Shown in pieces: positions 1 to 29,348 of a stretch of DNA of 29,348 nucleotides. This DNA comes from a virus. The stretch spans positions 1-29,348 of IMG/VR virus record IMGVR_UViG_3300024344_000092; one strand, written 5' to 3'. Made by a program: the position numbers and the translations under genes. How positions within the stretch are numbered: position 1 is the stretch's first letter; every line of letters starts with the position of its first letter. The notes under the pieces were generated by a model. It ran no database searches. It was given only the letters and a program-made list of their open reading frames with translations, and had not been told where the DNA came from.

Positions 1-3000
1 GTGGAACGATCAAATTAGTCTTAAAGAGTTAGACGTTAGAAACAATACTGGTAACACTACACCTGCAGCTACGTTTACGAATACAACGAATAACGCTAGC
101 AATCAAGTAGCAAACTTCCGAAGCACAAACACAACTAGAGCTGATAATGACGAAATATACCTTTCCTTTACTTTAGCAGATTCAGCAGGAAACCTAGATG
201 AGTTTGCAAGAATAACAGTAGTTGCTACTGATACTGACAGCACTAATGAAGATGGTGCTATAGAATTTGATGTTATGAAAGACGGAACCTTAACAAAGGT
301 TTGGGAAATAAAATCATACGGTGATGATGGAGCTACTCCAAGTATGTCTTTTGATATGAATATGGACTCCCTGACCATAGGGTCTGGGGCTGACACTGAC
401 GTATCTTTAACATTTGACGCTAATAGTGCTGATGGTGTTATTACATGGATGGAAGATGAAGATTACTTTAAGTTTTCTGACGAAATCCTTATGAACAGCA
501 CAGAGAAAATACTATTTGGTGATACAGGAACATTCATACACCAGTCTGCTGACGGTGTTTTAACTATTGAATCCGACACTACTGTAGATATTAACGGTGC
601 AGTAGTCTTAAATGGTGCGATTACAGGGGCAACTAACATTACTCTTTCAGGAGAATTAGATGCCGCAACCTTAGACATATCAGGTAACGCTGATATTGAT
701 GGCACACTTGAAGCTGATGCAATCACAATAGGTGGTACTACTCTTGCTGAATTTATATCAGACACGGTAGGAGCTATGGTAACTAGCAATACTGAAAGCG
801 GTATTACTGTTGCATATCAAGATGCAGATAACACCTTAGATTTTACAATAGGAACTCTTAACCAAGACACAACAGGCACAGCAGCTATTGCTACAACAGT
901 CACTATTACTGACAATGAAAGCACTAACGAAAACAACGCTTTAATCTTTACTTCAGGTGGAGATTTAGATGGTGGTAATATAGGGTTGGAATCTGATGGA
1001 GACCTTTATTACAATCCAAGCACAAGCACTTTAACCGTTCCTAATGTTTCAGTATCTGGGACTTTTTCAACAGTGAACAGTGTGACAATGGATGCAAACA
1101 ACGCTGTGATTTTTGAAGGTTCATCGGCAGATGCTCACGAAACAACACTTACTTCAGTAAATGCTACAGGAGACAGAACTATTAGTTTACCTAACGTAAG
1201 TGGTACACTCCCTGTTCTTGCGGCAGCTTCAACTACTCAAGTTAGTTCCACACCAGAAGAATTAAATATATTAGATGGGGCAACAGTAACTGTTGGTGAA
1301 TTAAATCTAATAGATGGGGATACAGCTAGAGGAACAACTGCGGTTGCTTCTGGGGACGGTATATTAATCAACGATGGTGGAACAATGCGAATGACTAATG
1401 TAGACACGGTGTCTACGTATTTCGCAAGTCATACTGTTGGTGGTGGGAATATAGTTACAACAGGAGCTTTAAATAGTGGTTCCATAACTTCAGGTTTTGG
1501 AAACATTGATACTGGTTCTTCAACAATTACAACAACTGGATTAATTTCTGGTGGTTCTTTGGACATTGATAATGTTTTAATTAATGGAACAACTATTGGT
1601 CACACTGATGACACAGATTTAATGACTGTAGCTGATGGGCTATTGACCATAGCTGGAGAGATAAGTGTAACTACTTTAGATATAGGTGGAACTAATGTTG
1701 GTTCTACAGCGGCAGAGTTAAATTTACTTGATGGTTCTGCTAAATCTACTTCATCAATAACGATTGCAGATGCAGATGCCTTTGTAGTTATTGATGGTAC
1801 AACTACTAAACAAATACCAGCTAGTGATATTAAAACTTATGCTTCTAGTGCTACTGCGGCAGATGACATTGCAACAGGCGATGGAGCTGTCAACATAGTC
1901 ACAACAAGTGGAAACATTACTATCGATGCACAGGCTAACGATACTGACGTAATCATCAAAGTTGATGACAATGGGTCAGCAGTAACCGCTGTAACCTTTG
2001 ATGGTAGCGATGAAGGTAATGCAATCTTTGTAAATGACATTCAATTAAAATCTGATTCTGCTGTACTTAAATTTGGTACAGACCTTGACACCACACTTAC
2101 CCATACAGACGGAACAGGTTTAACTTTAAACTCAACTAATAAACTAACCTTTGGAGATACTGGGACATTTATACATCAGTCCTCGGATGGTGTGCTTACA
2201 ATAGAATCAGATACTACAGTGGATATAAATGGAGCTGTTGTTCTTAACGGAGCAGTCACAGGAGCTACAAACATAACGCTTTCTGGCGAACTTGATGCTG
2301 CTACATTAGATATTTCAGGAAATGCTGACATAGACGGTACGCTAGAAACTGACAACCTAACGATAGGTGGTGCTCAAGGTTCTGATGGACAAGTATTAAC
2401 ATCTACTGGTTCTGGAGTTGCTTGGGAAGATGCTGGAGGTGGTGCAGTTTCAGCAGTTGCAAATGGTTCTAACAACAGAATTGTTACATTTAGTTCGTCA
2501 GACGCATTAAATGGGGAATCGACTTTTACTTATGATGGTTCACTTTTAACAATAACAGGAAGTAGTGATGGAAGTACACAGACAGGTTCACCTGGAGCAT
2601 ATGCTCCAGCATTTATAATAGAAAGCAATAATACAAATGATAATAACGGACCAGGTTTGGAAATTTATTCTAGCAAGGCGTCGGCTACAGACCAAAGCAA
2701 AGTAGGTTATATTAACTTTTTTGGTAAAAGTGATAATGGAACAAAAGTAGAAGTTGCACATATAGCAGCAATGCACTATGACGTTTCTAATGCTAGTCGT
2801 GATGCCAGAATATATTTTAGAATAGCTGCTGGTGCTGGTGGAACAACAGCAAATTATGACGCTTATCTTTCAGAAACTGGAGTATGGACAGATGCCTCAG
2901 ACGCTGCTACAAAAACATATGAGGGGACAGCACATTCAATTTATGGTGGGACTGATGGTAAAGTTATTACTGATAAAATAAAATCATTAGATATTGGTAG

Positions 3001-3208
3001 ATATTATAAAAAAGGCACTCCTAGTGATAAATTAGCTAAAGCTGAAAGACATATAAGCCCAACAGCACAAGATTGGTATACTATATTTGGAACTGGAGAA
3101 AACCCTGACACATCTGACGCACCTGGCATAGCAGCTAAAGATTTAGGTGGTGTTGCATTGATGGCTATAAAAGAACTAATTACTAGGGTAGAAGCCTTAG
3201 AATCATAG
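1..3208 (+). CDS. tail fibre protein with S74-type C-terminal chaperone (5' partial)
   Basis: The reading frame (codons from base 2) is open at the left edge, so the N-terminus that would attach to the virion is missing. The visible part, over 1,060 residues, is Gly/Thr/Asp/Ser-rich and beta-prone, as in trimeric receptor-binding fibres. ELNxLDG-type motifs occur at 1256-1279, 1298-1319 and 1715-1735, a signature common in marine phage fibres. A ~74-residue module occurs twice (515-736 and 2150-2371). The last ~110 residues resemble the peptidase S74 intramolecular chaperone. They have an SDAATK core (Ser codon 2897, Lys codon 2912, a +5 spacing as in the endosialidase Ser/Lys dyad), a central IGRYYKKG segment, and a terminal GVALMAIKELITRVEALE helix. 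Such domains trimerise the fibre and then cleave themselves off just before the Ser. Fibre assignment is firm; self-cleavage is inferred. Confidence 0.88.
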   Translation, partial: WNDQISLKELDVRNNTGNTTPAATFTNTTNNASNQVANFRSTNTTRADNDEIYLSFTLADSAGNLDEFARITVVATDTDSTNEDGAIEFDVMKDGTLTKVWEIKSYGDDGATPSMSFDMNMDSLTIGSGADTDVSLTFDANSADGVITWMEDEDYFKFSDEILMNSTEKILFGDTGTFIHQSADGVLTIESDTTVDINGAVVLNGAITGATNITLSGELDAATLDISGNADIDGTLEADAITIGGTTLAEFISDTVGAMVTSNTESGITVAYQDADNTLDFTIGTLNQDTTGTAAIATTVTITDNESTNENNALIFTSGGDLDGGNIGLESDGDLYYNPSTSTLTVPNVSVSGTFSTVNSVTMDANNAVIFEGSSADAHETTLTSVNATGDRTISLPNVSGTLPVLAAASTTQVSSTPEELNILDGATVTVGELNLIDGDTARGTTAVASGDGILINDGGTMRMTNVDTVSTYFASHTVGGGNIVTTGALNSGSITSGFGNIDTGSSTITTTGLISGGSLDIDNVLINGTTIGHTDDTDLMTVADGLLTIAGEISVTTLDIGGTNVGSTAAELNLLDGSAKSTSSITIADADAFVVIDGTTTKQIPASDIKTYASSATAADDIATGDGAVNIVTTSGNITIDAQANDTDVIIKVDDNGSAVTAVTFDGSDEGNAIFVNDIQLKSDSAVLKFGTDLDTTLTHTDGTGLTLNSTNKLTFGDTGTFIHQSSDGVLTIESDTTVDINGAVVLNGAVTGATNITLSGELDAATLDISGNADIDGTLETDNLTIGGAQGSDGQVLTSTGSGVAWEDAGGGAVSAVANGSNNRIVTFSSSDALNGESTFTYDGSLLTITGSSDGSTQTGSPGAYAPAFIIESNNTNDNNGPGLEIYSSKASATDQSKVGYINFFGKSDNGTKVEVAHIAAMHYDVSNASRDARIYFRIAAGAGGTTANYDAYLSETGVWTDASDAATKTYEGTAHSIYGGTDGKVITDKIKSLDIGRYYKKGTPSDKLAKAERHISPTAQDWYTIFGTGENPDTSDAPGIAAKDLGGVALMAIKELITRVEALES
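515..736 (+). repeat. tail-fibre internal repeat, copy 1
   Basis: This 74-codon module begins FGDTGTFIHQS and ends TIGG inside the fibre gene. Copy 2 lies at 2150-2371. By direct codon alignment 69 of 74 residues are identical, but 48 of those 69 shared residues use different codons. Confidence 0.93.
2150..2371 (+). repeat. tail-fibre internal repeat, copy 2
   Basis: This is the second copy of the module at 515-736. The five amino-acid differences are A/S, I/V, A/T, A/N and I/L. The DNA of the two copies shares almost no long identical runs even though the protein is nearly the same. Confidence 0.93.
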
Positions 3209-3217
3209 GAGATTGAT

Positions 3218-3373
3218 ATGAAATGGGGAACACTTAGACCACAGATTATGGCTAGCATTATAGTCCTAGGGGTACTTTCCTGCATAGGAATATTCCAAGG
3301 CTTCAATGAGATAGCCACTGGTTGTGTCGGCGGAATCACAGGTTTAGGATTTAAGTTATTGGAAAATGAATAA
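3218..3373 (+). CDS. 51-aa membrane peptide, possible holin-like protein
   Basis: A short gene beginning MKWGTLRPQIMASI, with an AGGAG ribosome site 7 bases before its ATG. Residues ~10-27 form a clear hydrophobic segment, and residues ~33-47 (Gly-rich, ending GLGFKLLENE) form a weaker second one, so it is probably an inner-membrane peptide with one or two spans. Its stop overlaps the next start (TAATG), so the two are translationally coupled. Position after the tail fibre, among other membrane proteins, would suit a lysis cassette, but no holin family was recognised and no endolysin is visible. Function unknown. Confidence 0.7.
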   Translation: MKWGTLRPQIMASIIVLGVLSCIGIFQGFNEIATGCVGGITGLGFKLLENE

Positions 3374-3876
3374 TGAAATTCTGGGAATACATTTTGTACA
3401 CCCATGAGCATAAAGAAAGTAGGAAGGGGAATATGATGGCAGCGATAAGTTTTTTTAGCTTGAAGCTCAAGCGACCTATCATGGTGAACACCCAAGATAT
3501 TACCCTAGTTCACCTTCCAAATGGTAGACCTGCTGCTAGGGCTACTGCTGAGTATGAAGGCAAGACATATAGATTGTATAAGTTATTAAAGGATTCGGAA
3601 GCTAAGGTATTAACACAGGAGGTTAAGATGTCAGCTATAGGAACGATAATGGCGTTATGGAATTTGAATCGTGGTTTGCCAGCCACAGGTAAAGTGGTTA
3701 TCAAAGAGGGAGTTGATGTTATAACTACTCTTGGTAAATCGCTAAAGGATAACAAGATTACTGCTAAAGAAAAGGCTGTCATAGTAAATGAGATACGACA
3801 GTTCTCTAATGCAGCGGTTAAATTACTGGAATCAATAACGATTCCTGAAGAAGCACCTAAAGGTAAGAAGAAGTAA
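3373..3876 (+). CDS. conserved-looking phage protein of unknown function, with strong internal start
   Basis: A 167-aa basic protein starting MKFWEYILYTHEH, coupled to the upstream peptide by a TAATG overlap. An alternative start at 3433-3438 (two adjacent ATGs) follows a GGAAGGGG sequence. The C-terminal half (MSAIGTIMALWNLN, from 3628) could be separate, because a perfect AGGAGG sits 5 bases before that in-frame ATG. The N-terminal part carries a TYRLYKLLKDSEAKVL segment. The C-terminal part is helical with a Lys-rich tail. No domain recognised. The gene lies between two membrane proteins in the late operon. Confidence 0.72.
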   Translation: MKFWEYILYTHEHKESRKGNMMAAISFFSLKLKRPIMVNTQDITLVHLPNGRPAARATAEYEGKTYRLYKLLKDSEAKVLTQEVKMSAIGTIMALWNLNRGLPATGKVVIKEGVDVITTLGKSLKDNKITAKEKAVIVNEIRQFSNAAVKLLESITIPEEAPKGKKK

Positions 3877-3924
3877 GAAGAAGGAAATTGAAAATACAGG
3901 TACTTCTTTTAACGAGGAGGTATT

Positions 3925-5301
3925 ATGAAAAACATTTTCGATATATTTAAAAAAGCTATTGTTAAAAAAAGGACAATCAAGCTCCCTGCTATAACAATGC
4001 CTAAGTTCAGGCTACCAAAGATAAAGGTTCCCAGGTTAAGAATACCTGTACCTCAAATATATATTCCTTTTAAAAAGATAGCTGTGATAGCAAGAAATAT
4101 AATTTCAACATTAGTAATAGTAACAGGTTCTGTAGGGCTACTAGTATCCTATATCAACCCTCTCCCATTTATTAACCAATACTATATAACAACACCACTT
4201 GTGAATGATAACGTAGCTTTGCTGTATGCAAACATTGAAATAGCACTTGGTGTTTCATCAGGATTAATATTGTTTGGCTTATTACTTCACGTTAATAACT
4301 TCAAGCAATGGTGGAGAAATATAAAAGCTACTCCAAGAGCAATACTAAATGCACCTATGGCTTTCTATAACAAGCTAAAGAAGTTTAGAGACTGGTTACT
4401 AGCTAAAATTGAATACCTAAATGCTGAGTCAGCTAAATGGCATAAAGCATTTACTGTACTGAGAAGTCCATACTCTTTGATGCGTAGCCTGGGGTTCAGC
4501 CCACAAATGGCAATCGCATTATTAACAGTAGGATCCACTGCAACCACTGGTGTAATCGTTAACGAGACTATCTTGGCTGAACGTAGCTTCAGTCGAGGAG
4601 ACAGTGGTGTGTATGCTGCTAGTGTTATCGGCAACGAGACACCACTTGATATACCAACCTCGTACTCCGAGAAGGAGAACACGCTTAGAATTGATTTAGG
4701 GACTACTCCTGTGCGTGAAATCACTATAGAGAATGTTACAGTGGGTACTGCCTACACAAACTCAACACTTCCACAAGGTGAAGCTAATGTTGTTCAGATA
4801 TCAGGGAATCCTAATGCAGAAAACTTTACTCCAACAAGATTAGAGATTGGTGAATTAATCTTTGAAAAGAATCGGTGTAAGAAATTAACCTTATCTGAGA
4901 TTAATGCACATACGATTATCGTTGAAGGCAATGCTTCAGACGGACAATCCATAGCACCGTCTCCTGGTACAGCCAGAATGAGAGCTATAGGTGGTGGTCA
5001 TCATCAGGCAGAAGCTATGATAACATCTGGCGGGACCTATGACCGTATATGGGTTCAGGCTCCTTCATCAGGCGTTAACGGAAAAATCGGAACTTTGAAA
5101 TTATCTAATCTTTATACTAAAGGTGGCGACTGTGTATTATCCAAGATGGATATTGGTACGTTAACTGTTAGATTAAATGAGATTGGTAATGGTGATGGAT
5201 TTGCCACTAAAGATTTCACGATAGCGACAACTGTGACTGGTGCTAATCTTTCCATTACTGATAACGTAGAAGTTTCAATATCAGAACCAGCAACTCAATA
5301 G
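3925..5301 (+). CDS. membrane-anchored beta-rich protein of unknown function
   Basis: A 458-aa protein with a GAGGAGG ribosome site. Residues ~17-50 form an unusual cationic proline ladder: basic-hydrophobic-basic-hydrophobic-Pro units such as KFRLP, KIKVP, RLRIP. Three hydrophobic segments follow, at ~54-76, ~103-122 and a weaker one at ~194-212, with a Lys/Trp-rich amphipathic stretch between the last two. The C-terminal ~220 residues are strand- and turn-rich with GGDC, IGNGDGF and repeated IGTL motifs, suggesting a parallel beta-helix or fibre-like domain. It is the last gene of the rightward block. It could be an outer-surface or superinfection factor made in the cell, or a virion protein. 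Not recognised. Confidence 0.75.
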   Translation: MKNIFDIFKKAIVKKRTIKLPAITMPKFRLPKIKVPRLRIPVPQIYIPFKKIAVIARNIISTLVIVTGSVGLLVSYINPLPFINQYYITTPLVNDNVALLYANIEIALGVSSGLILFGLLLHVNNFKQWWRNIKATPRAILNAPMAFYNKLKKFRDWLLAKIEYLNAESAKWHKAFTVLRSPYSLMRSLGFSPQMAIALLTVGSTATTGVIVNETILAERSFSRGDSGVYAASVIGNETPLDIPTSYSEKENTLRIDLGTTPVREITIENVTVGTAYTNSTLPQGEANVVQISGNPNAENFTPTRLEIGELIFEKNRCKKLTLSEINAHTIIVEGNASDGQSIAPSPGTARMRAIGGGHHQAEAMITSGGTYDRIWVQAPSSGVNGKIGTLKLSNLYTKGGDCVLSKMDIGTLTVRLNEIGNGDGFATKDFTIATTVTGANLSITDNVEVSISEPATQ

Positions 5302-5486
5302 TTAGGGTTGCTGTAGGTAGCGGCAGTCAGCTTTGAAGCTATGCTCATAAGCATAGTGTGATCAAGGTTAGGATTGTCTTCCTTTAACTTTAAAAGAAAG
5401 AGCTTATATGTCGAGTATATCTTTACCTCTCTCGAACGTATAGGCTCTTTTTCATTGCCCATATATATACGTTCTATGTTAGCCAT
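5295..5486 (-). CDS. doubtful 63-aa leftward protein
   Basis: The frame starts MANIERIYMGNEKEP and ends MSIASKLTAATYSNPNY. It overlaps the end of the rightward 458-aa gene by 7 bases. In favour: a balanced helical composition and an extended -10 element (TGGTATACT) ending 6 bases before its ATG, which would give a leaderless transcript. Against: no Shine-Dalgarno site, and two hairpins inside it (5339-5356 and 5397-5450), one of which looks like a terminator. It may be a small early protein or only a frame running through a terminator region. Confidence 0.38.
   Translation of the reverse strand: MANIERIYMGNEKEPIRSREVKIYSTYKLFLLKLKEDNPNLDHTMLMSIASKLTAATYSNPNY
5339..5356. other. perfect 7-bp hairpin after the rightward block
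   Basis: CTATGCT and AGCATAG flank a 4-base CATA loop, 38 bases after the stop codon of the 458-aa gene. There is no T-run, so it may be an mRNA 3'-end stabiliser or part of a compound termination region. Confidence 0.45.
5397..5452. terminator. apparent bidirectional terminator between convergent operons
   Basis: A long imperfect stem pairs AAAGAGC (5397-5403) with GCTCTTT (5444-5450) and continues inward through TTATATG-TCGAG against CTCGAACGTATAG. On the + strand it runs into TTTTTC; on the - strand into TTTCTTTT. It lies about 100 bases past the end of the rightward block, where a terminator is expected. It overlaps the doubtful 63-aa frame. Confidence 0.55.
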
Positions 5487-5492
5487 AGGGAA

Positions 5493-5501
5493 AGTATACC
5501 A
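5493..5501 (-). promoter_or_regulatory. extended -10 promoter candidate
   Basis: Read leftward, TGG followed by TATACT fits an extended -10 element (TGn plus a 5/6 hexamer). There is no good -35. Transcription would begin almost exactly at the ATG at 5486. Confidence 0.35.
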
Positions 5502-5740
5502 TAAATTAAAGACCCCACACCTGAAAAGAGAAGTAAACAAGTGTGAGGCCTTTAGGGTTTTTAACGAGTAATCATGTCCGTAGACTGGTGTGTTTTGTCT
5601 GATAATCAAATCTAAGCTAGAATTTTAAAGAGAATTTTTATATATGCCCTTGGAAAGGAAGACATATAACGTACTGTATCTATACAATTATTGGGTCGGA
5701 AATTTGAAGTCCACAGCCGCATGATGATTACTCGAAATAT

Positions 5741-5884
5741 TTAATTTTTTGCCTTTCTTTTTTTAGGAAAGCCTGCTTTCATATTAGCATATGCCTTCTT
5801 ACTAATCGTTGATTTGCTCTTAGGTCTGCTAATACCTTTACGTTTTCTTGCATTTATGTTTGCGTATAGTCCTCGTTTAGCCAT
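5741..5884 (-). CDS. small basic phage protein (47 aa)
   Basis: The product starts MAKRGLYANINARKRKG and ends GFPKKRKAKN. About a third of residues are Lys or Arg and none are acidic. Short proteins with the MAKRGLYANIN start are frequent in marine phages; I know no function for them. Its ATG overlaps the stop of the DUF6321-like gene (TAATG), so the two are co-translated from the promoter at 6173-6201. The composition would suit nucleic-acid binding or packaging with DNA, but that is inference. Confidence 0.8.
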   Translation of the reverse strand: MAKRGLYANINARKRKGISRPKSKSTISKKAYANMKAGFPKKRKAKN

Positions 5885-6147
5885 TACCATTTAACCTTAT
5901 TAGCCCAGTAAGCTGCTGACATCTTGCCTTTAGATATATTCTTGGCGTGTCGTGCTTTGAAACTTCTAGATCTTGGAGTATTGGTTTTATCCCCTGTCTT
6001 ACCTTGCTGTCCGAAGCGAATAGTTTTTACCTGATCTCCAGACTTAGCCACAACAACATGGGATTTGGTAGCGTGGCTAGGAGTTTTCTTTGGCTTATTA
6101 TAACCAGACACTCCAGCTCTCTTAAGTCTACTGTCTTTTGTTGCCAT
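5884..6147 (-). CDS. DUF6321-like protein
   Basis: An 87-aa very basic protein. The pattern MATKDSRLKRAGVSGYNKPK, then TPSHATKSHVVVAK, VKTIRFGQQG, and a C-terminal FKARHAKNISKGKMSAAYWA matches my memory of the DUF6321 family found in many marine phages. Function is unknown. The near-invariant FKARHxKNI(S/A)KGKMSAAYWA block suggests a conserved interaction surface. It has its own strong promoter immediately upstream and an AGGAG ribosome site, so it and the 47-aa gene form a transcription unit that can be expressed separately from the replication genes. Confidence 0.85.
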   Translation of the reverse strand: MATKDSRLKRAGVSGYNKPKKTPSHATKSHVVVAKSGDQVKTIRFGQQGKTGDKTNTPRSRSFKARHAKNISKGKMSAAYWANKVKW

Positions 6148-6172
6148 AGTAATCTCCTATGTTTTTTGGGAT

Positions 6173-6201
6173 ATCATACCAATACCATTATTTTTTGGCA
6201 A
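6173..6201 (-). promoter_or_regulatory. strong sigma70-type promoter for the DUF6321 pair
   Basis: Read leftward: TTGCCA (-35, 5/6), a 17-base spacer, TGG directly before TATGAT (-10, 5/6, extended TGn). Predicted start is near 6166, leaving a leader of about 20 bases with AGGAG before the ATG at 6147. Confidence 0.72.
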
Positions 6202-6218
6202 TACATAGATTTACATAG

Positions 6219-6274
6219 CACGAGGATCAACGAGAAACGATTTTTATTGAGTCGTTAGTCCTGTAGCACTCGGA
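6219..6274. repeat. 56-bp imperfect direct repeat, left copy
   Basis: 41 of 56 bases match the copy at 18209-18264 without gaps. The conserved core on the + strand includes ATCAAC and TTTTTATTG. It covers the last codons of the 44-aa gene and the spacer before the DUF6321 promoter. The two copies lie close to the two ends of the leftward block. Confidence 0.65.
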
Positions 6275-6389
6275 GAATTAGCTTTGAAACCTCTTCTTCG
6301 ATATGTTCTGGCTTCATATATTTCAACAACTCTCTTATGAATTCTTCTAATCGATCTAGGGTTTCATCAAGACTTACTAAGTCGTGCAT
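6255..6389 (-). CDS. 44-aa acidic helical protein
   Basis: The product starts MHDLVSLDETLDRLEEFIRE and ends ILRVLQD. The heptad-like spacing of Leu, Ile and Val suggests a single coiled coil or helical hairpin. It has an AAAGGAGA ribosome site, and its ATG overlaps the stop of the resolvase-like gene (TAATG). No family recognised. It may be a small partner of the adjacent nuclease. Confidence 0.6.
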   Translation of the reverse strand: MHDLVSLDETLDRLEEFIRELLKYMKPEHIEEEVSKLILRVLQD

Positions 6390-6712
6390 TATTCTGTCTC
6401 CTTTATATTAATTTCCTTTATTAAAAATGCACGAGCTGTGCCACGAGTCCAGACCTTAATGATTCCGCCTTGCTCGTAGCCAGACTCCTTGCTAGCTAGT
6501 TCATTCTGCTTTGTGGCTGATAGTATCCATTGTGGTACTGAGGATTGAGAACTCTTAACCTCATAGCAGGTAGTATCGTTATAGATATCTAAATGTTGGT
6601 ATCTTTTATCTAGGTTCCTGACACCACCTATAGCTTCTGCTATCCTACGTTCGTAGTGCTTACCACGTTGCCTGTTATTCCTGTTCTGTTTGTGTATTGC
6701 TGATTCCTTCAT
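6389..6712 (-). CDS. Holliday-junction-resolvase-like PD-(D/E)XK nuclease
   Basis: A 107-aa protein with the RGKHYERRIAEAIG helix (Arg-Gly plus catalytic-type Glu), then HLDIYND, then CYEVKSSQ, which together make the E...D...ExK active site of archaeal-Hjc-like and VRR-NUC-like small nucleases. A QNELA segment follows at the expected distance. Such enzymes cut branched DNA, so the likely role is resolving recombination or replication intermediates before packaging. Its start overlaps the end of the sigma-4-like gene by 38 bases. The exact subfamily (Hjc-like or another small PD-(D/E)XK nuclease) is not settled. Confidence 0.7.
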   Translation of the reverse strand: MKESAIHKQNRNNRQRGKHYERRIAEAIGGVRNLDKRYQHLDIYNDTTCYEVKSSQSSVPQWILSATKQNELASKESGYEQGGIIKVWTRGTARAFLIKEINIKETE

Positions 6713-7202
6713 CCTGGTATCCTTTTGTTATGTTTGATTCTTTTAATTTTTTCATAGATAACTTTTCAATTTGTTGGGATCTTTGCCTGGTAACACCAAG
6801 TTTATCTCCAATAAATTTCTGTGTTTTACATACTGGGCTGTCAGGATTTAATCCATACCTATCAATTATAAATGACTTATAGTGTTTTGGGAGAACACTA
6901 AGCACTTTAGAAATTGTTTTCTCTGTATCGTTGTAAGTGTTGATGCTTAGTGCAGAAAGAAAACGAATCCTGTTGCGATCTATACTGGTTTCTTCTGAAG
7001 ATATATATCTTTCTTTTACTATTTTTAAATCCCAAGACTTAGGATGCAATATGTCCCCACACTCGCACTCAAATTCATAGCTTGTAGTGTTGTCTTTAGT
7101 GTGGATAAGTGTGCCTATTATAATTCCACGATGCCCAAAATGATTTTCATAAGGCTCTCTTTTTTTAAATGTTGCCATGTCCCCATAATAAAGTTTACTC
7201 AT
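6675..7202 (-). CDS. sigma-70 region 4-like DNA-binding protein
   Basis: 175 aa. Residues ~96-155 follow sigma region 4: VLSVLPKHYKSFIIDRYGL, then a KTQKFIGDKLGVTRQR helix-turn-helix (VTRQR at 137-141, where sigma70 has VTRER), then QQIEKLSMKKLKE. Regions 2 and 3 are absent, so it is not a complete sigma factor. Residues ~5-60 form a compact beta-rich domain resembling SH3/KOW folds, with a CECG pair at 46-49. It overlaps the neighbouring genes on both sides. It could bind -35-like DNA, compete for the RNA polymerase beta flap, or act as an activator. See the alpha-CTD-like gene 2.7 kb upstream in the same operon. Confidence 0.78.
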   Translation of the reverse strand: MSKLYYGDMATFKKREPYENHFGHRGIIIGTLIHTKDNTTSYEFECECGDILHPKSWDLKIVKERYISSEETSIDRNRIRFLSALSINTYNDTEKTISKVLSVLPKHYKSFIIDRYGLNPDSPVCKTQKFIGDKLGVTRQRSQQIEKLSMKKLKESNITKGYQDEGISNTQTEQE

Positions 7203-7602
7203 GTTTTACCTCACAAGCTTTACAGTTAACTAAAACTTCTTCATCGCAACCTGAATCATTAATACATTTATTGTCTTCTGGTACAATTTGACGATACATT
7301 TTCTCTAGTCTATCCCATAAATCTAGGTTAGACAGAACATACCTTTGCCCTTGCACCATTCTTTTTTGAATCCTTGTTAAGTTTGCTTTCATACTTTCAG
7401 GGTCGCCAATCAAGCTTATAAAGTTAGCTTTGTTAGCTTTAACAATTGTGGTTATCTGTTCCGACTGTTCTTTAGTTACATTTTTTGGTGGGTCGATAGT
7501 TAGCATATCTCCATTAGTTCTTAAATTAAAACCCTGTTGTTGTATATGTTCATACAAGCCAATAAGAGTTTCAACTTTTCTAAGATCTTCTAAACGCTCC
7601 AT
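7195..7602 (-). CDS. protein with TubC_N-like N-terminus and Cys pairs
   Basis: 135 aa. Residues ~8-66 (ETLIGLYEHIQQQGFNLRTN, then LTIDPPKNVTKEQ, then ANKANFISLI) look like the TubC N-terminal docking-type helical/beta-hairpin domain that also occurs in phage and plasmid replication proteins. The middle is basic and helical with a KRMVQGQRYVLS stretch. The tail has four Cys (CINDSGC and CKAC) that could bind one zinc. It sits between the RepA-like ATPase and the sigma-4-like gene, overlapping both by 8-13 bases. It may be an accessory DNA-binding or helicase-partner protein. The domain match is tentative. Confidence 0.6.
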   Translation of the reverse strand: MERLEDLRKVETLIGLYEHIQQQGFNLRTNGDMLTIDPPKNVTKEQSEQITTIVKANKANFISLIGDPESMKANLTRIQKRMVQGQRYVLSNLDLWDRLEKMYRQIVPEDNKCINDSGCDEEVLVNCKACEVKHE

Positions 7603-8909
7603 GATTTACCACTCGTTTCTTCTATTTCCCTGAAAGGTAAAGAATATTTATTGTCTAGGTTTAATATCCATCCTTTTGACTTCCATTCCGATAATCTAGG
7701 AGCCATATCTTTCCCTTCCATGTAGCTATTAATTTCACTCACAGTCTTCGGACCAGAGGAAAGAAGGTTTTTTACCTGGTCAAACTGAGTCTGCCCTTCC
7801 TTCATAGCTGTCTTAGATATATCACTAGAACTTATGCGTTCTATATCACTAAGTCGATTATTCTCAAATGTAAACTGCCAACCCATCTCTTTAAACAATC
7901 CTGTGTTGTTAGCTTTCCTGTGGAACAATGCAAACTTGGTCAAGTTATCCCCAACCTGTTGGTCTTTTAATACTTCCCATACATGACGAGATAGCAATGA
8001 CTTATAAGTAGAACCAAACAATGCCTTCAGCCCAGTTTCTGCCTTGTTAGGGTGGTCTATGACTAGTGCTGTTACATTAAGCGATCTGATAGCTGAAAAA
8101 GCACCAGTCACTACCTTCTGCTCACTGGCATCATTGCCTAGTGCGGCACCCATTGAGTCAATGACAATAAAATCTATCTCATGGGTAGTTACTACTTCTT
8201 TTATTTCTTCTATGCCATCTTCTATGCCTGTAGACATACGTTTGTACCAGATATGGGACTTACCTTCTAGTCCTAATACATTTCTGATAGAAGTAATCCT
8301 TGCAAGTAAATCTCTATGAGTTGTTTCCCAGTCTAGGTATAGAACATTGCCTTTCTTTACTCCTAGTCCGCCAAAGTTATGTCCTGCGTCTACCAGGACA
8401 GCACAAAGCTGTGCAAAGATAGACTTACCAGCACTCCCAACACCAAAGATTAGTGTTGGGTTATCTCTTTCAATGATAGGGTAGATTAACCAGTCTTGTT
8501 CTTCTAGATCCTCTACTTCTCCAGTCAACAACATCTCTGGGGAACCTGTACGAAAGTCTGATAGCACAGATTCGCAAAGCTGTTCCATAATATCAGACCA
8601 TTCATTAACCTCTATGCTTGGGTCAGACTGATGAAGTAGTTTAGCAAACGTACTTCTGCTGGTAGGACTGGTCAGAGGTATCTGCCCACTTCGTAAGTGT
8701 CCTTCAGTAGTAACACGATTAGAAGTAAACTTAACCTCTGCCTTGACTGACTTATCAGAACCAGTCCTAAAGTATCTAACTTTAGCTTCTATGTTTAAGT
8801 CCAACCATCTCAGCGTGTAATTACCAGCACCTCGTATGCCTTGTAACTCAAAGTTTGCTGTTCTATTAGGTTGTTGTTCTTCATTCATCAATTCGCTTGG
8901 GTCTAACAT
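7590..8909 (-). CDS. RepA-like RecA-fold ATPase, probable replicative helicase
   Basis: About 439 aa. After a ~150-residue N-terminal domain comes a RecA-type core: Walker A GVGSAGKS, LYLDWETT (a typical RSF1010 RepA/AAA_25 feature), Walker B IDFIVIDSMG, and VIDHPNK as the sensor strand. A C-terminal winged-helix-like segment (FDQVKNLLSSGPKTVSEINS) follows. These hexameric ATPases load at origins and unwind DNA 5' to 3'. The ATG at 8909 was chosen because AAGGGAG lies 9 bases upstream; a GTG at 8918 and an ATG at 8888 are also in frame. No primase or polymerase lies beside it, which fits recruitment of host factors. Confidence 0.82.
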   Translation of the reverse strand: MLDPSELMNEEQQPNRTANFELQGIRGAGNYTLRWLDLNIEAKVRYFRTGSDKSVKAEVKFTSNRVTTEGHLRSGQIPLTSPTSRSTFAKLLHQSDPSIEVNEWSDIMEQLCESVLSDFRTGSPEMLLTGEVEDLEEQDWLIYPIIERDNPTLIFGVGSAGKSIFAQLCAVLVDAGHNFGGLGVKKGNVLYLDWETTHRDLLARITSIRNVLGLEGKSHIWYKRMSTGIEDGIEEIKEVVTTHEIDFIVIDSMGAALGNDASEQKVVTGAFSAIRSLNVTALVIDHPNKAETGLKALFGSTYKSLLSRHVWEVLKDQQVGDNLTKFALFHRKANNTGLFKEMGWQFTFENNRLSDIERISSSDISKTAMKEGQTQFDQVKNLLSSGPKTVSEINSYMEGKDMAPRLSEWKSKGWILNLDNKYSLPFREIEETSGKSWSV

Positions 8910-9147
8910 TTGCACCACTCCCTTTTGTTTTTTCTACTGGTTTTTCTATAGGCTTAAAAGGTAGCTGTTTCGGTTGAGGGGGAATGTAGATTTGTTTCTC
9001 TAGTTCCCCCAAGTTTGTCAGTCGTATTTCTTCTTCCTTTAATCTGTTTGATCTTCGCCTCTCTCTTAGCATATCCCTTTGCAGTTCTTCTCCACTACAG
9101 GCAGGACACCAGATAGGTGCGTGTCTATAATCTAGTTCACACTGCAT
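8881..9147 (-). CDS. 88-aa charged protein, unknown
   Basis: It begins MQCELDYRHAPIWCPACSGE. The single CPAC pair plus Cys3 could form a partial zinc site. A very charged RERRRSNRLKEEE helix follows, then a proline-rich PPQPKQLPFKP segment with a Lys/Arg-rich tail. The ATG at 9147 overlaps the nuclease stop as TGATG, and the 3' end overlaps the helicase start. Wedged between nuclease and helicase, it may be an adaptor or loader, but nothing identifies it. Confidence 0.6.
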   Translation of the reverse strand: MQCELDYRHAPIWCPACSGEELQRDMLRERRRSNRLKEEEIRLTNLGELEKQIYIPPQPKQLPFKPIEKPVEKTKGSGANVRPKRIDE

Positions 9148-9935
9148 CAAGCACCTACCAATGAAGAATTTAGATTACTGTTACGATTTTTAGCTACTCG
9201 CAATGTCTTATATAAATCAAAAGACTGTGCAAATAATCCTTCATTGAATTCTAGGTCAACAGGTACAATCTTAGAAGATGAACCATCCCTCATGAGGTAG
9301 ACTAGATTAGCTTTGACTGGAGCATAGATACTTCCCATCTCACGCAGTGCTAGGAAATATCCTGCTAACTGTACATGGTCTTTGATAGGGCTACCATACT
9401 TTTCAAAGGAAGCTCGTTCCTTAGTCTTCCAATCCCAGATAGTTATCTCTCCTGTGTCAGGGTTCATAGAGATACCATCGATAGTACCGCCAAATTCTGC
9501 ATATGGTGCATAGACAAACAGTTCTCCCTTTAAGAATTTATTTTCAGGTAGGCTACCTACATCTCTGTACCAGGTGTTGAACATTATGTTATCTTCTGCT
9601 ATGTCTGAGCCATTGCTTTTAATAAATCTATCAATGCAGTCATGCAGTTCATTCCCTGAGTCCATAGCTTTATTGGATTCTATCCTTGCTTGATAAGGAT
9701 CGCCACTTTCCTTAGCTAGTTTCATAGCCCATGCCATGCCAATACCAAAGGTGTCGCCTTCAAGGTGCTTAATGATTGATGTTGCACTAGGTACAGCATT
9801 ACCATAGTAAGGCTTAACCCAATCTCCATCTTTAGAATACTTAATCTTGTACTGGTGCTTACCATTTCTGCTGATAAACACAGGTTTAGTTTTACCTTTG
9901 CCATCTTTTATAATATGTTCTTGTATGTCTTCCAT
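9147..9935 (-). CDS. RecB/Cas4-fold PD-(D/E)XK exonuclease
   Basis: 262 aa from the ATG at 9935, which overlaps the previous stop (TAATG); a GTG at 9941 is also possible. Motifs run in RecB-nuclease order: GNELHDCIDRF (His motif), FGGTIDGI (motif Asp), ITIWDWKTK (DxK) and QLAGYFLAL (QxxxY). The four-Cys iron-sulphur cluster of Cas4 is absent. With the adjacent SSB and helicase it likely supplies end resection for recombination-dependent replication or host DNA breakdown. Confidence 0.82.
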   Translation of the reverse strand: MEDIQEHIIKDGKGKTKPVFISRNGKHQYKIKYSKDGDWVKPYYGNAVPSATSIIKHLEGDTFGIGMAWAMKLAKESGDPYQARIESNKAMDSGNELHDCIDRFIKSNGSDIAEDNIMFNTWYRDVGSLPENKFLKGELFVYAPYAEFGGTIDGISMNPDTGEITIWDWKTKERASFEKYGSPIKDHVQLAGYFLALREMGSIYAPVKANLVYLMRDGSSSKIVPVDLEFNEGLFAQSFDLYKTLRVAKNRNSNLNSSLVGA

Positions 9936-10255
9936 TACCACTTCGCCTTAATTCCTTTCTCTTTTAACTTGTCAACCAATTCATCCATAGATTTTTGTCC
10001 AAAATTCCTCATGTTTATTAGTTGAGATTTATCTGTTTCTAATACTTGACCAACATAATTAAGTCTTGCTTTTTTTAAACAATTTAGTGTTCGAGCAGAA
10101 AGATTTAAGTCTTCAACCGATGGGGTAGATTCTATCTGTAACTGATGTGCTTCACCCAATTCTTCAATGGTTTTAAACTTACGATACCAAAATCTTTTTT
10201 TTAAAAAGTTTTCCAAATGAGAGATACGCTTTTCCAAATCTTGTATATCTTCCAT
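9935..10255 (-). CDS. RNA polymerase alpha C-terminal-domain-like protein
   Basis: 106 aa. Residues 1-40 form a basic coiled coil (LEKRISHLENFLKKRF). Residues ~44-104 match bacterial alpha-CTD: TPSVEDLNLSARTLNCLKKA, then YVGQVLET, then NMRNFGQKSMDELVDKLKEKG. Aligned to E. coli RpoA, Arg55 is R265, Asn58 is N268, Cys59 is C269, Gly86 is G296, Lys88 is K298 and Ser89 is S299. All these UP-element contact residues are retained, while K291 is replaced by Asn. The alpha N-terminal assembly domain is absent, so it would act free or as a dimer through the coiled coil. It probably binds UP elements or competes with the host domain for activators and sigma region 4. Confidence 0.8.
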   Translation of the reverse strand: MEDIQDLEKRISHLENFLKKRFWYRKFKTIEELGEAHQLQIESTPSVEDLNLSARTLNCLKKARLNYVGQVLETDKSQLINMRNFGQKSMDELVDKLKEKGIKAKW

Positions 10256-10485
10256 TACTTAACCCTCTCTTTATATTCTGAGTTTTCTAACCCTTGTGCT
10301 TCCTCTTTAATATTTTCCAAAACCTCAACAAGCATTTGCTTGGAACTGTGATTTTCTCCACACTGACTACAGTCTATTGCTTCAGATAAATCTAGGCTAT
10401 CCCCAATATTCAAAGTGATTAGTTGTAGTAAATCTTCAGCATCACATTGAATACTTTGTACTGCGTCTGTTATTCCATTACTCAT
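10255..10485 (-). CDS. 76-aa acidic protein with CxxC
   Basis: The start MSNGITDAVQSIQCD at 10485 was chosen because GAGAGG lies upstream; a longer frame to 10545 has no ribosome site. The product is acidic and helical with a central CSQCGE pair and a tail KERVK that doubles as the ribosome site of the alpha-CTD-like gene (TATAAAGAGAGG). The stop/start overlap with that gene implies equal expression. Function unknown. Confidence 0.6.
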   Translation of the reverse strand: MSNGITDAVQSIQCDAEDLLQLITLNIGDSLDLSEAIDCSQCGENHSSKQMLVEVLENIKEEAQGLENSEYKERVK

Positions 10486-10498
10486 ATAAAACCTCTCT

Positions 10499-11092
10499 TT
10501 ATATTTCGATAGCATCAGTTTCGTCAGGCATATCGCTGTCTTCACTAGGCACTATCTCTTCTGTTTGTATGTTTTCAAATTCCTCTATCTCTTTTCTTAA
10601 ACCTCTGATTGACTCGGAACCATAGATAATTAACTCGGCTTGTTGGTCAAGCCATTCTTTAGTAGGGGATTCCCCTTTATGTGTGGACATATACCCTATG
10701 ATTAGCTGAGTAGCATTGCTGATAGCATTGCCCTTCTCTGCACCTTCACTACTACTAAGAGGTTTGCTTGTGCTGGTATTGTTTACTCTTGTTGGTGCGT
10801 TTATAAGTTTAATGTTGTTAAGATTGTACTGCTTAACACCATTGTATTCTTGTGCAAATTTTACAGTACCAACCACAGATAACCCTTCAATAAGTCTTAC
10901 ATCTCCAAGTTGATTCTCTATCTCCCATAGGTACGTAGGTTTTTCTCCTGTTTCCCTGTTAAGCCAGATGGTAAACCTAATCTCTTCTCCATTGTCGTTT
11001 CTTGTAACAACAAAGCTACCTGGTTTACTTGTGCTAGGTTCCCAATACTTAGTAACAACTCCATCAATCATCTCTTGTTTTTGTGATGCCAT
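10499..11092 (-). CDS. probable single-stranded-DNA-binding protein
   Basis: 197 aa. The first ~100 residues are a string of strands (GVVTKYWEPS, SFVVTRND, EIRFTIWLN, LIEGLSVVGTVKFAQE, VKQYNLNNIKLI) consistent with an OB fold. A flexible linker, a helical middle and a strongly acidic tail (EEIVPSEDSDMPDETDA) follow. That layout is the classic SSB design, and the setting between recombination and replication genes agrees. It has no close SSB signature, so the call rests on architecture. AAGGAG precedes the ATG. Confidence 0.6.
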   Translation of the reverse strand: MASQKQEMIDGVVTKYWEPSTSKPGSFVVTRNDNGEEIRFTIWLNRETGEKPTYLWEIENQLGDVRLIEGLSVVGTVKFAQEYNGVKQYNLNNIKLINAPTRVNNTSTSKPLSSSEGAEKGNAISNATQLIIGYMSTHKGESPTKEWLDQQAELIIYGSESIRGLRKEIEEFENIQTEEIVPSEDSDMPDETDAIEI

Positions 11093-11109
11093 AATAATTC
11101 TCCTTCTCT

Positions 11110-11370
11110 TTATATATATTTAACATTTATACTACTTCTGTCTTCGTTTGGGTCATACAAATCTGTATTCCTTTTACTCAACAGCATTAAAGCATCATCA
11201 AGATCTTCTTTAGTATATAAATAACCTCTTCCAATACTGAAACTTCTGATGTAACCTTCTCGTCTATGTTTATTCAACATCTCTTGGCTAATTCCCATAT
11301 AAATAGAAGCTTCGAGTGGGTTATATATCTGATGCTCTTGTCCATGTTTGCATGGTATCTTTAAAGACAT
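11110..11370 (-). CDS. excisionase/MerR-type helix-turn-helix protein
   Basis: 86 aa from the ATG at 11370, which has AAGGAGG 8 bases upstream; the frame extends further without a ribosome site. The segment YNPLEASIYMGISQEMLNKH (HTH), then YIRSFSIGRGYLYTKEDLDD, is the HTH_17 winged-helix layout of excisionases and small phage regulators. With no integrase in view it is more likely a transcription regulator. It is preceded by its own promoter and by a 12-bp inverted repeat that could be an operator. Confidence 0.72.
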   Translation of the reverse strand: MSLKIPCKHGQEHQIYNPLEASIYMGISQEMLNKHRREGYIRSFSIGRGYLYTKEDLDDALMLLSKRNTDLYDPNEDRSSINVKYI

Positions 11371-11393
11371 TTGCGATCCTCCTTCCTTAAATA

Positions 11394-11423
11394 ATAATAT
11401 ACTTTTTACACTAAAAACGTCAA
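11394..11423 (-). promoter_or_regulatory. sigma70-type promoter before the HTH gene
   Basis: Leftward TTGACG (11423-11418), an 18-base spacer, then TATTAT (11399-11394); TATATT with a 16-base spacer is an alternative. It would start a short leader ending in AAGGAGG, giving the HTH-SSB-alphaCTD-nuclease-helicase genes a second promoter. Confidence 0.6.
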
Positions 11424-11427
11424 GGCT

Positions 11428-11494
11428 AACAGTGGGTTGAATACGTAGCACTCTTTTTTCAAAATTGTTTATATATTAAAACCAACCCACTGTT
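11428..11494. repeat. 12-bp perfect inverted repeat beside the internal promoter
   Basis: AACAGTGGGTTG (11428-11439) and CAACCCACTGTT (11483-11494) are 43 bases apart. They lie just upstream of the promoter and at the 3' end of the preceding zinc-ribbon gene. They may be paired operators, or an mRNA stem that ends the upstream transcript. Confidence 0.7.
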
Positions 11495-11756
11495 ATACCA
11501 ATTCCCATTCTTGATTCATTTCTCTATGTATTCCACACCCTTTACAAAACTCAGTCTGTCTTTTGAAATGGAACACTACCTGTTCATTGCCACAGGCTTT
11601 GCATTTAATTAACGTACCCATTGGGTCTACTTCAGTTCTTGGGTCTATCTTATACTTGCTCTTGTCCACCAGGTATTGCATCATAGTATGCAATACTGCT
11701 ATGTGCGTTTCTAAAACCTTAACTCTTTCCACTAAAAAATCTAATTTATCTTCCAT
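11493..11756 (-). CDS. coiled-coil plus zinc-ribbon protein (87 aa)
   Basis: Residues 1-40 form a coiled coil (LDFLVERVKVLETHIAVLH). Residues ~52-75 have two CxxC knuckles (CKAC and CKGC, 18 residues between) typical of a zinc ribbon. It overlaps the methyltransferase stop by 16 bases. The combination suggests a small dimeric nucleic-acid-binding or transcription factor. Not assignable to a named family. Confidence 0.65.
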   Translation of the reverse strand: MEDKLDFLVERVKVLETHIAVLHTMMQYLVDKSKYKIDPRTEVDPMGTLIKCKACGNEQVVFHFKRQTEFCKGCGIHREMNQEWELV

Positions 11757-13177
11757 AATAATCTCTCCATTATTGCTTTAACTACTGTAGTCGTTACAGC
11801 GTTTCCTAAAGTTTTATATCGTTGAGTGTCTGATAACCCTTCAGTCCAACCATCAGGGAATCCTTGCAATCTCTCGCATTCAGTAGGTGTGAGTCTTCTG
11901 ATTCTTAAACCATTACCTTCATCTACATATCTTGGCTCTTTGTAATCACGACTGTTAAGAGTAGGGCTATAGTCTTTATACTCTCGTATGCCTTCATTCC
12001 TATGTGAAGCATCCAGGATTCTGGGCTTATCCACAATTGTGTATTGCTCCATACTAGTTTCTAAAGTTTGGGCAATCTTTTTACCTACTCTCCCTCTTCT
12101 AGTCTTTGAATTGGGATAACTTAGGTTAACAGTATCACCAGTTTCAACAGTAGCTTCACCTTTTTTAGTGCCATCTTTAACTATTATCTTTGGCTTGTTC
12201 CCACTACCTTCAGTAGATTTTAATGACCTTGATATACCATCTGTTTCATACACATTTTGTTCAAAATGCCAACCATGTTCTGTTTTACCTTTAAGTGGGT
12301 TTTTTACTTTATACAACCCAGTCTTAGCACCGAGTCCACCACCTTCAGATCTTAATGTGGTAGCCAAGCCATCGCTATCATATATTCTGTTAGCTTGTGA
12401 TTTAGCTTTGGTAATTTCATTCAACATAACACCATGAATATCTTGCCCAGTTAAGGTAAAGCTAGGGTCATCAGGTTCTTTAAACCTTCTACCATTTTGA
12501 CGTTTCTTTTCTCTCTCTGGAGTAAGCACAGGTGTTGCGACTAATTGCCTTCTAGCTTTATGTAATGGCACAGCACCTTTATAATAACTAGAATCTAATG
12601 CGTACGAGATATCTTCCCCTGTGATGACAGAAGCTTCTCTGCCATTTCCTGTGATAGGAAATACTTTTCTGGGACTTCTGTTTCCAAGATATCCGATAAT
12701 AAAGATCCTCTCTCTGTTTTGTGGGACTGAGTAATCTTTGCTGTTAAGTATCTGCCATTCAACTCCATACCCCAAATCGGAGAGAACCCTAAGAATTGTC
12801 TGGAAAGTTTCTCCCTTGTCGTGAGATAGTAAACCTTTAACGTTTTCAAGTACCAGATATCTGGGTCGTTTGACTGAGAGAATCCTTGCGATATCAAAAA
12901 AGAGTGTTCCTCTTGTTTCGTTGAATCCTTTCTGCTTCCCTGCCACGCTGAATGCTTGGCAAGGAAATCCTCCAACCAAGAGGTCAAAGTCTGGGAGTTG
13001 TTCTCCATCAATTGTAGTTGCGTTTCCATAATTTGTTGCTCCTGGAAAATGTTTTTCGTATACCTGTATGGCATACTTATCTATTTCACTATAACCTATA
13101 AACTCTATATCTTCAGATGCCATTTTTGCACCTAATTCAAAACCACCTATACCACTAAACATACTAAATGCTTTCAT
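11741..13177 (-). CDS. C5 cytosine-specific DNA methyltransferase
   Basis: 478 aa with the ordered motifs: I (MFSGIGGFELG, 6-16, SAM binding), IV (GGFPCQAFS, nucleophile Cys73), VI (LENVKG, ~110), VIII (QNRERIFIIG, ~153), IX (RRLTPTECERLQGFP, ~427) and X (GNAVTTTV, ~458). It methylates C5 of cytosine in a specific target. The target-recognition region (~185-420) is unusually long and holds five or six related GxxxTL-type modules, which suggests multiple specificities. No cognate restriction enzyme is near, so the role is probably protection from host restriction or DNA marking. The GAAGGA ribosome site lies inside the end of the preceding small gene. Confidence 0.95.
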   Translation of the reverse strand: MKAFSMFSGIGGFELGAKMASEDIEFIGYSEIDKYAIQVYEKHFPGATNYGNATTIDGEQLPDFDLLVGGFPCQAFSVAGKQKGFNETRGTLFFDIARILSVKRPRYLVLENVKGLLSHDKGETFQTILRVLSDLGYGVEWQILNSKDYSVPQNRERIFIIGYLGNRSPRKVFPITGNGREASVITGEDISYALDSSYYKGAVPLHKARRQLVATPVLTPEREKKRQNGRRFKEPDDPSFTLTGQDIHGVMLNEITKAKSQANRIYDSDGLATTLRSEGGGLGAKTGLYKVKNPLKGKTEHGWHFEQNVYETDGISRSLKSTEGSGNKPKIIVKDGTKKGEATVETGDTVNLSYPNSKTRRGRVGKKIAQTLETSMEQYTIVDKPRILDASHRNEGIREYKDYSPTLNSRDYKEPRYVDEGNGLRIRRLTPTECERLQGFPDGWTEGLSDTQRYKTLGNAVTTTVVKAIMERLLWKIN

Positions 13178-13310
13178 TTATATATCCTTCAACTGGTTTA
13201 GCCTTTTTGAACTCTATCTCTGTGACCTTAGTCTTTTTATCATAACGATAAACGACATAATCATTACTTGGCAACTTATTGTTTTTTGCCTTACGCTCTT
13301 TTTCTGTCAT
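13164..13310 (-). CDS. 48-aa basic protein
   Basis: It begins MTEKERKAKNNKLPSNDYVV and ends GYINESI. Its last codons overlap the methyltransferase start by 14 bases, so translation is coupled. Its sequence VVYRYDKKTKVTEIEFKKA suggests a beta-hairpin with a charged surface. No strong ribosome site of its own is seen; it starts 2 bases after the stop of the 28-aa gene. Function unknown. Confidence 0.5.
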   Translation of the reverse strand: MTEKERKAKNNKLPSNDYVVYRYDKKTKVTEIEFKKAKPVEGYINESI

Positions 13311-13311
13311 G

Positions 13312-13398
13312 TTATTTCCTTCCTACTGGATAGCCACATTCAAAACATTTATTATCTTCTGGATTAATGTCGGCTCCACACTTGCATTGAAGATTCAT
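13312..13398 (-). CDS. 28-aa zinc-ribbon microprotein
   Basis: The product is MNLQCKCGAD, then INPEDNKCFECG, then YPVGRK. The CKC...CFEC arrangement is a minimal zinc knuckle and nearly the whole protein is the metal site. A GAGAGGAG ribosome site lies 6 bases before the ATG, one of the best in the operon, which argues that this tiny frame is real. Confidence 0.55.
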   Translation of the reverse strand: MNLQCKCGADINPEDNKCFECGYPVGRK

Positions 13399-13414
13399 AC
13401 CTACTCCTCTCTTT

Positions 13415-13651
13415 TTAATTATTAATATTGTCCATAATTGATGGATTCATTTTGCCTGATAATTGTATATACTCATCTAAGACTTCTTTTAAGTTAGTAA
13501 GAATTTCCTTTTGGCAATTTTGATTTTCGCCAGGATAACAGCAATCTGCATTGCATTCTAATCCATCGCCACCACAGACACACTCGCCACCTAACAAATC
13601 AACAACATCTTCAAACAGTTTTTTTGCATTATCTTTTATATCTTTTGACAT
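13415..13651 (-). CDS. 78-aa Cys-rich protein
   Basis: A helical N-terminus (MSKDIKDNAKKLFEDVVDLL), a central cluster of seven Cys (CVCGGDGLEC, then CCYPGENQNC), and a helical acidic tail. The cluster could bind metal or form a knuckle. AGAGGAG precedes the ATG. No family recognised. Confidence 0.62.
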   Translation of the reverse strand: MSKDIKDNAKKLFEDVVDLLGGECVCGGDGLECNADCCYPGENQNCQKEILTNLKEVLDEYIQLSGKMNPSIMDNINN

Positions 13652-13656
13652 ATTAC

Positions 13657-13866
13657 CTACTCCTCTGTATTTAACTCTTTTAATAGATCTTCTAATTCTG
13701 TTATAGTCATTTCAATTAATCCCTTTACACCATGTTCATAAAGATAATAATAATCATCTAAGAGTTCCTCTGTTGTTTGACCAGAGAATTTTTCTCTATG
13801 AACCTTTAATATTTTTTGAATCAATGATTTTCTCTCTTGGTATTGTTGGTTTGTTTCCATTGGCAT
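13657..13866 (-). CDS. 69-aa acidic helical protein
   Basis: It starts MPMETNQQYQERKSLIQKIL at 13866, joined to the upstream stop by TAAAATG, with GGGAG upstream. It is rich in Glu and Leu with a DDYYYLYEHG stretch between helices. The in-frame extension to 13914 has no ribosome site and overlaps the upstream gene. Unknown. Confidence 0.6.
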   Translation of the reverse strand: MPMETNQQYQERKSLIQKILKVHREKFSGQTTEELLDDYYYLYEHGVKGLIEMTITELEDLLKELNTEE

Positions 13867-13867
13867 T

Positions 13868-14089
13868 TTATTCTCCCTTCTTTGATGGATTAAAAGGTTC
13901 TGGCTCATAATCATAGTTTAGTTTGCTGTAGTCTATTGCTTTAACTAACCCTCGCTCTGAGTCTATAAAATGTATTAGTTCTCCTATAAACATTTCCATA
14001 TCTTTATGTTCTAGATACCAATCTATTTTTTCTTGTTGCTTTAAATGTTTCCTAAGATTATTTAATATTTTTGTATCATCCTTAACCAT
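13868..14089 (-). CDS. 73-aa protein of unknown function
   Basis: It starts MVKDDTKILNNLRKHLKQQE, with a GAAGG site upstream. Helical in the first half, with a proline-rich end (EPEPFNPSKKGE). It overlaps the upstream gene by 8 bases. Nothing identifies it. Confidence 0.6.
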   Translation of the reverse strand: MVKDDTKILNNLRKHLKQQEKIDWYLEHKDMEMFIGELIHFIDSERGLVKAIDYSKLNYDYEPEPFNPSKKGE

Positions 14090-14615
14090 TATTTTCTACC
14101 TTCCTGTATTGATGTACATCCTCAATATTAACTGTAATATCATAATCATTATTTTCTAAATCTTTTCTGGTATTCCCTGTAGCTTCAACAATCCAGACAA
14201 GTTCATGCTCTGATGGATTAGAATAATGATTGTCTAATCCTCTTTTAATAATGCCTTGCATATTATTATCAATACCATGTACTTCATAAATAACCTTACT
14301 ACCGAGTTCTAACCATGATAAAGTGCTATACTCAGGTTCTTCGTAGTCTTCATTATACCAACAAATAATCCAACCTAATTCGTCAAGAAACTCTACAAAG
14401 AATTTATCCCAATTAGATTTTATTTCTTTAATGCTAGAATCTGTTAACTTAAACACCATAGTATCTGGACTATAATCTAAAACATTAGTACCCAGATAAA
14501 CCATCTCTATATTGTCTAGAGTTATTGTACTTCTATCTAGAGTAATCTCTCCAGAAACCAATATCGGTTTATTTTTTGGTATAGACTCAGATATTTTCTC
14601 AAATGTACTTTCCAT
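14082..14615 (-). CDS. 177-aa acidic protein of unknown function
   Basis: It starts MESTFEKISESIPKNKPILV, coupled by TAAAATG to the upstream gene. Beta-rich N-terminus, then a Trp-rich middle (WDKFFVEFLDELGWIICW), then a mixed C-terminus. It is acidic throughout, which would suit a host-protein or DNA mimic inhibitor, but there is no direct sign of that. Its first 12 bases are identical to those of the neighbouring upstream gene (ATGGAAAGTACA). Confidence 0.62.
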   Translation of the reverse strand: MESTFEKISESIPKNKPILVSGEITLDRSTITLDNIEMVYLGTNVLDYSPDTMVFKLTDSSIKEIKSNWDKFFVEFLDELGWIICWYNEDYEEPEYSTLSWLELGSKVIYEVHGIDNNMQGIIKRGLDNHYSNPSEHELVWIVEATGNTRKDLENNDYDITVNIEDVHQYRKVENNG

Positions 14616-14616
14616 T

Positions 14617-14943
14617 TTATTCTACCTCCGACCATATCCACATATGACCCAAATTATATAAATCTTGTTTTTTAGTTTCTTGATATGATAATAAATATTC
14701 ATGCCAAGCACATTTATATATACCATCGATAAAGTCTTTAGGGTCAAAATCACTTTGATCATAACCATCGCAATCAGTATGTGTGCTTGTGTAGTATTCT
14801 AATACTTGTAACAATACATCCTCTGTTACGATAGGATTAAGCCAACCATTCCAATATTTGTCATCAGGATTATAAAACCCCTCGAATATCTGGTCATCCT
14901 CTATTGCAAACTTGCAAGGAATTAAAGTGTTTGTACTTTCCAT
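14617..14943 (-). CDS. 108-aa acidic aromatic-rich protein
   Basis: It starts MESTNTLIPCKFAIEDDQ; the centre has HTDCDGYDQSDFDPKDF, and the end has GHMWIWSEVE. Very acidic with many Tyr, Trp and Phe residues. It follows a spacer with two hairpins (14979-15051) and has a GGAG site before the ATG. No family recognised. Confidence 0.62.
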   Translation of the reverse strand: MESTNTLIPCKFAIEDDQIFEGFYNPDDKYWNGWLNPIVTEDVLLQVLEYYTSTHTDCDGYDQSDFDPKDFIDGIYKCAWHEYLLSYQETKKQDLYNLGHMWIWSEVE

Positions 14944-14978
14944 AAACTACTCCTATTCTCTTTTAATTACCTAAATTG

Positions 14979-15051
14979 GTAGACATTTGTTTCAAGACTA
15001 GCAACCTATGCTAGTCTACAATGTTTCGTGTCAGTAGGCATATGCTGACGC
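14979..15051 (-). promoter_or_regulatory. tandem hairpins with a competing alternative stem
   Basis: An 8-bp perfect stem, AGACTAGC (14995-15002) with GCTAGTCT (15010-15017), lies beside a 7-bp stem, GTGTCAG (15028-15034) with CTGACGC (15045-15051). In addition GTAGAC (14979-14984) can pair with GTCTAC (15014-15019), which would exclude the first stem. Located in the leader between two early genes; attenuator-like logic is possible. Confidence 0.5.
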
Positions 15052-15062
15052 TCTTCAGTACC

Positions 15063-15449
15063 TTATTGTCGGTTCATTGCATAAGCAACCAGTTTTGCTT
15101 CAGTTATCCTAATAGAATTATCACTTAATCTTTCCAAAAGAATATTATTTTTTCGTGCCTTGCGTTTGTATCCTATGATTTTATAAGTATCATTGCCATG
15201 AGAAAATGTTTGATATAACCAATCAGGATTTAAATCATCAAAGTGTGCATAATTCCTAAAGTCTACAGCTTCTTGAGATTCGCCTTCCTCATTGGTAGTA
15301 GAGAATATCAACTTCATACTACCTTCCAATTCTCCATAACTACCTGAGCCACAATTGATATCAATCCCATATTTTTTCGCAGTGTCTACTAAAGCTTCAT
15401 CAATATCCTTGCGTATATCTTTTAATAATTGTCGTGTAATTTTACCCAT
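15063..15449 (-). CDS. 128-aa phage protein of unknown function
   Basis: It starts MGKITRQLLKDIRKDIDEAL with a GAGGAG ribosome site, and reads helix, then a beta-rich centre (GSYGELEGSMKLIFS), then AHFDDLNPDWLYQTF and a terminal strand with ITEAKLVAYAM. The arrangement of an N-terminal KDIDEAL helix followed by KYGIDINxGSGSY resembles small conserved phage proteins I have seen without assigned role. Not further identifiable. Confidence 0.66.
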   Translation of the reverse strand: MGKITRQLLKDIRKDIDEALVDTAKKYGIDINCGSGSYGELEGSMKLIFSTTNEEGESQEAVDFRNYAHFDDLNPDWLYQTFSHGNDTYKIIGYKRKARKNNILLERLSDNSIRITEAKLVAYAMNRQ

Positions 15450-15475
15450 TTTTATTTCTCCTCTTTCTTTTTTTT

Positions 15476-15535
15476 AAATTTGCATATTGCATACTCTGCA
15501 TTAAAATCGCATTGCACATACTCTGCTTTTATATT
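15476..15535 (-). pseudogene. possible leader peptide or remnant duplicating the GP88 gene start
   Basis: An open stretch without an ATG reads KAEYVQCDFNAEYAICKF. It contains two copies of the AEYxxC motif that begins the GP88-family protein (SAEYAKCDSHNAVEF). At DNA level GCAGAGTATG-CAATGCGAT is shared. It ends just before the ribosome site of the next gene. A relic of a duplicated gene start or a tiny leader frame; weak. Confidence 0.3.
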
Positions 15536-15562
15536 TTCAATAATACTCCCTTCTTGATTGCT

Positions 15563-15583
15563 CGGTTCCTAAATTAGGAACCG
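15563..15583. other. perfect 9-bp hairpin / dyad
   Basis: CGGTTCCTA and TAGGAACCG flank a 3-base AAT loop in a 150-bp spacer of the leftward operon. No T-run follows on either strand. It may be an operator dyad, or an mRNA processing or stability hairpin. Confidence 0.55.
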
Positions 15584-15600
15584 ATACAATCTTTAAATTT

Positions 15601-15780
15601 TTAAATATTTCCTGTATTGCAAAGACAATTACAGCTAGTTTCTAAGTTATCTTTAGATTCACATATATGGTCTTCAATCATGTCGCCCATATTGCTTAGT
15701 ATTTGCACTTGCAACATATAGTCGCCACCAACATTATCATACGCAACTTCTAAACATTCGTCACAATAATTCTTTTTCAT
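15601..15780 (-). CDS. 59-aa Cys-rich protein
   Basis: It starts MKKNYCDECLEVAYDNVGGD and ends with CNCLCNTGNI. CxxC near the start and a C...CxCxxC cluster at the end could bind one metal. It is coupled by TAAAATG to the GP88-family gene directly upstream. Unknown function. Confidence 0.6.
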   Translation of the reverse strand: MKKNYCDECLEVAYDNVGGDYMLQVQILSNMGDMIEDHICESKDNLETSCNCLCNTGNI

Positions 15781-15781
15781 T

Positions 15782-16513
15782 TTATACCCCTATTTTTTCT
15801 TTTTTGAATTGTCTACCATGTACTATTAATCCAAATTCTTTTACCCCATTTATTGGGTTAGTTTCGGTATAATCTATTGGTAAATATTCGTTGTCAATGT
15901 CTTGAATAGTTTTGTAAACTGTAACGTTATTTAAATCATATTGCTTGATCAATTTGTCCATAGTGCCACCATAACTAGCCGTCAATCGCATATTATCAGG
16001 AACCTTATCAATATTATTAACCCAATAAGGAATTGATTTTGTATAAGCATAAAAGAAAACATCAGAATATTTTTTTGCCATTTCAACCCATGCTAAAAAA
16101 TAACGCTCGTTGAAAAAATCGCCTCCGGTATGAATTCTGACACAATCAACATTTATAGATACCGAATTTCTAAAGCCTTTATCCAATTCTAAAAACATTG
16201 CTTCAGTAGTTTTTAGATACATTAACTTGTCATAATTACGCCATAACTTATCCCTTAAAGCTTTTTTGTATGACTCGCCTGAACTTGCATAACATATAAT
16301 TGTAGCATTCTTTCCATAGGTCATTTTGCCCGTATATCTATCGGCTTTAGCTTTGCAAGTGTTAGCGAATGGACAGGAATGCCCTGACGGCAAATCAAAA
16401 TAATAAACGTTGTCATATTCTACTATTTTGGATAGCTTTGCGTTGTTGGTTCCCTTGCTAAATTCTACAGCATTGTGAGAATCGCATTTTGCATACTCTG
16501 CACTATTTTTCAT
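15782..16513 (-). CDS. GP88-family phage protein
   Basis: 243 aa. Residues ~42-60 (LPSGHSCPFANTCKAKADRY), a conserved central RIHTGGDFFNERYFLAW, and FYAYTKSIPYWV match the GP88 family known from mycobacteriophage gene 88 and many other phages, whose biochemical role I do not know to be established. Conserved Cys, His and Asp residues (SGHSCP, HTGGDFF) suggest a metal or catalytic site. A structured leader with a potential pseudoknot lies immediately upstream, and GAGGGG sits 6 bases before the ATG. Confidence 0.78.
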   Translation of the reverse strand: MKNSAEYAKCDSHNAVEFSKGTNNAKLSKIVEYDNVYYFDLPSGHSCPFANTCKAKADRYTGKMTYGKNATIICYASSGESYKKALRDKLWRNYDKLMYLKTTEAMFLELDKGFRNSVSINVDCVRIHTGGDFFNERYFLAWVEMAKKYSDVFFYAYTKSIPYWVNNIDKVPDNMRLTASYGGTMDKLIKQYDLNNVTVYKTIQDIDNEYLPIDYTETNPINGVKEFGLIVHGRQFKKEKIGV

Positions 16514-16516
16514 ACT

Positions 16517-16581
16517 GTACCCCTCTTTTTGTTTGTACTCCGAAAGTTTTTATTAATAGGGGGGTGGAGTACCCCCCCTAT
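16517..16581 (-). promoter_or_regulatory. potential RNA pseudoknot switch in the GP88 leader
   Basis: Read leftward, ATAGGGGGG (16564-16556 paired with 16581-16573) closes a very GC-rich 9-bp stem in an AT-rich spacer. Its loop contains GTACTCC (16572-16566), which is complementary to GGAGTAC (16541-16535), making an H-type pseudoknot with a ~14-base A/T loop. The same loop can pair, with one G-U, to GGGGTAC (16523-16517), which covers the Shine-Dalgarno GGGG and the spacer before the ATG. Two exclusive partners, one hiding the ribosome site, is a riboswitch-like layout. Confidence 0.5.
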
Positions 16582-16604
16582 CAATTGCATCAATGACAAT
16601 AGGG

Positions 16605-16991
16605 TTATACCCTACTATCACTAGTGATAAAAAATCTATCGTTTCTTTCCTTTATGAACTCCACCATGCCATGAAAATCATGTTCGTTTTGTTCTGGATA
16701 TCTTGTAAATTTTCTACCAACTATGTTTAATCTAGAATCAATAACATAAACCCCATTATCAAAGTTATCACAATCTAGGTTATCTAAGGTATCAATACCA
16801 ACGCCTAGTTTGCCGTCAAAAGTATTGCAAATTATTTGTGTTAACCTTGCTTGAGAATAATCGCCATTGCCTACAATGCCATATTCCTTAGCAACGTGTA
16901 ATAATGGCTCGATGCTATCCCTACCACCATTCCAATGTAAATAAATACCCATGTTAGTATTTTCAAATTCTATAACGGCTCTGTTACCCAT
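16605..16991 (-). CDS. conserved phage/bacterial hypothetical protein (MGNRAVI family)
   Basis: 128 aa. The pattern MGNRAVIEFEN, then IYLHWNGGRDSIEPLL, then YSQARLTQIICNTF, then VGIDTLDNLDCDNFDNGVYV and IVGRKF is shared with widespread phage hypothetical proteins. The HWNGG and DTLDNLDCDNxDNGVY motifs are highly characteristic, but the function is not known to me. It is coupled to the 29-aa frame by TAAAAATG. Its final codons hold the palindrome TATCACTAGTGATA. Confidence 0.75.
   Translation of the reverse strand: MGNRAVIEFENTNMGIYLHWNGGRDSIEPLLHVAKEYGIVGNGDYSQARLTQIICNTFDGKLGVGIDTLDNLDCDNFDNGVYVIDSRLNIVGRKFTRYPEQNEHDFHGMVEFIKERNDRFFITSDSRV
16616..16629. promoter_or_regulatory. perfect 14-bp palindrome, operator-like
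   Basis: TATCACTAGTGATA is a perfect dyad with half-sites TATCAC/GTGATA, similar to lambdoid operator half-sites. It overlaps the last codons of the 128-aa gene, upstream of the GP88 leader. It may be a repressor site or a coding coincidence. Confidence 0.35.
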
Positions 16992-16993
16992 TT

Positions 16994-17083
16994 TTACCCC
17001 TTGTATCTTACTTCTATATATCTTGTATTATTGGTTGTATCGACCATCAACCATACACCATAAGAAATTCTTATCCCTATCAT
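16994..17083 (-). CDS. 29-aa small protein
   Basis: It starts MIGIRISYGVWLMVDTTNNT and ends IEVRYKG. GAAGGGG stands 5-6 bases before the ATG, and the stop is joined to the next start (TAAAAATG), so ribosomes should pass through it. The peptide is beta-like and hydrophobic at its start. It may be a real microprotein or a coupling frame. Confidence 0.42.
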   Translation of the reverse strand: MIGIRISYGVWLMVDTTNNTRYIEVRYKG

Positions 17084-17119
17084 ATGAACCCCTTCCCTTT
17101 ATATATTTAACCCTAATTC

Positions 17120-17170
17120 CTAAGACTGATAATTACTATCAACCTTAGAAGCAAGGGTTAAACCTTGCTT
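17120..17170 (-). terminator. tandem hairpins after the 91-aa gene, possible attenuator
   Basis: Directly after the stop at 17177 come AAGCAAGG/CCTTGCTT (17149-17156 with 17163-17170, 6-base loop), then CTAAG-AC-TGATA/TATCA-AC-CTTAG (17120-17148, symmetric 2x2 internal loop). No U-run follows, so partial termination, RNase processing or mRNA protection are all possible. Confidence 0.45.
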
Positions 17171-17176
17171 AATACT

Positions 17177-17452
17177 TTACTTGTCTTTTTCTACTTCAGC
17201 AATTGCCTTGTTTACTCTGTCGGCTAGTTTCTCAACCTTGCTATTAAACTTGTCTTCGGTCATATCGGCATAACATCGAGTGTCATATAATTTCAACTCT
17301 ATGCTATCATGTTCTAGTAAGGTGGATTCACTATTAAAATTGATATAATCAATAGCACTAATATAGTTAAATTTACTATCATCGCCATAATTAGGATACG
17401 CCACAATTAAAGTAACTTTTTCAATTTTAAAATCTTTTGGGTTAATTATCAT
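17177..17452 (-). CDS. 91-aa protein of unknown function
   Basis: The start MIINPKDFKIEKVTLIVAYP at 17452 was chosen because it joins the upstream stop as TAAAATG, the coupling seen at several other junctions; the frame extends to 17512 but would overlap 59 bases. Alternating strands (VTLIVAYPNYG, SIELKLYDTR) precede a C-terminal charged helix (FNSKVEKLADRVNKAIAEVE). No family recognised. Confidence 0.62.
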   Translation of the reverse strand: MIINPKDFKIEKVTLIVAYPNYGDDSKFNYISAIDYINFNSESTLLEHDSIELKLYDTRCYADMTEDKFNSKVEKLADRVNKAIAEVEKDK

Positions 17453-17453
17453 T

Positions 17454-17996
17454 TTATCTACCACACTTACATGATTTAATTGATAGTCTTTGACATCTTT
17501 CACAAGGTTCATGGGTGTTAAAGTCTAGAGTGTTGTTTTCTATTATGCTTTTTAGGTAGTCGGTTAAATAACTTTCGTCGCAGAATTCGCCAACTAGAAA
17601 AGCTTTATCCTCTTCAATTGAAGATTGAAACAAGCTCAATAATTCGCCTAATATGTACGAATGGTTAGTATTCAAAGTAGTTGATATGTCTAGCATTTCG
17701 TTTAACTCATTACTAACACAAGTTTCGAAGTCTTCTGAATAACCATCATAACCTAATACTTGATTTTGTATAAAATCTGATATCAACCCTTCAAGTGTAC
17801 TAGTGCCATCAATTAAATCATCATCATCATAGTCATGATTAGATTCTAAAGTCCAAATCCTAAAGATATCCTCTTTAACAGATTCATTCTCAATAATCAA
17901 TCTATCGAATGCCTTAACAGTCATTGTGTCGGCTTCGTCCCAATTAAACAAATGCTCTTCTATAAAATCTTTTATTTCATATTCCCCGATACTCAT
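17454..17996 (-). CDS. first gene of the leftward operon; acidic protein with C-terminal Cys cluster
   Basis: 180 aa starting MSIGEYEIKDFIEEHLFNWD. It is highly acidic (for example YDDDDLIDG) and mostly helical, and ends with CERCQRLSIKSCKCGR, a probable zinc knuckle. As the promoter-proximal gene it should be made earliest, a position often held by host-takeover proteins, but no homologue is recognised. AAGGGG lies 9 bases before the ATG. Confidence 0.65.
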   Translation of the reverse strand: MSIGEYEIKDFIEEHLFNWDEADTMTVKAFDRLIIENESVKEDIFRIWTLESNHDYDDDDLIDGTSTLEGLISDFIQNQVLGYDGYSEDFETCVSNELNEMLDISTTLNTNHSYILGELLSLFQSSIEEDKAFLVGEFCDESYLTDYLKSIIENNTLDFNTHEPCERCQRLSIKSCKCGR

Positions 17997-18033
17997 GTTA
18001 TTACCCCTTACATGATATATATATAATGTATCT

Positions 18034-18062
18034 ATTATAGTATTTAATCCTAAATATGTAAA
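18034..18062 (-). promoter_or_regulatory. main leftward promoter
   Basis: TTTACA (5/6 of the -35 consensus), exactly 17 bases, then TATAAT (perfect -10). Predicted start is near 18027, leaving a ~30-base leader ending in AAGGGG before the ATG at 17996. It is the closest match to consensus in the window and presumably uses unmodified host RNA polymerase. Confidence 0.78.
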
Positions 18063-18099
18063 TAGTCCAGGTTTTGAACTTTAGATCTGCTTTTTTTAA

Positions 18100-18153
18100 G
18101 CCGCCATGCAAAGCCGCTCAACGCAGCAGAGCGCCGCCGACTCGACCAGGCGA
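18100..18153. other. GC-rich island
   Basis: A 53-bp core has 38 G/C (72%) inside flanks that are mostly A/T. It contains CGCTC-9-GAGCG as a short stem and several GCCGC units. It could be a cos/pac packaging site (about 1 kb from the terminase genes) or a foreign insert. It encodes no convincing protein. Confidence 0.5.
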
Positions 18154-18208
18154 ATTTTGGATTTATACCTAAATAGCCAATATTAACAGTTTTTGAGAAA
18201 TTTCGACG

Positions 18209-18264
18209 CTCGAGAATCAACAACACAGCGTTTTTATTGGGTCATGAGTACTATAACACTCAGA
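18209..18264. repeat. 56-bp imperfect direct repeat, right copy
   Basis: 41 of 56 bases match 6219-6274 in the same orientation. It is non-coding here, with stops in the frame used by the left copy, so the shared signal is not protein. A shorter inverted echo lies at 18478-18492 (AATAAAAAACGCTGT against ACAGCGTTTTTATT at 18225-18238). Confidence 0.65.
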
Positions 18265-18630
18265 AAACAAAGGCACTATTAAGGCTATTGTCAATTTTGG
18301 GAACCCGTCAATAATTGGGGCAATTGTCTTTATTAAAAGCTTAACTCTTATAATTGGGTATAGAATATACTAATGACTATTAACCCCATTATAAAAAAGC
18401 ATTTATGCTATTAACGCTATCAAATATCAACGGCAAACTATTAGAAGTTTCTTTTTAGTGCTAAACCATTGCCGACTAATAAAAAACGCTGTAGTAAATG
18501 AGCGTTTATAGTATAAAATCTTACCAGAATAAACAGTAATATTGACTAGTAAATAATCTATAATTTTTAGGGAATCTTAAGAATAAATTCCTAAATCCTC
18601 TTGTCCAAAAAAAAAAATTTCCTTCAAGAG

Positions 18631-18654
18631 TTGTTAATGCTTTAGCGTTAACAA
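18631..18654. other. 10-bp hairpin
   Basis: TTGTTAATGC and GCGTTAACAA (one G-U pair) close a TTTA loop. On the leftward strand a run of twelve T lies about 20 bases beyond it, so it might be a displaced terminator or an origin hairpin. Confidence 0.45.
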
Positions 18655-18732
18655 GGGAGGATTAAGGGGGTAGGGCTTACGAAGTTTCTGGGGTATCAAG
18701 CAGATACGCATGACAATTTAATTTTCGCTAAA

Positions 18733-18746
18733 AGGGCTTTCGCCCT
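18733..18746 (-). terminator. GAAA-tetraloop hairpin, weak terminator
   Basis: Leftward AGGGC-GAAA-GCCCT followed by TTTA. The stem is short and the T-tract weak, but the GNRA loop is very stable. It would stop leftward RNA leaving the iteron region before it reaches the early promoter. Confidence 0.4.
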
Positions 18747-18761
18747 GGCAAAAAATACAGA

Positions 18762-19053
18762 GTTACATTAGGGGTTACAATGTAAGTTACGTGTAACTTT
18801 TATGTAACTTTGGGTATAAGTTACAATGTAACCTAGTGTAACTTACGTGTAATTTGAACAATACGTATGTAATTAACACGTACGTAGTTTTAATTAATAT
18901 ATATTAACTTACAATTACATTTCTTTTAGAGAAATAAGTAATTGTAAGTTATATTAATATATATAATTATAATATATATATAATTAAAAGAAAGAAAATA
19001 TATAAAAGAAAGAAAAGTTTTTTGGTTATAGGTATGTAACTGATGTAAGTTAC
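18762..19053. repeat. iteron-like GTAAC/GTTAC cluster, candidate replication origin
   Basis: Eight GTTAC/GTAAC pentamers start at 18762, 18774, 18786, 18793, 18804, 18820, 18828 and 18838, mostly 7-12 bases apart, and two more at 19036 and 19049. Longer repeats include GTTACAATGTAA (18774 and 18820), TTACGTGTAA (twice) and ATGTAAGTTACGT (twice). AAGTTAC-GT-GTAACTT and TAACTTACAATTAC/GTAATTGTAAGTTA (18905-18918, 18938-18951) are dyads. A ~100-base A/T stretch lies alongside as a possible unwinding element. The layout is typical of iteron origins; the binding protein is unknown. Confidence 0.62.
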
Positions 19054-19132
19054 GTAGTAAGTTTTGCTTTTTTTTTAAAAATAGTGTATTTTAGAAACAA
19101 TTTTAGTTTTTTGTTAAAGGGAGACATCATTT

Positions 19133-19600
19133 ATGGCTGAAGGTCATGGCAGAAGAGGCGAGGCAGGAAAAGAGTTAAAAGCTGCGAACAAGGCAAAGCT
19201 AATTAAAGCTGTTGAAGAGTTCGGTGGAAACATGAAAGCGATCAAGGCTGCTGGAATATCTGCAAGGACATACAGGTTATGGATGAAAGATGACCCTGAT
19301 TTTAAAGAAGATTTAGAACGAGCTAGAATAGCTTTTGGTGAAGGAATGTTAGAGGAAGCCATTGACAGGATAAAGAATCCTGACAAAGGCAAGGGTAGTG
19401 ATGTATTGTTGATAGCGATATTAAATGCATACATGAGCCATGTATTTAAACCAACAACTGTTGTTGGTGAAGATACAGCGAAAGAATTAATTACTGAATG
19501 GCGTAAGGCTGCAAGAGCAGATGTAAAGAACAAGGTTGAAAATCCTTTGCCAGAGAAAATAGAAGATACTCTTGATGATATATTAAACAAAAAGCAGTAA
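19133..19600 (+). CDS. terS: terminase small subunit
   Basis: 155 aa. An N-terminal basic segment is followed by a helix-turn-helix, ELKAANKAKLIKAVEEFGGN then AIKAAGISARTYRLWMKDDP, then the DPDFKEDLERARI helix typical of small terminases. The C-terminus is helical and charged for oligomerisation. It overlaps terL by a TAATG-type junction. It recognises the packaging site, which may be in the control region just upstream. AAGGGAG precedes the ATG. Confidence 0.83.
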   Translation: MAEGHGRRGEAGKELKAANKAKLIKAVEEFGGNMKAIKAAGISARTYRLWMKDDPDFKEDLERARIAFGEGMLEEAIDRIKNPDKGKGSDVLLIAILNAYMSHVFKPTTVVGEDTAKELITEWRKAARADVKNKVENPLPEKIEDTLDDILNKKQ

Positions 19601-20964
19601 TGACCACAGAAACAAAACAACCCAACATTAGGGATATTGTTTTCAACCACATTGGTTTTAAACCAACGAGGGAACAGCAGGTTATTATTGATTCACCTTA
19701 CAGATTTAACTTAGTAGCTGGTGGTGAGCAGGCAGGTAAAAGCATGATAGCTAGTAAGTACCTGCTCTACCAATATTTTTTACATGACGAAGACCAGTAT
19801 GGGCCAGCTCTTTATTGGCTGGTTGCAGCAGATTATGAGCGTACTAGGGCAGAATTCGAATATTTAAGGGATAACTTTACGGAACTCGGATTATTAGCCG
19901 AATGTTCTAAAAGGGTAGACCCAGGGCATATGATAATGAAAGATGGTACAAGGATAGAGACCAAGTCGGCCAAAGACCATAGAACCCTAGCAATGAAAGC
20001 ACCGAATGGTATTTTAGGGTGCGAAGCATCACAGCTAGATTTAGATACTTTCCACAGATTAATGGGAAGATGTGCACCGAAGAAGGGATGGTTATTCCTT
20101 TCAGGTACATTTGAAGGCTCTCTTGGTTGGTATCCACAAATGTTTACCACATGGGCTGGTGGTTCGGATAAAGAAGCCAGAGCATACTCCCTACCCAGCT
20201 GGACTAATATTAATTTGTACCCAGAAGGTAGAGATGACCCAGAAATAAAACGACTGGAAGCATTATCCAGTGATGATTTCTTTATGGAACGTATCGCTGG
20301 TAAGCCAAGTCCTCCAAGAGGATTGGTATTTCCAGAGTTCCGACCTGATATTCATGTCAAAGATGTCGAGTATCAGAAGGGAGAACCAGTACATATATGG
20401 ATGGATCCTGGTTACGCAGGAGCATACGCATTAATTGCAGTGCAGATTGTGAACGAACAGATACAAATTATTGACGAAATCTACGAACAAGCGTTAATTA
20501 CTGACGAAATCATTGATATTGCTACTTCAAAACCATGGTGGGGTGATGTACAATTCGGCGTGATTGACGTTGCAGGTAACCAACATCAGGCTATGGCAGC
20601 ACCTGCAGAGCTGTGGTTAGACAAAGCTGGACTATATTTATCCAGTCAGAAGATAAAAATTAACGAAGGCACTGAACGATTGAAGTCCTGGCTTAAGATT
20701 GACCCTGCTACCCATGAAGCAAGAGTAGTTATACATCCAAAATGCCAAGGAATATTGTCAGAGTTTGGAGCTTCGCCTAATCCATTTGACGGACAGACTA
20801 AAGCGTACAGGTGGAAGACCGACAGAGAAGGCAACATAGTTGGCGAAGTGCCAGAAGACAAGTATAATCATAGTGTTAAGGCATTAATTTATGGACTTGT
20901 CGATAGATTTGGATATGGATTTGTTCAGAACCAAGGCACAATTCGTGTAAAAAGGTGGGCATAA
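19600..20964 (+). CDS. terL: terminase large subunit
   Basis: 454 aa. Walker A AGGEQAGKS (40-48), a degenerate Walker B with a catalytic-type Glu (GILGCEAS, Glu142), coupling motif LSGT (168-171), and the RNase-H-like nuclease with WMDPGYAG (Asp269), FGVIDVAGN (Asp323) and a C-terminal DKYNHSVKALIYGLVDRF. It pumps DNA into the prohead and cuts it. The start overlaps terS. The usual Walker B Asp is Cys or Gly here, a variation worth noting. Confidence 0.93.
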   Translation: MTTETKQPNIRDIVFNHIGFKPTREQQVIIDSPYRFNLVAGGEQAGKSMIASKYLLYQYFLHDEDQYGPALYWLVAADYERTRAEFEYLRDNFTELGLLAECSKRVDPGHMIMKDGTRIETKSAKDHRTLAMKAPNGILGCEASQLDLDTFHRLMGRCAPKKGWLFLSGTFEGSLGWYPQMFTTWAGGSDKEARAYSLPSWTNINLYPEGRDDPEIKRLEALSSDDFFMERIAGKPSPPRGLVFPEFRPDIHVKDVEYQKGEPVHIWMDPGYAGAYALIAVQIVNEQIQIIDEIYEQALITDEIIDIATSKPWWGDVQFGVIDVAGNQHQAMAAPAELWLDKAGLYLSSQKIKINEGTERLKSWLKIDPATHEARVVIHPKCQGILSEFGASPNPFDGQTKAYRWKTDREGNIVGEVPEDKYNHSVKALIYGLVDRFGYGFVQNQGTIRVKRWA

Positions 20965-22803
20965 ATGGTACGAAGAAAACCAGAAGATATAGTGAGATTA
21001 GTGGATAGTCACTATACAGCAACAGAACCACTAAGACAAAGAATGCAAGATGACCATTCTTTATACAGATTAGACCCATATGATGCTGGTGAAGGATACC
21101 AGTCATATACATCTAATGAACCACATAACTATGCACAAAAAATTATTGGTTGGATTACTGGTGCAGAAATGACTGTACGTATACCACATGACCAGGCTGA
21201 CCCAGACTTACGTGAAAAAAATGACATGAAAGAACGGTTTATGATTGGCGTTTTAAAATCAGCCGATGAAAGATTATGCCGAATGATGATGCCATCTATC
21301 CGAGACCAACTAGCTTGGTACGCTTCACTGCGTGGCTGGTATGCTGGCAGAGCAATTCTTGCAAAAAATAAAGATGGAAGCACTCATGTAGATATAACTC
21401 CATGGGATCCAATGCACACATACTGGAGTGTTGGAGCCGATGGACTTGAATGGGCTTGCCATAAAGTACCAAAAACCAGAGACCAAATACTTGCACAATA
21501 TGGTATAGAAATAGACTTTGCTGGGAACTATAGTGCAGAAGGTATTGATGTTTATGATTTTTACGACAAAGAAATGAACACTATTATTATTCACTCTGGA
21601 GATGCAGAAAGTGCAAACATCAGAGTAGTAAAGAAACAAACAAAACATGGAGCTGACCAGGTTCCTGTTTTCTTAGGTCCGATAGGTTCCAACCCTTACA
21701 TCGTGGCTATGACTCACACCAATATGGATGATACTATAGCTGATGTAGGGGAAGGTATTTTTACTGCGACTAGAGATTTATACGACAAGCATAATCTTAT
21801 GATGTCAACAATGTTAGAATTAACAGCCAGATCAAGACGACAAGGATTAATCGTCAGGTCTCGTGATGGTTCTAAAACCCTTGATGAAGACCCATACTTG
21901 GAAGGTTCAGAGATTGCATTATCTCAAAATGAGAATGTTGAACCATTAGGATTACTAGAAGTTGCAAAAGAAACTGGAGCCTTTATGTCTTTGGTTTCTG
22001 GGGAAATGCAACGTGGTGGAATACCTTACTCAGTATACGGAGATGTACAATTTCAGCTATCAGGATTTGCTATTAATACGTTAAGGCAAGGTGTTGAGAC
22101 GGTAGTTAGTAAATATTTAAAGGGTGTAGAAAAAGCATACGAAATGATATTTAATCTAATATCTGACCAGTATGCAAATGGTGCATTTGAATCATTAGAA
22201 CTATCAGGTATGGACAGAAACAGAACATATTTTACAGAAACCATAGAACCAGAAATGCTAAAAGGCACTGGTTCTCCAATCGTAAATCTTGTCGGACAAC
22301 TCCCACAAGACGACATGACCAGATACTCAATGGCACAGATTGCAAGGGAAGGGCCAACGCCACTCTTGTCAGATCGAGCGATTAGAGATAGAATCTTAGC
22401 CATACAGGATGCAGACCAAATGGACGACTCCATTAAGGAACAGATGGCCGAGACGATGTTGCCTGAAGCAGCACTATGGACATTACTCCGTGCGGCAGAG
22501 CGACAAGGCAGAGAAGACTTAGTTAATTTTTATGTGGGAGAATTATCGAACGTATTAATGCAGAAAAGGCAGGCTGCTCAAATGATGCAACAACAAGCCG
22601 CTCAGCAACAAATGATGCAAGAGCAACAAATGGCTGCACCACAAGGACCACCACCTCAACAAGGCGAAGGTGGCCCACCAACCGCAGACCCAAGAGTTAT
22701 GCCTAACGCTATGATGGGGGTTCCACCTCCAGCACCAACACCACAAGCAGGTCCAAATGTTCCTCCAGGAACTCCAAGACCTGGGGCACAAGGAGGAATG
22801 TAA
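20965..22803 (+). CDS. portal protein
   Basis: 612 aa, immediately after terL with no gap. The N-terminal EDIVRLVDSHYTATEPLRQR, the SYTSNEPHNYAQKIIGWITG and DVDITPWDPMHTYW-like segments, and a long helical stem region (VVSKYLKGVEKAYEMIFNLI) fit portal proteins. Residues ~530-612 are a Gln/Met/Pro/Gly low-complexity tail (MMQQQAAQQQMM), probably flexible inside the capsid. It forms the dodecameric DNA channel. Confidence 0.82.
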   Translation: MVRRKPEDIVRLVDSHYTATEPLRQRMQDDHSLYRLDPYDAGEGYQSYTSNEPHNYAQKIIGWITGAEMTVRIPHDQADPDLREKNDMKERFMIGVLKSADERLCRMMMPSIRDQLAWYASLRGWYAGRAILAKNKDGSTHVDITPWDPMHTYWSVGADGLEWACHKVPKTRDQILAQYGIEIDFAGNYSAEGIDVYDFYDKEMNTIIIHSGDAESANIRVVKKQTKHGADQVPVFLGPIGSNPYIVAMTHTNMDDTIADVGEGIFTATRDLYDKHNLMMSTMLELTARSRRQGLIVRSRDGSKTLDEDPYLEGSEIALSQNENVEPLGLLEVAKETGAFMSLVSGEMQRGGIPYSVYGDVQFQLSGFAINTLRQGVETVVSKYLKGVEKAYEMIFNLISDQYANGAFESLELSGMDRNRTYFTETIEPEMLKGTGSPIVNLVGQLPQDDMTRYSMAQIAREGPTPLLSDRAIRDRILAIQDADQMDDSIKEQMAETMLPEAALWTLLRAAERQGREDLVNFYVGELSNVLMQKRQAAQMMQQQAAQQQMMQEQQMAAPQGPPPQQGEGGPPTADPRVMPNAMMGVPPPAPTPQAGPNVPPGTPRPGAQGGM

Positions 22804-25383
22804 ATGACAATGTACGGGCCATTAGGCGGAGTAGGTTTTAATTTGCCAGGAGGATTACCTTCTGACGACAATCCAATAAATAATAGAAGAACAAGGCGTG
22901 GCGGTGCTGGAAGTTCTATGGGAAATATTTCAGATATTCCCACTGCTTTTTCAAACGTTACAAACCAAACACTACAATATGATTTTGGAGAATTTGATGA
23001 AGGAGATGGGGAGTTCTATATGGAGCTTGACATAGATGCATCTTTGGATGAATTTATGGCAGAAAAAGCAGCTTACCAGATTCAAATGGCTGGCTCGATA
23101 GACCCAGTTACATTAATTGGTGTGTCAAGAATAGATACCGATTGGGGAATGGGTTTAACTGTAGATCAAATATTGCAAGTTGTTGAAGAATATCCAGGCA
23201 TAGCTGCAGGATTTGATATGAATTCAAACACAGATGATCTTGAAGGTGCTGACGTTTTGTACTTTGACCGCGGGTTTGGAGATAGTTATAACCAAATAGA
23301 AACAAAATTAACTCAATCCGATTTAACTACAAATGATGTTATTAAGTCTTCACAATTTGAAAACTTAACAGATATGGTATTTGATGGTTCTTTAATAACT
23401 GAAGGTGATAGTTTAGAGTCAAGTATTGTTGACAATAGTATTATTGCTATAGCAAATGAAAAAGCAGCAGCAGCTCTTGCAGATCAAGCTGCTACACAAG
23501 AAGCAACCACAGGCACGGTTAGTGGAACAACAACAACCCAAATGAATGCGGCTTTAGGTGCAATTCGAGATACTAAACCAACCAGTGATTTATACAAAAT
23601 ATATAAAAGCAACCCACAAGGTTTTGAGCGGTTTATTACAACGATAGAAAATTATACACCAGAAATGAAACCAGAGGATGTTGATCTATTTTTAACAGAG
23701 TTGGGAGCTTCTAACTCTTATGGACAAGATGTAGAACAGCCATTAAGAATAGCTCAACAAAGTTTCTTTAACGCTTGGGACCCAATGGATGGGTTTAAAA
23801 CTGACGCTGATTGGACACCGCCTGCGTATTATACCGAAGCCGAAAGTCTAGAAAAAATAGACGAACATGAGCAAGGTTTAATAGAATACCAAAAAGAATT
23901 AGAAGCGGCAGCAGTTACTGTAGACGATATATTTAAAAAGAAAACAATAGATACCCCAGTAGGTGGCAGTCTTGCTGTTCCAGACTTTCAATTTACCTTT
24001 CCTAAGGGTCGGAAAGGTGCATTTAAATTTGGATTTGGCCCAGGTGAAACTCCTAAAGATTTTGCCGAAGAGTTTGCGTCCGATCCTGAAATGATTAGAA
24101 AGTTTATGGCAGGTATGAAAGTTGGATTGCCAACAGACGAATTTGGCATAGAGCTTGGAGACCCTAATTTCTTTCAAGGATACGGATCAGGGTTTATTCC
24201 AGACGAAGATGGTTTAATGGGAGGATTTACGCAAGACCAATATAATACTTTAATAAAACAAAGCAATGAAGTTGGTGATATAAAAAGCGATTTATTAGCC
24301 GAACGAGACCAGTTTCTTGAAGCCGACCCAGAATATATTGCCAACGGACAATTAGCATCAGGAGCAGGTGGTACAATTGCAGAAATGGCAAAAGCAAGAC
24401 AAGAAAGAATTGAAGGATTGCCTTTGTCTGAAAAATTATTAGGAGATGAAATTTACATGGAAAGTGTTCCTGATGAAGGAATATCGCCTGAAGACATTCA
24501 GGTGTATGGGGGGACAACAGATCAACCAGGGGCTACAGCTATAGATTTTAGAGAGTTCGGAGATCAAGGAGTTACTGGAGGCATTGATCCAACAACAGAC
24601 AAAATAGACGCTGCGGTTTCTTATGAAAACCTTCCAGAATCTAAAGTCATTACAGATGAGCAGGGTAATCAAAGAACTGTTCTGGTCGACCCAAAAACAC
24701 AAGAAATTATATCTGAAGGTTCAATGCAAGGGCAGCCTAGTACAGGTGGAACAATGACAGCTCCTTTTGGAGCATTTTCTACTGAAGCAGGTGTTGACCC
24801 TTCAGAGTTTTTTACACCAGAACAGCAATTTTTACAATATGCACAAAGAGCAACTGCACCTGGCTCGCCAATGAGAAGAGCTTTTTACGGATTACAAAAC
24901 CCTTTAATGCAACAATATTATTTAACAGGTAGAGGTACTGATCCACGATATGGTGGAGCTCCAGAGTTTCAAAGCTTTGGCGATTTTGCTGCACAATATC
25001 AACGAGGTGGAATAGACAATCAACAGATACGAGGGTTAGCTGAAGAAGCAGCAAAGATTGCTTCTATGAGTGGCGATGAGTATTTTGATTATAAGTACGC
25101 ACCAGGGAATACTGACTTCCAACAACAAAGAATAGAAACGATAAGAGAAAGATATAAAAACCCAGAAGACAGACAAAACTTAGCAAGGTTTTTAGCCACA
25201 CAAAGACAAGGTGGTGGGGTGTATGGTGGACTTATAGGTCAAACGCTAGGCTCATCAATTGACGAAATGGCAAATGTGTATGCTTCTAAATTCCCTACAG
25301 GTGGGGAGTCTCGAAACTTTTTAAATTATTTTTTGCAACAGACTGGAAGAAAACCAAACGGACAAACAACTAACGGAGTGTAA
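22804..25383 (+). CDS. probable virion protein, 859 aa, unknown
   Basis: It starts MTMYGPLGGVGFNLPGG directly at the portal stop. The protein is acidic and Gln/Gly/Pro-rich with no transmembrane segment, and has long disordered linkers (DQAATQEATTGTVSGTTTTQ). A C-terminal region with EFFTPEQQFLQYAQR, GLQNPLMQQYYLTG and FQSFGDFAAQY resembles part of the next gene product. The position between portal and the giant protein suggests a head-inside or ejection protein rather than the major capsid protein. No family recognised. Confidence 0.72.
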   Translation: MTMYGPLGGVGFNLPGGLPSDDNPINNRRTRRGGAGSSMGNISDIPTAFSNVTNQTLQYDFGEFDEGDGEFYMELDIDASLDEFMAEKAAYQIQMAGSIDPVTLIGVSRIDTDWGMGLTVDQILQVVEEYPGIAAGFDMNSNTDDLEGADVLYFDRGFGDSYNQIETKLTQSDLTTNDVIKSSQFENLTDMVFDGSLITEGDSLESSIVDNSIIAIANEKAAAALADQAATQEATTGTVSGTTTTQMNAALGAIRDTKPTSDLYKIYKSNPQGFERFITTIENYTPEMKPEDVDLFLTELGASNSYGQDVEQPLRIAQQSFFNAWDPMDGFKTDADWTPPAYYTEAESLEKIDEHEQGLIEYQKELEAAAVTVDDIFKKKTIDTPVGGSLAVPDFQFTFPKGRKGAFKFGFGPGETPKDFAEEFASDPEMIRKFMAGMKVGLPTDEFGIELGDPNFFQGYGSGFIPDEDGLMGGFTQDQYNTLIKQSNEVGDIKSDLLAERDQFLEADPEYIANGQLASGAGGTIAEMAKARQERIEGLPLSEKLLGDEIYMESVPDEGISPEDIQVYGGTTDQPGATAIDFREFGDQGVTGGIDPTTDKIDAAVSYENLPESKVITDEQGNQRTVLVDPKTQEIISEGSMQGQPSTGGTMTAPFGAFSTEAGVDPSEFFTPEQQFLQYAQRATAPGSPMRRAFYGLQNPLMQQYYLTGRGTDPRYGGAPEFQSFGDFAAQYQRGGIDNQQIRGLAEEAAKIASMSGDEYFDYKYAPGNTDFQQQRIETIRERYKNPEDRQNLARFLATQRQGGGVYGGLIGQTLGSSIDEMANVYASKFPTGGESRNFLNYFLQQTGRKPNGQTTNGV

Positions 25384-25385
25384 GT

Positions 25386-25733
25386 ATGGCAGTAAACAAC
25401 AATAATTCATTTTCGCAATGGGGTTCATTATCGCCAGATATAGGCAGAATGGCTTTGTCTCAAATGCCACAAGCTGCGTATATGGATTACGCACAACGCA
25501 CGTTTGGTGATCGTGGAAGAAGAAGTAGGTTCGCACAACAAGCATATGGCGATGTGTACAATCAATATTTAGGAGAAATCGGTCGATCTTTGCGAGAAGG
25601 TCAAGCACCTGCAACATTTGAAGATTTTCTTTCTACCGATCCTTTTACAAAACGATATAGCCAGTTACCACAATACGATCGTGGTGTAACACAAACTATG
25701 ACTAATCCAAGAACGAGGTTTATCTTTTACTAA
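25386..25733 (+). CDS. 115-aa probable virion protein
   Basis: It starts MAVNNNNSFSQWGSLSPDIG. Its middle (AAYMDYAQR, FAQQAYGDVYNQYLGEIG, APATFEDFLSTDPF) follows the same order of motifs as the C-terminal part of the 859-aa protein, suggesting a shared module. The stop overlaps the next start as TAATG. Probably a structural partner. Confidence 0.66.
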   Translation: MAVNNNNSFSQWGSLSPDIGRMALSQMPQAAYMDYAQRTFGDRGRRSRFAQQAYGDVYNQYLGEIGRSLREGQAPATFEDFLSTDPFTKRYSQLPQYDRGVTQTMTNPRTRFIFY

Positions 25734-28700
25734 TGGTACAAGATGATAAAAATGTTTTTCAACGAGTATGGGGTAGCACACCAGTGCAAACCTTTTTTGA
25801 TTATCCTGGATACATCAGGGATGAAGGTATTCAGCGTTATATGGAAACAAAAGAAGCGTTTAATGAACAAGGATTCCTTGGTGGTTTAGGGCACATAGGA
25901 AGAGAAGCATTAAGCGATGTTGTTGGTAGCCCAATTAACCCTGCAAACTTAGCAGCATCTTTGTTAACAGGTGGAAGGTTTCCTAATGATTTAGCAGATT
26001 ATATCGACCCATCTAGTGAAACTAAAATAGGCGGTTTGCTTGAAAATGCATATGAAGCTCATAGGCAAACATATGGTAAAGACCCATCTATGGCAGAAAA
26101 ATATGACATTATGCAAAACGTGCAAAACGAAATTAATCCTTGGCTTGCAGAAACTATACCTATAGCAGGTATGGATGTAACAAAGCGAGGGTTAGTTGGA
26201 TTACCTGTTGAAGGAGCTGTGTTAGCAGGAGAAATTGCTTTAACAGGTGGAATGGCAGCAGTTGCTAAAAGCCTAGGTAAAAAGGGTGCAAGAGAAGCTG
26301 TAGAAAAAGCACCTCAGACATTAGCAGGTAAAGCTAAACGAGGAGCAACAAACGCAGCACGAGAATCAGCAAGGCAATCTTTATTAATACCAAAGCGTGT
26401 AGATGATGCTATTGGTACTGTTTTTAAATATACAATTGGTAAGCCTTTACAATATGGAGCTAAAGGAGTTTTAGCCTCAGTTAAAGGTGGGCAATACGCT
26501 CTAGAAATTGTTAACAGAAAAGCATTAAACAAGTTGCAAGAGCAAAATATGTTAGAAGGAGACGCAGGGGTAAAACTTAACGAAGCAAACGATAAAGCGT
26601 GGGGTAAACATTGGTACACAACTGAGCAACCCAAAGACTTTAGTGTTACAGAAGAAACAACAGACCGATCTAGATTTGCACCTATAGACTTGGAATTACC
26701 AAGAGTAAGTTTCTTTGACACATTCAGAGCGTGGTTTCCTACAGTGTTTGGTAAAGAAGGCACAGGAGTGGCTTCTATGCAAGCAATAAAACAATTAAAA
26801 GATTTAAAAGTAAAAACAACAGACCAAGGGCTACAAATCGCTGAAGCAGACAGAGAAAAGTTTAGATATTTGTTATCTCTTGCAGGTAATGAAGAAATGT
26901 TTGGAAAGACTGTTGTGGGGGAAGTTCCAACTATAGAACAAGTAGAAAGATATGGTCCACAAGCATTAAACAATATTCATGTAATCGATGATGGTTTAGA
27001 CGCAAGGGGACTTGTAGTTCCAGGATCAATAACCTTTCACAAATTAGTAGAAATCAATCCTAAAGGTAGTGGCGAAATCCCATTTAACGAATTAAAAAGA
27101 TTAGGTGTTAAAATTACAACTAAACCTGAATACCAAGTAGATGAAAAAACAGGTGAGCTTATATTAAGAAATGGGCAGCCAATAGAAATAGAGGCTAAAC
27201 GAAGATATTATGTTAATGCTGCAGATTTAAACACAAAAGGCCCAGGATTGGGAGATGTTATTGAAGATTTTGACCATGAAAATTCCCCTTGGGATGCTCC
27301 TCTTAAAGCGTTGGCTGCAAGAGTTACTGATAACCTGTTGCAACCTAAAGTTCTAGGAGTTACGAGTAGTGACAGTGATGCATTCTTTATAGATATAGGC
27401 AATGGTGTTAGAAAATATAAAAACGATGAATTAACACTGCATGAAGTTGTAGGCGAAATGCGAACAATATTGCAAAAAACTGAAAACGAAGCAGCTATGC
27501 AAAGAATGACTGGACCTTTTACAAGAGACCTTGCTCGTGTTTTTGGCGATGATGGTTTAATGATTGAAGGCGTAGGGTCTACATATGCACCTAGGTTAGC
27601 ATTAGAAATAAATCAAGAAACAGGACAACGCTCGTTAAGGCGAGAAGCACCTGGTACTCGAGGCCCAGGTAGCGAAGCATGGTTAATGCACACAGGTAAA
27701 AAACTTGCAAATATAGCAGATGCAAACCACGCTATACATAGAATGATTATTGACAATCGTGCAAAAAACATTCAATCAGATTTTGCTAAAAAATTCTCTA
27801 CCATGCTAGGGTTAAAGCACGGAAGTATTGCAGACTTGGTAGGCAACAATGTCTATGACCAAACTGCTAAAAGTCTTGATAATGTTAAAGACTTGTTAAT
27901 TGATATTTCTACAGGGGTAAGAAAAGTCCCAGGTAAAGCAAAATTAGGTACATTGCACGCACCGTTTAAAGAAATTGTAGAAAAAATAGACGAAATAACT
28001 GAATCAAGACTAGAAGCACAATTTACATTAGACACAGGTGGCACAATGATAAATGGCGAATATGTTCTTGGTGCTGAAAAAATAATTAGGAAAGAACAAC
28101 GAAGGTTAAGAGGGATAGTAAGAGAAGTTAGTGCATTAATTAATGCAAAAACCAAAACAAAATTTACACCGATTTTAACAAAAGGACAAAAGAGAGAGTT
28201 AAATGCATTTTTAAGAAAGGCAAGAGAAGGGATTGATGCTGTTGACACAAAGGTTGCAGATGGTCTAGCAGTTGTTAAATCTTTTAAATCAGATGGATAT
28301 TATTTCCCAGATGAATTGCACGATACTTTAACACGAACTGTTGAAGAAATATATAAAACAAACCCTATGGGTAAAGAAGGTGCTTTAAGGCAACTAAACG
28401 GAATGATGAGAACGTTTGGTGCGACAGGTGACATGAGTGCTGTAGCAATACAAGCAATTATACCTGTTATGGAAAATCTTAAATCAAAAGCTTTAAGGGC
28501 AGGAACTGCAAGAGCAAGCCTTGGTGTTATTAACCAAGGAGATTCGATTACAGCTATGGGGGACATGGTTAGGGCGTTTGGGAATGAAGAATATATTGGT
28601 CAATGGCTAGTAAGGCAAGACGCTTTTGCAAGAGCAAATGGGCTTCTTAATATAGACGATGCACTTAGGTCAGGTGTTGGGTTAGGTGGGCAAAGTGATT

Positions 28701-29348
28701 ACTTCGTTAATGCTAACCAATGGGGAATCTTTTCTACATTACCTATATTAAAAAGGTTAAGACCTTTTGATAGGGCATTTTCTGGGCTTGGAACGTTTGT
28801 TCGTTGGACAACTTGGAGTGGTGAAGCACAGCTAGAAATGCTTGAAAAAGGCATGACAAAACAAGAATTTATGGATAGTGGAAGAGCTGCAGAAATAGCA
28901 TCTGCTGCTAATAAAATAACAGGACTTGGAAGAAGTGGCTTTGGAGGTAACGCAGGAGAATTCTTGCTGTTTGCCCCAAGATTTTTCAAAGCTAGATTAG
29001 ACACACTTAGTGGTGCATTAGAAGGTTTAGCTAAAAATGATCAAGCTTCTTTGGAACAAGCTGTTATTAGAAAATACATGGCATCATTTATAGGAATGGG
29101 AACAATGCTAACGGTAGGCATTAACTCAATGCTAGGAGAAGAAACAGACTTTGTCCCTTGGCGACAAAATGAATCTACAGGAGAATGGTATTTTAATCCC
29201 AACTTTATGCGTACGCACATGGGAGATTTAGATATTAGCTTTTTAGGAACATGGGACACTATGTTGCGATTAGCATCTACTCCAGCAATGCTTTCTTTAA
29301 ACCAAATAAATGATGGACAAATGTTTGATGGAGAAAAACTACTAGGCG
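25733..29348 (+). CDS. giant polyvalent-type virion protein (3' partial)
   Basis: The frame starts ATG GTA CAA GAT GAT at the TAATG overlap with the previous gene and stays open for more than 1,200 codons to the right edge. The N-terminal part has Gly/Ala hydrophobic segments (VEGAVLAGEIALTGGMAAVA) able to insert in membrane. The distal part (TGLGRSGFGGNAGEFLLFAP, RFFKARLDTLSGAL, YMASFIGMGTMLTVGINSML) resembles large polyvalent-protein-associated domains of internal virion proteins. It probably enters the host with the DNA. No enzymatic motif was identified in the visible part. Confidence 0.78.
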   Translation, partial: MVQDDKNVFQRVWGSTPVQTFFDYPGYIRDEGIQRYMETKEAFNEQGFLGGLGHIGREALSDVVGSPINPANLAASLLTGGRFPNDLADYIDPSSETKIGGLLENAYEAHRQTYGKDPSMAEKYDIMQNVQNEINPWLAETIPIAGMDVTKRGLVGLPVEGAVLAGEIALTGGMAAVAKSLGKKGAREAVEKAPQTLAGKAKRGATNAARESARQSLLIPKRVDDAIGTVFKYTIGKPLQYGAKGVLASVKGGQYALEIVNRKALNKLQEQNMLEGDAGVKLNEANDKAWGKHWYTTEQPKDFSVTEETTDRSRFAPIDLELPRVSFFDTFRAWFPTVFGKEGTGVASMQAIKQLKDLKVKTTDQGLQIAEADREKFRYLLSLAGNEEMFGKTVVGEVPTIEQVERYGPQALNNIHVIDDGLDARGLVVPGSITFHKLVEINPKGSGEIPFNELKRLGVKITTKPEYQVDEKTGELILRNGQPIEIEAKRRYYVNAADLNTKGPGLGDVIEDFDHENSPWDAPLKALAARVTDNLLQPKVLGVTSSDSDAFFIDIGNGVRKYKNDELTLHEVVGEMRTILQKTENEAAMQRMTGPFTRDLARVFGDDGLMIEGVGSTYAPRLALEINQETGQRSLRREAPGTRGPGSEAWLMHTGKKLANIADANHAIHRMIIDNRAKNIQSDFAKKFSTMLGLKHGSIADLVGNNVYDQTAKSLDNVKDLLIDISTGVRKVPGKAKLGTLHAPFKEIVEKIDEITESRLEAQFTLDTGGTMINGEYVLGAEKIIRKEQRRLRGIVREVSALINAKTKTKFTPILTKGQKRELNAFLRKAREGIDAVDTKVADGLAVVKSFKSDGYYFPDELHDTLTRTVEEIYKTNPMGKEGALRQLNGMMRTFGATGDMSAVAIQAIIPVMENLKSKALRAGTARASLGVINQGDSITAMGDMVRAFGNEEYIGQWLVRQDAFARANGLLNIDDALRSGVGLGGQSDYFVNANQWGIFSTLPILKRLRPFDRAFSGLGTFVRWTTWSGEAQLEMLEKGMTKQEFMDSGRAAEIASAANKITGLGRSGFGGNAGEFLLFAPRFFKARLDTLSGALEGLAKNDQASLEQAVIRKYMASFIGMGTMLTVGINSMLGEETDFVPWRQNESTGEWYFNPNFMRTHMGDLDISFLGTWDTMLRLASTPAMLSLNQINDGQMFDGEKLLG

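Follow-up and report, generated by a model that had tools for sequence, protein, structure and literature searches.

The Shine-Dalgarno (SD) region lies within the pseudoknot itself in the preQ1 and SAM-II translational riboswitches, with the ligand as the deciding factor (PMC9410914 for preQ1). In phage T4, the mRNA of gene 32 carries a pseudoknot, some 67 nt ahead of the AUG, which binds gp32 and constitutes the nucleation site of this repressor (PMC535899, PMC3014915), and GGAG sites of RegB are found in early leaders, some of them protected by RNA structure (PMC3014915). The leader pseudoknots of tisB (PMC7708055) and timP (PMC11228461) promote initiation, the pseudoknot form being the one that is translated, and timP switches between mutually exclusive folds (PMC11228461).

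The locus analyzed here belongs to IMG/VR virus record IMGVR_UViG_3300024344_000092, the whole of which (29,348 bases, hereafter the window) was considered. Judged from its sequence, it would resemble the gene 32 operators of phages T4, T2 and RB69 in combining, on a phage mRNA, an H-type pseudoknot upstream of that mRNA's own ribosome site with an A/U-rich leader that contains the SD. It differs from these operators in that the pseudoknot ends 15-21 nt before the AUG and recurs before unrelated genes, as well as in its long stem, its SD-complementary loop and its lack of a known protein partner; the gene downstream, moreover, is not that of a single-strand-binding protein but a GP88-family gene here and other genes in relatives. 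By analogy, the type I toxin leaders of tisB and timP may also be considered similar in having a leader pseudoknot, although in those cases the mRNA encodes a bacterial toxin, its SD is sequestered and an antitoxin sRNA takes part, whereas the leaders considered here precede phage genes of unknown function and keep the SD outside the pseudoknot. As in the preQ1 and SAM-II riboswitches, a hairpin loop would pair downstream near the SD, but its partner is a separate sequence, hereafter called the decoy, and no Rfam riboswitch or leader family matched at its gathering score (the best weak match was RAGATH-23, with 21.3 of 92.6 bits). The GGAG motifs in these early phage leaders might likewise be compared with the sites of T4 RegB.

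Genomic Context

The early operon of the window runs leftward on the minus strand between approximately 5.3 and 18 kb, and the rightward block of terminase and structural genes starts at 19.1 kb. The element sits in a spacer of 91 nt. Upstream of this spacer is a 128-aa gene that belongs to no known family (16605-16991, minus strand), and downstream is the GP88-family gene (15782-16513, minus strand; Pfam PF17338, E 2e-34). A continuation of translation from the first gene into GP88 was ruled out from the sequence, since the frame differs and a stop is met early.

Other features of the window were recorded alongside. An early protein encoded at 6675-7202 (minus strand) is similar (E 7e-9) to a PHROG made up of RNA polymerase sigma factors and is a possible phage sigma factor, whereas a 159-codon open frame at 12595-13074 (minus strand), lying in another frame but on the same strand inside the DNA methylase gene (11741-13177), could be either an overlapping gene or a product of composition. 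At 17106-17162 (minus strand), before a 29-aa ORF with the SD GGAAGGGG, two hairpins compete, AAGCAAGG-TTTAAC-CCTTGCTT and a long alternative that has 26-nt arms and the base TTTAACCC/GGGTTAAA, the two folds being possibly mutually exclusive. A cluster of GTTACA/TGTAACTTAC repeats occupies the divergent region between the early and late blocks (18797-19040), where it possibly provides promoter or operator sites.

A Hairpin Loop with Two Possible Partners

The hairpin spans positions 16552-16585 of the minus strand, from which all the parts described below are read, and is apparent in the sequence as well as in an inverted-repeat search. Its stem (S1) is formed by a 5' arm at 16573-16585 (RNA AUUGAUAGGGGGG, DNA ATTGATAGGGGGG), which was identified in the predicted fold too, and a 3' arm at 16552-16564 (RNA CCCCCCUAUUAAU, DNA CCCCCCTATTAAT). 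The original prediction had a stem of 9 bp, and these inner pairs are present, but the full stem has 13 bp including one G-U. The 8-nt loop (RNA GUACUCCA, DNA GTACTCCA; 16565-16572) is complementary to the SD and contributes GUACUCC, the 5' strand of the candidate second helix (S2). The hairpin is the minimum-energy fold, with z scores of -2.2 for 111 nt and -3.0 for 76 nt.

Beyond a 10-nt connector (L3; AAAAACUUUC, 16542-16551) that lies between the stem and its S2 partner comes the decoy, GGAGUAC (DNA GGAGTAC; 16535-16541), which by sequence and duplex energy is a perfect 7-bp partner of the loop and would form the 3' strand of S2; its start is 14 nt past the 9-bp stem and 10 nt past the full stem. 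The stretch AAACAAAAA separates the decoy from the GP88 SD, GAGGGG (16520-16525), and TACAGT (minus strand) separates the latter from the GP88 ATG (16511-16513). The alternative partner, GGGGUAC (DNA GGGGTAC; 16517-16523), shares bases with the SD, and its pairing with the loop includes one G-U. The presence on the minus strand of a hairpin with an SD-complementary loop upstream of the GP88 ribosome site, and both of its pairings, are therefore as had been predicted from the sequence. No start codon occurs between the decoy and the GP88 ATG, nor, in particular, between the decoy and the SD, which means that the decoy does not serve a small ORF as its ribosome site.

To evaluate chance, elements with a stem of at least 9 bp and a 7-nt complement of the loop within the next 45 nt were counted on the minus strand and in 150 dinucleotide shuffles of it. 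The real strand has two such elements, the second being located near 18.8 kb, where GTTACA is repeated, and the shuffled strands have 0.1 per window on average, with at least one in 14 of the 150. Shuffling only the 38-nt tail gave P = 0.0055 by match length and P = 0.002 by duplex energy. The loop/decoy match of the window, which was chosen by eye from a long window, is unlikely, though possible, as a product of chance.

Relatives and the Link to GP88

The sole close relative of the window, contig 3300011013_001882, has 99.9% identity with it and no change in the spacer, and is therefore uninformative on covariation of the element. Inspection of 80 loci upstream of GP88 homologues found the element only in this near-identical copy and in none of the other 79. 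Terminase, upstream-gene and PDDEXK searches gathered further members of the clade (G001, 3300030107_002961; G004, 3300017757_000238; G005, 3300030419_002143; G006, 3300030098_002757; L037 and L038). In those that have the pseudoknot design it precedes other, unrelated genes, and the GP88 gene of G005 itself is preceded by a plain hairpin with a 3-nt loop. The proposal of a switch specific to GP88 is thus rejected: the element belongs to the leader and not to the gene. A search for prophage relatives by terminase returned none.

The hairpin of the window is one of a set: the early operons of this uncultured phage clade have long hairpins in many intergenic gaps, typically 10-30 nt past a stop and approximately 20-40 nt ahead of the next start. 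In one set of five distinct leaders carrying hairpins of the same class, a 12-bp hairpin is kept throughout with 100% of its 12 pairs formed. Four of these 12 pairs have changed on both sides (A-U/G-C, G-C/C-G, U-A/A-U and U-A/C-G) and none is broken, compared with 0 double-sided changes in slid controls, which indicates that the hairpins of the clade, as judged by their sequences, are under a pairing constraint.

Many intergenic sites of the clade relatives L135, L136, L129 and L037 also carry the palindrome GTTTAAAC, present in 10-20 copies within 5.6-17 kb. It is approximately 38-fold over expectation in G006 (several hundred-fold for extended 10-mers), is absent from the window and from L137 (G005), and resembles a subgroup-specific operator or stoperator site.

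Recurrence of the Design in Other Leader Families

Two further leader families present the same succession of parts. The second is represented by G001, G006 and G004. Its stem has 15 bp and carries the loop UUUGCUCC; the decoy GGAGCAA (GGAGCA in G004) begins after a gap of 7 nt (6 nt in G004) and precedes an SD, the pairing being UUGCUCC/GGAGCAA. The leader of approximately 110 nt is near-identical across these three contigs and the following gene is different in all of them, which suggests a movable leader unit. Near-identical leaders of approximately 110 nt, each with a different gene after it, are recorded at L036 3430-3565, L129 1190-1320 and L133 ~1440 (minus strand), which suggests exchange of leaders as units. 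In the third family, G005, a 10-bp stem with 8 further pairs across a 4-nt bulge displays the loop UUUUUCGCUCCU, followed by GGAGCGA and then AAGGAG, and the pairing is UCGCUCC/GGAGCGA.

The distance from the 3' end of S2 to the AUG is 21 nt in the window, 17 nt in G001 and 15 nt in G005. The CUCC/GGAG core is constant in the three families, and the three outer pairs vary between families with complementarity retained. Homology of the elements, which would make these differences covariation, is not established by their sequences. The predicted hairpin with a pseudoknot-type pairing beside a ribosome site is nonetheless supported, in that the design recurs in relatives with changed letters.

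The strength of this recurrence was evaluated by swapping the tails among 45 leader hairpins, with the window and the loci fetched by DNA pattern excluded. Two leaders had matches of at least 7 nt versus 0.15 expected (P = 0.013), which is moderate evidence given the small number of families. An earlier version that included the window and the pattern-fetched loci (9 vs 1.25) was discarded as biased. Taken singly, the other two families gave weak results upon dinucleotide shuffling of the tail (P = 0.05 and 0.12 by length).

The exact hairpin core, GGGGTACTCCACCCC, was found in 32 stretches of IMG/VR, with the downstream partner only in the window's near-copy. A broader pattern of CTCC-loop hairpins retrieved 59 stretches, mostly unrelated hairpins, and outside the clade the full design was present only in L260 (contig 2571042457_000004, approximately 3850-3930, minus strand), an unrelated leader with the loop TTCCCTCCACT, the decoy AGTGGAG and the SD TGGAGGG, which does not count as independent evidence because the search was biased. 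Searches of the phage collection with the leaders of L260 and G005, and of genome contigs with the L260 hairpin, gave no match.

Alternative Explanations

The element might be an ordinary intergenic hairpin that serves mRNA stability, processing or cistron insulation, its loop complementarity being a coincidence favoured by GGAG-rich leaders. Indeed, the loops of most members of the class pair with nothing downstream. L036-L038 keep a hairpin in the same position after the stop of the upstream gene, but its sequence is unrelated, the loop has wholly changed (to UUAA) and the next gene is different. Moreover, among all the hairpins of the collected loci, loop matches of at least 6 nt are as common downstream (135 of 2288) as upstream (126 of 2288), indicating that loop pairing is no general property of hairpins; this lack of excess also weighs against the pseudoknot. 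Against it, two more 7-nt matches between a loop and the sequence preceding the SD occur in the clade with similar placement (P about 0.01), and we regard this explanation as possible but unlikely.

It had also been proposed that the loop pairs exclusively with either the decoy, leaving the SD open, or the SD, closing it, with folding order, ribosome load or a ligand setting the output of GP88. The two pairings are indeed possible in the window, where the energies of the loop:decoy and loop:SD duplexes are similar (-12.3 and -11.4 kcal/mol), and in G005 (-14.0 and -10.5 kcal/mol). Both occur as well in the unrelated contig L260 (-11.4 and -13.3), though this came from the biased CTCC-loop pattern. 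In the G001/G004/G006 family, however, decoy pairing is retained as in the other two families and SD pairing is essentially absent (-10.6 and -4.0 kcal/mol in G001), so that exclusive pairing with the SD is not general. The SD alternative is, furthermore, partly automatic, because any CUCC loop partly pairs with any GGAG-type SD, and in the window the nearer, perfect decoy should win. There is no conserved ligand site either. Altogether, we consider such alternation improbable. An extension to the whole clade, by which movable leader units would hold an SD-complementary loop with a tandem decoy SD as a protein-free translation switch, loop and decoy co-evolving in each phage, appears about as improbable.

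An operator in the style of T4 gene 32, in which an RNA-binding repressor of the phage would recognise the pseudoknot and then extend along the A-rich leader, would account for the order seen here, a pseudoknot and after it an A-rich leader with the ribosome site, which is also that of gene 32 in T4 and RB69 (PMC535899, PMC3014915). It is very unlikely, since the element precedes several unrelated genes, none of which is shown to be its own regulator, and no candidate RNA-binding repressor was identified. An intrinsic transcription terminator or attenuator, to which the GC-rich stem in an AT-rich spacer would point, can practically be dismissed, for the stem is not followed by a T run (CCCCCCTATTAATAAAAACTTTC) and is absent among the terminator-like sites of the scan.

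Proposed Role of the Leader Pseudoknot

Since its design recurs with different letters before unrelated genes, the leader element is probably a real control element, and the pseudoknot is fairly likely to be real. The fuller reading that we favour, a ribosome-site-adjacent H-type pseudoknot in an early-operon leader that leaves the SD outside, has about an even chance of being correct. According to this reading, the long, stable intergenic hairpin would display a loop with the SD-complementary core CUCC, which would form the pseudoknot by pairing with the decoy, a sequence that contains GGAG and lies a short way ahead of the true SD. Its 3' edge would lie 21 nt before the AUG, or 15-17 nt in the other two families, with the SD outside, so that the structure would most likely border the initiating 30S on its upstream side. 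We infer that the pseudoknot forms in vivo and acts on translation, and also the direction of this effect: it would help initiation, either by offering S1/30S a platform or by holding the loop off the SD, or else it would mark the 5' side of each cistron. Against this reading stand the number of independent families, which are three only and the first of which was picked by eye, the loops of only 3-4 nt in other hairpins of these operons, which are unable to form the pseudoknot, and the 7-nt connector of G001, which is sterically tight across a 15-bp stem. Moreover, folding with loop and decoy masked still places most of the SD of the window in pairs with neighbouring sequence, and an open SD is therefore not assured.

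If this reading is true, the clade has several early genes preceded by pseudoknots that adjoin the ribosome site and are held by a decoy SD. These would be compact natural parts with which to test how initiation is tuned by structure immediately ahead of the 30S footprint. They would likewise serve to test how the output of individual genes is set within the mosaic operons of phages.
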